From: a virus
Strand: one strand, 5' to 3'
DNA length: 29,735 nucleotides
Virus record (IMG/VR): IMGVR_UViG_3300022752_000282
Coordinates: 1-29,735 of that record
Each line of letters starts with the position of its first letter. Within the stretch, counting starts at the first letter, position 1. Below, one piece after another: positions 1 through 29,735 of the stretch. Under the pieces are notes generated by a model. The model was not told the origin of the DNA and did no database searches. It saw only the letters and a program-made list of their open reading frames with translations. The position numbers and the translations under genes are program-made.

Positions 1-523
1 CAGTTCCAAAAACGTCTACACTTGCATCATTATTTAGCAAAGTGAAATTTACAGTTTCGGTTTTATCATCCCAATGAAAGCCTTTTATACTAAATTCGTT
101 TGAAGCTTCTGACAATGAATCAGTTATCCAATTAAAATACTGTGAATAGGTGGCATCATCTTTTTTCTTTTTGCCGTCATTCTGTTTGTAAATGTCAATG
201 ATTGAAATCGAGCCATCATCTTCACGAACAGTTTTAGCAAACATTTTGGTTTCACCCTTTGCATTTTTTAATTTGTTCGACACATCGGTCCAATCTTGTT
301 CTTCCATTTTGTCGGCGTACTCTAAAAAGTTTGGACGAACATTTAACATTCTTAAAACGTTTTTCAGAGCAGATCCTGTTAGAGGTGTATCATTTAAATA
401 GATACCATTATCAATTTGTAATTCATTAATTTTAAAAGAACTTTCGTTACGATTACCCAAACGATTGATGATTTTCTCACCTTGTTCTTTAATTAATTCA
501 ATTGTTCGACTGTTGTTTGACAT
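1..523 (-). CDS. Hypothetical protein, 3' end cut by window edge (weak DUF932 resemblance)
   Basis: An open frame of 174 codons starts at an ATG (521-523) and runs without a stop off the left edge, so the C-terminus is missing. The protein begins MSNNSRTIELIKEQGEK. It then has a stretch LNDTPLTGSALKNVLRMLNV followed by a predicted helical region and lysine-rich loops. The 'L-x-D-x-P-L-T ... L ... L-x-V' spacing recalls the start of the DUF932 phage/plasmid family, but the match is by eye and weak. It follows the intrinsic terminator at 601-647, so it is probably transcribed separately from the gene at 692-1084. The leader is A/T-rich with no Shine-Dalgarno sequence. There is no signal peptide or membrane segment in the visible part. 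The gene is real with good confidence; its function is unknown. Confidence 0.7.
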   Translation of the reverse strand, partial: MSNNSRTIELIKEQGEKIINRLGNRNESSFKINELQIDNGIYLNDTPLTGSALKNVLRMLNVRPNFLEYADKMEEQDWTDVSNKLKNAKGETKMFAKTVREDDGSISIIDIYKQNDGKKKKDDATYSQYFNWITDSLSEASNEFSIKGFHWDDKTETVNFTLLNNDASVDVFGT

Positions 524-600
524 AAATATGAAATTTAAAAAATGATAAATTAATTTTGTTTTCAATAATAATATGCAGAAAAAAAATAAAGTTTTAATTT

Positions 601-647
601 TTTTTAAAAAAAAATAAAAAAAAAACGTGACTTTTTTGAGTCACGTT
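601..647 (-). terminator. Intrinsic terminator after the 692-1084 gene
   Basis: An 8-bp perfect stem (AACGTGAC at 624-631 pairs with GTCACGTT at 640-647) has an 8-base loop. On the minus strand it is followed by a long run of T (plus-strand A-rich tract 606-623). It lies 45 bases beyond the stop codon of the gene at 692-1084. Confidence 0.85.
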
Positions 648-1121
648 AAAACGAGTTCTTTGAAAAATGAAATAATGTTTAAAAAATGTATTTAGTTTTT
701 GTTAACTGTTTCCTTTTCCTCTAAAGAAACTTTAATACGATTGATGTGCTCGTACTGTTTGTCAATTCGAGAATCAATGTAACTTTTAAGATGTTCAAAA
801 TCTCGACAATGTAAATCTCTTATGTTAAGATCAACTTCGTCAATACGTTTTGATAAATCTTTTGTTACTCCATAATAAATGTCATCAATGTTTTGATTGC
901 TTTCATGGATTCTTTTTGACAACATTTCATAATCATTTTGAGAATTAGCCTCTAGTCTGTTAATGCCTTTTGTATTTCCAATAACTGTTCGGTGTGTCTT
1001 GACCATCCAAAAAATTGCGTAGATAATCCCAACTAGAACTGATCCACTTAGAGTGCCCAAAACAAATAATAAAATTGGATTCATAATGTATTGAATTTTT
1101 TTGTATCAAAGAACTCGTTTT
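648..1121. repeat. Perfect 16-bp inverted repeat bracketing one gene
   Basis: AAAACGAGTTCTTTGA at 648-663 is exactly the reverse complement of TCAAAGAACTCGTTTT at 1106-1121. The right arm lies in the leader of the gene at 692-1084, just after the stop of the preceding gene. The left arm lies in its 3' untranslated region, directly before the terminator stem. The match stops sharply at both ends and no target-site duplication is visible, which argues against a simple transposon. Confidence 0.9.
692..1084 (-). CDS. Small membrane-anchored coiled-coil protein, unknown function
   Basis: 130 aa. Residues 3-27 form a hydrophobic segment (LLFVLGTLSGSVLVGIIYAI) followed by a positively charged stretch, consistent with an N-terminal membrane anchor with the rest in the cytoplasm. 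Residues about 45-125 are polar and heptad-like, with repeated 'SKRI...NI.D' spacing, suggesting a long coiled coil. I recognise no family. The ATG at 1084 lies 22 bases from one arm of a perfect 16-bp inverted repeat, and the other arm lies between the stop codon and the terminator. The gene is therefore a discrete unit with complementary 5' and 3' untranslated regions. A spanin or superinfection-exclusion role would fit the shape, but nothing in the sequence proves either. Confidence 0.8.
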   Translation of the reverse strand: MNPILLFVLGTLSGSVLVGIIYAIFWMVKTHRTVIGNTKGINRLEANSQNDYEMLSKRIHESNQNIDDIYYGVTKDLSKRIDEVDLNIRDLHCRDFEHLKSYIDSRIDKQYEHINRIKVSLEEKETVNKN

Positions 1122-1463
1122 TTAAAAATATTCAATAATGTGTGGTATTTTTTTTCGTTTTGCTAAATCAATTGAATGTTTGGTTCCTAAACTTTCGCCA
1201 TCCCAAAATGCAACAAGAAGGTCAGAGTTTTCAACGATTTGTTTATTCCTAACAAACCCAGCCTGTTTTCCATGATTTTCCCAATCAGGTAGAAATACAG
1301 TAATAGGAATATTTTTTTCTGCTGCATACTGTTCAGCAAGTCTATCCGCGCCTTTTGCTCCACCTGAAACAATACTTGTAAGACCAACGAATAAACTGTC
1401 TATACACCTTTTAAGTCTTTCATAATCGGTAAATCCCCGACTTCCAATAATTGCAACTCTCAT
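1122..1463 (-). CDS. DUF2493 / YspA-like SLOG-fold nucleotide-binding protein
   Basis: I choose the ATG at 1463 because the conserved strand MRVAIIGSRGF begins there. The longer frame to 1496 adds only an unconserved 11-residue extension, and AAAATAAAA precedes the inner ATG. The resulting 113 aa contain IGSRGFTDY near the start, then IVSGGAKGADRLAEQYA in the middle, then a FLPDW...GK..GF.RN..IV region. This is the signature of the DUF2493 (YspA/YAcAr) branch of the SLOG Rossmann superfamily, related to DprA and LOG. Family members bind nucleotides or nucleotide-derived ligands; some bacterial relatives are predicted ligand sensors in conflict systems. The phage substrate is unknown. It lies 51 bases downstream of the sulfotransferase and probably shares its transcript. 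Confidence 0.85.
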   Translation of the reverse strand: MRVAIIGSRGFTDYERLKRCIDSLFVGLTSIVSGGAKGADRLAEQYAAEKNIPITVFLPDWENHGKQAGFVRNKQIVENSDLLVAFWDGESLGTKHSIDLAKRKKIPHIIEYF

Positions 1464-1514
1464 TTTTATTTTATTTTGTATTTGTATATTATACACGGTA
1501 AAATAAAAAAAGTT

Positions 1515-2327
1515 TTAATAATTAAAGTATTGATAAAACCAATGATAATTTTCTCTAATCCAATTACAAACGTTCAATCCCAAAATTTGTTCAGAATTGC
1601 TTTGTAACGGTTGAATTTTTTTCCGTATAGTATGATTGCCATAGATTCCATAAACATCATCATCCTCAACTGTAATTTGCTCAACATTGTCAAAGTCATG
1701 GTTATAGTTTGGTAAACCTATGTAATTATAAAATCTATTCATTTCGACTTGTGGCTGTTTACACAAATTCTCATACTTAATAACTAACATTTTCCGTTCA
1801 ATTTCTTCTCGAATAATTTGATATAGTCGTTCAAATGCTAAACCAACAGGTTGTGAGGAGGCCCAAATTTCCACTCGCTTTTCAGTTGTTGTACCACGCA
1901 TTTCACCATGTGAAACAATACCCGAATCTTTGTGTTGATTATTTCGAAAGTTTTTTTCCATTGAAGCAAATACATCAATTGGATTTCTTATTAAACAAAC
2001 CACTTTGGGATCTGGATAAAACGAATTTAAAAAATTGTAATGTATTCCCCATCCTCTACTCTTATCAAGAACATACGACTTGTCGGTAACACCATTAAAA
2101 AATCCCAACATTCCATCATGACAGAAATTAAGAAATCCTTTTCGCATTAGTTCAGAATCTTGTGCAATAAATTCAGGTGAATTGGTATAATTGCCACGAG
2201 CAGCATACACAAGTTCAAGAACACCTGAAGTGGGTGTTACATAAAAATCAGGATTTTGTCCAACGATATTTTGAAATAGGGTTGAACCGCTACGAGGTAG
2301 TGAACTTTGAAAAAATATTTTTTTCAT
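1515..2327 (-). CDS. Sulfotransferase family protein (PAPS-dependent)
   Basis: 270 aa. The N-terminus carries the 5'-phosphosulfate-binding loop SSLPRSGST (residues 8-16). The second PAPS-binding signature, IRNPIDVFAS (113-122), supplies the expected Arg114 and Ser122. YENL (about 197-200) fits the conserved acceptor-side region. These are the hallmarks of the Sulfotransfer_1/3 families, which move sulfate from PAPS to a hydroxyl or amine on sugars, lipids or proteins. There is no signal peptide, so it should act in the host cytoplasm. Its ATG directly follows the stop codon of the glycosyltransferase-like gene with no gap, which implies translational coupling and a shared substrate, probably a glycan. 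Whether the target is a virion protein or a host surface polymer cannot be told. Confidence 0.88.
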   Translation of the reverse strand: MKKIFFQSSLPRSGSTLFQNIVGQNPDFYVTPTSGVLELVYAARGNYTNSPEFIAQDSELMRKGFLNFCHDGMLGFFNGVTDKSYVLDKSRGWGIHYNFLNSFYPDPKVVCLIRNPIDVFASMEKNFRNNQHKDSGIVSHGEMRGTTTEKRVEIWASSQPVGLAFERLYQIIREEIERKMLVIKYENLCKQPQVEMNRFYNYIGLPNYNHDFDNVEQITVEDDDVYGIYGNHTIRKKIQPLQSNSEQILGLNVCNWIRENYHWFYQYFNY

Positions 2328-3203
2328 TTAATATAGAATTTCGTCAATATTGAATAGTGTACTTGGATCTGTAATGGGGCACTCGTGTACCATTCCATTG
2401 AAATTATAATCGAAAAAATAACTGTCAGGCAATTTAAATTTTTGTGGCAACATTGCTTGTATATTTCTATGGATGCCATACCCAAAAGTATTACTTGATG
2501 TACCAATCCATAAAACTGTAGATGACAATCCTAACGCAGCTGCAGCGTGTTGCAAGCATGAATCAATTAGGATTCTTTTGTTTGAAAACAATAACAAAGA
2601 TAAAAGTTCCATGTTGGACATTGGCCGTGTTATTGCTTCGGTACCAGGAATGATATTAACTTCATTTCGGCAAATTTGAATAATATGGTATTGATTCGAT
2701 AAACGATTAACAAGTTCCTGGCCAACCACGTATGGGATATCTCGTGTCCATGAATAGGGATGTGGTTGTTCTGATAACGGACCTCCATTTGTTTGCAATA
2801 CTAAAATCGGAAGATCTCTTCTCCATAAATTAGAACCCAATTCAACTTGACGGTAATTGAATTGTACTATAGGTTGTTCATTTCGATATTCCAAATTATA
2901 GAGCTTACACCAATTTGGTATTAAATGTAAACTTTTTGTAATATGTTCTGTTGTATAATATGGCTCATGTTTGAATATCAAAACATCTTTTTCTTTAATA
3001 TAATTGTCATAGAAATAAGGAGTCGAACCGTGACGGTACACACGATAAACAAAATCAAGATTGAGATATATTTCAGGATATGCACAAACAACAATTAATT
3101 CTCTATCAGGATAGTTGTTTTTAATACAAGCAGCAACTGCAGTGGCAGCAATGTGTTTTCCCAGTCCACCTTCAATGTGAAAAACTGCATATTTATTTTC
3201 CAT
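2328..3203 (-). CDS. Glycosyltransferase, GT9 (heptosyltransferase)-like
   Basis: 291 aa. The N-terminus AVFHIEGGLGKHIAATAVA resembles the glycine-rich first loop of GT-B glycosyltransferases that act on nucleotide-sugars. The strongest evidence is near residues 211-245: ILIDSCLQHAAAALGLSSTV followed by LWIGTS and a FGYGIH motif. This matches the C-terminal donor-binding region of GT9/ADP-heptose heptosyltransferases (D/S...HAAAALG.P.V.LWG). The central LPILVLQTNGG fits the start of the second Rossmann domain. The protein is somewhat shorter than typical bacterial heptosyltransferases (about 320-350 aa). It is fused head-to-tail in translation with the sulfotransferase, with zero intergenic bases. 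The donor and acceptor sugars are unknown; it could glycosylate fibres or remodel host LPS. Confidence 0.75.
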   Translation of the reverse strand: MENKYAVFHIEGGLGKHIAATAVAACIKNNYPDRELIVVCAYPEIYLNLDFVYRVYRHGSTPYFYDNYIKEKDVLIFKHEPYYTTEHITKSLHLIPNWCKLYNLEYRNEQPIVQFNYRQVELGSNLWRRDLPILVLQTNGGPLSEQPHPYSWTRDIPYVVGQELVNRLSNQYHIIQICRNEVNIIPGTEAITRPMSNMELLSLLLFSNKRILIDSCLQHAAAALGLSSTVLWIGTSSNTFGYGIHRNIQAMLPQKFKLPDSYFFDYNFNGMVHECPITDPSTLFNIDEILY

Positions 3204-3227
3204 TATATCTCAATCTTGTTTTATGTG

Positions 3228-4451
3228 TTACTTAAAAAAACCAATCTTTTTCTCTTCAACAATAGTATGAAACAAAACTTCTTGCTGTTTGCTTGATGTA
3301 TAAAATTCAGCAAGGGTTGCGGGATATTCAATCTTTGGAAGTTTAATACCTAATGCCTTTGCTAATTTTTTTGCTTGTCCTTCAGAAATTTTACAAAATT
3401 CTTTACGAGCAATCAAACGTTGTGGACGTAACAGTGCAGTATCAATTTTTGAAATGCTGGTATTGAATGTTGCAATCACCATTAGTCCTAACATATCATT
3501 AAGAATGCCGTCGGTCATATTTAATAAATTGCTAATTCCAGTACTACGAACATTACCGTTTGACCTACTTTCCAAAAGTGGTTCTGCATCTTCAATTAAT
3601 AAAATACAATCACGGTCTTCTTCAAACACCCAGTCACTGATAAATTCAATCATTGCCGGATCAGTTAAATGGTCAGAAAATCCAGGAGGAACGTACAGTA
3701 TGCTTTTGTTTAATTTCGTTAATTGTTCCAAAAGCATTCTGATGTATTGTGTTTTTCCTGTACCCGGTTCACCGTGAAAAAGTATTAAACCTTTTGTTTC
3801 ATCAGTAATTCTTTTTATCATTTTTGAATGAAATTCAGCAAAGCCTTCACCGTAATGCTCATCCACGTGTTCAAACTTAGGAATTTTTCCTCTTAGTGAA
3901 AATGACTTAACGTAATACCCAGCGTTGGGATCTTGTGAAATAATTCCTACAGTCGACTCGGTTTCAATTTCAATAGTATTTTGGTGAAATACTTCAAACA
4001 ATTCACTTGCATCTTGCTCAGCTTGTTGGCGATTTTCTGTTGGGTAATAAACTTCAAATCCTTGAATAACATTAATTTCTTTTTCTTCACCTTCCAGAGC
4101 TTTACGATAATTTTCAATATTACTTTTGATGATAACAAGTGTTAACATTAATTTCTTTTCAGTGTTAATCCAAATTTCATTTGAAGAATCTATTCTAAAA
4201 GGCTTGAAATCCAATACAATATTTGACGAGTGTCTGCGTAATTTCCATCCTTGTGATAACATATATTCTTTAACCTTTGCTTCACTGATACGACATCCTG
4301 AACTATATGTTCCTTCAATATCGGTTGTTCCAAGCTCAACAAAACAAATTGCCCGTTCTTCAGGAAGTGATAAATTTTTGGTTCTTCCGTTTATTGCAAC
4401 CTGAGCTGCTAATGGGTCTTTATACAAATCATTCCAACTTAAATTGCTCAT
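3228..4451 (-). CDS. AAA+ family ATPase
   Basis: 407 aa. Residues 1 to about 200 form a domain I do not recognise. An AAA+ module follows: Walker A GEPGTGKT (about 226-233), Walker B CILLIEDAEP (about 280-289), a sensor-1-like VIATFNTS, and LLRPQRLIAR with candidate arginine fingers. The arrangement resembles the BCS1/classical AAA clade, where the ATPase remodels or unfolds a partner. The N-terminal region presumably selects that partner. No membrane segment or protease domain is visible. It sits between the repair gene at 4487-5443 and the sugar/sulfate-transfer pair, with short gaps (about 25-35 bases). The ATPase call is firm; the role (chaperone, repair helper or virion maturation factor) is open. 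Confidence 0.9.
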   Translation of the reverse strand: MSNLSWNDLYKDPLAAQVAINGRTKNLSLPEERAICFVELGTTDIEGTYSSGCRISEAKVKEYMLSQGWKLRRHSSNIVLDFKPFRIDSSNEIWINTEKKLMLTLVIIKSNIENYRKALEGEEKEINVIQGFEVYYPTENRQQAEQDASELFEVFHQNTIEIETESTVGIISQDPNAGYYVKSFSLRGKIPKFEHVDEHYGEGFAEFHSKMIKRITDETKGLILFHGEPGTGKTQYIRMLLEQLTKLNKSILYVPPGFSDHLTDPAMIEFISDWVFEEDRDCILLIEDAEPLLESRSNGNVRSTGISNLLNMTDGILNDMLGLMVIATFNTSISKIDTALLRPQRLIARKEFCKISEGQAKKLAKALGIKLPKIEYPATLAEFYTSSKQQEVLFHTIVEEKKIGFFK

Positions 4452-4486
4452 ACTTTTTTTATTTAGAATTAAAATAATTATATTAC

Positions 4487-5443
4487 TTATGAATTAATTA
4501 GTTTTGTTTTCAGCTCAACCTTTTCCTGTTTTCGTGGGCCACTTTTTCGATATTCTAAAACTGACAGTTCTTTTGCTTTTGATTCACACATAAACCATCC
4601 GTCTGTGTCCCAATCATTGAACTCGTCATATATGTAATCAGCGTGTGCAACAGATTTAGCTTCGGCATTTTCGTACAACTTCATCGAAGATGACCAATGA
4701 ATTACCATCGGTGCATCTTTCCAAGTTGAGGCTGCCAAATTTGCAGCTTCGTGGGCAGACAAATCTCCAGTGCAAAAGGTATGGTGAAATATATCAAAGG
4801 TGATAGGAACCCCGGTAAATTTGTGTATGTAATTATAGAGGTCATTCACACTATACATATTTGCTTTGTCATCATTTTCCACCACAATTCTTTTTTGACA
4901 ATTTTCAGATAGTTGTTTGAAATTTTTACACCATTGCTGCGTGGCTAATTCTTTGTCACCGTATGCACCGCCTACATGGATATTAAGACAATTCCAATGA
5001 CTCGGCGCTAATCCCATTTCATCAAAAATGCGACTGTGTTGTTCTAAGTCTTTGATTGACCTATTGACAGTTTCCGGATTAGGTGATGCGAGAATGGTGA
5101 AATGACTTGGATGAAATTCCAATCGTTGTCCGACACGTGTTGCGTATGTACCAATTGCTCGTAAAACACTTTTAATTTTTGGCCAATCAGGTAAATCATC
5201 AAATTCATATTCGGTCATCCATGGAAAAAGACATGAAGATATACGATAAAACTTGAAACCATTTTCTTCGTTCCACTTGATTATTTTTGCCAAATCAGTA
5301 ACATTTGCTAAGACAAGTTGACTGATATGTTTTAGACCTTTTGTTTCAAATGTTTTTTTGATAGCGCCACGATTGGTCATAATGCCATCCTTTGCGAGTG
5401 TCATATTGATACAAGCATATCCGACACGGTGGTTGTAATTCAT
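4487..5443 (-). CDS. uvsE: UV damage endonuclease (UvsE/UVDE-like)
   Basis: 318 aa, close to the usual 280-330 aa of bacterial UvsE. The TIM-barrel metal-binding motifs are present in order: RVGYACIN (6-13), RISSCLFP (67-74), EFHPSHF (109-115), NIHVGG (154-159), VENDD (188-192), FDIFHH (216-221) and IHWSSS (248-253). These give the His/Glu/Asp residues that bind the metal cluster. Enzymes of this family nick DNA 5' of cyclobutane dimers and 6-4 photoproducts, starting excision repair independently of UvrABC. The stop codon of the upstream small gene directly abuts this ATG, so translation is probably coupled. A phage copy would protect the genome against sunlight damage. Confidence 0.93.
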   Translation of the reverse strand: MNYNHRVGYACINMTLAKDGIMTNRGAIKKTFETKGLKHISQLVLANVTDLAKIIKWNEENGFKFYRISSCLFPWMTEYEFDDLPDWPKIKSVLRAIGTYATRVGQRLEFHPSHFTILASPNPETVNRSIKDLEQHSRIFDEMGLAPSHWNCLNIHVGGAYGDKELATQQWCKNFKQLSENCQKRIVVENDDKANMYSVNDLYNYIHKFTGVPITFDIFHHTFCTGDLSAHEAANLAASTWKDAPMVIHWSSSMKLYENAEAKSVAHADYIYDEFNDWDTDGWFMCESKAKELSVLEYRKSGPRKQEKVELKTKLINS

Positions 5444-5731
5444 TTAGATTAATTTACAAATTGGAATAATAACATAGTTTTCTTGTAGAACTCTATGTGG
5501 TTCACTAATTATTTTATTTTCAATTAACAATTCTAATATACCTAAATTTTCTGAATAGTTTTTGATTGCAACTTCATCAGTCTCTAATCTTTGTATATTA
5601 GTAGTACAAGTAGCGTAAGGACAATGGTCAACCGCATCTATTAAATTAAGTCGAGTGTGGCCTGATGAGTATTTTTGTCTCTGTAAATATAGAGTGTGTG
5701 TTTTACCGAATTGGTCTGTAAATGTCATCAT
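5444..5731 (-). CDS. Hypothetical small protein
   Basis: 95 aa, with no family recognised. It starts at ATGATG and overlaps the stop of the preceding gene by 4 bases (ATGA). Its own stop abuts the ATG of the UV endonuclease, so the three genes form a tightly coupled unit. The sequence is mixed alpha/beta with 'FTDQFGKTHTLYLQRQKYSS' at the start, two cysteines near the middle (DHCPYATC) and no membrane segment. The CPYATC pair could bind a metal or be incidental. Coding is supported by the packing of the starts and stops rather than by homology. Confidence 0.7.
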   Translation of the reverse strand: MMTFTDQFGKTHTLYLQRQKYSSGHTRLNLIDAVDHCPYATCTTNIQRLETDEVAIKNYSENLGILELLIENKIISEPHRVLQENYVIIPICKLI

Positions 5732-6021
5732 ACTAAATTAATTTTTTCTACTTGATCTTTTTCAATTCCTTGCAATATTGTTATAACATTGACAATCCTA
5801 GCGTGAAGCATTGAGTCAATAGTTACTACATCATCAAGTTGATTCAATGCGGAGCGAATCAATGCTAAATTGTAAACCTCATTGGAGTCAATTCTTTTTT
5901 TAGGTTGTCCATAAAATGCGCTCTCTTCAGGATTTAATTTTTCAATTTTAACTCCAGTTTGTGTAGCGTCAACTGATACTTCAGTTGTTGTTTGATAGTA
6001 ATTTGTTTCAATTTTCTTCAT
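5728..6021 (-). CDS. Hypothetical small protein
   Basis: 97 aa, acidic, with no recognised domain. The first half is polar and probably flexible. The second half (about 50-95) is helical (LIRSALNQLDDVVTIDSML...). It overlaps the next gene by four bases (ATGA), a typical phage coupling. About 70 bases of A/T-rich DNA separate it from the preceding gene, enough for a promoter, though I see no clear one. Function unknown. Confidence 0.7.
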   Translation of the reverse strand: MKKIETNYYQTTTEVSVDATQTGVKIEKLNPEESAFYGQPKKRIDSNEVYNLALIRSALNQLDDVVTIDSMLHARIVNVITILQGIEKDQVEKINLV

Positions 6022-6091
6022 GTGTTACAAATAATTAACAAAGTGAATATAAAAATAGTTCAAGTTTTATATGTAAAAAAGTAAAAAAGTT

Positions 6092-6523
6092 TTAATTATT
6101 AGTATCGAGCGATACAACTTTTTCTTTCAGAAGAGATACAGTGTCAATCATCATTTGTTTTCTCCATTTGAAACTCACTGGGTGTGGAAGTTTAGCAAAG
6201 GGTTCAAATTCAATATCAGTCAATGCTTGGTGTGCTTGATTGCCGAATGCTAATACAGCAAACCATTTGTCATGTTCGACTGTTCGCTTAACCCATTCTA
6301 AATCTGTTGGGAATTTTTCTTCTCTATTGGTTCCAATCATTGGTGTGCATTCACCAAAAAATATTTGAAAATCATTTTCAAGATATGGAACAATTCTACT
6401 ATATGTCGCATTACTTCTGTTTATTATTCGCAAATCATAAACAGGATTGCGTAGACGCCACCCATCCATTCGTGGACTGCCGTAAAAGTTTTGTAACAAT
6501 ATTAATACCTTTGGCGTGTTCAT
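6092..6523 (-). CDS. Putative uracil-DNA glycosylase-superfamily protein
   Basis: 143 aa from the ATG at 6523. That start forms a TAATG overlap with the previous gene's stop and lies just before the first conserved strand. An upstream ATG at 6550 would add nine residues. The layout resembles the UDG superfamily: a first strand with an active-site-like loop (VLILLQNFYGSPR), a central VLAFGNQAHQAL (as in 'V-x-x-G-x-x-A') and a C-terminal LPHPVSFKWRK, comparable to the HPS motif. The protein is shorter than classical UDGs, and the catalytic Asp/Asn of motif 1 is not obvious. It may bind a base or nucleotide without classical excision. The UvsE-like gene nearby fits a repair role. Treat the family call as tentative. 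Confidence 0.5.
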   Translation of the reverse strand: MNTPKVLILLQNFYGSPRMDGWRLRNPVYDLRIINRSNATYSRIVPYLENDFQIFFGECTPMIGTNREEKFPTDLEWVKRTVEHDKWFAVLAFGNQAHQALTDIEFEPFAKLPHPVSFKWRKQMMIDTVSLLKEKVVSLDTNN

Positions 6524-6975
6524 TAAGGTTTGAAGTTTATCTGTTTCCATTCCTCAAATAACATAACACGGCTTTCACGAAACATTGAAGACGGATTAGT
6601 GTTGACATCACCTTTATTACCAGTAACATGAATATCTAAACGATACGCCGATGTTGGATCAATTTCCATTTCTTTGCCTCGCTGGCTGATAATTTTATAA
6701 CTTGTAATTTCGCCGCCATTCATTTTTATTTGTAGTACTTTTCCTAAAACCTGTTTTCCTTTTTTTTCAGTTCCACTTAAAACCTCACCACGTACTGTAT
6801 CACCGATTTTAATTTCTTCTTGTTTTTTTCTGTCAACCTTTGCATTCGGTTTTTCCTCGAATCTTCCATCCACTGGAATGATTGCAACTTTAAAAGCAGG
6901 ATTGTCCGTGACAAGAGGTATGTATGGGCTATTATTACCCGCAACAAGATTTCTACTACCGTAATCTAATGGCAT
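6523..6975 (-). CDS. Hypothetical protein with possible SH3-like beta barrel
   Basis: 150 aa, with no family recognised. The N-terminus MPLDYGSRNLVAGNNSPYIP looks disordered. Residues about 50-115 alternate in a beta-rich pattern with KIGDTVRGEVLSG and GKVLQIKMNGGEITSYKII, suggesting a small barrel. The C-terminus (MFRESRVMLFEEWKQ) is helical. It lies directly after the large fibre gene and is coupled to the UDG-like gene by TAATG. The leader contains only A/T-rich sequence. It could be a virion or fibre accessory protein, but this is position-based inference. Confidence 0.7.
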   Translation of the reverse strand: MPLDYGSRNLVAGNNSPYIPLVTDNPAFKVAIIPVDGRFEEKPNAKVDRKKQEEIKIGDTVRGEVLSGTEKKGKQVLGKVLQIKMNGGEITSYKIISQRGKEMEIDPTSAYRLDIHVTGNKGDVNTNPSSMFRESRVMLFEEWKQINFKP

Positions 6976-7004
6976 TTTTATTGATTATTTTATAATGTAT
7001 ATAA

Positions 7005-10000
7005 TTAAACGATACAAAGTGTTCCTGAACTGTTCCAAACATCACCTGCTGTTAGTCCTACAGAACTTGTTGGTATATCACGAATGTTCAATCGGTTGAC
7101 AAATGTAGTACAAGCAGCGTGTGCTGTTAATCCCATACCTACAATCATTGCACCAACAAATCCGCAAGAATCATTACAAGATCCACCAAGAATTGCAGAA
7201 TGATTTCCACTTGCTATATTACTAACTCCACCAACTATAACTGCACAACCACCACTTGCAGTATTTCCAATACCATTAACTATTAATGCGTATTGACCAC
7301 TTGCTGTGTTACAAGAACCTCCTACTACAACTGCGCCCTTTGCTGATGCAGTATTTCCAAACCCTCCACCAACAAATGATAAAGTACATACTGCATTATT
7401 TCCTGAACCGCCGACGGCAACTGAAAGTATTCCACTTGCTGTGTTGTTTGTTCCACCTCCAATGAATGCGCCTGTTCCTGAAGTAGTATTTGAGAAACCA
7501 CCTGCCACTGTTGAACACTGCATTGACGCAGTATTCGACCTACCTCCGCCTACTGTTGCATATGAACCACTTGCAGTATTACTAAATCCACCACCAACAA
7601 AAGAAAAATTATTTGATGCTGCATTACTACGTCCGCCTGCAACTGTAGTGCAATTACAATTTGCTATGTTTGATAATCCTCCGCCAATAAATGCGTTGTT
7701 TCCTGATGCGGTATTCGAATTTCCTCCAACAACTGCTGAACAAACCCCACTTGATGTATTCGATAATCCTCCACCGACAAATGTTCCAGTTGCTGACGCA
7801 GTATTCCCATACCCGCCAACGACTGATGAAAAAACATTTGTTACTGTATTGAAACAACCACCTGCGACTGATGAGAAATTTCCTATTGCAGTATTACCAT
7901 ATCCTCCCCCGATTGCTGCGTTACTACCTAATGCTGTGTTATATCTACCGCCTCCTACCACTGCATATTTTCCAGCCGCAATGTTTGCTTCACCTCCACC
8001 TATGAATGTATTTGAATTCGATACTGTATTATTACAGCCACCCCCAATTACAGAAAAAGTATTACTTGCAGTGTTTCCTTCTCCGCCACCGATGAATGAA
8101 CTACATCCAGCAGAAGTTATTGTATTTCCATAACCACCAACAATAGTGGATCTTCTTGACTCTGCTGAGTTATTAGAACCACCTCCGATAAAGCTATTGT
8201 TTCCTGATATATTATTATTAACCCCAGCTCCGATAAATGAACCAATTCCTGAGCCTGTGTTTCCACTTCCACCGACTACTGTTGAAAAATTACTTGATGT
8301 GTAATTAAATTTACCACCACCAATAAATGAACAGTCACCGCTTGCAACATTTAAACACCCACCTACTACAATAGAACTATCACCGGAAGAAGTATTAATT
8401 GAACCTCCGCCAATAAATGTATAATAACAACTAGCTGTATTACAATAGCCACCTGAAACAGTAGAAGCTGTTTTGTTAGAAATATTTTGTTTTCCACCGC
8501 CAACCGATGCAAAATCTGCGTTTGCAGTATTTCCACAACCTCCCGCTACTGTTGCATAATTACTACTTGATGTGTTAAATTTTCCACCACCGATTGTGGC
8601 ATGATACGCACTTACTGTGTTATTAGATCCTCCACCTATATTTGCGTAATTTCCACTTACTGTATTGCTACAACCACTTGCTACTGTTGAATAATAACCG
8701 CTTGCTGTATTATTACATCCACCGCCGATGTTTGAATATAAACCAGAAGCAGTATTTGTTCCTAATACAGGTTCAATCGCCGACGGCGTTGTTCCATTAT
8801 ATTGATAAGGACTTCCTATTCCAGTAGGTCCAGTAGGTCCAGCAACGCCTGCAATTCCAATCAGCGTCAACATATCACCGTTACTTAACGAAGTTGCCAG
8901 ATCTGAACTGTAATGATTTCTAATAACCTGATACCATAAATGGCTTTGTTCGTCAATCACCATTTGACCGCTAATATAAGAAGTATCAGTTGTGTATTTT
9001 GTAACTTGATTTCGATAATCTTGTAACAAATTTTTAGGTGTATGGTTTGGCATATCGTAAGTTTGCCAAATTTGACTCCAAGACCAAGGTCGTAATATAT
9101 TTGCAGGTGAACCTGCAGTATAATTTGATGGAACAAAAACAAGTCCTAAAAATAAATGTTCATCATCTAAAATTGGCCAAAGACTTGTTGTGTCATATAT
9201 CAAATGGTCTGCAACATCACCGATTTGATAAATTGTTCCTGTAGTAGTTAGTGTTGCTGAATTACTAAGTGTCACTTGACCTGCCGTTGCCACATTTGTT
9301 GTCAATGTGCCTGGCGGTATTCCAGGCGCAAATACTAATTCATTCAATGCCGGTTGAGGATATACATTTGTTAACACATTACTTCCACTGGTTGAATCTG
9401 CCTGAAAGGCATAATTAACTCCTCCTGAAGTACTGACGGCATACGTAACATTTGAAAATGCCGAAGATGGCGGAACTGTCAAATCGATTGCTGTAATAAT
9501 ACTTCCTGCCAGTGTTATTGCTGTAACACCCGAAGCAACTCCAATTCCAGGTCCAACAATTGCATCGCCAATAACAATCGCACCTGAACCAATTCCTTGT
9601 TGTGGGTCAATTGTTATAGTTGTGCCGGTGCCTGGGTATGTTCCTAAAAAAGTAATTGCTTTTCCCGCATTGTACGTTGGCCCGGTGATTGCAGTTAATC
9701 CTGCTGCGTATTCTGTACTATCAACACCAAAAGTTCCAACGATACTTGTTGGTGCTGGATTTGGATAATCACTTTTCAACGCAATAATATCAATTCTTGC
9801 TTTTGGTGGAGGAGATGGATTTGGTGAAATTTGAATATCCCCATTTGCTAAACCACTTGCTGGTTCGTGATAATAATTTTTTCCAAGTATTCTTCCTGCG
9901 CCTGACTCGACACTCACCCATAATGTTCCTCCGCCGGCAGCACCAACAACAGATGGTGCTACAACTCGTAATCCTTCTACAATACTTGGTTGTGTATTTG

Positions 10001-10223
10001 GTTGAATGATTTCACCGCCATCTTGAGTATACAATGCACCTGCATCAAAGTCAACAATTGTTTCTCCTCGATATATTGTTCTGCTATCAAAGTCAGCGGG
10101 ATTGTCAATATGATTGGTGCCGGGTATGGCTCGTTTTGGACGTGGCCATACAGATGTTGCAGAATTAAAATATTTTGAAATCCTTCGAACAAATGATGTG
10201 ATTAAATTTGTCTGTCCTGCCAT
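7005..10223 (-). CDS. Large tail fibre / adhesin with YadA-like head repeats
   Basis: 1072 aa. The N-terminal part (about 1-130) includes TIYRGETIVDFDAGALYTQD, a type of sequence seen in phage fibre and baseplate-attached proteins. Residues 130-450 are Thr/Gly/Ser/Val-rich beta structure. A short collagen-like stretch (GVAGPTGPTGIG, about 458-469) leads into about 35 tandem 15-residue units (about 489-1032) of the form 'S-x-I/V-G-G-G-x-x-N-T-A-S-G-x-x'. This is the left-handed beta-roll of trimeric YadA/Hep_Hag adhesins. The C-terminus has IPTSSVGLTAGDVW, often found at fibre tips. The repeats carry about twenty cysteines. It should be trimeric and receptor-binding. The start overlaps the preceding gene by 22 bases. 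Confidence 0.88.
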   Translation of the reverse strand: MAGQTNLITSFVRRISKYFNSATSVWPRPKRAIPGTNHIDNPADFDSRTIYRGETIVDFDAGALYTQDGGEIIQPNTQPSIVEGLRVVAPSVVGAAGGGTLWVSVESGAGRILGKNYYHEPASGLANGDIQISPNPSPPPKARIDIIALKSDYPNPAPTSIVGTFGVDSTEYAAGLTAITGPTYNAGKAITFLGTYPGTGTTITIDPQQGIGSGAIVIGDAIVGPGIGVASGVTAITLAGSIITAIDLTVPPSSAFSNVTYAVSTSGGVNYAFQADSTSGSNVLTNVYPQPALNELVFAPGIPPGTLTTNVATAGQVTLSNSATLTTTGTIYQIGDVADHLIYDTTSLWPILDDEHLFLGLVFVPSNYTAGSPANILRPWSWSQIWQTYDMPNHTPKNLLQDYRNQVTKYTTDTSYISGQMVIDEQSHLWYQVIRNHYSSDLATSLSNGDMLTLIGIAGVAGPTGPTGIGSPYQYNGTTPSAIEPVLGTNTASGLYSNIGGGCNNTASGYYSTVASGCSNTVSGNYANIGGGSNNTVSAYHATIGGGKFNTSSSNYATVAGGCGNTANADFASVGGGKQNISNKTASTVSGGYCNTASCYYTFIGGGSINTSSGDSSIVVGGCLNVASGDCSFIGGGKFNYTSSNFSTVVGGSGNTGSGIGSFIGAGVNNNISGNNSFIGGGSNNSAESRRSTIVGGYGNTITSAGCSSFIGGGEGNTASNTFSVIGGGCNNTVSNSNTFIGGGEANIAAGKYAVVGGGRYNTALGSNAAIGGGYGNTAIGNFSSVAGGCFNTVTNVFSSVVGGYGNTASATGTFVGGGLSNTSSGVCSAVVGGNSNTASGNNAFIGGGLSNIANCNCTTVAGGRSNAASNNFSFVGGGFSNTASGSYATVGGGRSNTASMQCSTVAGGFSNTTSGTGAFIGGGTNNTASGILSVAVGGSGNNAVCTLSFVGGGFGNTASAKGAVVVGGSCNTASGQYALIVNGIGNTASGGCAVIVGGVSNIASGNHSAILGGSCNDSCGFVGAMIVGMGLTAHAACTTFVNRLNIRDIPTSSVGLTAGDVWNSSGTLCIV
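7125..8757 (-). repeat. About 35 tandem 45-bp coding repeats (YadA-head type)
   Basis: The repeats encode 15-residue units whose third to sixth positions are mostly I/V-G-G-G followed by N-T-A-S. Units with FIGGG often alternate with units carrying VVGG or VAGG, giving a loose 30-residue period. Nucleotide identity between units is modest, so they are old copies held by protein constraint. One unit (near GNTITSAGC) has two extra residues. Confidence 0.9.
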
Positions 10224-10618
10224 TTATCTTTTTGTCTTTTTTGTAATGTGTCTCTAAGAACTGCTGCGTATTCATAATTTTCGCTGTCAATTGCTTCTTG
10301 CAATGCAGCTTTCAATTTTTCAGGATTGTCATCATTTTCAATATGAAAATCTGCTAAACGAAAAATTACACGTATATCGCCATTGTCGGTAAATATAATC
10401 CAGTTTCCGTGTGAAATATAATTTAACTTTTCATTTTGTAAATGCTGCAATAAACTAATTAATTCAGAACGTAATTCAGAAACATTAGGCGTTCTTTGTA
10501 TGGTTTCACCAGATTCTTCAATAAACTCCCAAACAATTCCTAATTTTTTATGATACGATTTAATTTTTTTCCAATCAATCGTGGTAATAATTCGATTGAT
10601 TGTTCTATCGCCGTCCAT
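10202..10618 (-). CDS. Hypothetical protein with C-terminal UVR-like motif
   Basis: 138 aa. Residues about 98-128 (PEKLKAALQEAIDSENYEYA then AVLRDTLQKRQK) match the UVR motif pattern 'L..A...E.YE.AA.LRD.I', the coiled hairpin by which UvrB and UvrC, McsA and some Clp proteins contact partners. The first 95 residues are unrecognised and seem mixed alpha/beta. It overlaps the start of the large fibre gene by 22 bases, so the two are probably coupled. In this setting the helical hairpin may serve protein-protein contact in virion or fibre assembly instead of repair. The motif is clear by eye; the role is not. Confidence 0.75.
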   Translation of the reverse strand: MDGDRTINRIITTIDWKKIKSYHKKLGIVWEFIEESGETIQRTPNVSELRSELISLLQHLQNEKLNYISHGNWIIFTDNGDIRVIFRLADFHIENDDNPEKLKAALQEAIDSENYEYAAVLRDTLQKRQKDKWQDRQI

Positions 10619-10641
10619 CTCATTATTATGTTTTTTTATGT

Positions 10642-11190
10642 TTATGGAATCAAAGGTGAGCCGTTATATCCGCTACTGCCTAAAAGAACACCTTTCGCCC
10701 CGCCTGTATCAAAAATTTCCAAAATTGAAATATTGTAAATTGCATATGCTGTGAATAAACCGCCATTCAATTCAACATATTCCCCAGCCGCGGTCATAAA
10801 TTTAATTTTCCCTCCAGGTGGTACTTCGAATAAAACAGCTTCTGGAACATTATCATAGCCAGATGGTGATGTATTATTAACAATACGATAACGACATTGG
10901 CCGCTTTCTGTAGCTGCAAATGGTGTACTTGCACCATCATTTAGTGTTAAGTTGACTATAGATCCACCTACTGCGCTAACTGAATATGTATGCACATCAG
11001 ATGTATTAGGTGCTAAATATATGGTTACAGCCCATTCGCCGGGTGATGCAGTCATTGCTGTTATATATGCTGGACTAACATTAGAAAGTGTATCGAGTCC
11101 TGCAGATAATGTACCAATTCCTTCTAATATAGGATTATTGCTGGGCGAATAACTTTTGCTTTGTAATGGGTAAATACGTGTATATGCCAT
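10642..11190 (-). CDS. Probable virion structural protein
   Basis: 182 aa, rich in Ser/Thr/Gly/Ala and in beta-strand patterns (TVSA..., GEWAVTIYLAPNT, PPGGKIKFMTAAGEYVELNG). It has few charged residues and no membrane segment or signal peptide. It begins MAYTRIYPLQSKSYSPSNNP and ends in a flexible GSSGYNGSPLIP. No family recognised. Its place between two other beta-rich proteins and the fibre gene suggests a fibre, baseplate or decoration component. There is a gap of only 15 bases to the preceding gene. Confidence 0.72.
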   Translation of the reverse strand: MAYTRIYPLQSKSYSPSNNPILEGIGTLSAGLDTLSNVSPAYITAMTASPGEWAVTIYLAPNTSDVHTYSVSAVGGSIVNLTLNDGASTPFAATESGQCRYRIVNNTSPSGYDNVPEAVLFEVPPGGKIKFMTAAGEYVELNGGLFTAYAIYNISILEIFDTGGAKGVLLGSSGYNGSPLIP

Positions 11191-11205
11191 GATATATTAT
11201 TTTTT

Positions 11206-12339
11206 TTAACTTGCAATCATTATTTTAATAGGTAAATCATAATTATGTGGATTACGCAACCAAAGTGTTTCTAAATACAAATAATCATTATTTAAAACAT
11301 CTTGTGCTGTTGAATGTAAATAGATGTCTCCCATTTTGCGCCATTTAATTTCACTCGGAGAATAAATGTGATATAAATTCTGATTCGGTGTTAAAGTATC
11401 ACCAATTGTTGTATCAATTGTAATTAAAAATCCTTGAATTTCAGTGATAAAGCCACGAAGATTTGGATTTGTGCTATTTGGTATTGATACAAGGTCACCG
11501 ACTTTAAAATGATAACCTATGTGATCTGTACTGCTTTGATTCCATAACCATTGTGTTAATGAATTAACAACTGGTGTTAATGTAATGGGCGATTGTGGGT
11601 TACTCACCATTGTGTATTGGTCGTTGTAAGCATATTCAATCCATTTAACATTCGATTTTAAATCCCCCGAGGCGTCTGTGCAATTACAATTTGATAACAA
11701 ACTTGACTTGTAAAAATCAGGATATATCAACATCAATTTAACTCTTGGATCTATATACTTTTGATTTTTTGTTACCAAATTTCCAGGATGCAAATATGGA
11801 AATGGATAATATCCACCAAACCCATTTACATCAAAACTAAATAAATGGCGATATTTTGTTTCCTTTGCAGTTGCAGTGATAGTGACTATTCCATCATCTG
11901 CAAATGTTGATGCGTTAAGTGACAATAAATTTTTAATCTGTGTTGACGCTGTTACTGCGTTTGTCAATGCTTGTTGAAAGGTTGGATATGTTGCATCAAC
12001 TGAAAAATTGATTGTTTCAATCAGCGTTAAATTGCTATCATATAAACTATAACTGTGAGAAGTGCCGAACCCGCATTTAGCAGGATCGGCAACTATTTCA
12101 TATGATTCTTGCAGTGGCCAAGTTTCCCCAATAGATGATACATCAATCTTTTTTGTTTGTCCTGCCTTTAATGTTATTTTGCGTTCTTCATAATTAGCAA
12201 GTGGAACAAATAGATCTTGTAAATCCATTGCTAATTGCGTTGTTATCCCTTTGACAATACCGGCCTTTTTACATTCAGTAAGTCGAAATGCAAGTATACT
12301 ATAATCAGGTGGACATTTTATTGGTGGCTTTATTGACAT
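11206..12339 (-). CDS. Probable tail or baseplate structural protein
   Basis: 377 aa, with no family recognised. The N-terminus is MSIKPPIKCPPDYSILAFRL. The body is beta-rich and aromatic, with a segment of the form HFKVGDLVSIPNSTNPNLRG (about 275-294) that looks like a small barrel. Several Cys are present (SNCNCTD). The C-terminal region WRKMGDIYLHSTAQDVLNND leads to a final beta pattern. There are no membrane segments. Composition and position just upstream of the fibre genes support a virion role, perhaps at the baseplate periphery where fibres attach. Confidence 0.72.
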   Translation of the reverse strand: MSIKPPIKCPPDYSILAFRLTECKKAGIVKGITTQLAMDLQDLFVPLANYEERKITLKAGQTKKIDVSSIGETWPLQESYEIVADPAKCGFGTSHSYSLYDSNLTLIETINFSVDATYPTFQQALTNAVTASTQIKNLLSLNASTFADDGIVTITATAKETKYRHLFSFDVNGFGGYYPFPYLHPGNLVTKNQKYIDPRVKLMLIYPDFYKSSLLSNCNCTDASGDLKSNVKWIEYAYNDQYTMVSNPQSPITLTPVVNSLTQWLWNQSSTDHIGYHFKVGDLVSIPNSTNPNLRGFITEIQGFLITIDTTIGDTLTPNQNLYHIYSPSEIKWRKMGDIYLHSTAQDVLNNDYLYLETLWLRNPHNYDLPIKIMIAS

Positions 12340-12355
12340 TTGTTATTTAATAATT

Positions 12356-13213
12356 TTACATATTGAGACCCGGCAGGATTTGTGGATTGAGAGGTTTTTT
12401 ACGTTGTGACTGGCCTACTTTGATTTTTGTCATTTCTTTATACCTTTCAATATCTTCAGGTGTCAATTCTTTTTGTGCAGATTCTTCACTGTTATTTTCA
12501 ATTTCAGTCTCGGAACTGTTTTCAACAGATACATCAATTTGATTTTGTTCTGCTATTATTTCCTTTAACAATTCTTGTCCTTCTGGTGATGCAATAAATT
12601 CACGATATTCTTCTTCAGACATCTCATGTTCTTGTTCTTCCTCTTCTTCAAACAGTTTAAAATCTTCGAGTGATGCACGTTCGAGTTCTACATCATTTTC
12701 ATATTCTACTTGTTTTACGGAATAGGATTCTGACGGATTAATTTCTTTTTGCTCGTCGGCATTTGAATTTTCATTTGGCTCAGGCTTAATATAATCAACC
12801 AATGATTTGATAAATCCCAATGCAATGAGAGGAAGTATCGAACCACTAATGATTGCCAATATTCTTTTCTGTGTGATTGGGTCTTCCTCGACTAATCCAA
12901 ATAATTCAATCCATTGAGTATAATTAGATAAATGGGTATAGGCGTAAAACGCATTTCCCATCATCTGCATTAATGTTAAAACAATGAATAAGGCCCATAC
13001 AAGAACCTTATTCATTTTATTTAATACGATTAAAGATGCTAATGATGCAGCGGCACCAATTTCAAATGCAATTGCTAATGAAATGGCCAACCATTTTGGA
13101 TTCGACAAAAGAAAAAAGTCAATAACGTGAATGGTTGAGATTACACTTACTATTAAGTACAATGAAACAAATGTACTAATAATAAAGTATTGAACTAATT
13201 TGTTTTTGTTCAT
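12356..13213 (-). CDS. Four-helix membrane protein with long acidic tail
   Basis: 285 aa. Hydrophobic segments at about 8-36, 40-64, 69-92 and 117-142 predict four membrane helices. A hydrophilic C-terminal domain (145-285) is strikingly rich in Glu (EEEEEQEHEMSEEEYREF) and ends in a short basic, proline-containing tail. I recognise no family. It is packed five bases from the preceding gene in a run of small membrane or coiled-coil genes. The shape does not match a classical holin because the tail is too long and acidic. It might anchor phage components to the inner membrane or alter host envelope functions. Confidence 0.75.
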   Translation of the reverse strand: MNKNKLVQYFIISTFVSLYLIVSVISTIHVIDFFLLSNPKWLAISLAIAFEIGAAASLASLIVLNKMNKVLVWALFIVLTLMQMMGNAFYAYTHLSNYTQWIELFGLVEEDPITQKRILAIISGSILPLIALGFIKSLVDYIKPEPNENSNADEQKEINPSESYSVKQVEYENDVELERASLEDFKLFEEEEEQEHEMSEEEYREFIASPEGQELLKEIIAEQNQIDVSVENSSETEIENNSEESAQKELTPEDIERYKEMTKIKVGQSQRKKPLNPQILPGLNM

Positions 13214-13218
13214 TTGTA

Positions 13219-13509
13219 TTAATTCTCTAATTTTTTAATTTCCTCGTCTATCAAACTTTGACGCTGAACGTCTAACATTTTACGGTCAGTTGATTGTATC
13301 ATTCTTTTTTCAGATTTCAATCCTTCGATTCGCAAATCTTTTTTGGTGACCGTAATTGATTCTAACGAGTCAATTTTTTTCGTCAACACATCTAAACGTT
13401 TGTTAACAACTCTATTTGGATTTCCACAGGTATTAATAAAAATTAACACCGAAAGAATTAAGAGTGCTTTGCGATAGTGTGCATTTATAAATTCATTAAT
13501 TTTTTTCAT
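13219..13509 (-). CDS. Small protein with N-terminal hydrophobic segment and coiled coil
   Basis: 96 aa. Residues 14-28 (ALLILSVLIFINTCG) are hydrophobic, preceded by basic residues, and end in a cysteine. This could be a membrane anchor or a non-canonical lipobox. Residues about 36-95 are heptad-like and highly charged, predicting a coiled coil. A membrane anchor plus periplasmic coiled coil is also the layout of phage spanin subunits, and lysis genes often hide in such runs, but no partner or endolysin is visible here. It is three bases downstream of the preceding gene and five bases upstream of the next. Confidence 0.7.
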   Translation of the reverse strand: MKKINEFINAHYRKALLILSVLIFINTCGNPNRVVNKRLDVLTKKIDSLESITVTKKDLRIEGLKSEKRMIQSTDRKMLDVQRQSLIDEEIKKLEN

Positions 13510-13512
13510 AGT

Positions 13513-14082
13513 TTAAATGCTTGTTAATAATTCTTCTTGAATTTCTTTTAATATGTTGTCTTCGTTTTCAATATCAATTTGACTGTCAATTGCACTTTCA
13601 AGTGTACCACGGTCACGAATCATTTGGTCTAAGCCTTCTCTGTCTTGTTTGATTCTTCCCAGTGCATCTGATACTGGTTTCAATAAACCATTCACAAATG
13701 ATTTGGCGTCAGACAAACCTTTTCTTTCAACCTTTGTTAAAAAATAATAAATTGCTTCAAGTGCCAAAGCATTAACTAACAATTCTTTTGTTTTATTTGT
13801 TGTAATTGCCTTTGCGGATTCTTCAATTTGTTTTGTTGCTTCAACTATGCCAAGTGCTTCAGTAAATTTCCATTGGGCGTCATAATTTAAAAAATTAAGT
13901 ATCGCTTTTGCTGTGTCTTCACCACCTTCAACAATATATTTTTTTGTCTCCAGTTCTTTTTGTTTTTTCTCGATACGATCTGTTAACAAGTCAACCATTT
14001 CCTGGCGCACTGCATTTTTTTCTGCTAATTGTTGTTCTTTTGATACAACTTCCGTTTTCACTGCTTTTGTTTTTGATTTCAT
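13513..14082 (-). CDS. Coiled-coil hypothetical protein
   Basis: 189 aa, strongly helical and charged. The Lys/Glu-rich start (MKSKTKAVKTEVVSKEQQLA) leads to a coiled-coil-like stretch at about 20-55. A more globular helical middle follows (AILNFLNYDAQWKFTEALGI ... LLVNALALEAIYYFL). The acidic C-terminus is DIENEDNILKEIQEELL. No signal peptide or membrane segment, and no family recognised. A promoter-like TGATATATAC sits 18 bases before the ATG, so it may head the transcript that runs down to the fibre genes. A scaffold or assembly role is possible. Confidence 0.72.
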   Translation of the reverse strand: MKSKTKAVKTEVVSKEQQLAEKNAVRQEMVDLLTDRIEKKQKELETKKYIVEGGEDTAKAILNFLNYDAQWKFTEALGIVEATKQIEESAKAITTNKTKELLVNALALEAIYYFLTKVERKGLSDAKSFVNGLLKPVSDALGRIKQDREGLDQMIRDRGTLESAIDSQIDIENEDNILKEIQEELLTSI

Positions 14083-14100
14083 GATTTTGTTTTTGTTAAT

Positions 14101-14110
14101 GTATATATCA
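14101..14110 (-). promoter_or_regulatory. Promoter-like motif TGATATATAC
   Basis: This shares TGATATATA with the elements before the tape measure, tube and chaperone genes and sits 18 bases from the ATG at 14082. It is similar in spirit to T4 late promoters (TATAAATA). The assignment rests on recurrence and position only. Confidence 0.35.
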
Positions 14111-14112
14111 AT

Positions 14113-14568
14113 TTAAAAAAAATAATTCCATGCCTTAATTATCTGTTTCACTATGAATGAAAAGTTATAAATTAATAAGGTAAGTAGTATTATAATGTAT
14201 AAAACACGCCATGTAGTAATAACAACAAAAATTGGGACATACACGATTAAATAAGAGTCGCTTTCTTTTATTTCTTCATAAGCAGGTCGAACATACGGAC
14301 CTAAACCTAAACTATAAATGTATAAATTAATTGGTTTGAGACGCTCTGAATATTTTAGAGCTAAAACTTCTTTCGTGTCACCTTTATCGCCTGGCAATTC
14401 AGGATTCAGTACGGTATATATTCGACCTACATAATCGGCACGTAAATTGAATTTAGCCCAGTCAGCAGTTTTTTTGTGCTTTTTAATTGTTTGCATAATA
14501 AAAAGCCAAGCTTGGAATTCACGAAATGCAAAATACCAATTCCTAAAAACGTTATTAATGAATCCCAT
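14113..14568 (-). CDS. Membrane protein with C-terminal transmembrane helix
   Basis: 151 aa. The first 100 residues are mostly soluble with aromatic-rich helices (NVFRNWYFAFREFQAWLFIM) and a region RADYVGRIYTVLNPELPGDK. Residues about 104-135 (SYLIVYVPIFVVITTWRVLY and IIILLTLLIY) form one or two closely spaced membrane helices. No family recognised. Its ATG begins two bases after the stop of the sigma factor gene, so the two are probably translated together. Confidence 0.75.
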   Translation of the reverse strand: MGFINNVFRNWYFAFREFQAWLFIMQTIKKHKKTADWAKFNLRADYVGRIYTVLNPELPGDKGDTKEVLALKYSERLKPINLYIYSLGLGPYVRPAYEEIKESDSYLIVYVPIFVVITTWRVLYIIILLTLLIYNFSFIVKQIIKAWNYFF

Positions 14569-14570
14569 AC

Positions 14571-15173
14571 TTATTTGTTTATTTCAACCGCTGCTAATTT
14601 TTGAACTTTTGTTTTAACAATATCTCTTGCTTTACGAATACGAGTGCGAACTGTGTTTATTTTCCATCCAAGTTCATCTGCAATTTCTTCGTATTTTTTC
14701 TTTTCAATTTCACGAAGTGTTAAAACAGTTTTGTAATTTTTAGGTAAAGTCTGTATTTCATTTAATACCAAGTCGTACAAATTAACACTGACTTCATTAT
14801 CAAGTTCACAATCAATATTATAAACACCCATACATTTGTCAAAAGAAACGCCACGTTCAACCATTTCATCGTATGAACTTTCTTTACGTTTTTTCTGGCC
14901 ACGGAAAAACAACAGTGCTTCATTTCGAGCAATTCTGTATACCCATGTTGAAAAATTCCAATACGGATCATATTGATCTATCTTCGACCATACCTTTGCG
15001 AATGTAGTTGCAATAACTTCTTCACGTGAATCATAGTCAGTAATCATTTGATAAAGATATTTTGAAATGCCTGGCTTCATTCGATTGTAAACAGTGGTGA
15101 AGTCACGTTCAGTACGACTACTGTGAAATTGTAAAGCAATTGATTGAAGAGATTGATTTTTTTGCTTGTTCAT
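14571..15173 (-). CDS. ECF-like sigma-70 family RNA polymerase sigma factor
   Basis: 200 aa, the usual size of an ECF sigma factor. Region 2 spans about 24-95, with the core-binding and -10 recognition part DSREEVIATTFAKVWSKIDQ and then FSTWVYRIARNEALLFFR. Region 4 spans about 135-190 with LPKNYKTVLTLREIEKK, YEEIADELGW and INTVRTRIRKARD, a helix-turn-helix for -35 recognition. It should direct host RNA polymerase to phage promoters, plausibly late ones. No anti-sigma gene is adjacent. A 10-bp inverted repeat spans its leader and could serve autoregulation. It lies inside the tail cluster, which is unusual. Confidence 0.92.
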   Translation of the reverse strand: MNKQKNQSLQSIALQFHSSRTERDFTTVYNRMKPGISKYLYQMITDYDSREEVIATTFAKVWSKIDQYDPYWNFSTWVYRIARNEALLFFRGQKKRKESSYDEMVERGVSFDKCMGVYNIDCELDNEVSVNLYDLVLNEIQTLPKNYKTVLTLREIEKKKYEEIADELGWKINTVRTRIRKARDIVKTKVQKLAAVEINK

Positions 15174-15261
15174 AGTATTTATTTAAAGTGTTGAAAAATT
15201 ATCAAATTCGTTACATTAATATAAACGTTAAAAAGAGATAAAAAGTTTCATTAAATACTAT
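15172..15261. repeat. 10-bp inverted repeat across the sigma factor leader
   Basis: ATAGTATTTA (15172-15181, overlapping the start codon) is the exact reverse complement of TAAATACTAT (15252-15261). The arms are 70 bases apart and A/T-rich. They could pair in the mRNA and mask the start codon, or form two half-operators. Chance in such A/T-rich DNA cannot be excluded. Confidence 0.5.
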
Positions 15262-15266
15262 TTTTT

Positions 15267-15734
15267 TTAATTATTTTTTATTTTTTCGTAGTCCTGATAC
15301 AATTGCGAAATGTCACCGTGTCCTGAGCAATATGTGTATAAATCACCTAAATGTCTTGTTTCACGATACTCATCAATCCAATAGATCCAACGAAAGCCAG
15401 CGTTAACTAAAACCTTAGTACACATTTTGCATGGTGAATGTGTTAATAAAATTATATAGTTTTCTGGATCATGTTCTCGAAACTTTGCTATTAAATTAAT
15501 TTCAGCATGAATAAATCCAGATTGTCCGGGTTCGTGTGATTCTTCTTCAGTGCGAGTTGTTGAAAAAATAGGTGCGCTTGGGTAACTTCCATTATAGCCA
15601 AATGATGCAATTTTTTGAAATTTTTTGTGTACCGCAATCGCACCTACTTTTAATTTACTTGATGTTGATAATTGAGAAATCTCTTTAAGAATTCTTACAA
15701 ACGTATCAACCTTTTCAATGTTTCTTGTGTTCAA
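15267..15734 (-). CDS. dCMP deaminase (deoxycytidylate deaminase)
   Basis: 155 aa. The zinc-dependent deaminase motif HAE (76-78, His76 ligand and Glu78 proton shuttle) pairs with SPCKMC (100-105, Cys102 and Cys105 ligands). FGYNGSYPSAP (45-55) is the GYNG..P loop typical of dCMP deaminases. The enzyme turns dCMP into dUMP, feeding thymidylate synthesis during phage DNA replication. The frame opens with TTG at 15734, two bases after the stop of the preceding gene. No in-frame ATG exists before the conserved region, so TTG is the likely start. It sits among tail and membrane genes, away from any visible thymidylate synthase. Confidence 0.92.
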   Translation of the reverse strand: MNTRNIEKVDTFVRILKEISQLSTSSKLKVGAIAVHKKFQKIASFGYNGSYPSAPIFSTTRTEEESHEPGQSGFIHAEINLIAKFREHDPENYIILLTHSPCKMCTKVLVNAGFRWIYWIDEYRETRHLGDLYTYCSGHGDISQLYQDYEKIKNN

Positions 15735-15736
15735 TG

Positions 15737-16027
15737 TTACAGAATTCCTACTGTTTCTGTTTCAAATTGCTCAGAAGATGTTTGAACGGTTTGTTGATTG
15801 CCGCTCAAGTCAGTGACCATAGATGGAAGAGTTTGAAAAAATTCAGCAACTTCGTTGTATGAAAATTCTCCTAAAAATTGAACGATTTGATTAAGTTCTT
15901 GTTCGGTGTAAACGAAGCCTTCTCTGTTAACTAGATTCATGTAGGGAAATACTGCTGAGAATTTTTTCGTGTTAAGAATTTCTGTTGTTTTGTTTTTAAA
16001 TTCGTTTGTGACTTGAAAAGTACGCAT
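15737..16027 (-). CDS. Hypothetical helical protein
   Basis: 96 aa, with no family recognised. Predicted mostly helical through residues 1-75 (VNREGFVYTEQELNQIVQFL, then YNEVAEFFQTLPSM), followed by a polar, Gln/Ser/Thr-rich tail (GNQQTVQTSSEQFETE). No membrane segment. Its stop is two bases before the TTG start of the dCMP deaminase, so the pair is probably coupled. Confidence 0.7.
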   Translation of the reverse strand: MRTFQVTNEFKNKTTEILNTKKFSAVFPYMNLVNREGFVYTEQELNQIVQFLGEFSYNEVAEFFQTLPSMVTDLSGNQQTVQTSSEQFETETVGIL

Positions 16028-16057
16028 TTTTAAAATGTTTAAAAGTGATGAAAAAAA

Positions 16058-16345
16058 TTAATCTTTTGTCTGTATTGGCTTAGTTAATATCCAATAATTG
16101 AATACAAGAGTAAAATAAATAATCATTGTTTCATAAAAAGTAAAAGGTACGACATTGAATTTGGTAAAGACAATTATTTGTGTATACCAGATTCCGACGT
16201 TCATTAGTAATAATCCAATGATACCAAAAATAATTAATAATAATCGGTTGGAAATACTGACTCTTCCAGAGTCATGATTGGTTTGTGACATTGTTGTGTT
16301 TTGAATTTGTTCTTTAAGTCTTCTTTGTTTTTCTTGACTATTCAT
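16058..16345 (-). CDS. Small membrane protein with two transmembrane helices
   Basis: 95 aa. A polar, basic N-terminus (residues 1-29) is followed by a hydrophobic helix at about 31-56 (LLLIIFGIIGLLLMNVGIWY). A short loop leads to a second helix at about 64-86 (FTFYETMIIYFTLVFNYWIL). The size and two-helix hairpin are compatible with a class II holin, but no lysis gene is next to it. The upstream gap of 64 bases is A/T-rich and could hold a promoter. Confidence 0.72.
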   Translation of the reverse strand: MNSQEKQRRLKEQIQNTTMSQTNHDSGRVSISNRLLLIIFGIIGLLLMNVGIWYTQIIVFTKFNVVPFTFYETMIIYFTLVFNYWILTKPIQTKD

Positions 16346-16409
16346 AATATAATTTTTTAAATATTAATTTATATGCAAAAATAAACAAATAGTTTTTTAA
16401 TTTTTCAAA

Positions 16410-16613
16410 TTATTTATCAACATCTAAATCTTGATTAACACTACGAATGTTGGGTTCAAAATAGCGTTTTTGACTTTTGAAACTTGCGTTAACTAACGCA
16501 AATCCTTTGTCACCAGGTGCGGGCTTAGCAACATATTTGGGAGGTTCGTAATTTGATGTGTCGGCTGCGTTTTCAAACTCATCAAATTTTTGAGTTTTCT
16601 TTTTCTTGCTCAT
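16410..16613 (-). CDS. Hypothetical small basic protein
   Basis: 67 aa, lysine-rich start (MSKKKKTQKFDEF), proline-containing middle and polar end (RSVNQDLDVDK). It is probably disordered, with no hydrophobic core. It starts two bases after the stop of the coiled-coil gene upstream. Support is its tight packing in the gene run; no function can be assigned. Confidence 0.6.
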   Translation of the reverse strand: MSKKKKTQKFDEFENAADTSNYEPPKYVAKPAPGDKGFALVNASFKSQKRYFEPNIRSVNQDLDVDK

Positions 16614-16615
16614 AT

Positions 16616-16930
16616 TTAATTTTTTTCTATTTTACCTTCGACATTTCTTTCTTTTGAAATATCTTGTGCTTTTTGTAATTGTTTTTTCTTGTTTTCTAAA
16701 TCGTGCTTTTCCATTTCCAATTTGATAAGCTTGATGTCGACTTCCAAAATTTGCGCTTCAATATTGTTGGCATTTTTAATCAGTCGTTTTCTTGCCATCG
16801 TTAATTCATCTAAACGAGCAATCAAATCGGCGATAACTGTATCATCAGTACCGGCATCAGTTTCCGTTACTTCTTTGAAAGAACCAAGTTTTACTTGTTC
16901 CCACTCATTAAATTTAATCATTTTTTTCAT
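16616..16930 (-). CDS. Coiled-coil hypothetical protein
   Basis: 104 aa. After a short head (MKKMIKFNEWEQVKLGSFKE) residues about 32-100 are strongly helical and heptad-like (ADLIARLDELTMARKRLIKN ... LIKLEMEKHDLENKKKQLQK), predicting a long coiled coil. It could start at Met1 (16930) or Met4 (16921); Met1 is kept for lack of a deciding signal. It directly follows the tape measure gene. TATATAC lies just before its start, a partial match to the promoter-like motif seen elsewhere in this cluster. Possibly a structural or chaperone accessory; no family recognised. Confidence 0.7.
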   Translation of the reverse strand: MKKMIKFNEWEQVKLGSFKEVTETDAGTDDTVIADLIARLDELTMARKRLIKNANNIEAQILEVDIKLIKLEMEKHDLENKKKQLQKAQDISKERNVEGKIEKN

Positions 16931-16941
16931 ATAGTATATAT

Positions 16942-18600
16942 TTATTTGTCAAAATTAATAACTGTCATATTGTCAACAGTTATATTAGAAAATCCTTGTT
17001 GTATTGCATTCACAATAGCATTTGTATCAATTGCAGGAGCAGGCGCTTGTGCTTTTTCTTCCATCCCTGCCGGTGCCGGTTTCTTTTGCATTGATGCCAA
17101 TTGATTGGCTTTATCGGCTTCATTGTATTTTTGTGGTGATTTATCAGCAGCGACTTTATCACTCTTTCCGCCACCAAATGCCGCACTTACTGTGTCATTG
17201 ACAAAATTAACAATTCCTTCACTCTTGGTAATATCAACCTTTGATATTTGTATCATGGAATCAGTCCATTCCTTGAATGATGTAATTCCCTCTGGCGTCA
17301 TTACTTTAAAGTTTGTTGCAAATACACCCATGTGTTTTGCCATGTCTCCAAATGCCTTTACAAACTTCTCAAACGGCGTTGCTATCTTTGATAACTTTTC
17401 AGTTGTTTTTTCAAATGAATCGTAATTTTTCAATAACGTTGCAGATAAGCCACTTTCAAATTTTTTGTAATCCTGATTGGTAAAACTCGCCACAAAATTG
17501 TGGTATGTTTTTGTTGCATCTTCAATTTTTTTTGTTTCAGTGAAATTTTTCAAAATTTCGCCTACCATTGTGGAAAATGTTTCAGTACTTTTTCCTAATG
17601 TTTTCGTGCCTTCAGTTATCGTTTTTTCATTTCCCTTAACAGCTTCACCAAGCTTCATAAATGATTCAGGAAGAAAATCAATAATCTTATTGATATTATT
17701 TTTAGCAGTTGTCAGTACTGTGTCATCAATAGTCAACATTTCTGAAGGAACAATTTTGCCATCTACGATTTTATTTACAACAAATTGTCCTTTTGCTATT
17801 TTAATAATGTTATCACCAAGGCCACCAATTGCTTGTGTTAATGATGCCAACATTTCAATACCCACTTTAATATGTCCTTTGCCCCACCAACCTTTTCCTT
17901 CTTTAACCTTTTTACCAAAATCCATTAATGATGTAACAAGTGGATTGGCGACTTTTATTTTTTTTCCCTCTGCGTCCAAGCCGTCAACGTTACCAATTAA
18001 ACGATTAATGAAATCAGCAGCACTGCTAAAATGTGTGTCATCAATTTTTACAGGTTTTCCTGGCACCAATTTCGCATCCTTTGTTCCTGGGTTGAAAACT
18101 TCCATCGGAACAAATTCGCCTAATGCTAATTTTAGTACACCTTCACCTAATCCACCAAGTATGCCTGATAACTTGGACAGCATATCAATACCAGAGCCCA
18201 AATAACCACTGCTAAACCATCCTTCATTATCCTTTACCTTTTTACCAAAATCCATTAATGATGTAACAAGTGGATTGGCGACTTTTATTTTTTTTCCCTC
18301 TGCGTCCAAGCCGTCAACGTTACCAATTAACTTATCAATAAATTTACCAGCATCAGTGAAATGTGTGTCATTTAATAATATCAATTCATCCGGAACTATT
18401 TGTGCATCTTTAGTTCCTTTGTTTATGACTTTGTATCTAACTACTTTTCCACTTGCCATGTCAGCGACACCTTGTCCAACAGTACCTAATACTTTACTTA
18501 ATTTCGCAAGCATATCAATACCTGAAGAAATATAATTTGCACCGTACCAAGTAGTTCCTCCTACTACTTTTTTACCAAAATCCGCAAGTGCATTAATCAT
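16942..18600 (-). CDS. Tape measure protein, C-terminal part (separated by frameshift)
   Basis: 552 aa from the first ATG, but the frame is open upstream through residues reading ENASTFVNKLIGNTKDGSGN, which continue a repeat begun in the previous ORF. The part contains three to four 110-residue repeats (KLS..LG..G..., ..IVP..., DTHF..A..FI..LIGN, SLMDFGKKV). A helical region of about 200 residues follows. A Pro/Ala-rich linker (KPAPAGMEEKAQAPAPA) leads to a short C-terminus (NAIQQGFSNITVDNMTVINF). The ATG at 18600 is probably not a true start, since it lies inside a repeat and lacks any leader signal. Joined to the upstream ORF it gives a protein of about 1290 aa. Confidence 0.75.
   Translation of the reverse strand: MINALADFGKKVVGGTTWYGANYISSGIDMLAKLSKVLGTVGQGVADMASGKVVRYKVINKGTKDAQIVPDELILLNDTHFTDAGKFIDKLIGNVDGLDAEGKKIKVANPLVTSLMDFGKKVKDNEGWFSSGYLGSGIDMLSKLSGILGGLGEGVLKLALGEFVPMEVFNPGTKDAKLVPGKPVKIDDTHFSSAADFINRLIGNVDGLDAEGKKIKVANPLVTSLMDFGKKVKEGKGWWGKGHIKVGIEMLASLTQAIGGLGDNIIKIAKGQFVVNKIVDGKIVPSEMLTIDDTVLTTAKNNINKIIDFLPESFMKLGEAVKGNEKTITEGTKTLGKSTETFSTMVGEILKNFTETKKIEDATKTYHNFVASFTNQDYKKFESGLSATLLKNYDSFEKTTEKLSKIATPFEKFVKAFGDMAKHMGVFATNFKVMTPEGITSFKEWTDSMIQISKVDITKSEGIVNFVNDTVSAAFGGGKSDKVAADKSPQKYNEADKANQLASMQKKPAPAGMEEKAQAPAPAIDTNAIVNAIQQGFSNITVDNMTVINFDK
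17906..18000 (-). repeat. 95-bp perfect direct repeat, copy 1
   Basis: Identical base for base to 18236-18330, offset exactly 330 bp (110 codons), inside the tape measure coding sequence. The flanking repeat DNA has diverged, so this stretch was recently duplicated or homogenised. Confidence 0.95.
18236..18330 (-). repeat. 95-bp perfect direct repeat, copy 2
   Basis: Second copy of the repeat at 17906-18000. It encodes the KVK to LIGN junction of a 110-residue tape measure repeat, including GNVDGLDAEGKKIKVANPLV. Confidence 0.95.
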
Positions 18601-18632
18601 TGGATTGCCTGAGCCGTCTTTGGTGTTTCCTA

Positions 18633-20822
18633 TTAATTTATTGACAAATGTACTTGCATTTTCAAATCTTTGTCAACGAGCTTTCTTAATCCTGTTGGTA
18701 CAATTTTGCCATTAACAACAGCAAATTCAACAACATTTTGATTTGCCATTTCAGCAACCCCTCTCGCCAATTCCCCTAACACTGTTGACAATTTACCGAC
18801 AAAATACACACCTGCCATTAGACTAATATATGCACCGGAATCGAACTCTTTAAATGGTTCTTTGAATGCTTTAACCACTTTGTCAACGGCGTCAACAGCC
18901 AGATCTCCTAATTTTGTATCATAATTAATATCCTTGAGTAAGGCAAAAGCAAATGCAATTTGAAGTATAGAAGCACTCATTTTTTGTAACAATGAAACGC
19001 CTGGAGAGATAAGTAAATATTTAAGTCCAATTCCAGAAATAGCCCAACCAAGTTTACCAATAGTTCCAGACAATGAAGTTGCCATTTCTTCTTTCCAATC
19101 TATTTTTGCATACTCAGATAATCCTTGGGAAAATTTAATTAATGCTGATCCAACAAGCATCAATGCAATAGAACCTAACATAATTAATCCAGAAAATGCA
19201 CCAATTCCTGTTGCTATGACAGACATCGCAGCAATCGTAAGTCCTAATTGTACTAATTCTTCAGGCTTTAAATCTTTCGCTGCTGAATTTGCATAAAAAT
19301 TCAAACCGGCGACAAAAACTAATAATGATACTCCGATTATAGTTAATGCAACAGCACCTGTTGTTACCATTGGTCCATAAGAACCTAATATAGCAGCAGC
19401 AGTTCCCATAAAAGCAATTACAAGTCCAAGTTGAACTAGCTGCCATAATTCTAAATTAGCAGCACCTGAAACTTTATAAAATGCTAATGCAGCAACAAAA
19501 ACTAACAATGAAAAAGAAATCACCATCATATTTGCCGCGCCCTTTTTAATAATATCACCTGATACAAATCGCATACCTATTCCAATCCATATCAATGACC
19601 ACATTAAAGTAAATGCGCCGTTTCTAAATAATTCACCAACCATCGGTACGCCTAATGCTATAATAACCAATGAAAATATAGCGATTCCGATTGCTAATGA
19701 ATACATTGAATTAAGTGGGCTATCTTTACTTTTTCCTCCACCTGCTATAGTATAAGCGATAAGTACACCAACAGATATTACTGTCATTACCGTTAAGAAC
19801 GTTAAATATCCTTCTGCTAATTGACTTTTGATTAGTGGCAATGCAATAATTACTAATGTAAAAATAGCAATGCCTACAGCCATTTGCATTAACGAACCGA
19901 GAGGACTATTATCTTTGCCATCTGCCGACATATCGGATTTAACAATTTTTTGTACTAAAAATAATGTCCCTGCTAATACTAATAAAGTTGTACTAAAAAT
20001 TGCAACTCCAGTAAGTACTTGTGGAATCAAATAAGAAACACCAACCATTACAAGTGTAAATATAGCAATTTGTGTACCCATCCTGAGTAATACACCAAGA
20101 GGCCCTTTTTCAAATCCTTCCTTTGTTGAACTATCGCCCAACAACATAAATACCAAACTCAACGAGCCTCCCAATACTACTAACATTGCACTAAATGCCA
20201 ATGTTCCCATTGCGGCCATTGGTGCCACTAATGATGTCAACGACATTACAAGCATAAATCGTCCGATGCTTTTGCTCATTCCAAAGAGTAACGTTAAACC
20301 TTCGAGCGTTTCCTTTTTCATATCAGGAAGCTCAGTTATCTTTTCAACTATTTTTTCAACCACCATTGAAAACATAACTGCACCCATAATAGAAAATGGA
20401 CCGATGAATGCTGACTTTGCTAAGTCTTTCATCAGTTTACCCGTTGACTTACCAATAACATCAATAAAATTGGTAAACGTAGCTATTTTTTTCTCATCGT
20501 ATTGTTGAATAGGTTCAATAACGTCTTCTATGATACTTTCGTAAAATGAAACCAATTTATCTGCAGCATCGGGTTTTATTTCATTTGCCATTACAGCTGC
20601 TTCAACAAACGATTTCATTGCAGTTGATAGTCCCATCAAATTTGACGCCGTGGTTTCATTTCCAATTCCGCCAATGGCACCAACTTGTCCGCCGGTTGCA
20701 GGCGCGCCATTTTGTCCTTGTTGATTTTGTTTTCCTTGTTTTTCAAGAACAGTTAACATCCTTTTGTTAACATCAATCAACTCGCCAAGTTTTGATACTA
20801 TTCTACCGCCGTCCTGAGACAT
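18633..20822 (-). CDS. Tape measure protein, N-terminal part (frameshifted)
   Basis: 729 aa. A soluble start (MSQDGGRIVSKLGELIDVNK, then a Gly/Gln-rich linker) leads to a helical region and then many hydrophobic segments (about 150-560; for example MLVMSLTSLVAPMAAMG and IAIFTLVIIALPLI repeats). These are the membrane-prone helices typical of tail tape measure proteins. It follows the tail assembly chaperone, the usual place for a tape measure gene. The last true residues are IVPTGLRKLVDKD. The frame then ends in an unrelated KMQVHLSIN and stop, while the expected repeat continues in the -1 frame. Terminator and promoter-like elements lie just upstream (20841-20879). Confidence 0.82.
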   Translation of the reverse strand: MSQDGGRIVSKLGELIDVNKRMLTVLEKQGKQNQQGQNGAPATGGQVGAIGGIGNETTASNLMGLSTAMKSFVEAAVMANEIKPDAADKLVSFYESIIEDVIEPIQQYDEKKIATFTNFIDVIGKSTGKLMKDLAKSAFIGPFSIMGAVMFSMVVEKIVEKITELPDMKKETLEGLTLLFGMSKSIGRFMLVMSLTSLVAPMAAMGTLAFSAMLVVLGGSLSLVFMLLGDSSTKEGFEKGPLGVLLRMGTQIAIFTLVMVGVSYLIPQVLTGVAIFSTTLLVLAGTLFLVQKIVKSDMSADGKDNSPLGSLMQMAVGIAIFTLVIIALPLIKSQLAEGYLTFLTVMTVISVGVLIAYTIAGGGKSKDSPLNSMYSLAIGIAIFSLVIIALGVPMVGELFRNGAFTLMWSLIWIGIGMRFVSGDIIKKGAANMMVISFSLLVFVAALAFYKVSGAANLELWQLVQLGLVIAFMGTAAAILGSYGPMVTTGAVALTIIGVSLLVFVAGLNFYANSAAKDLKPEELVQLGLTIAAMSVIATGIGAFSGLIMLGSIALMLVGSALIKFSQGLSEYAKIDWKEEMATSLSGTIGKLGWAISGIGLKYLLISPGVSLLQKMSASILQIAFAFALLKDINYDTKLGDLAVDAVDKVVKAFKEPFKEFDSGAYISLMAGVYFVGKLSTVLGELARGVAEMANQNVVEFAVVNGKIVPTGLRKLVDKDLKMQVHLSIN

Positions 20823-20840
20823 TTATTGCAATTATTTTTT

Positions 20841-20850
20841 TTATATATCA
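20841..20850 (-). promoter_or_regulatory. Promoter-like motif TGATATATAA before the tape measure gene
   Basis: TGATATATAA lies immediately after the T-run of the terminator at 20852-20879 and 18 bases before the tape measure ATG. The same ten bases occur before the tube and chaperone genes. A terminator followed directly by this motif is a good sign of a new transcript. Confidence 0.45.
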
Positions 20851-20851
20851 A

Positions 20852-20879
20852 AAAACCCCAGCGAAGACACTGGGGTTTT
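20852..20879 (-). terminator. Intrinsic terminator between chaperone and tape measure genes
   Basis: A 10-bp perfect stem (AAAACCCCAG / CTGGGGTTTT) with an 8-base loop has a T-run on either strand, so it could work in both directions. It begins four bases beyond the stop of the chaperone extension frame. Confidence 0.93.
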
Positions 20880-20883
20880 ATTA

Positions 20884-21177
20884 TTAAAACTTCGGCATTG
20901 TTGGCATTTTGAAATTTCCTAAATTACCCATGCCTTGTAGCGATTGTCCTTTCATCATATCGGATGCCGTTTTTGATAATGTAGAAGTATCGAATTTTGG
21001 CATACTGTCCCGTTGGCGATTTTCTTCTTCTTCGTTGTGTTTCTTTTCCTTCTCGTTCCATTCTTTCAAATTTTCCATTAAATACTCCGCACGATAAAAT
21101 TCCATTCGGTCTAATACGTCCGGTTGTAAACGCAAAATTTTAAGAAGCAAGAATTCAACATTAAACCAATTCTCCAA
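20884..21177 (-). CDS. Tail assembly chaperone extension frame (C-terminal part of frameshift product)
   Basis: This frame is open from 21255 but its plausible coding part starts near 21180-21210. The residues NWFNVEFLLLKILRLQPDVL followed by DRMEFYRAEYLMENLKEW and a charged Glu/Lys stretch look like the distal domain of tail assembly chaperones (the 'T' part of G-GT). The overlapping beginning (MLTVPRSLRRLTFKEE) is an out-of-frame reading of the chaperone and unlikely to be used. No good start with a suitable leader exists, so I infer it is made by ribosomal frameshifting from the 324-aa frame (+1, equivalent to -2). A TTG at 21177 is the only alternative start. The C-terminus is GMGNLGNFKMPTMPKF. 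Confidence 0.65.
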   Translation of the reverse strand: MENWFNVEFLLLKILRLQPDVLDRMEFYRAEYLMENLKEWNEKEKKHNEEEENRQRDSMPKFDTSTLSKTASDMMKGQSLQGMGNLGNFKMPTMPKF

Positions 21178-22135
21178 AGATATCTGAAATAAGGAAAATA
21201 GATTTGACTCCTCCTTGAAAGTTAAGCGGCGCAGTGACCTCGGCACCGTTAGCATTTACATAACGAATTTGTGGATTGATTGAAGTTGATAACAATTCAA
21301 CCAACTTGTCTAATACTGAAATTTTCTGCACAGTCCAACTGTATGAATCCTGTACTGCTTTATCGTATGCTGCTTGTGTTAATGTTCTCCAATCATTAAA
21401 CAAAAAGGGCGCATATTTAATAAAAGCTTTATCGAAATTTTGTTTTTGCTGTTGTTTGGTTTTAATATAATTTTTAATAAAACCCATAACGCCTAAAGAT
21501 GGAAAATAAATTTTAAATGATTCTCCACTTTTCATTTGCATAGCAAAACATCTCTCTTCAGCTGAGAAATACTTCATCATTCTTTCATCAGGATTGAAAT
21601 AGTCAATTACATCTTTAATCAATTCAACCTTTTCCTCAGCACCGTCTTCATTAGTTGCTGTGACATACATTTTATTTTCTCCATTTTTAAATGTGTAGTC
21701 ACGAATTGCAAAAATGAGATAAAAACGGTCAATCTCTTTCAAGTCTTTGAAAGTTCCCGGTCTTCCCGGCACTTTAATTCTGCAACATTTTTCAATGATA
21801 AAATTCAACATATCATCAACACCCAATAAGTCGTTTTCATCAATTGTTGACCAATGGCGAATTTCAGCTACCGTTGCTGCACGAATTGCTATTTGTGTTC
21901 CGGATTCGTAAAACATTCCTTGTGACGGAATTTGTTCGAGCGGAACTGTTTTCCAACCAATTTCAGCTGCTAACGGATCATCATGGTCATACATTTTTTG
22001 TGGTTGGACCTTTCCGATAGATGCAGCAACAATAGTACTTTTTGTTTCATTGCCTTCTTCCCGTTCAGCAAACAACATTGCCTCACGTTCAATTTGTTCT
22101 TTAATTTTGTCTGGGTCTAAATTTTCGTTCTGCAT
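21161..22135 (-). CDS. Tail assembly chaperone, T4 gp26/gp51-like family
   Basis: 324 aa. After a polar start, residues about 80-125 (IRAATVAEIRHWSTIDENDL then DDMLNFIIEKCCRIK) and the following FKDLKEIDRFYLIFAIRDYT resemble the T4_baseplate (gp26-like) proteins of T4-type phages. Its position between tube and tape measure is that of the tail assembly chaperone, which binds the tape measure protein while the tube polymerises. The frame ends ISDIFGELV, while a second frame continues the likely protein. An unusually strong AAGGAGGAG lies inside the 3' end (21208-21216). It has its own promoter-like motif and follows the terminator of the tube gene. Confidence 0.72.
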   Translation of the reverse strand: MQNENLDPDKIKEQIEREAMLFAEREEGNETKSTIVAASIGKVQPQKMYDHDDPLAAEIGWKTVPLEQIPSQGMFYESGTQIAIRAATVAEIRHWSTIDENDLLGVDDMLNFIIEKCCRIKVPGRPGTFKDLKEIDRFYLIFAIRDYTFKNGENKMYVTATNEDGAEEKVELIKDVIDYFNPDERMMKYFSAEERCFAMQMKSGESFKIYFPSLGVMGFIKNYIKTKQQQKQNFDKAFIKYAPFLFNDWRTLTQAAYDKAVQDSYSWTVQKISVLDKLVELLSTSINPQIRYVNANGAEVTAPLNFQGGVKSIFLISDIFGELV

Positions 22136-22169
22136 AATATTTTATTTTTAAAAAACTTTATTAGATAGT

Positions 22170-22179
22170 TTATATATCA
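22170..22179 (-). promoter_or_regulatory. Promoter-like motif TGATATATAA before the chaperone gene
   Basis: Identical to the motif before the tape measure and tube genes. It sits between the tube terminator (22216-22243) and the chaperone ATG, 34 bases before the latter. Confidence 0.45.
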
Positions 22180-22215
22180 TTACTTGATAAAGTTTTCGAT
22201 TTTTTCTAAAATGAA

Positions 22216-22243
22216 AAAAGCTATCAAATAATTGATAGCTTTT
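22216..22243 (-). terminator. Intrinsic terminator after the tail tube gene
   Basis: A 12-bp perfect stem (AAAAGCTATCAA / TTGATAGCTTTT) with a 4-base loop is followed on the minus strand by a T-rich tract. It lies 17 bases past the tube stop codon. Confidence 0.93.
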
Positions 22244-22260
22244 GACAAAATTAAAAAATA

Positions 22261-22818
22261 TTAAAGAATGGTTTCTTCCCAGTAGTCACAACGGAATGTA
22301 AATCCAGCAACTTTGTAAATTTCATTACTGCTGAAATCAGATTCAATAACAGGCAGTGGAGTTGTTGGGAAACAAACAGGAAATTTAACCTGACGGAAAA
22401 TATCACCATTTTTGTTAAAATAGTTAATAATCATTGGACCTCCAGTGTAATCCTTTTTCAATCCCATGCGACCTGTTAACGGGTCGTAAATCAAATCAGT
22501 CCATTGACGAAGTGCTTTATAAACATACATTGAATTAGCATCGTCCAAGTTAACTTCAAATTCAAGTTGAACATCAGCCACTGTTGCATCATTCATACCA
22601 CCAGCAAAAGTACGCTTTGCTGATTTGTATTTTTGTTCAACAACAGCAGGTAGTTTATTAATATCAACACCGCTAACTTTTAGTACGTTTTCCATAACAA
22701 GTGTCCAAGAAGCAACAGCAGGTGGAGGTGTTAATTGGATTTCAAATTGCGACAAATAAACAGGTTCAAACTTGTTCATCGCCGCTCTTGAATTTCTATA
22801 GTGTGGTAATCCAGCCAT
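22261..22818 (-). CDS. Tail tube protein, T4 gp19-like
   Basis: 185 aa, close to T4 gp19 (163 aa). It begins MAGLPHYRNSRAAMNKFEPV followed by YLSQFEIQLTPP. A beta-rich core includes KRTFAGGMNDATVADVQLEF and the end reads FTFRCDYWEETIL. This pattern is typical of the contractile-tail inner tube, which polymerises as hexamer rings inside the sheath. It is encoded right after the sheath gene, as in T4, and is closed by a strong terminator, so it can be made in high amounts from its own promoter-like motif at 22836-22845. Confidence 0.87.
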   Translation of the reverse strand: MAGLPHYRNSRAAMNKFEPVYLSQFEIQLTPPPAVASWTLVMENVLKVSGVDINKLPAVVEQKYKSAKRTFAGGMNDATVADVQLEFEVNLDDANSMYVYKALRQWTDLIYDPLTGRMGLKKDYTGGPMIINYFNKNGDIFRQVKFPVCFPTTPLPVIESDFSSNEIYKVAGFTFRCDYWEETIL

Positions 22819-22835
22819 TTTTATTTTTTATTTTT

Positions 22836-22845
22836 TTATATATCA
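22836..22845 (-). promoter_or_regulatory. Promoter-like motif TGATATATAA before the tail tube gene
   Basis: TGATATATAA lies 17 bases before the tube ATG, just after the sheath stop codon. It is the same sequence and nearly the same spacing as before the tape measure gene. Confidence 0.45.
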
Positions 22846-22849
22846 TTTT

Positions 22850-25800
22850 TTAAACAGCAGCAAATCCGCCTGAAGAAATTGCACCTGTTTTCAATACAGT
22901 AATACGATTGATGAATTTTTGTAATCCACGAGCAGGTTCAACACCAATATCAATAATTCCAAAGTTTTGGTCAATTATTTCAGGTGTGTTGTTTGATTCG
23001 TCCATAATTACAGCATAGTTATAAATACCTGAACCATTACGAACAACATCAAGATATGTTTCAACCAATGTTCTGATTTGTAGACGGTTGGCGGCATCAT
23101 TGAATTCAAACAAATAGTTTTGTAGGATTTCAATTACTGCTTCTTCAATTGTTATCAACAAATCACGAACGTGTAAGTTATTGAACGCAGATAAGGTTCT
23201 TTGATATGCAGTTTGATTAGCAAAAATCATCGGACCTACATTACGTACAACTGTGATTGGATTCAAACCGATTGGTTCAAGGAATTCACGATCTTTCAAT
23301 AAAAAGTCGTATTCCATTCCAACAAATTTTGGATTCGAAATTACACCACGGCGAGGACCGGCAACAATTGCATACGGTTCGCCATTGATAAATTTACGAA
23401 CAAAATTATTTGAAACATCAGCAGCAGGTGGAACACTCTTGTTTTTGCCATCTTCACGAATAATGATATTTGGCGTAAATACACCAATAAATTTAGCACC
23501 ATTTTCTTCATCAGGCAAACTCCAAGTATAACTTGGTCCGAGTGAAAGATTACCTCCTGTTGAGATATATTCAGTATTCAATACAGGTTTTGGATTTCCA
23601 GTTTGTGGGTCAGGCAATTCAGTAAACCTTGGATCAGTACTTGCTTGAAATTCAGCCATTGACGGTGCATTCAATATTGCCATACATTGTTGGCGATTTT
23701 TTGCCAAACGGCTCAAGTATTGTTTTGGTCCCATACCCGGTTCCAAGCCACCAATAAATGTATCAATAATGTAACGATACTGAATAACATCTTTTGATGT
23801 CAAAGTTTCACCAACATTTGTTGTTTCAAGAACACTCAATATTTTTTCCAATTGTGCCGGAGTACCAGGTAAATGGTATTCAGTCATTTTGAATCCTGAC
23901 ATTGCAGTGAATTGGTATCTGTCAACGAATTTTTGTATCGGTGTGAATTTAGTAATATAATCAATTCCACTCAACGAAGTAATACCTGGTATTTGAATAG
24001 CAGTGTATTCAAAAAATGGTGTTCCAGTTGCAGGATCGAATTTTTTCACCTTTGCTGTGATTCTGGTTAATTGTGGATTTTGAGTATTGTTATTAACAAC
24101 AAAATCACCAATTTCAAGATTTGCAGCATTGGTTGAATTTAATTTGAATTTCTTTCCACCCGCATACAATCCTGGACTTTCAAGTGAAATATTTGCACTG
24201 ATATTTTTTGCAGTAGCAGAATAAACAGCAACAATATTTTCAGTTAATCCACCGATTTGTTGGGTTGTATCAATATAAGTATTATCAACTGAAGCAAAGG
24301 TTGAATTTGCACGAGTTAATAATTGAGTATCAGTATATTCACGTAAACGAACGCCATTGAGACCGTATGCAACTTTTGAATATTCATCGCCTGCCTTACC
24401 CCAAGAAACATCAACATTTACATAATTAAATTGTGAGCCACCAGTTCCATATTTAACACGGTCGCCGTCAACAACAAGACTTCCTTTAATGTCCTTGCTT
24501 AATTTTGAGCCAGGATATGCTTCAATATATGCAAGTGTTGTAATATCAGAAGTTCCGAGATTGTATGCAGGTAATAAACCAGCAGCGTTATTTGAAACTA
24601 ATCCACGGAAGATTGTACCACCCGGTAATTCAACACGAACAGTATCACCAATACCAAGACCGTTGAGTGCATTGTTTCCAGCAGCATCAGTAATACGAAC
24701 ATTTCTGAAATTTGGATCAGAAGAGTCAACTACATATGCAGGATTTGATGGGTCAAATATGAAATATGGACCACCAAGGATTTGCACAGCAGGAACAACT
24801 GATTCATTGAACAACAATACAGTGTTTTCAGCAGCAGCAACGGTTGTTTGTCCTAAGCCTTCAACACTATTTAATTGTGCAGAAGGATTCAAAATATATC
24901 CAAAAGCATTACCAAACAAACCTAATTGAGTATCAGGAACAAGAAATTCAGCAGCAGCAGTTGGTTGATACAATGTTACAGTAAGTACGCCTGGTTGAAC
25001 GAATGCTGAAAATTCATCTGCAGGGAATCCAGAGACACACCATTTGTTGAAATGAAAAATTGGGTCAGCAAGAGGTGCACCTACAGTAATAGTTGTTGTC
25101 GCTCCAATTACTACACCGGTAACGAAAAAGTATTTGCTATATCCTGCAGATTCAATTAAAATAACATCGTTAGCACTTGGTGTTAAATTTGAAAAATTAA
25201 CAACCTCGATAGTATTAGCAAGTGTTGGAACTGTTGCTGCAACTGTTTCTTCAATATAGTTTGACTCCGGTGCTGTGGTGAAACCATTTTGATAATCAGC
25301 ATCAGTGTGATTAGGAGTAGACAATTGAACGAGAATTTCAGTTCCAGTATCAATGATGTTTGCTACTTTAACATAGTCATTAGGAAGAGCACTATTAGTA
25401 ATTGTGCTATTACCAATTGTGCGGAATAATGAATTTGTATTCAAATTTCCTAAAAGTGCTTCCCATTGTGACGGTGTGAATGTTACATCATTTGGAATTG
25501 GTTTTGGAATTGCTAATACATTACAAAATTTTCCACTAACATCGCCGTATGCAACAGACTTAACGTATGGCGCAACTGATCCGCTTAATGGATTATATGA
25601 TTGTGAAACTAATTCATTATTTGTTAAGTCAGCATCTTTTCCAGCGAATGACAATACATTTTTAATTGGCGTATTGTATGACAAAAAGTCAATAGTGTCA
25701 TCAGTTGTGTTGATTAAACTATTACCAACCATGTCAACACGATACGGACTATTTGCATAGTCAGAAAGTGCATTTTCGTTAATATTCAAAAATAATCCAG

Positions 25801-26674
25801 TGATACTTACATTAGCATTAACGATTGTATCAATTGATTGATTTGAACCATTGTTATCAAGAAAGTTTGGTATAATACATCCAGTGAATGAGCCAAGCAA
25901 TGTGATTCCATCTAATGATACGAATTGGTCTAAACGACTTGCGATGATACCACGTAGATCAAAATATTTACTATAAGTAGGATCCTGTGATAACAATGGA
26001 AGATTTGTCCAATCTCCTTTTACAATATAGACATCAACAAAATAGTCAGACAAGTAGTCTTGTGGATTTACATAAGCTGGAATTTCGTCAGCGCCGTAAT
26101 ACTCTTCCGCAGTAATGTTGTACTGTGAAGCATTAACTGATTTTTTAATAATGATACTATTAACTTGCTGTCCTAAATTTACAACATTGAAAAGACGACC
26201 TGCATCAAGAGGTTTACTGTCAACAGTTGCCTGTAAATATTCAGTATCAGGAAACCAAAATCTTTCTTTGTTGTAAAAAGAAGAGTAAAGTGCTCTCATT
26301 ACATTTCCATTTTGTTCATTAGCTGCTAATGCAAATGAACGATAGTCAACGGCGTCTCCGCCTTCATTAACAGGAACATTGTTGAGAGGTAACAAGTTGA
26401 GCGCAAATATAGGTCCAGTTGCAAGACAAGTTTCTATTGCTCGATGGAAAAAAGATCCACGAGATTCTAAAACTGAGTCAATATTCCCAAATATTCTACG
26501 AGCATTACGAATGTCACGTAAAAATACCGGCGCATTGAAAGGTCCGATGCGAGAAAATCCAACAACTAAACGAATTGTTTGTGTTGAAACTATGATTCTC
26601 TCCGAAGCGTCAAATTCAATGGTATAGACACCTGAGGCTTTGAACCTATTAAGATCCAATGTAATTTTTGCCAT
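22850..26674 (-). CDS. Tail sheath protein, T4 gp18-like, extra long
   Basis: 1274 aa, nearly twice T4 gp18 (659 aa). The N-terminus has the sheath pattern: YTIEFDASERIIVSTQTIRL, LVVGFSRIGPFNAPVFLRDI, then a GSFFHRAIETCLATGPIFAL segment. The C-terminal 300 residues contain the conserved sheath fold (KFINGEPYAIVAGPRRGVIS, FVGMEYDFLLKDREFLEPIG, then NNLHVRDLLITIEEAVIEIL). It ends VGVEP-like in IIDIGVEPARGLQKFINRIT. The middle (about 250-950) is beta-rich Gly/Thr/Asn sequence that probably forms surface domains inserted in the sheath. It polymerises around the tube and contracts on infection. The leader contains a hairpin and an ATATATAA element. Confidence 0.92.
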   Translation of the reverse strand: MAKITLDLNRFKASGVYTIEFDASERIIVSTQTIRLVVGFSRIGPFNAPVFLRDIRNARRIFGNIDSVLESRGSFFHRAIETCLATGPIFALNLLPLNNVPVNEGGDAVDYRSFALAANEQNGNVMRALYSSFYNKERFWFPDTEYLQATVDSKPLDAGRLFNVVNLGQQVNSIIIKKSVNASQYNITAEEYYGADEIPAYVNPQDYLSDYFVDVYIVKGDWTNLPLLSQDPTYSKYFDLRGIIASRLDQFVSLDGITLLGSFTGCIIPNFLDNNGSNQSIDTIVNANVSITGLFLNINENALSDYANSPYRVDMVGNSLINTTDDTIDFLSYNTPIKNVLSFAGKDADLTNNELVSQSYNPLSGSVAPYVKSVAYGDVSGKFCNVLAIPKPIPNDVTFTPSQWEALLGNLNTNSLFRTIGNSTITNSALPNDYVKVANIIDTGTEILVQLSTPNHTDADYQNGFTTAPESNYIEETVAATVPTLANTIEVVNFSNLTPSANDVILIESAGYSKYFFVTGVVIGATTTITVGAPLADPIFHFNKWCVSGFPADEFSAFVQPGVLTVTLYQPTAAAEFLVPDTQLGLFGNAFGYILNPSAQLNSVEGLGQTTVAAAENTVLLFNESVVPAVQILGGPYFIFDPSNPAYVVDSSDPNFRNVRITDAAGNNALNGLGIGDTVRVELPGGTIFRGLVSNNAAGLLPAYNLGTSDITTLAYIEAYPGSKLSKDIKGSLVVDGDRVKYGTGGSQFNYVNVDVSWGKAGDEYSKVAYGLNGVRLREYTDTQLLTRANSTFASVDNTYIDTTQQIGGLTENIVAVYSATAKNISANISLESPGLYAGGKKFKLNSTNAANLEIGDFVVNNNTQNPQLTRITAKVKKFDPATGTPFFEYTAIQIPGITSLSGIDYITKFTPIQKFVDRYQFTAMSGFKMTEYHLPGTPAQLEKILSVLETTNVGETLTSKDVIQYRYIIDTFIGGLEPGMGPKQYLSRLAKNRQQCMAILNAPSMAEFQASTDPRFTELPDPQTGNPKPVLNTEYISTGGNLSLGPSYTWSLPDEENGAKFIGVFTPNIIIREDGKNKSVPPAADVSNNFVRKFINGEPYAIVAGPRRGVISNPKFVGMEYDFLLKDREFLEPIGLNPITVVRNVGPMIFANQTAYQRTLSAFNNLHVRDLLITIEEAVIEILQNYLFEFNDAANRLQIRTLVETYLDVVRNGSGIYNYAVIMDESNNTPEIIDQNFGIIDIGVEPARGLQKFINRITVLKTGAISSGGFAAV

Positions 26675-26697
26675 TCTTTTTAATATTTTTTTTTCTG

Positions 26698-26753
26698 GGA
26701 ATTATCATTCCTTATTTTATATATTCTTTAAAAAATAACAAAAAATGATAATT
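26698..26753. repeat. Overlapping inverted repeats in the sheath leader
   Basis: A small hairpin GGAAT-TATC-ATTCC (26698-26711) overlaps one arm of a second inverted repeat, AATTATCATT (26700-26709) with AATGATAATT (26744-26753). The two structures are mutually exclusive in the RNA. The second could act as a weak terminator after the terminase gene. Confidence 0.5.
26717..26726 (-). promoter_or_regulatory. Promoter-like element GAATATATAA before the sheath gene
   Basis: Shares ATATATAA with the three perfect TGATATATAA elements and lies between the terminase stop and the sheath ATG, 42 bases upstream. Weaker match than the others. Confidence 0.3.
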
Positions 26754-28517
26754 TTATACACGACCAATCATTCTATACATATCCATAAACTCATCGTCAT
26801 CTGTTGTGTGGTTATTCATTTTTTTAAGTATAGCATTTCTCCTGTTATATTCTGTTGTATCATACATCTGTTCAACCATTTCATAAAAGTCAGTTGAATT
26901 AAAAAATGGAACCAGATTAATACAAGTCATCGCTATATCATCATTACCAATCTGTGATTCATACCTTCCTGTCGCATTCATACCAAACGAACTTAGTTCA
27001 TCAAATGCTCGCAAGTCAGTTAAAATAATTCTTTTGTTTTGTACGAATAAACGAAATTCACGAGAATAAGTTTCTTTATTGTCTTTTTGTATTTTAACAC
27101 CTTGTTTTAATATATCATCATTAAGACTGTGTTTTGTATGTAAAAATAATTCTGGATAATAATTTCGGTGACGAGAAAGTTTGTCAGCGATAATACTGCC
27201 TTTAAAATTAATTTCCAAAACAATTGAAGCATTTTCATAATTAAATACTTCAAAAACTAAAATTTCTAAAACCTTTGCAACTTCCTCAACTGAATGTGTG
27301 TTTGACCGAAATATCCCAATCTGTCGTAAACGAAAAAAGCTTGTTTCGTCTTTCCAATCTCTTGTTTTTCGCACCATTGATGCTGATTGTGGTTCCAAAT
27401 TAAAAATGTTAATTACCGAATAATCTCGGCCAACGCCATCGCCAACATCAACAGAAAAAATAATATGGTCTTTTTTAACTTTTGAAGAAGTAGGCTCATA
27501 GTCAGGATGCCAAAGTAATGCTTTTGATAAATCAGGATAATCAATAAAACTTCCAATTTCTTTCCATTTGTAATTTTTACTGATTCGTTTGATATATTGT
27601 AGAATCTCACTTGATAATAATAATCTTGACGAAGCTAAAAACTGATTTCCATATTCTTGATTAAATAATTCTTCATTACCTAAATTGGCAATTTCACGTT
27701 TTTTCCATTCCTCATCCCTACCAGGTACTTGCCACCAGTCAACTCTAATTGGATTAAAGGCATTTTTCTTTTGAATTGCTCCTTGGTAAATATCATAAAA
27801 AAGATTCATTCCGTTTGGCGTTGACGAAATAATCATTCTTGATATTTTTGAGGAAGAAAGGGTTGGATATATTGAACGATAAAATGGTTCAAGAAAGTTA
27901 GGATGAATGTGTGCAAACTCGTCGGCATATAATAAGTGAATAGTAAAACCGATTGCCGCAGTTTTTGTTGTTGCCTGCGAAAATAAACGGTTGCCGTTAT
28001 CAAACTTCATACTTGTTACTGCACTTGTAACAATACCAGGTTGCATGAAAAATGGTAAATTTTTCAATACGGTTTTGATTTTGTCAACAATTTCTGCAGT
28101 CGTTGCTAATTTATTCGCAACTACCATTACATTTCTGTCATAATGAAAACATATGTACCAAGCAATAAAAATACTGCTTGTAACGGTCTTACCAATTTGC
28201 CGGCTGGCAAGCATTACATTGAAGCGATTATCTTGAAAATCTTTCAACATTGTTTTTTGATACTTGCGAAGTTCGATTCGAGAAACTCCTTCATCTGTCA
28301 TCGAATAACAGTACTTGTTTCCAAAATAGACAACATCATTGGCACATTTTGCAATTTCACCAATTTCCTCATCTGCATATTCAAAAACAATATCGGCTGC
28401 ACGTTGATCTGTTTTGCCGTCAAAAAATGGTGAATAGTCAGCGGCTAGACCTTTATCAATTCGCTCAACTTCTTCTTTAATTTTTTTGGTTGTCCATACT
28501 TTACCTCTACTCGACAT
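26754..28517 (-). CDS. Terminase large subunit, T4 gp17-like
   Basis: 587 aa (T4 gp17 is 610). The ATPase domain has Walker A SRQIGKT (105-111), Walker B LLYADE (195-200) and the coupling motif SSTPNG (231-236). The RNase H-like nuclease domain shows FSVDVGDG (354-361, Asp357 and Asp360), VLEIN (433-437, Glu435) and IGNDDIAM (523-530), the acidic metal-binding triad region. The protein cuts concatemeric DNA and pumps it into the prohead. It overlaps the probable small terminase gene by 11 bases and precedes the sheath gene, as in T4. No intein or frameshift is seen. Confidence 0.97.
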   Translation of the reverse strand: MSSRGKVWTTKKIKEEVERIDKGLAADYSPFFDGKTDQRAADIVFEYADEEIGEIAKCANDVVYFGNKYCYSMTDEGVSRIELRKYQKTMLKDFQDNRFNVMLASRQIGKTVTSSIFIAWYICFHYDRNVMVVANKLATTAEIVDKIKTVLKNLPFFMQPGIVTSAVTSMKFDNGNRLFSQATTKTAAIGFTIHLLYADEFAHIHPNFLEPFYRSIYPTLSSSKISRMIISSTPNGMNLFYDIYQGAIQKKNAFNPIRVDWWQVPGRDEEWKKREIANLGNEELFNQEYGNQFLASSRLLLSSEILQYIKRISKNYKWKEIGSFIDYPDLSKALLWHPDYEPTSSKVKKDHIIFSVDVGDGVGRDYSVINIFNLEPQSASMVRKTRDWKDETSFFRLRQIGIFRSNTHSVEEVAKVLEILVFEVFNYENASIVLEINFKGSIIADKLSRHRNYYPELFLHTKHSLNDDILKQGVKIQKDNKETYSREFRLFVQNKRIILTDLRAFDELSSFGMNATGRYESQIGNDDIAMTCINLVPFFNSTDFYEMVEQMYDTTEYNRRNAILKKMNNHTTDDDEFMDMYRMIGRV

Positions 28518-29169
28518 CTTCTATTTCATCTTTTTGAATTGCGCCTTCGGCACGGTGTTCAGGAATTGCTTGTCTCAATGTTTCAAGTAATTTTTTCGTA
28601 CCACGAATTTGATTACTATTTTCTTCAACATCATATTGGCCTTCAGTTAACTCTTGTGGCTGTTCTGATTTTTTAATACGATAATCTTCTTTTAAATTTT
28701 TGTAATTATTTTCCATAATTACCATAAACTGTGCCATGTGTTTAACTATCTCCATTTTAGCACGTTGCAATGAAGACAAAACTTCAAATGTTCTTGGGTG
28801 TGTGTTTCCGTTATCAATTTCTTCAAGCAGTTTAATAATAGCGTGTTCGGCCGTTTTCATTTGAAACAATAAATTGGAAACGGTAATTTTATCAACTATT
28901 GTTTTTTCACGAACATAACTTATCTCACTGATTATTTTTCTATCAAGATAAAATTCAGCAATTGAATCCACAATTCTTTCTGATTCAATATCAATGCCTT
29001 CCTTAACTTCCAAATAATTCATGTGTCCGATAGTTGGACGGTCAGGCAAAATACTTTCTGCAACATTGACTATTTTGGAAATATCAGTTGTGTCTTGATT
29101 CAACAATCTCTCTAACTCGTCACGTTCATTTATTTCAGCTTGTCTTTCTGGGGTATTTTTTCTTGGCAT
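28507..29169 (-). CDS. Probable terminase small subunit, T4 gp16-like
   Basis: 220 aa, mostly helical and charged. Residues about 105-165 (NTHPRTFEVLSSLQRAKMEI and then VKHMAQFMVIMENNYKNLKE) resemble the central coiled-coil of T4-type gp16, which has a comparable 'R-T-x-E-V-L ... L' start. It ends in an acidic tail. The gene overlaps the large terminase start by 11 bases, which is the usual arrangement. Small terminases form rings that recognise DNA and regulate the large subunit. The call rests on position and helical pattern, not on a decisive motif. Confidence 0.68.
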   Translation of the reverse strand: MPRKNTPERQAEINERDELERLLNQDTTDISKIVNVAESILPDRPTIGHMNYLEVKEGIDIESERIVDSIAEFYLDRKIISEISYVREKTIVDKITVSNLLFQMKTAEHAIIKLLEEIDNGNTHPRTFEVLSSLQRAKMEIVKHMAQFMVIMENNYKNLKEDYRIKKSEQPQELTEGQYDVEENSNQIRGTKKLLETLRQAIPEHRAEGAIQKDEIEDVE

Positions 29170-29170
29170 A

Positions 29171-29735
29171 CTATTTAGTTTTTCCGATCCAAGGAAGTGT
29201 TAATCTTGGAGCAGCGTTATCAATAATAATAGCAAATTGTGTGTCTTGCACTATTGTTTGATTTAAAATTATTATTTGTTTTGCTAAATCGGTTTCTGTT
29301 TTTTCAAATAAACGAATATTAGTATATACAATATTACTTGCAGGTAAACGATAATGATAGCCTACAGGCGCACTTCTATTGTCCGGAGTTGTTAATACTG
29401 CATTTGAATATATATTTTCCAAATCTGTTGTCTGTGGCGCATTTATATTACTTTCATTCCATTTCCTTACCCAAATGTCTAATGAAACCTGACGGTAATA
29501 ATTATCAACATTTAGGAAAAATGCGTACCAAGAATTTTCAATAATATTGTTTGGCAATATAAATAAAATGTCTTCAGTTGTTGACTTGAAAATGAAAAAG
29601 CGACTTGCGTATATCGAAAGCTTCCATCCTGTTCCTGTTGCAACATCATATCCGTCCATCAGTATTTCTTCAAAAGTAACCTCTGCTGAATAACCACTTG
29701 TTATTGATGGTGACGCCCAGTTTTGATAATATGTA
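29171..29735 (-). CDS. Probable virion protein, 5' end cut by window edge
   Basis: The frame is open to the right edge: codons upstream of the first ATG (29659) read YYQNWASPSITSGYSAEVTF without a stop, so the visible 187 residues are a C-terminal fragment. They are beta-rich and aromatic (SIYASRFFIFKSTTEDILFI, then VDNYYRQVSLDIWVRKW) and end with IIIDNAAPRLTLPWIGKTK. No family recognised. In T4 the genes ahead of gp16 are the neck and tail-completion proteins gp13-gp15, so a neck or tail-end role is possible by position only. Its stop is one base before the small terminase ATG. Confidence 0.68.
   Translation of the reverse strand, partial: TYYQNWASPSITSGYSAEVTFEEILMDGYDVATGTGWKLSIYASRFFIFKSTTEDILFILPNNIIENSWYAFFLNVDNYYRQVSLDIWVRKWNESNINAPQTTDLENIYSNAVLTTPDNRSAPVGYHYRLPASNIVYTNIRLFEKTETDLAKQIIILNQTIVQDTQFAIIIDNAAPRLTLPWIGKTK

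Follow-up and report, generated by a model that had tools for sequence, protein, structure and literature searches.

The tail-assembly region of this virus raises the question of how an overlapping reading frame with no usable start of its own might be translated. The window analyzed here, a virus record, spans 29,735 bases with 34% G+C, and its minus strand holds almost all of the genes, in the order terminase, sheath, tube, a 324-aa protein (A), an overlapping frame (B) and a hydrophobic 729-aa protein. As reported in the initial annotation, B lies in the +1 register of A, which equals −2. It is open from 21255 to its stop at 20884–20886. The locus is composed of the following elements.

22850–26674, minus strand: tail sheath protein (phrog_34521, phrog_23).
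22261–22818, minus strand: tail tube protein (phrog_45 / phrog_3629).
21161–22135, minus strand: putative zero-frame chaperone A (gpG-like or T4 gp26-like), 324 aa, whose model is closest to the HK97 tail chaperone and to T4 gp26/gp51-like proteins.
21256–21258, minus strand: last B-frame stop (TAA) before the overlap; a shift must fall downstream of it.
21208–21216, minus strand: AAGGAGGAG, Shine-Dalgarno (SD)-like probable stimulator, with 11 nt from the end of GGAGG to TTTTC.
21194–21199, minus strand: slip core ATTTTC (ATT TTC in the zero frame), N-TTT-T(C/T) in 109 of 113 distinct relatives; the predicted re-pairing goes from TTC (21196–21194) onto TTT (21198–21196).
21161–21163, minus strand: zero-frame stop (TAA) closing A.
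20884–21198, minus strand: putative post-shift B extension (T-like), FSLFQISLENWF...MPTMPKF, with the conserved B alignment running from the slip codon.
20850–20879, past the B stop and ahead of the following gene: inverted repeat, rich in GC and with a run of T on either side, resembling a terminator by eye.
18633–20822, minus strand: hydrophobic 729-aa protein, probable tape measure.

The zero frame reads CAA GGA GGA GTC AAA TCT ATT TTC CTT ATT TCA ... GTT TAA, and frame B reads TTT TCC TTA TTT CAG and continues to FKMPTMPKF. Upstream, A and B are flanked by an identified tube gene; downstream lies the 729-aa gene, which is a tape measure by position only and for which the family search gave no match. 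The inverted repeat, absent from the pattern-scan output, is possibly a two-way terminator separating the chaperone frames from the gene that follows. The two motifs singled out by the initial annotation lie on the minus strand, AAGGAGGAG at 21216–21208 and ATTTTCC at 21199–21193, and its view that an SD-like site is unusual in this genome was borne out: AAGGAGG occurs once on the coding strand of the window, at the overlap, and none of the 32 gene starts is preceded by GGAGG or AGGAG within 20 nt. Many GGAGG motifs, with spacings near multiples of 45 nt, are also seen on the minus strand at 7322–8633, within a 1072-aa gene (7005–10223); their spacing suggests diverged glycine-containing protein repeats, and the tandem repeat finder reported no repeats there.

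The AlphaFold model of A (mean pLDDT of 80) matches T4 gp26/gp51-like proteins in BFVD. A Foldseek search of the model against the PDB gave no significant match; with a second-look aligner, the best solved match was the HK97 tail chaperone (2ob9; Z of 5.5, r.m.s. deviation of 3.5 on 79 residues), a modest score below 8 that could be a coincidence, followed by YqbN (3klu, Z of 4.6). Against PF12322, the T4 gp26 family, the window protein scored 19.5 bits, below the cut-off of 24.5, and 2 of 24 members matched at an E value of 0.01.

Relatives were collected by a scan of IMG/VR, which returned 67 loci with A as query and 18 with B, by tblastn against phage records, which added the Lak megaphages, PAU, pT24, PTm1, MaF61, MA9V and several uncultured huge phages, and by a further scan seeded with LR745206, in which 264 relatives were found and 80 kept. 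A scan of IMG/VR with the MA9V-2 protein found no relatives. Removal of duplicates left 113 distinct sequences, including MA9V-2, which are related to one another, so that counts made on them are not independent. In every lineage the offset is the same and the stop of A precedes that of B; where records are annotated, the B frame is represented by a small, truncated ORF. The core N-TTT-T(C/T) is present in 109 of the 113, as ATTTTC, CTTTTC or GTTTTC, and as ATTTTT in MA9V-2. Its exceptions, the Lak phages (ATATTC, TTATTC) and pT24 (ATTGTC), keep both frames. An equal offset in 113 distinct relatives, with the core in 109, is beyond chance and is not a sequencing error. Relatives thus hold two frames at exactly the site proposed in the initial annotation, and neither outcome that it had set against a shift, one-frame coding in relatives or an indel error, was encountered. 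Of the two elements whose conservation it had proposed to check, the slip core is widely kept; the SD-like site is clade-specific.

The pattern of substitutions shows where the constraint passes from one frame to the other. Among the close relatives of the window (the window clade), half carry B-frame stops, which in most of those leave a shift only the last 59 nt of A. The third codon positions of A vary (GGA/GGG, AAA/AAG, TCT/TCC) up to codon −42/−39, then freeze at NTT TTC CTT ATT, and beyond the stop of A it is the third positions of B that vary. Upstream of the core in this clade, the share of changes silent in A is 0.45 and that silent in B 0.05; after the core, the shares are 0.26 and 0.32, respectively. 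In the sister clade D, none of the changes after the core is silent in A and 9 of 11 are silent in B (a share of 0.82). Changes silent in A and not in B therefore dominate upstream of the core, and the reverse appears after it, most clearly in clade D. The conserved B sequence opens with FSLF(Q/M) at the slip codon in most lineages, with F1 and S2 at least 90% conserved; in the alignment of B, Lak (L101) has an inserted segment and in LR756501 the matching segment lies further downstream. Selection switches from A to B at the slip core.

These observations indicate that a ribosomal frameshift of some kind almost certainly operates here, and very probably a −2 shift at TTTTC, programmed in a tail-assembly chaperone gene so as to give a G/GT-type pair of 324 and about 417 aa. 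As in such pairs, the second of the two overlapping frames has no start of its own and extends the C-terminus of the chaperone. Most ribosomes would complete A. At ATT TTC, a minority, the P site being occupied by Phe-tRNA paired with TTC, would slip two bases back onto TTT and read TCC TTA TTT CAG in frame B. The resulting A-B fusion, about 417 aa when built in silico, would end in a predicted helical domain with an MPxF-like tail. A and A-B would be the counterparts of lambda gpG and gpGT, holding the tape measure and bringing it to the tube protein. The TTC-to-TTT re-pairing proposed in the initial annotation proved to be cognate in every lineage that keeps the core, and nowhere else in the mapped interval. 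In 109 of the 113 sequences the P-site tRNA can form cognate pairs two bases further upstream, as a Mu-type shift requires; Lak and pT24 are the exceptions.

A +1 shift in the same interval would yield an identical B frame with one residue fewer, and we regard it as improbable. The net frame is the same, and in 9 of the 29 window-clade sequences and some others CTT precedes TTC, so that Leu-tRNA could slip forward from CTT onto TTT in the manner of prfB. In most lineages, however, TTC is preceded by ATT or GTT, neither of which re-pairs on TTT, a move from TTC to TCN gives a middle-base mispair, and no +1 re-pairing works throughout. The 11-nt SD spacing fits backward shifts, whereas the SD of prfB is close to the P codon (PMC8710568, and as is generally known). 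The two readings predict different junction peptides in the window, SIFSLFQISLENWFNVEFLLLK for −2 and SIFLFQ... for +1. The Lak phages (L087, L088 and L101) are without the TTTTC core, and their A ends in TTT TAA or CTT TAA, a prfB-like +1 site that suggests a possible +1 shift into the B frame in these phages and counts in favor of +1. In pT24 (L096), the ATTGTC core does not allow the −2 re-pairing.

That B is a separate gene with its own start, TTG at −14 or an ATG, and with the SD-like sequence as its ribosome-binding site, is highly improbable. Candidate codons do occur: TTG at −14 in 27 of 28 window-clade sequences, ATG at −29/−26 in clade J, TTG or ATG at −14/−11 in clade D and, in some clades (J, D), a B-frame ATG or TTG just past the core; public annotations also call small ORFs here. 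Yet the candidate differs from clade to clade, past the core the overlap is free of such codons in LR756500, LR756501 and MA9V-2, the TTG is absent from L033-type sequences, and the comparison across lineages found no B start codon common to all. Selection on frame B sets in at the slip core, ahead of the candidate codons; none of the starts in the window relies on an SD, and here frame B has no start codon at SD spacing. The initial annotation was right that B has no usable start: the frame-B ATG at 21255, directly after the TAA, is not conserved as a start, and in 15 of the 29 window-clade relatives a B-frame stop lies between that position and the slip core. An own B start was rejected as not conserved. 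An indel error or decay that split a single gene would account for the broken frame itself and for nothing else, and has next to no probability: 113 distinct sequences, drawn from many assemblies and among them isolate genomes, agree in offset and stop and rule out a sequencing indel, and purifying selection acts in both frames. Transcriptional slippage was set aside, the T run being merely four or five.

Given a −2 shift at the core, we asked what may stimulate it. In the window clade the internal SD, located some 11 nt ahead of the slip site, probably makes the shift more frequent by pairing with 16S rRNA; the balance of evidence leans toward a functional stimulator in this clade, and a clade-specific one at most. 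GGAGG upstream of the core is found in 24 of 29 window-clade sequences against 8 expected (maximum of 16 in 2000 codon-usage simulations), an excess whose statistic is weakened by the kinship of the sequences. The SD lies within the 10–14 nt upstream range of the dnaX type, is in excess over coding need, and is specific to the clade. The stimulation claimed in the initial annotation is consistent with this excess over codon usage; it does not extend to the sister clade, from which the SD is absent, and the SD is weak in several other phages. That the frameshift is real and GGAGG merely two glycine codons is a sub-question compatible with the −2 shift, and a less likely answer, if one to be taken seriously. 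The Gly-Gly is conserved in A here, GGAGG is missing from clade D and others, and the anti-SD is sequestered in Bacteroidota ribosomes (PMC8710568, PMC9976891); the named relatives point to Bacteroidota as hosts. Against it, these genes encode Gly most often by GGT, yet in 29 of 29 sequences GGA or GGG is used for the second Gly, and GGAGG stands at three times expectation. Bacteroidia prfB retains a perfect SD at its frameshift site (PMC8710568), a precedent for an SD at a recoding site.

RNA structure gave different results in the two clades. In the window clade, a stem-loop in the region after the core had no support (z of 0.38), nor had a downstream pseudoknot or stem in this clade or clade J; pairing of GGAGG with TTTTCC was weak (z of −2.7) and not convincing, and Rfam gave no match. 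Clade D (L036–L066, e.g. L044:3748–3858), without the SD, has a 15-bp helix in which the sequence just upstream of the core pairs with that about 50 nt downstream (consensus z of −11.8). Of its cells, 96.7% are paired, two pairs are changed on both sides, and slid versions reach at most 44%. Genes for bS21 were found on 6 of 14 clade D contigs (L037, L039, L040, L041, L061, L066) versus 0 of 19 window-clade contigs, a contrast that is a lead only, the contigs being fragments. bS21 also occurs in LR756501, LR756504 and one J contig. It is tentatively possible that the stimulator is matched to anti-SD availability, and that across the T4 superfamily one chaperone pair arises through a −2 shift, a −1 shift or, in T4, from two genes. 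The window clade, in which no bS21 was found, would use an internal SD, host ribosomes exposing their hidden anti-SD during elongation, and clade D, which often encodes bS21, would use an RNA stem bracketing the slip site in place of the SD.

In T4, genes 26 and 51 (L183, 3803–5229) are separate and divergent; an alignment of gp51 with gp26 has an E value of 6e-16. In cyanophages, the 3' end of gp26 reads T_TTT_TTC, which leaves a single codon before the stop; the −1 frame continues for about 60 codons (L194–L273, L184, L192, L193); some records annotate it as a very short or truncated gp51. The run is kept, and the −1 frame is the longer open one, in 70 of 70 distinct IMG/VR tails, one contig having 13 open codons. 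Cyanophage S-SCSM1 has the −2 frame, not the −1, at the same run. A −1 frameshift giving a gp26-gp51 fusion is thus probable in cyanophages. In profile-profile comparison, this fusion, built in silico, matches T4 gp51 almost end to end (E value of 2e-15) and A-B with an E value of 2.8e-15; A-B against T4 gp26 or gp51 directly was not significant, so that the similarity to the T4 gp26/gp51 superfamily, including the B extension, runs via the cyanophage fusions only. T4 gp51 resembles a gp26-type domain joined to the B extension and so may be T4's counterpart of the long (GT) chaperone. On a simple reading, gp26 and gp51 would be the short and long chaperone forms, which many lineages produce by frameshifting and T4 from two genes. 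Our literature search found no report of a gp26/gp51 frameshift, which is weak evidence given its partial coverage.

In E. coli dnaX, a −1 frameshift has an internal SD 10–14 nt before the backward slip. The window site likewise has an upstream SD at this distance ahead of a backward slip; it differs in the predicted single-tRNA −2 slip on TTTTC, and no conserved downstream stem was found in the window clade. Bacteroidia prfB also has a strong SD where recoding occurs, in organisms with SD-free starts; its shift differs in being +1, at a stop codon and closely spaced from the SD, and in serving RF2 autoregulation (PMC8710568). The tail-chaperone frameshift is conserved in tailed phages, as in lambda gpG/gpGT (Xu, Hendrix and Duda 2004, reviewed in PMC5009743). 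Like lambda, the window pairs a short chaperone with a longer, predicted frameshifted form beside tube and probable tape-measure genes; unlike lambda, the shift would be −2 instead of −1, the core is TTTTC, and no family-level gpG sequence match was found. The predicted net −2 shift in a myophage tail chaperone is as in phage Mu (PMC5009743), from which the window system differs in protein family, slip sequence, probable Bacteroidota hosts and the likely stimulator, an SD or, in relatives, a flanking stem. A resembles gp26/gp51, the T4 baseplate hub assembly chaperones, which come from two genes and need no frameshift.

The kind of system is thus known, while the slip site, the stimulators and the gp26/gp51 link appear new. 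Tail-chaperone frameshifts are known, −2 ones are rare, and we found no report of one in a T4-like phage. The proposed shift supplies the second product that the annotations of the PAU, pT24, PTm1, MaF61 and MA9V phages truncate. It also offers a possible explanation of the short cyanophage gp51, which lacks about the first 200 residues (Sullivan et al., PMC3037559), and would make T4 gp51 the long form of the chaperone. The locus provides a natural test of SD action in bacteria whose ribosomes hide the anti-SD, and the comparison suggests that T4-like phages in general follow this scheme.
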